Source of the DNA: Solirubrobacteraceae bacterium
Lineage (GTDB): Bacteria; Actinomycetota; Thermoleophilia; Solirubrobacterales; Solirubrobacteraceae
NCBI GenBank assembly: GCA_025935735.1
Contig: JAICUS010000111.1
Span: 1 to 12,986, forward strand
DNA: 12,986 bases
Direction of reading: 5' to 3'
Part shown: positions 1 to 12,986 of the stretch, one piece after another
How the letters are laid out: each line of letters begins with the position of its first letter
How positions within the stretch are numbered: the stretch's first letter is position 1
Made by a program: the position numbers and the translations under genes
Notes under the pieces: model-generated
What the model saw: the letters and a program-made list of their open reading frames with translations, nothing else
Databases searched by the model: none
Told to the model about the DNA's origin: nothing

Positions 1-1
1 G

Positions 2-148
2 CTCGGCACCTATCCCGCGCAGCGCCCGCTCGGCGTCGTCACCCGCGGCCGCCCGCGCGGCGCGCTCGCCCGCTTCCTGCGCTGGGCGGCCCACAGCCGC
101 AGCGCGCGGCGCGTGATCTCCAGCCGCTACGTGTACCGCGCCCCATAG
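2..148 (+). CDS. PstS-like phosphate/anion-binding protein, C-terminal end only
   Basis: Only the last 48 codons are inside the window, ending in TAG at 146-148; the start lies to the left. The visible tail has the pattern TYPAQRPL, then a short hydrophobic strand (GVVTRG), then a helix with ARFLRWA, followed by SARRVISSRYV. This resembles the closing part of periplasmic phosphate-binding (PBP/PstS) domains, where a 'YP-x-R-P-L' strand is followed by 'F-x-x-F' and a terminal helix near the end. If so, the protein binds phosphate or a similar anion outside the membrane. With so little visible, a PBP-like domain in another kind of secreted protein is equally possible. The next gene starts 75 bp downstream, behind its own putative control site, so they are probably separate transcription units. 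Confidence 0.55.
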   Translation, partial: LGTYPAQRPLGVVTRGRPRGALARFLRWAAHSRSARRVISSRYVYRAP

Positions 149-159
149 TCATCCGCCGC

Positions 160-178
160 GGGCGAAGTGCGTTCCCCC
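160..178 (+). promoter_or_regulatory. Putative palindromic operator, weaker copy (orphan sulfatase-tail gene)
   Basis: GGGCGA-AGTGCGT-TCCCCC: each arm differs at one position from GGGTGA-N7-TCACCC, and the 6-7-6 spacing is kept. It ends 45 bp before the ATG at 224. By itself it would not be convincing. It is listed because the better copies at 1475, 1740, 6776, 10925 and 11572 have the same geometry and a similar position. Confidence 0.35.
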
Positions 179-210
179 GCCGCCCCCGGATCATCGGCGC
201 CCGTAACCCC

Positions 211-216
211 AGGAGG
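211..216 (+). promoter_or_regulatory. Ribosome binding site for the 224 start
   Basis: AGGAGG lies 7 bases before the ATG at 224. It fixes the start there rather than at the in-frame ATG at 167, which would add 19 residues that do not match the sulfatase N-terminus. Confidence 0.8.
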
Positions 217-223
217 TGGCCGC

Positions 224-481
224 ATGGCGAAGCAGTTCAACGGAAGCATCGAGCTCGACATCGACGAGGAGCAGGTCGCCGAGCAGGAGATCCGCACGGT
301 GATGGGGCACTTCTCGCTGTGCGGCGAGGGGCTGTGCATCGGCTACGACAGCGGCGACGCGGTCTCCGGCGACCGCTTCGAGTTCAGCGGCGGCAGGATC
401 GTCAAGGTGGTGTTCGACGCGGCCGACGACGCCTACGTCGACGTCGAGCGGCACCTGGAGGCCGCCATGGCCCGCGACTGA
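224..481 (+). CDS. Small orphan protein resembling the joined N- and C-termini of a sulfatase
   Basis: This 85-aa cytosolic protein has no signal peptide or membrane segment. Its first dozen residues (MAKQFNGSIELDI) match the start of the sulfatase at 6841 (MPKEFRGHIELDV). From about residue 23 to the end it follows the sulfatase's last 65 or so residues: MGHFSLCGEGLCIG against LGNFTLCGDGLCVG, then DSGDAVSG against DSSDAVSG, then EFSGGRIVKV against EFKGGTILQV, and EAAMARD against AAALARE-like endings. The roughly 690-residue catalytic core is absent, including the Cys-x-Pro-x-Arg motif, so it cannot be a sulfatase. By inference it folds as the isolated beta-rich terminal module, which could bind a sulfatase subunit, act as a small ligand-binding protein, or descend from an internally deleted sulfatase gene. 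A strong ribosome binding site and intact reading frame argue that it is expressed. The function is unknown. Confidence 0.8.
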   Translation: MAKQFNGSIELDIDEEQVAEQEIRTVMGHFSLCGEGLCIGYDSGDAVSGDRFEFSGGRIVKVVFDAADDAYVDVERHLEAAMARD

Positions 482-491
482 GCGGATGTGC

Positions 492-516
492 GGCGGGCCG
501 CCCAGGCGGCCCCGCC
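492..516. terminator. GC-rich hairpin between two convergent genes
   Basis: GGCGGGCCGCC and GGCGGCCCCGCC pair over 11 base pairs with one bulged base and a two-base loop. The hairpin fills the gap between the stop of the orphan gene (481) and the stop of the universal stress gene (519) and could end transcription from both sides. No T-run follows, as is usual in high-GC actinobacteria, so a terminator is likely but not proven. Confidence 0.5.
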
Positions 517-518
517 CG

Positions 519-1451
519 CTATCGCGCCGTCGAGCGGGCGAGGAGGTCCTCGGTGGCGCCGGCGGCGGCGCGGGGGACGATCAGCACCGGGCAGACGGCG
601 CGCTCGGCCACCTCGCGGGAGACGCTGCCGAGGATCACCGCGCGGCGCGGGCCCTGCCCGCGGGAGCCGACGACCAGCAGGTCGACCGTGTGGGAGGCGT
701 CGATCAGCGCCCGGGCGGGGTCGTCCTCGAACAGGATGTCGGTCTCGGCGTCGACGCCGAGAGCGGCCACGGCCTCCTCGAACGCCGACCGCTCGCCCAG
801 CCCCTCGCGGCCGTGGGCGGCGGCGGCCGGATCGGCGTCGTGGTGCTGGCCGGCCAGCAGGCCGGGCGCGTTCTCGCCCGCGAACGCCGGGTCGAGCACG
901 GCGACCGCGCGCAGCTTGACGTCGCCGGCCCGGGCGATCGCCGCGGCGGCGCGCAGCGCCTCGCGGCCCTCGTCGGTCGGCACGTACGCGGCGCCCACGA
1001 CCCGGATGCCGCCGTCCGGCGGCCGGTGACCTTCGGGCACCACCGCGACGGGGCAGGTGCTCGCGTGGATGACGCGCTCCAGGGTCGAGCCCAGGATCGC
1101 CGCGCTCAGCGAGCGGCGGTGGCTCGGCTCGAGCACCATCAGGCGCGGCTGCAGCTCCGCCATCGCGCGCTCGAGGGCGCCGGCCTCGGTGCGCGCCTCG
1201 AACACCCGCACCTCGGCCTGCGCGCGGCGGCGGCGCAGGTCCTCGCGCAGGTGCTCGAGCACCTGCGGCGCGCTGGGGTCGTCGTCGATGGAGCCCGCGA
1301 GGGCGCCGACCATCGCGCCGCCCTTGCGCACGACGGCGACGACCAGCGGCGCGCCGGTCAGCCGGCTGGCCGCCAGGCCGAAGTCGAGGGGCTCGCGCCG
1401 GCCCGAGAGCGGGCTGAAGACGGCGACGACCGGAGGCTGCTCGGAAGACAT
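519..1451 (-). CDS. Universal stress protein with two UspA domains
   Basis: This 310-aa soluble protein has two Usp folds in tandem, about residues 6-140 and 148-295. The second keeps the ATP-binding pattern G-x2-G-x9-G-S exactly (G262, G265, G275, S276), followed by the typical VCPVLIVP strand. The first domain keeps only the last part (ILGS at 119-122, then TCPVAVVP) and lacks the two leading glycines, so probably only the second domain binds nucleotide. Tandem Usp proteins are typical of actinobacteria, where many belong to hypoxia, dormancy or general stress programmes. Translation starts at ATG 1451. There is no strong ribosome binding site, but a palindromic site (1475-1493) lies 23 bp upstream. 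It converges with the orphan gene across a hairpin. The family assignment is firm; the exact role is inferred. Confidence 0.93.
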   Translation of the reverse strand: MSSEQPPVVAVFSPLSGRREPLDFGLAASRLTGAPLVVAVVRKGGAMVGALAGSIDDDPSAPQVLEHLREDLRRRRAQAEVRVFEARTEAGALERAMAELQPRLMVLEPSHRRSLSAAILGSTLERVIHASTCPVAVVPEGHRPPDGGIRVVGAAYVPTDEGREALRAAAAIARAGDVKLRAVAVLDPAFAGENAPGLLAGQHHDADPAAAAHGREGLGERSAFEEAVAALGVDAETDILFEDDPARALIDASHTVDLLVVGSRGQGPRRAVILGSVSREVAERAVCPVLIVPRAAAGATEDLLARSTAR

Positions 1452-1474
1452 GGCGGCGAGTCTGGATCCGCGCC

Positions 1475-1493
1475 GAGTGAGCCCGCCTCACCC
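1475..1493 (-). promoter_or_regulatory. Putative palindromic operator upstream of the universal stress gene
   Basis: On the + strand it reads GAGTGA-GCCCGCC-TCACCC, one mismatch from GGGTGA-N7-TCACCC. The inner arms, GTGAG and CTCAC, are perfect inverted repeats. The site ends 23 bp before the ATG at 1451, a usual position for a core promoter or overlapping operator in a gene with a short leader. Confidence 0.55.
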
Positions 1494-1697
1494 GCCGCGG
1501 ATGAGGTCCTCGGGTACGTGGACGACGACCGTGCCGGCGAGGAAGTCCGGCAGCGCCAGCCGCGAGCGCAGCCGGGCGCGGACCAGCGCGCCGTCGGCGG
1601 CCAGGCGGCCCATGCCGGGCAGCCGCGCGGCGAGCCCGAGCGGGAGCCGCGCCCAGGCGACCGCGGCGGCGGCCAGCGCCAGGGCGGCGTCCTCGAC
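1488..1697 (-). pseudogene. Remnant of an unidentified gene without a start codon
   Basis: The minus-strand frame ending in TGA at 1488-1490 stays open back to a stop at 1773-1775. From about 1697 down it reads like real protein: VEDAALALAAAAVAW, an amphipathic arginine/leucine-rich helix, then ALPDFLAGTVVVHVPEDLIRGG. No ATG, GTG or TTG is in frame upstream; the only in-frame ATG lies far inside and would give a 41-aa product. The piece is therefore either the 3' end of a gene whose 5' half is lost or a very small gene with a non-standard start. I do not recognise the family. Its stop codon lies inside the palindrome upstream of the Usp gene. The rest of the 334-bp gap between Usp and GH15 (1452-1785) holds only the two putative operators. 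Confidence 0.35.
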
Positions 1698-1739
1698 GTG
1701 CGCGCGGTCGTCCGCGGCCCGCGATCCTCCCGCCGGCTG

Positions 1740-1758
1740 CGGTGACGGGGATTCACCC
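1740..1758 (+). promoter_or_regulatory. Putative palindromic operator upstream of the GH15 gene
   Basis: CGGTGA-CGGGGAT-TCACCC has GGTGA and TCACC as perfect inverted arms and one deviation from the 6-bp arms of the other copies. It ends 27 bp before the ATG at 1786. Confidence 0.55.
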
Positions 1759-1785
1759 CGCCCGGATGAGGCTTAGGATGGCGCG

Positions 1786-3660
<1,875 letters not shown>

Positions 3661-3665
3661 GGCGG

Positions 3666-6062
3666 TCAGCCGGTGACGCGCGGCCTCCTCGCCGCGCAGA
3701 CCACGATCGTCCGCTTGAGCGTGACCGCCGGCGTGGCCGCGCCGCGCCGGAAGCTGACCCGGACCGCCAGCCGGTGCGGCCCGGGCGCGAGCCGGCGGTG
3801 CAGCGGCGTCGCGCGGCGCTGCACCAGGCCCACCGTCCGGCGGCTGATCCGGCGCCCGCCGACGCGGACGTCGAGGATGTGCATCAGCCGGCCGGTCAGC
3901 CGTACCTGCGAGACGCGACGCACGCACGAGCCGGTGGCGGTGATGCCGGCCACGCCGGCCGAGCCGGCGTCGGGCGGGGTGGGCAGCGGCGGCATGATCG
4001 GCCGCGGCGGCGGGCCGGGTGCCGGCTGCGGCGCCGGCGGCCCGGGACCCGGCTCCGGCTGCGGCGGCAGCGGCGGGTCGGGCGGCACGTCGGGGCAGTT
4101 GAGCGTGGTCGCGATCGTCGACTCGTCGCTCACCGTGGTCCCGCCGGCGCTGCCGCTCGCGGTCGCGGTGTTCGAGACCACGCTGAGGACGCAGTCCGCG
4201 CCGGGCGCGGCCGTCCCGCGGTCGCATTCGTAGGTCCAGGTGTCGCCCGGGTCCAGCGTTCCCGGCGTGCCGTCGCCGCCGTTGGCGTCCGCCTTGCCCA
4301 CCAGCTTCGGAGCCCGGTCGCAGTCGGGGTCGGTGACCTTGACCGACGCGGCCGGCAGCGGGAGCGTCCCGCCGGGAGGAATGGTCACGGCGAAGGTGTA
4401 GTGCAGCGTGTCGCCGGCCGTGGCGAGCGCGGGCCCGGTCTTGACGATCGCGATCGCGGGCACGCCGTCGCGGACGTTGTAGAACGTGCAGGTGACCTGG
4501 TCGCCGGCGTGCACCACCAGGTCCGTGAACGCCGTCCCCGTGCGCGTGCGCCCCCGCGCGCGCGGCGTCGTGCGGCACGTGACGCTCGATGTGTAGTCGG
4601 CGGCGTCCGTGGGCGCGACCGCCGCCTCGCTGAAGCTGTACGTGCCCGGCCGCACCGCGGCCGTCCGGCTGTCGCCGTCGCCCGCCGCGGACACGACGGT
4701 GACGCCGTTGACGATGAGGTCGAAGCGGCCGGGATCGCCGGACGGGAACAGCTGCTTGCGCACGGTGAGCTGCGCCGGCACCCAGTCGCCGAAGTCCCTG
4801 TCCTGGGCGAACGGGGTCGCCGCCGCGTCGATCGGGCCCCAGCCGCAGCCGAACAGCCCGCCGCGCCCGTCGCCGAATCCGCCGGGGGTGCCGGCGTGCG
4901 GGAACGAGCATCTCCAGGCCGTGTCGGTCGCCCGCCGGCGCAGCTGCTGCAGCGTGGCCTCCCGCAGCGTGTAGGTCCCGTTCGGCGGCCGGATGTCGTC
5001 GAGGATGTAGTGCCCGTCCTCGTCGGTCTCGGTGAGCGGCTCGTCCGCGTCGTGGACCCCGTTGCCGTCGTAGTCGGCGAACACGAAGAAGCCCGGGACG
5101 CCCGGCTCGCCCGGGTCGCGCACGCCGTCGGCATTCAGGTCGAAGAACTTGGTTCCCGAGGCGGCGCAGGAGCGCACGATCAGCGGCCGCGGCGCGAGGT
5201 AGTCCTGCAGGTTCGCGCTCACGGAGTCAGACGAGCGCGAGTGCATCCAGATCGACCCGAAGGCCAGGCAGGGGTCGTGGAAGTCGGCGTCCACGAGCTT
5301 GCTGAGGTTCAGCGCCACCTCGCCGAACACGCGCGCGCCGGCGATCGTGCTCCCGGGCGCGTAGGACCCGGGCAGGCGGGAGGCGATCGGGCCGAGGTTC
5401 ACGGCGCCCTGCTCGGAGTTGGGGTCCACGCCGGTCGCCCGGGTCAGCTCGCCGCGCCGGGCGCAACCCGTGGCGGGGTCGGCCTCGGTGGTCCGCCAGC
5501 GCTCGAGCAGCACGTCGACGCCGTTGCCGTTGCCGTGGGCCTCGACGACCACCAGCAGGTCGCCGGTGCGCCGGCAGGGGATCTTCGCGCGGCCGTTGTC
5601 CCACAGCCGGCCGTCGCGGTTGAGCTCGAAGGCGACGAACGTGTCGCCGTTGCCGGTCGCACGCGTGAACGCGAGATACAGGAACGTGTCCGCGCCCGGC
5701 TGGTCGACGGCCGACCAGGCGTCGAGGATGTTCGCCTTGGCCGGCGACACGCCCCCGTCCTCTGTCGTGAAGTCCCAGGTGTAAGGCTCCTGCTCCTTGA
5801 GGCCGGAGACGAACGCCGTGTCGTGGTCGTTCGGATCCGGGTTGTGGACCGGCCGTCCGCCGGCCTGGAGCGTCTGCCAGTCGATGTAGCCGCCGCCGCC
5901 GTCGTCCTGGTCGCCGTCCCCGCCCTGGAAGGTGCTGCCGGGGAGCGGCGTCGACGACGTCGGCACGACCTGGCCGTGCGCGGCGGGCGCGAGCGCGGCC
6001 ATCGCCAGCAGCGCCGTCAGCCCGATCTGCGCCGCCTTACGCGAAGACGACAGACCAGTCAT
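3666..6062 (-). CDS. Secreted multidomain protein with SdrD-B-like, prealbumin-like and DUF11-type modules
   Basis: The 798-aa product starts with a signal peptide (SSSRK, a hydrophobic core, and a probable cut after AAHG near residue 30). Residues 60-300 form an N-terminal domain with NPDPNDHDTAF and EPYTWDF, as seen before SdrD-B repeats in other actinobacterial surface proteins. Residues 301-370 are one SdrD B-like (Cna-B-type) module with two acidic loops of calcium-binding type, DLNADGVRD and DYDGNGVHDADE. Residues 427-533 look like a prealbumin-type beta-domain and 534-656 like a DUF11 module (VKTGP...PGDTWTYEC). A proline-rich linker (658-698) leads to a basic beta-domain (712-798) with cysteines at 713 and 789. 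There is no LPxTG or membrane anchor, so it is probably released or bound non-covalently. No strong ribosome binding site is seen; the ATG at 6062 is chosen because it directly precedes the signal peptide. Confidence 0.85.
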   Translation of the reverse strand: MTGLSSSRKAAQIGLTALLAMAALAPAAHGQVVPTSSTPLPGSTFQGGDGDQDDGGGGYIDWQTLQAGGRPVHNPDPNDHDTAFVSGLKEQEPYTWDFTTEDGGVSPAKANILDAWSAVDQPGADTFLYLAFTRATGNGDTFVAFELNRDGRLWDNGRAKIPCRRTGDLLVVVEAHGNGNGVDVLLERWRTTEADPATGCARRGELTRATGVDPNSEQGAVNLGPIASRLPGSYAPGSTIAGARVFGEVALNLSKLVDADFHDPCLAFGSIWMHSRSSDSVSANLQDYLAPRPLIVRSCAASGTKFFDLNADGVRDPGEPGVPGFFVFADYDGNGVHDADEPLTETDEDGHYILDDIRPPNGTYTLREATLQQLRRRATDTAWRCSFPHAGTPGGFGDGRGGLFGCGWGPIDAAATPFAQDRDFGDWVPAQLTVRKQLFPSGDPGRFDLIVNGVTVVSAAGDGDSRTAAVRPGTYSFSEAAVAPTDAADYTSSVTCRTTPRARGRTRTGTAFTDLVVHAGDQVTCTFYNVRDGVPAIAIVKTGPALATAGDTLHYTFAVTIPPGGTLPLPAASVKVTDPDCDRAPKLVGKADANGGDGTPGTLDPGDTWTYECDRGTAAPGADCVLSVVSNTATASGSAGGTTVSDESTIATTLNCPDVPPDPPLPPQPEPGPGPPAPQPAPGPPPRPIMPPLPTPPDAGSAGVAGITATGSCVRRVSQVRLTGRLMHILDVRVGGRRISRRTVGLVQRRATPLHRRLAPGPHRLAVRVSFRRGAATPAVTLKRTIVVCAARRPRVTG

Positions 6063-6135
6063 CCCGGACGGAGATCACCGTGTTGCCGAGTGGTCATGTG
6101 TGGAGGCAGCCATGCCGTCACAGTGCGAGCGGGCG

Positions 6136-6154
6136 GGGTGAGGCGGCCTCGCTC
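6136..6154. promoter_or_regulatory. Putative palindromic operator, partly degenerate copy
   Basis: GGGTGA-GGCGGCC-TCGCTC has a perfect left arm, the 7-base spacer, and a right arm matching TCACCC at four of six positions. It lies between the secreted-protein start (6062, minus strand, 73 bp away) and the end of the DUF389 remnant (6166). That is farther from a start than all other copies, so its target is uncertain. The rest of the 103-bp gap shows no other clear signal. Confidence 0.35.
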
Positions 6155-6165
6155 TCGCGGGATGG

Positions 6166-6750
6166 TCAGCCGGCGACGTGGCCCACCGGCTCGCGCCGGC
6201 CGGCCACGCGGTTGACCACCACGGGCGTGCCGGACGGGATCGCCCGCCGCAGCCGCGAGGTCAGCTCGGCGTCGTGGGCGCCGCCGGACATGCCCTCGAC
6301 GGCCACCACGAGCGTGTCGCCGTCGAGGCGGACGAACAGCAGGCGCTCGCCGTTGCCCTGAGCCCAGGCCGAGCCGATTCGCTGCGCCGCCGCGCGCCAG
6401 TTGGAGGGCTGCACGGTGCGGTACGTGGCGATCGCCACGCCCGGCAGGATGTCGCCGATGTCACGGCGCGAGACCGCGAAGGACCCGGCCACGCCGGTGG
6501 TCGCCGCGGTCACCAGGTCGACGATGGTCGGCGAGGCCCGCCCGGTGATCTGCGAGTTGTACTCCGGCGCGTGCAGCTGGGGCAGGACCGCGGACAGGAC
6601 CGCGCCGATCGCGATGCCCACACCACGCCCGTCGTGGCGATCACCGCCGACAGCACGAGCAGCAGCCAGAACCGGCTCTGCTTGACGCCGGCATCCGCCG
6701 AGCAGGTAGACGGCATCGCGGATCTCGTCCGAAGTGCGCAGGCCCGGAGT
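6166..6750 (-). pseudogene. DUF389 family membrane protein, broken by a frameshift and deletions
   Basis: Pieces of one DUF389 protein appear in order on the minus strand but not in one frame. First comes DEIRDAVYLLG (around 6729), then in a frame shifted by one base GVKQSRFWLLLVLSAVIATTG (6690-6630), the typical first membrane helix. Back in the first frame follow IAIGAVLSAVLP, NSQITGRASPTIVDL and DIGDILPGVAIA. The conserved stretch expected after the first helix (a D-S-x-x-V-I-G-A-M-x-x-A-P-L-M type segment, some 50-60 residues) is missing. So is the L-V-P-P-L segment after GVAIA, where the sequence jumps to a soluble C-terminal tail (GERLLFVRLDGDTLVV) ending in TGA at 6166. The 5' end is also lost. 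At least one indel and two internal deletions make a functional transporter-like protein very unlikely. DUF389 proteins have no settled function. Confidence 0.75.
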
Positions 6751-6775
6751 CAGGCGGCGACCGTAGCCCGCTCGC

Positions 6776-6794
6776 GGGTGACGTCATCTCACCC
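6776..6794 (+). promoter_or_regulatory. Perfect palindromic operator upstream of the sulfatase gene
   Basis: GGGTGA-CGTCATC-TCACCC is a perfect 6-bp inverted repeat around a 7-base spacer, the best copy in the window. It ends 46 bp before the sulfatase ATG and lies between that gene and the 5' end of the divergent DUF389 remnant, so it may once have served both. Confidence 0.6.
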
Positions 6795-6840
6795 TCTCGG
6801 GACGATGCGGGGCGACCCCGTCGGTTGTCAGCTTCCGGCC

Positions 6841-9159
6841 ATGCCCAAGGAGTTCAGAGGCCACATCGAGCTCGATGTCCGCGACTCGACCCCCGACTGG
6901 TCGCCGTACACGCCGCCGAGCGCGCCGGAGGGCGCGCCGAACGTCCTGATCGTCCTCTATGACGACACGGGCCTGGCCGCCTGGGAGCCCTACGGCGGCC
7001 GCATCCGCATGCCCACGCTGCAGCGCCTGGCCGACAACGGCCTGACCTACACGCAGTGGCACACGACCTCGCTGTGCTCGCCCACGCGCTCGTGCTTCCT
7101 CACCGGGCGCAACCATCACCAGACCGGGTTCGCCTGCATCGTCGAGGGCGCGACCGGCTATCCCGGCTCCAACGCGCACCTCCCGCGCGAGACCGGCACG
7201 ATCGCCCAGGTGCTGCGGGCCAACGGCTACAACACCTACTGGATCGGCAAGGACCACAACGTCCCGCCCGAGGAGAACAACCCGAGCGGCTCGAAGTCCA
7301 ACTGGCCGCTCCAGCAGGGCTTCGACCGCTTCTACGGCTTCTTCGGCGGCGAGACCAACCAGTGGTATCCGACGCTGACCGAGGACAACCACGCCGTCGA
7401 GCAGCCCTATCCGCCCGAGGAGGGCTACCACCTCTCCAAGGACCTGGCCGACCAGGCCCTGCGGATCCTGCGCGATGGCCACTCCGCGGCGCCCTCACGC
7501 CCCTGGTTCATGTGGTTCTGCCCCGGCGCCAACCACGCGCCCCACCAGGTCGACCCGGCCTGGGCCGACAAGTACAAGGGCCAGTTCGACGACGGCTATG
7601 AGGCCTACCGCGAGTGGGTGCTCGGACGCATGATCGAGAAGGGAGTCATGCCGGCGGACACCGAGCTGACGCCGCTGAACCCGATGCCCGAGGGCACGTT
7701 CAGCCCCGTCGACACGGTGCGGCCCTGGGACTCGCTGTCCGCCGACGAGAAGCGGCTGTTCGCGCGCATGGCCGAGGTCTATGCGGGCTTCTCGGAGCAC
7801 ACCGACCACCAGGTCGGCCGGATCGTCGACTTCCTCGAGCAGACCGGGCAGCTCGAGAACACGCTGATCCTCTACTGCGCCGACAACGGCGCCTCCGGCG
7901 AGGGCGGCCCGGACGGGTCGGTCAACGAGAACAAGTTCTTCAACGGGTGGCCGGACGACATCGCCGAGAACCTCGAGCACCTGGATGACCTCGGGGGCCC
8001 CGACACGTACAACCACTACCCGACCGGCTGGGCGGCGGCGTTCTCGACCCCGTTCAAGATGTTCAAGCGCTACTCGTACGCGGGCGGGACGTGCGACCCG
8101 CTGGTCATCCACTGGCCCAAGGGGATCTCCGCCCGCGGCGAGATCCGCAGCCAGTACCACCACGTCACCGACATCTTCCCGACGATCCTCGACTGCTGCG
8201 GCGTCGAGATGCCGGACGCGATCGACGGGTACGAGCAGGTCCCGCTCGTCGGCACGTCGATGCGCTACACGTTCGCCGCCGACGGCCCGACACGGCGCGG
8301 CGGCCAGTACTACTGCATGCTCGGCACGCGCGGGATGTGGGAGGACGGCTGGAAGGTCGTCTCCGTCCACGGCCCGACCTCCGGGATCGGCGACTTCGAC
8401 TCCGACCGGTGGGAGCTCTACCACGTCGACGCGGACCGCTCCGAGGCCCGCGACCTGGCCGCCGAGCAGCCGGAGCGCGCCGAGGGGCTGGTCCAGCGCT
8501 GGCTCGAGGAGGCGCACAAGTTCGACGTGCTGCCGCTCGACGACCGCCTCCCCGTCGAGATCCTCCGCGAAGAGCGGCCGCAGGCCGAACCGCCGCGCGA
8601 GCGCTACGTCTACTTCCCCGACGCGGCCGAGGTGCCCGAGTCGGCCGCGGTGAACATCCGCAGCCGCTCCTACCGCCTGCTGGCGGAGGTCGAGATCACG
8701 AGCCCGGACGCCGAGGGCGTGATCTTCGCCCACGGGTCGCGCTTCGGTGGCCACGCCCTCTTCCTGCACGAGCGCAGGGCGCACTACGTCTACAACTTCC
8801 TCGGCATCGCGCCCGAGCAGCGCTTCGTGTCCGAGCGGCTGGAGCCCGGCCGCTACGTGCTGGGCGTCGAGTTCACGCGCGAGTCGGCCGGCGAGCACGG
8901 CGAGTCGCACGGGACGACGCGGCTCTACGTCGGCGACGAGGTCGTGGCCGAGGGCCCGATGCGGACGCAGCTCGGGAACTTCACGCTGTGCGGCGACGGC
9001 CTGTGCGTCGGCCGCGACTCCAGCGACGCGGTCAGCGGCCTCTACCGCGCGCCGGCGGAGTTCAAGGGCGGCACGATCCTGCAGGTCGAGGTGAGCGTCG
9101 GCGACGACCAGTACCTCGACCTGGAGAAGGAGGCGATCGCCGCGCTCGCGCGGGAGTGA
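6841..9159 (+). CDS. Cytosolic type I (formylglycine) sulfatase, arylsulfatase family
   Basis: This 772-aa enzyme hydrolyses sulfate esters. The active-site signature C79-S-P-T-R83 supplies the cysteine converted to formylglycine. By comparison with known arylsulfatases, the other active-site residues are D41-D42 and D348-N349 (metal), K137 and H139 (in GKDH, the GKxH motif), H232, and a lysine near 406-409. The catalytic domain spans about 33-560. A C-terminal beta-rich extension (about 575-772) ends in the module also found alone at 224-481. There is no signal peptide, unlike many periplasmic sulfatases but like mycobacterial-type relatives that begin with the same ELDVRDS strand, so the substrate must be inside the cell. 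The frame is open far upstream, but homology begins at this ATG. No ribosome binding site is evident. The formylglycine-generating enzyme is not in the window. The natural substrate is unknown. Confidence 0.95.
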   Translation: MPKEFRGHIELDVRDSTPDWSPYTPPSAPEGAPNVLIVLYDDTGLAAWEPYGGRIRMPTLQRLADNGLTYTQWHTTSLCSPTRSCFLTGRNHHQTGFACIVEGATGYPGSNAHLPRETGTIAQVLRANGYNTYWIGKDHNVPPEENNPSGSKSNWPLQQGFDRFYGFFGGETNQWYPTLTEDNHAVEQPYPPEEGYHLSKDLADQALRILRDGHSAAPSRPWFMWFCPGANHAPHQVDPAWADKYKGQFDDGYEAYREWVLGRMIEKGVMPADTELTPLNPMPEGTFSPVDTVRPWDSLSADEKRLFARMAEVYAGFSEHTDHQVGRIVDFLEQTGQLENTLILYCADNGASGEGGPDGSVNENKFFNGWPDDIAENLEHLDDLGGPDTYNHYPTGWAAAFSTPFKMFKRYSYAGGTCDPLVIHWPKGISARGEIRSQYHHVTDIFPTILDCCGVEMPDAIDGYEQVPLVGTSMRYTFAADGPTRRGGQYYCMLGTRGMWEDGWKVVSVHGPTSGIGDFDSDRWELYHVDADRSEARDLAAEQPERAEGLVQRWLEEAHKFDVLPLDDRLPVEILREERPQAEPPRERYVYFPDAAEVPESAAVNIRSRSYRLLAEVEITSPDAEGVIFAHGSRFGGHALFLHERRAHYVYNFLGIAPEQRFVSERLEPGRYVLGVEFTRESAGEHGESHGTTRLYVGDEVVAEGPMRTQLGNFTLCGDGLCVGRDSSDAVSGLYRAPAEFKGGTILQVEVSVGDDQYLDLEKEAIAALARE

Positions 9160-9175
9160 GCCCACCACGTGATCG

Positions 9176-10380
9176 TCAGGCCACCGGGGCCGGCTCGGCC
9201 GCCAGCTCGGCCAGGCCCGCGCGGCGCAGCATCTCCAGCGGCCGCGGGTGCACGCTCGCCAGCCGCAGGTCGACCTCGTCGCGCAGCCCGGCCAGCATGT
9301 CGAGCGTCTCCACGTCGAGGTCGGTGCTCTGCGCCAGGTCGAGCACGAGCGTGTGCGCGCTCGCCGCGCGGACGGCGGCCAGCGCGCGGTCGCGCACCGC
9401 GTTGGAGTTCGCGTAGAACAGCGGCCCTTGTGGCTGCACGGTGACCCGCCCGTCCTCGGCGCGTGTGGTCACCCGCGGCCGGCTGAGGCGCTGGATGACC
9501 ACGACGAGCGACAGCCCGGCGGTGATCACCAGCCCGGGCAGGACGCCGAAGAGCAGGACGCCGGCCAGGCAGAGCAGCGCGAGCACGATCGCGCTGCGGC
9601 GCAGCCGGGCCAGGCGGTGGAGCTCGTCCACGCGCACGAACCCGGCGACGGCGACGATGACGATGGCCGCGAGCGTGGCCTCCGGCAGGTCGGTGAACAC
9701 CGGGGCGAGGCAGGCGCCGGTGAGCAGGACAGCGCGGCGGCGACGAGCGTGGCCAGCTGCGACTGCCCGCCCGCCTTGTCCGCCGCCGCGCTCTGGCTCG
9801 CGCCCCCCGACTGGACGAACCCGGAGCACAGGCCGGCCAGCACGTTACCCGCGCCGATCGCCGACAGCTCGCGGTTGGCGTCGATCCGGTAGTGGTGCTC
9901 GACCGCCATCGAGCGGGCCACGCCGGCCGCCTCGGTGGACAGCAGCCCGATGCCGAACATGAAGCCGGTCATCACCGGCTTGGACACGAATTCGGAGACC
10001 ACGCCGAGCCGCAGCAGCCCGCCCAGGAACAGCACGACGCCGGCCACCAGCGCGAGCGCGGCCGAGAGCACGGCGAAGCGTCCGGTGTCGCCATGGGCCA
10101 GCGGGCCCACGGCGGCGGCGGAGATCACGGACGTCGCCGTGGTGGCGCTGACCACCAGCGAGCGCGAGCTGCCCAGAAGCGCGTAGCCGATCAGCGCCGG
10201 CGGCGCGGCCATCAGGCCGGCCTGCGGCGGCAGCCCGGCGATCTGCGCGTAGGCCACGCACTGCGGCACGACGACGCTGCCGACCACCAGGCCGGCGACG
10301 ACGTCGGGCCGCAGCCACTCGCGCCGGTAGCCCGCGACCCAGCCGGGGAGGACGCGGCGCACCACGCCCTCCCCGCCCAT
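9176..10380 (-). pseudogene. SulP family anion transporter with STAS domain, frameshifted and internally deleted
   Basis: The gene starts at ATG 10380, one base after the DUF1269 stop (TGA-G-ATG), which points to translational coupling. The first part has SulP hallmarks: RPDVVAGLVVGSVVVPQCVAYAQIAGLPP, then GVVSEFVSKPVMTGF, then YRIDANRELSAIGAGN. Two lesions are seen. Near 9940 the expected stretch of about 100 residues between the MTGFMFGIGLL helix and the A-R-x-x-A-x-x-x-x-Y-R-I-D segment is missing in frame. At about 9729-9745 a one-base loss moves the frame, so SQLATLVAAA continues as VLLTGACLAPVFTDLPEATLAAIVIVA in another frame. The remainder covers the last helices and a STAS domain (VVIQRLSRP to the end at 9176). 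Intact SulP proteins import sulfate, bicarbonate or similar anions. The frameshift alone could be a sequencing error; the deletion is harder to explain that way. Confidence 0.8.
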
Positions 10381-10381
10381 C

Positions 10382-10882
10382 TCAGACGGCGGTGGCTTCG
10401 CGGGTCTCGAGCGCGTGGCGCAGGCGCTGCTCGGCCTCGTCGTCGAGCGAGGTCTGGATGATCTCGCCGCCGAACCTGGCGATCTCGGGGAGCACCTTGT
10501 CGGGCGTCGAGCGGTGGACGAGCACGATCACCGCGGCGCCGCCCGGCTGCAGCTTGGTGCCGAGCTCCTTGAGGAAGCTGTCGTCGACGCCGACGTCGCT
10601 GAGCGCGCCCGCGGCGGCGCCGGAGGCCGCGCCCACCGCCATGCCGAGCAGCGGCACGAAGAAGATCAGGCCGATCAGCCCGCCCCACAGCGCGCCGCCG
10701 ACCGCGCCGCCGGACGCCAGCTTGCGCGACTGGTGCAGCTTGACCTTGCCGTCCTGGCCGCGGGTGACGATGACGGCGTCCTCGAGCTCGATCGCATGCT
10801 CCGTCTGCAGTCGGGCAAGCGTGCCCATCACTTCTTCGGCGGTGCCCTGGTCGGGGAAGGCTACGGCGACGAGATTGCTCAT
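10382..10882 (-). CDS. DUF1269 family protein with glycine-rich membrane hairpin
   Basis: This 166-aa protein has the DUF1269 layout. An N-terminal alpha/beta part (SNLVAVAFPDQGTAEEVMGTL, then EDAVIVTRGQDGKVKLHQS) is followed by a glycine-zipper membrane stretch (about residues 57-95, GGAVGGALWGGLIGL and GMAVGAASGAAAGAL). A C-terminal alpha/beta part contains DVGVDDSFLKELGTKLQPGGAAVIVLV. The function of the family is not established; it is common in bacteria near stress and transport genes. The start at 10882 is fixed by AAGGAG five bases upstream; an in-frame start at 10948 would add 22 residues that look non-coding and run through the palindromic site. It is the first gene of an apparent two-gene unit with the broken SulP gene. 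If SulP is dead, DUF1269 is the only working product. Confidence 0.9.
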   Translation of the reverse strand: MSNLVAVAFPDQGTAEEVMGTLARLQTEHAIELEDAVIVTRGQDGKVKLHQSRKLASGGAVGGALWGGLIGLIFFVPLLGMAVGAASGAAAGALSDVGVDDSFLKELGTKLQPGGAAVIVLVHRSTPDKVLPEIARFGGEIIQTSLDDEAEQRLRHALETREATAV

Positions 10883-10887
10883 CGGCT

Positions 10888-10893
10888 CTCCTT
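10888..10893 (-). promoter_or_regulatory. Ribosome binding site of the DUF1269 gene
   Basis: AAGGAG on the minus strand, five bases before the ATG at 10882. It decides between this start and the longer frame from 10948. Confidence 0.8.
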
Positions 10894-10924
10894 GTCTCGG
10901 GGCGGCCCATGCTGCGACGCGGCA

Positions 10925-10943
10925 GGGTGGCCCGGCATCACCC
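10925..10943 (-). promoter_or_regulatory. Putative palindromic operator upstream of DUF1269-SulP
   Basis: On the + strand GGGTGG-CCCGGCA-TCACCC has one mismatch in the left arm and the same 6-7-6 spacing as the other copies. It ends 42 bp before the DUF1269 start and would control both genes of the unit. Confidence 0.5.
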
Positions 10944-10968
10944 GGCAAGGGCGATGCGCTGCTGACGC

Positions 10969-11404
10969 TCAGCGGGGCACTGGATCTCGCGTAGCGGCGA
11001 CGAACGGGATCGTCTCGGCGTCCAGCACCACGGCGTGCATGCCGTCCGCCGCGGCGGTGAGCCGCGCGCGCACGGCGTCGGCGTTGGCGAAGTACAGCCC
11101 GCCCTCCACGCGCAGCTGCGCGATCCCCTCCGGCGCCACGGCGTCGGGATGGCGCCGGACGTCGGCGTAGACGCCGTCCCGCAGCCGTCCCATCCGGGCG
11201 ACGTAGGGCCGCGAGGCGCGGTAGAGGAGCAGCAGCAGCGACATCGAGATGCCGATGAACAGGCCCGGCAGCGTGTCGAAGACCAGCACGCCGAGCATCG
11301 CGGCAACGGCGGCGATGAAGTCGGGCCGGGCCGCCACGCCGAACGCCCGGCCGAGCTCGCGCGCAGCCAGTCCGACCGATAGCCCCGCAGCGACGAGAAC
11401 AGGG
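10969..11404 (-). pseudogene. SulP transporter fragment, truncated at both ends
   Basis: About 145 codons match the C-terminal part of a SulP protein different from the one at 9176. They include RPDFIAAVAAMLGVLVFDTLPGLFIGI (last helices), LLLLYRASRPYVARMGRL, the linker VYADVRRHPDAVAPEGIAQLRVEGGLYFANADAV, and the first half of a STAS domain ending in AVVLDAETIPFVAATRD, then a stop at 10969. The rest of the STAS domain is missing, and so is everything upstream, where the DNA passes directly into a SHOCT-like remnant in another frame. There is no plausible start codon of its own. It looks like the leftover of two deletions, one joining it to the SHOCT-like gene and one to the DUF1269 control region. 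Confidence 0.75.
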
Positions 11405-11405
11405 C

Positions 11406-11525
11406 TCAGCCCCCGGCGTACGCGCGCTCCCGGGAGCGGGCGCCGGCGCGGCCGGCGAGGTAGGCGGTCCCGCCGAGCATGGCGCCGCGCAGCAGCGGGC
11501 GCCGCGGAGCGAAGAAGAGCGGCAT
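11406..11525 (-). pseudogene. Short SHOCT-protein-like N-terminus, probably truncated
   Basis: This frame encodes 39 residues beginning MPLFFAPRRPLLRGAMLGG and ending in ERAYAGG. It closely resembles the start of actinobacterial SHOCT-domain proteins, which open with M-P-L-F, a basic stretch, and an 'A-M-x-G-G-x-A-Y' segment before a glutamine/proline linker and a C-terminal SHOCT helix. Linker and SHOCT domain are missing, and the TGA overlaps the beginning of the SulP fragment. A palindromic site lies 22 bp upstream, so it may still be transcribed. It could also be a genuine very small protein. No strong ribosome binding site is seen. Confidence 0.5.
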
Positions 11526-11547
11526 GCGGCCAGTGTCCGGGCGCCGC

Positions 11548-11566
11548 GGGTGAAGCGGCCTCATGC
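11548..11566 (-). promoter_or_regulatory. Putative palindromic operator of the SHOCT-like remnant
   Basis: On the + strand GGGTGA-AGCGGCC-TCATGC has a perfect left arm and a right arm with four of six matches. It ends 22 bp from the minus-strand start at 11525 and lies 5 bp from the second copy that faces the divergent gene. Confidence 0.4.
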
Positions 11567-11571
11567 CGCCC

Positions 11572-11590
11572 GGGTGAGGCGCGGCCACCC
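11572..11590 (+). promoter_or_regulatory. Putative palindromic operator of the GAP-family gene
   Basis: GGGTGA-GGCGCGG-CCACCC has one mismatch in the right arm. It ends 23 bp before the ATG at 11614. Confidence 0.5.
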
Positions 11591-11613
11591 GCGCGCGGCG
11601 CAAGCTGGCGGCC

Positions 11614-12285
11614 ATGAAAGAGGCCATCGGGCAGGTGCTCTCGCTCGGTGTCGGCGTGGCGATCAGCCCCGTGCCGATCATCGCCGTCGTGCTGATGCTG
11701 GCCACGCCGCGGGCGCGGGCCAACGGCCCCGCGTTCGTGCTCGGCTGGATCGCCGGCCTGGCCGTGGTGGGCACGATCGTCCTGCTCGTCTCCAGCGGCG
11801 CGAGCGCCTCCGACAACGGGCAGCCGGCGACCTGGGTGAGCGTCCTCGAGCTCGTGCTCGGGGCGCTGCTGCTGCTGGTCGCCGTCAAGCAGTGGCGCGG
11901 GCGCCCGCGCGCCGGGGAGCACGCCGAGCTGCCCAAGTGGATGCGGGCCATCGACCAGTTCAAGCCGGGCAAGGCGCTGGGCTTCGGCGTCATCCTGTCG
12001 GGGGTCAACCCGAAGAACCTGCTCCTCACGGTCGGCGCCGCGGCGGCGATCGCCCAGACCGGCGCGAGGACGGGCACGCAGGCCGTCGCGCTCGCCGTGT
12101 TCGTGATCGTCGGGACGGTCGGCGTCGGCGCGCCCGTCGGCCTCTACCTCGCCCTCGGCGAGCGCTCGCGCCGCGCGCTCGACGAGCTCAGGTCATGGAT
12201 GGCCGCCCACAACGCCGCGATCATGGCCGTGCTGATGCTGGTCATCGGCGCCAAGCTGCTCGGGGACGGCCTGTCCGGCCTGTGA
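11614..12285 (+). CDS. GAP/Sap family integral membrane protein (LysE-like fold)
   Basis: This 223-aa protein has six predicted membrane helices in two groups separated by a charged loop (KQWRGRPRAGEHAELPKWMRAIDQFKPGKA, about 92-121). The first helix carries GVAISPVPIIAVVLML, and the second half opens with GFGVILSGVNPKNLLLTVGAAAAIA. This combination is typical of the GAP family (Pfam Sap, sulfolipid-1-addressing protein), related to LysE-type exporters. In mycobacteria one member helps move a lipid across the membrane; the substrate here is unknown. The start is ATG 11614, with no clear ribosome binding site but a palindromic site 23 bp upstream. Its last 93 bp overlap the convergent membrane-protein frame on the other strand. 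Confidence 0.88.
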   Translation: MKEAIGQVLSLGVGVAISPVPIIAVVLMLATPRARANGPAFVLGWIAGLAVVGTIVLLVSSGASASDNGQPATWVSVLELVLGALLLLVAVKQWRGRPRAGEHAELPKWMRAIDQFKPGKALGFGVILSGVNPKNLLLTVGAAAAIAQTGARTGTQAVALAVFVIVGTVGVGAPVGLYLALGERSRRALDELRSWMAAHNAAIMAVLMLVIGAKLLGDGLSGL

Positions 12286-12986
12286 CGCCGCGGCCACCGC
12301 CGCGATCGCCCCGCACAGCAGCCCGGCGACGATCAGCACGGCGAGCACGACGAAGCCGGTCAGCGGGCTCCAGATCAGCAGCGCCAGCATCCCGAGCACG
12401 CCCACGCCGATCAGCAGCGCCCGCTCGTGCCGGGCCGTCCAGGCGGGCACGGGGCTCGCGGTCACGCGCGCCCAGCCCGCCTCGCCGAAGCGGCGCAGCG
12501 GCAGCCCGAACGCGAACGTCACGGCCGCGAGCAGCAGCGCGGCCACGACGACGATGCGCACGCCGTGGCGCAGCAGCGCGGCCACCGTGTCGAAGATGCT
12601 CGACGCGGCGTCGCGCGGCAGCACGTCCTGGCTGATCGAGTCGAGGTAGATCGAGCGCGCGACCGCGAGCGCGGCGATCAGCGCCAGCATGGCCACCGCG
12701 ACGCCGATCGCGGCGTGCAGCAGCCCGCGCCGGCGCGGGCGCGTGAGCAGGACCGCACCGAGCAGGCACAGCAGCGCCAGCACCGGCATCACGACGCCCA
12801 GCGCCTTGAGCACCCGTACGCCCTGCTGGGCCTTGGGCAGCGCCGAGGAGCTGAACAGCGCCACCTGCCCGTTCACCGTCGGCGGGATGGCGTTCGCGAG
12901 CCGGTCCAGGCCGCGCGAGCGCAGCCCGTCGCGCACGCGGTCGACCACGCTGGACAGGTCGAGGTAGACCGTGTCGCCGCGCAGCA
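12193..12986 (-). CDS. Multi-pass membrane protein of unknown function, 5' end outside window
   Basis: About 263 C-terminal codons are visible, with the start beyond the right edge. The visible part begins with an outside-type stretch (DTVYLDLSSVVDRVRDGL, then ANAIPPTVNGQVALFSSSAL, then a helix before membrane entry). Five hydrophobic helices follow, among them VVMPVLALLCLLGAVLL, AAIGVAVAMLALIAALAVA and FVVLAVLIVAGLLCGAIAA. Membrane proteins with one large outer loop after the first helix and a block of later helices are common in actinobacteria and have no assigned role; I do not recognise a named family. The frame runs 93 bp into the end of the convergent GAP gene, and the last 25 or so residues (QAGQAVPEQLGADDQHQHGHD) look like antisense of that gene. 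The true C-terminus may have extended after loss of an earlier stop. Confidence 0.75.
   Translation of the reverse strand, partial: LRGDTVYLDLSSVVDRVRDGLRSRGLDRLANAIPPTVNGQVALFSSSALPKAQQGVRVLKALGVVMPVLALLCLLGAVLLTRPRRRGLLHAAIGVAVAMLALIAALAVARSIYLDSISQDVLPRDAASSIFDTVAALLRHGVRIVVVAALLLAAVTFAFGLPLRRFGEAGWARVTASPVPAWTARHERALLIGVGVLGMLALLIWSPLTGFVVLAVLIVAGLLCGAIAAVAAASQAGQAVPEQLGADDQHQHGHDRGVVGGHP

Follow-up and report, generated by a model that had tools for sequence, protein, structure and literature searches.

Genes and palindromes of the window

The window, the whole stretch of 12,986 nucleotides from a Solirubrobacteraceae bacterium that was analyzed, includes the following genes:

224 to 481, plus strand: 85-aa protein that looks like the N-terminus of the sulfatase linked to the C-terminal domain of that enzyme (47% across 83 aa to its C-terminus; no match in a Pfam search)
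519 to 1451, minus strand: universal stress protein (Usp, PF00582, two matched stretches)
3666 to 6062, minus strand: secreted-looking protein (DUF7507 at its cutoff; SdrD_B and SpaA below cutoff)
6841 to 9159, plus strand: arylsulfatase (PF00884)
10382 to 10882, minus strand: DUF1269 protein (DUF1269 match)
11614 to 12285, plus strand: SfLAP/GAP-type membrane protein (PF11139)

Searching the window for GGGTGA-N7-TCACCC with at most two mismatches, we found eight copies (at 160, 1475, 1740, 6136, 6776, 10925, 11548 and 11572), compared with a mean of 0.64 and a maximum of 4 in 200 Markov simulations of the window. Five copies had at most one mismatch (simulated mean 0.03, maximum 1), and the copy at 6776 is a perfect dyad. 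There was no excess when three mismatches were allowed (11 in the window versus 7.6 expected, reached by 28 of 200 shuffles), and the other spacers, 0-6 and 8-20, gave 0-3 sites each. All eight copies are intergenic by our gene reading, with the sulfatase start set at 6841; the copy at 1475 runs into the stop codon of what may be a short minus-strand frame. Across 17 array-bearing loci (245 kb, selected partly by the array pattern itself, with a coding interior of 84%), only 2 of 22 N7 palindromes (at most one mismatch) fell within genes, and the same palindrome was found once at N5, three times at N6 and never at N8. An earlier note on this DNA had listed these eight palindromes as intergenic sites with a constant 7-base spacer; its coordinates and mismatch counts, the placement and the spacer preference were all borne out, far above chance at N7, and its view that one regulatory element is common to most transcription units of the window is supported.

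Half-site arrays and their predicted promoter geometry

The palindromes are not stand-alone dimer sites. Those at 11548 and 11572 overlap within a single array, and in all there are seven arrays built from GGRTGA/TCAYCC half-sites:

Array 1, 149 to 194, plus strand: TCATCC-N5-GGGCGA-N7-TCCCCC-N10-GATCAT (-10-like), directed at the 85-aa sulfatase-C-terminus-like protein (ATG 224, AGGAGG upstream)
Array 2, 1459 to 1504, minus strand: TCATCC-N5-GGGTGA-N7-TCACTC-N10-CAGACT, directed at the Usp gene (ATG 1451, predicted leaderless); read rightward (1488 to 1532), its core has a -10-like hexamer, no outer half-site and no called gene
Array 3, 1724 to 1769, minus strand, leftward: TCATCC-N5-GGGTGA-N7-TCACCG-N10-GAGGAT, directed at a putative short minus-strand frame at about 1488 to 1700; a weaker rightward reading (1729 to 1773, 4 mismatches) is directed at GH15 (ATG 1786)
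Array 4, 6120 to 6165, minus strand: CCATCC-N5-GAGCGA-N7-TCACCC-N10-CACTGT, directed at the secreted protein (ATG 6062)
Array 5, 6760 to 6834, bidirectional: -10-like CAGCTT rightward, towards the sulfatase (ATG 6841, predicted leaderless), and TACGGT leftward, towards a DUF389 remnant
Array 6, 10909 to 10954, minus strand: TCGCCC-N5-GGGTGA-N7-CCACCC-N10-CAGCAT, directed at DUF1269 (ATG 10882, with Shine-Dalgarno-like AAGGAGAG) and possibly also at the SulP gene downstream of it
Array 7, 11532 to 11606, divergent, four half-sites: GGGTGA-N7-TCATGC-N5-GGGTGA-N7-CCACCC, with -10-like GACACT on the left, towards a minus-strand 39-aa frame (ATG 11526, predicted leaderless; called SHOCT-like earlier), and CAAGCT on the right, towards SfLAP on the plus strand (ATG 11614, predicted leaderless)

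The window contains six cores of the form TCAYCC-N5-GGRTGA (at most one mismatch), every one at a palindrome and with GGGTGA preferred over GGATGA. In seven of the eight palindromes, one half-site also belongs to such a core, always in the same register; the exception is the palindrome at 6136, where the core has three mismatches. The palindrome noted earlier consists of the inner half of the core and another TCACCC, 7 bp away in the direction of the promoter, and in promoter orientation the consensus reads TCAYCC-N5-GGRTGA-N7-TCACCC-N9/10-NANNNT-N6/7-start, where the start is predicted. The palindrome that had been taken for a dimer site is real, but the unit is an array of three or four half-sites at a fixed distance from a -10-like hexamer. 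In the same 17 partly pattern-selected loci, 58 N5 cores were found, 10 of them within genes (versus 84% coding interior), with 2, 11 (10 within genes) and 2 sites at spacers N4, N6 and N7, respectively.

A -10-like NANNNT follows the core by 22 or 23 bp in 9 of 12 window arms. Among 100 arms of intergenic cores from 20 loci, likewise chosen in part by the pattern, the hexamer was found at offset 22 in 27 and at offset 23 in 26, compared with a mean over offsets of 2.3, and this spacing places the predicted start about 34-36 nt from the core. A composite rule allowing at most 4 mismatches and requiring NANNNT at 22 or 23, derived with the window sites among its input, matched 11 elements in the window, versus a simulated mean of 0.02 and a maximum of 1 (100 runs). 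Predicted start codons lie 35-36 nt from the core for Usp, sulfatase and SfLAP. There was also an ATG peak 27-28 nt out from the core; a -10 whose last two letters are AT yields ATG there when the next base is G, and leaderless starts are therefore not proven by the ATG profile alone. In the window and in three relatives (G020, G035 and G211), the outer half-site occurs on the promoter side only, at 19 of 25 arms with a -10 and at 0 of 19 without; arrays in the remaining genomes lack it.

Arrays, targets and LAL-type genes in related genomes

At least one perfect palindrome was present in 72 of 396 Actinomycetota genomes, and the three-half-site pattern occurred at 28 places in 16 of the 396, compared with 3 control matches. 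We followed up G103, G020, G035 and G211, chosen by palindrome count or clustering; judging by PGRS-like protein stretches, G103 is presumably mycobacterial, and G211 belongs to the family of G443 and G425. By count only, G201 has three perfect palindromes and 12 at no more than one mismatch, versus 0 in a reversed control. In G104 there are 12 cores. Perfect cores occurred in 23 of 61 genomes of the Catellatospora family and in 12 of 27 genomes of G304's class, mostly one per genome, and such single cores are probably due to chance. At ten loci found by the array pattern alone, outside the 20-locus count above, a -10 was present in only 3 of 24 arms.

The target genes of the arrays recur among relatives, with the element upstream of the SfLAP orthologue in G020 and G035 and of a sulfatase in G020. 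At large, 72 sulfatase loci showed no N7 excess (37 sites at N7 versus 54-103 at spacers 5, 6, 8 and 9), and a core with fewer than three mismatches within 120 bp was absent from all 30 GH15 loci, five of them at 73-78% identity. The G304 locus, one of these five, has two perfect cores further out, one about 150 bp and the other about 255 bp upstream. Upstream conservation at orthologues, raised earlier as a mark of a regulon, thus holds for SfLAP and the G020 sulfatase but not for GH15 orthologues or sulfatases at large. GH15 is a doubtful regulon member, and the element accompanies the region more than the gene.

LAL-type genes, encoding large ATP-binding LuxR-family regulators, lie near the arrays in 8 of the 11 genomes with geometry-supported arrays; the five HTHs that served as seeds of the LAL profile came from G103, G020 and G035, so that matches in those three arise by construction. 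In the other three (G304, G393 and G231) no LAL was found in the stretch examined, and a large LAL was found at 0 of 20 control loci. The nearest solved structure to the G020 LAL is MalT (8bob, E 2.4e-33), and TPR_MalT scored above cutoff in the LALs of G020, G274, G425 and G443 and below it in those of G104, G103 and G211.

A probable MalT-like activator and its alternatives

The earlier note had proposed a regulator without naming it; the half-site, its spacing, the -10 distance and the neighbouring genes now point to a MalT/LAL-type activator of the LuxR family, and we consider it probable, judging from sequence, that the palindromes are part of activator arrays for such a protein. As the LAL profile search found no regulator gene in the 13-kb window, we infer that the host organism encodes one, and likewise its contact with the DNA, activation, an effector and the real start sites.

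As described in the available excerpts of PMC7567727, MalT of Actinoplanes sp. SE50/110 (ACSP50_3915) has the core TCATCC-N5-GGATGA at 34.4 +/- 1.0 nt from the mapped start, resembling the arrays here in the core and, going by the predicted starts of the window (about 34-36 nt), in the spacing. In its regulon (MRLGR), as here, a single region brings together numerous genes of poor annotation, transport genes and enzyme genes. MalT-like regulator genes lie in that region, much as LAL-type genes lie near arrays in relatives, and PPK2, part of MRLGR versions in related genera, also occurs with a core in G443 (PMC7567727). Unlike the Actinoplanes sites as excerpted, those of the window and its relatives prefer GGGTGA and carry an additional TCACCC on the promoter side, 7 bp inward of the core; the genes, too, are partly different (Usp, sulfatase, SfLAP). 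The MalT box of E. coli and Klebsiella, GGGGA(T/G)GAGG, has a similar half-site, GGA(T/G)GA (PMC7567727, PMC9628970, in part), serving a LAL activator near -35 as proposed here, but those boxes are described as direct repeats for mal genes (PMC6099782, in part), whereas the arrays here are inverted at N5 and N7, and no mal genes were seen with them. For TpdR of Rhodococcus, also a LAL, the site proposed in the excerpts of PMC6099782 differs. The motif had been thought undescribed. The core has been published as a site of Actinoplanes MalT (PMC7567727), and BldM is a second regulator for which the half-site has been published (PMC4125116), but no description of GGGTGA-N7-TCACCC or of the outer half-site was found in the open-licence literature searched, as far as its excerpts extend.

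In the mechanism we propose, the core would abut or overlap the -35 region, and transcription would begin about 34-36 nt from its inner edge; the extra TCACCC would sit on the transcribed side, between positions -35 and -10. A LAL oligomer, loaded with its effector and bound to ATP, would fill the half-sites jointly and recruit RNA polymerase, in both directions at arrays with a -10 on both sides. A less expected variant, which we regard as unlikely, is a two-register switch of a STAND-type regulator, since GGRTGA is common to two palindromes in different registers, TCAYCC-N5-GGRTGA and GGRTGA-N7-TCACCC. If a symmetric LAL dimer can fill just one register at once, its binding to the outer pair, which extends into the region between -35 and -10, would keep the promoter closed, and binding to the N5 pair would open it. 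The two-register arrangement occurs in the window, G020, G035 and G211, and G103 has another distal arrangement.

BldM is a response regulator with a LuxR-family HTH. An atypical response regulator of the BldM kind (NarL/LuxR-type HTH) might bind the palindromes instead, either by itself or within a heterodimer, although we find this improbable. The half-site of the Streptomyces BldM group I sites is identical (TCACcCgnncGgGTGA; PMC4125116, in part), but these sites, TCACCC-N4-GGGTGA, serve developmental genes and are spaced N4 where the core here is N5; the window has no N4 site (at most one mismatch), and the 245 kb have 2 against 58 at N5. Moreover, the regulators found beside the arrays are LALs, in a search that covered LAL-type genes.

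We give very little credence to an alternative sigma factor that reads GGGTGA/TCACCC as promoter hexamers without an activator: the outer TCACCC does keep a fixed distance from the -10-like hexamer, but these 9-10 bp are too short for a -35/-10 pair, and an activator accounts better for the symmetric cores used both ways and for the match to MalT sites. Binding of GGGTGA-N7-TCACCC alone by a CRP/FNR-type or other dimeric regulator would suit the perfect dyad at 6776, the GTGA/TCAC arms, as at CRP sites, and the N7 palindrome of G103, which has a -10 at offset 10 and no N5 core. Such a regulator is nonetheless highly improbable given the fixed register between palindromes and cores, and G443, G425 and G104 keep the N5 core with the N7 arm nearly always missing. 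CRP sites also have an N6 spacer, not N7, and GGGTGA-N6-TCACCC is absent from the window (at most two mismatches), its three occurrences in the 245 kb all lying within genes. Hairpins in the 5' leaders of the RNA, with a stem of 6 bp and a loop of 7 nt, can practically be dismissed: the palindromes can form the stem, with the 6136 and 10925 copies pairable through G-U pairs, but no copy shows a Watson-Crick compensatory change, five of seven imperfect copies (160, 1475, 1740, 11548 and 11572) have a broken pair, and the predicted -10 and start both come downstream of the arrays.

Under the preferred MalT-like reading, what is new is the extra promoter-side half-site, an architectural variant of the known MalT/LAL regulon, and a motif that had looked undescribed would be tied to little-studied ATP-dependent LuxR-family regulators. 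The promoter rule is precise enough for predicting starts, direction and leaderless genes from the DNA alone, and the regulon can be listed across several actinobacterial groups. The extra half-site also makes the mechanism proposed for oligomeric LAL activators directly testable.

Half-site arrays and predicted promoter geometry in the window

All eight copies of the palindrome GGGTGA-N7-TCACCC that the earlier note had described (160, 1475, 1740, 6136, 6776, 10925, 11548 and 11572) are present, the mismatches counted for each are correct, and their excess over chance is large at exactly the 7-bp spacer; the signal sinks into the background in the window once three mismatches are allowed. Searching for the half-sites GGRTGA (R) and TCAYCC (C) at two mismatches, with 60 simulations, we found eight R-N7-C sites (6 at ≤1 mismatch; simulated mean 1.7) and six C-N5-R sites (all at ≤1 mismatch; simulated mean 1.3). 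Every C-N5-R site coincides with a palindrome, and in 7/8 palindromes one half-site is common to the palindrome and the C-N5-R core. The eight copies make up seven arrays, with 11548 and 11572 forming one array of four half-sites.

We scanned outward along the arms around intergenic C-N5-R sites at 20 loci (100 arms), and a -10-like NANNNT occurred 22 bp beyond the core in 27 arms and 23 bp beyond it in 26 (mean per offset, 2.3); 9/12 window arms carried it at one of these offsets. Among the pairs listed, ten core-to-start-codon distances were 34-37 nt, two 30-33 nt and one 38-41 nt, a tally lacking the window sulfatase (35 nt) because its frame merged with the upstream one. By reading the same list, a Shine-Dalgarno-like stretch is seen at many starts ~55-67 nt from the core. 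In Actinoplanes, the distance between MalT sites and the starts that have been mapped is 34.4 ± 1.0 nt (PMC7567727).

Composites of core, outer half-site (an extra TCAYCC 7 bp promoter-side) and -10 (≤4 mismatches in all) number 11 in the window, compared with a simulated mean of 0.02, under a rule derived with these 11 sites among its input; they are not independent, since the composite pairs of the two-directional arrays 5 and 7 each have one core in common. The rightward composite at 1488 has neither an outer half-site nor a called gene.

The outer half-site in relatives

In the window and the loci of relatives G020, G035 and G211, a group found via an array pattern requiring one outer half-site with no -10 condition, TCAYCC (≤1 mismatch) occurred at offset 7 in 19/25 arms with a -10 and 0/19 without, and the palindrome therefore marks the predicted direction of transcription. 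The corresponding count was 2/24 arms with a -10 in G104, G443 and G425, so that the palindrome is present in some genomes and missing from others. This division has no clean match in taxonomy, G211 sharing its family with G443 and G425. In the apparently mycobacterial G103, 10/22 arms have a NANNNT at offset 10 after the N7 palindrome, the same N7/-10 register as in window-type arrays but with a different distal arrangement.

Two side observations concern palindrome-rich genomes. Loci L085-L087 (G103 C4) hold a dense N7-palindrome cluster with three genes for LALs (large ATP-binding LuxR-family regulators of the MalT type) and a distinct distal arrangement, TCACCCGGGTGA ~10-11 bp away. G201 has 12 palindromes at ≤1 mismatch versus 0 in a reversed control, and no match to the three-half-site pattern.

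LAL genes near the arrays

Relatives with arrays supported by geometry
Geometry-supported: G020, G035, G211, G104, G443, G425, G304
Supported by sites that are fewer or arranged differently: G103, G274, G393, G231

LAL genes lie near arrays in 8/11 supported genomes, counting an HTH fragment in G035; large LAL proteins were found in the fetched stretches of G020, G211, G104, G443, G425, G103 and G274, and none was seen within the stretches searched in G304, G393 and G231. Control loci around chance palindromes had a large LAL in 0/20 cases and small LuxR-type proteins in 2/20, the stretches searched for G103, G443, G425 and G104 being longer than the control stretches. Because seeds from G103, G020 and G035 went into the HTH profile, the independent finds are those in G211, G104, G443, G425 and G274. 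G287 has a LAL near an array-pattern match without a -10, and within the window no LAL regulator gene was seen. The closest solved structure to the G020 LAL is 8bob (MalT). A VS(V/L)NTVKTH-like recognition helix is common to most LAL HTHs near both N5-only and N5+N7 arrays, the exceptions being the HTHs of G104 and one HTH of G443, which diverge.

In G020 (locus L088), two palindromes with cores lie 39-81 bp ahead of the start called for the SfLAP homologue (57%). A perfect N7 palindrome stands 48 bp ahead of the sulfatase homologue (64%); here the core spacer, as read from the flank, is 6 bp. The same 8-kb contig carries the LAL gene (TPR_MalT and GerE domains), which is cut by the contig end. 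G035 (L092), which belongs to the same class as G020, shows the SfLAP arrangement again; 0.6 kb past its SfLAP gene lies a LAL-type HTH, in frame as a C-terminal fragment only. G049, the third genome examined of this class, gave no match to the three-half-site pattern.

Downstream genes

Across different relatives, arrays precede genes for SfLAP, sulfatase, SulP, DUF1254, DUF2252, DUF2267, AhpC-type proteins and PPK2, as well as a LOR gene next to a ZIP-like one (ZIP match below cutoff), DUF6069 in G035 and G443, and DUF1269 in G104. The element was found neither close to GH15 orthologues nor at sulfatase loci at large; the window array adjoining GH15 scores better towards the minus strand. 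Isolated pattern matches elsewhere are mostly chance.

PMC7567727 reports that MRLGRs contain PPK2 and genes for MalT-like regulators, with gene order differing from species to species there as well. Separately, loci L169 and L137 (G104 C12) resemble an MRLGR: ~40 kb holds 12 N5 cores (≤1 mismatch), with a LAL gene alongside sulfatases, SulP and DUF1269.

Other window genes
224-481: 85-aa orphan, resembling an arylsulfatase that lacks its catalytic part; residues 1-13 agree with the sulfatase start at 8/13 positions, the remainder with the sulfatase C-terminal domain at 47% over 83 aa
1488-1700, minus strand: short open frame downstream of array 3, ending LPDFLAGTVVVHVPEDLIRGG; no identifiable start codon, no Pfam match
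6166-6760: DUF389 gene, apparently frameshift-broken, as read from frames
9176-10380: SulP gene, apparently frameshift-broken, as read from frames
10969-11406: second SulP-like C-terminus, truncated, between two arrays (tblastn against relatives' SulP genes)

The apparent SulP and DUF389 frameshifts reflect either decay or assembly errors.

The regulon element is real and, with the step from architecture to mechanism being one that we infer, is best explained as predicted arrays for a MalT/LAL activator, like those of Actinoplanes but with one more half-site on the promoter side.
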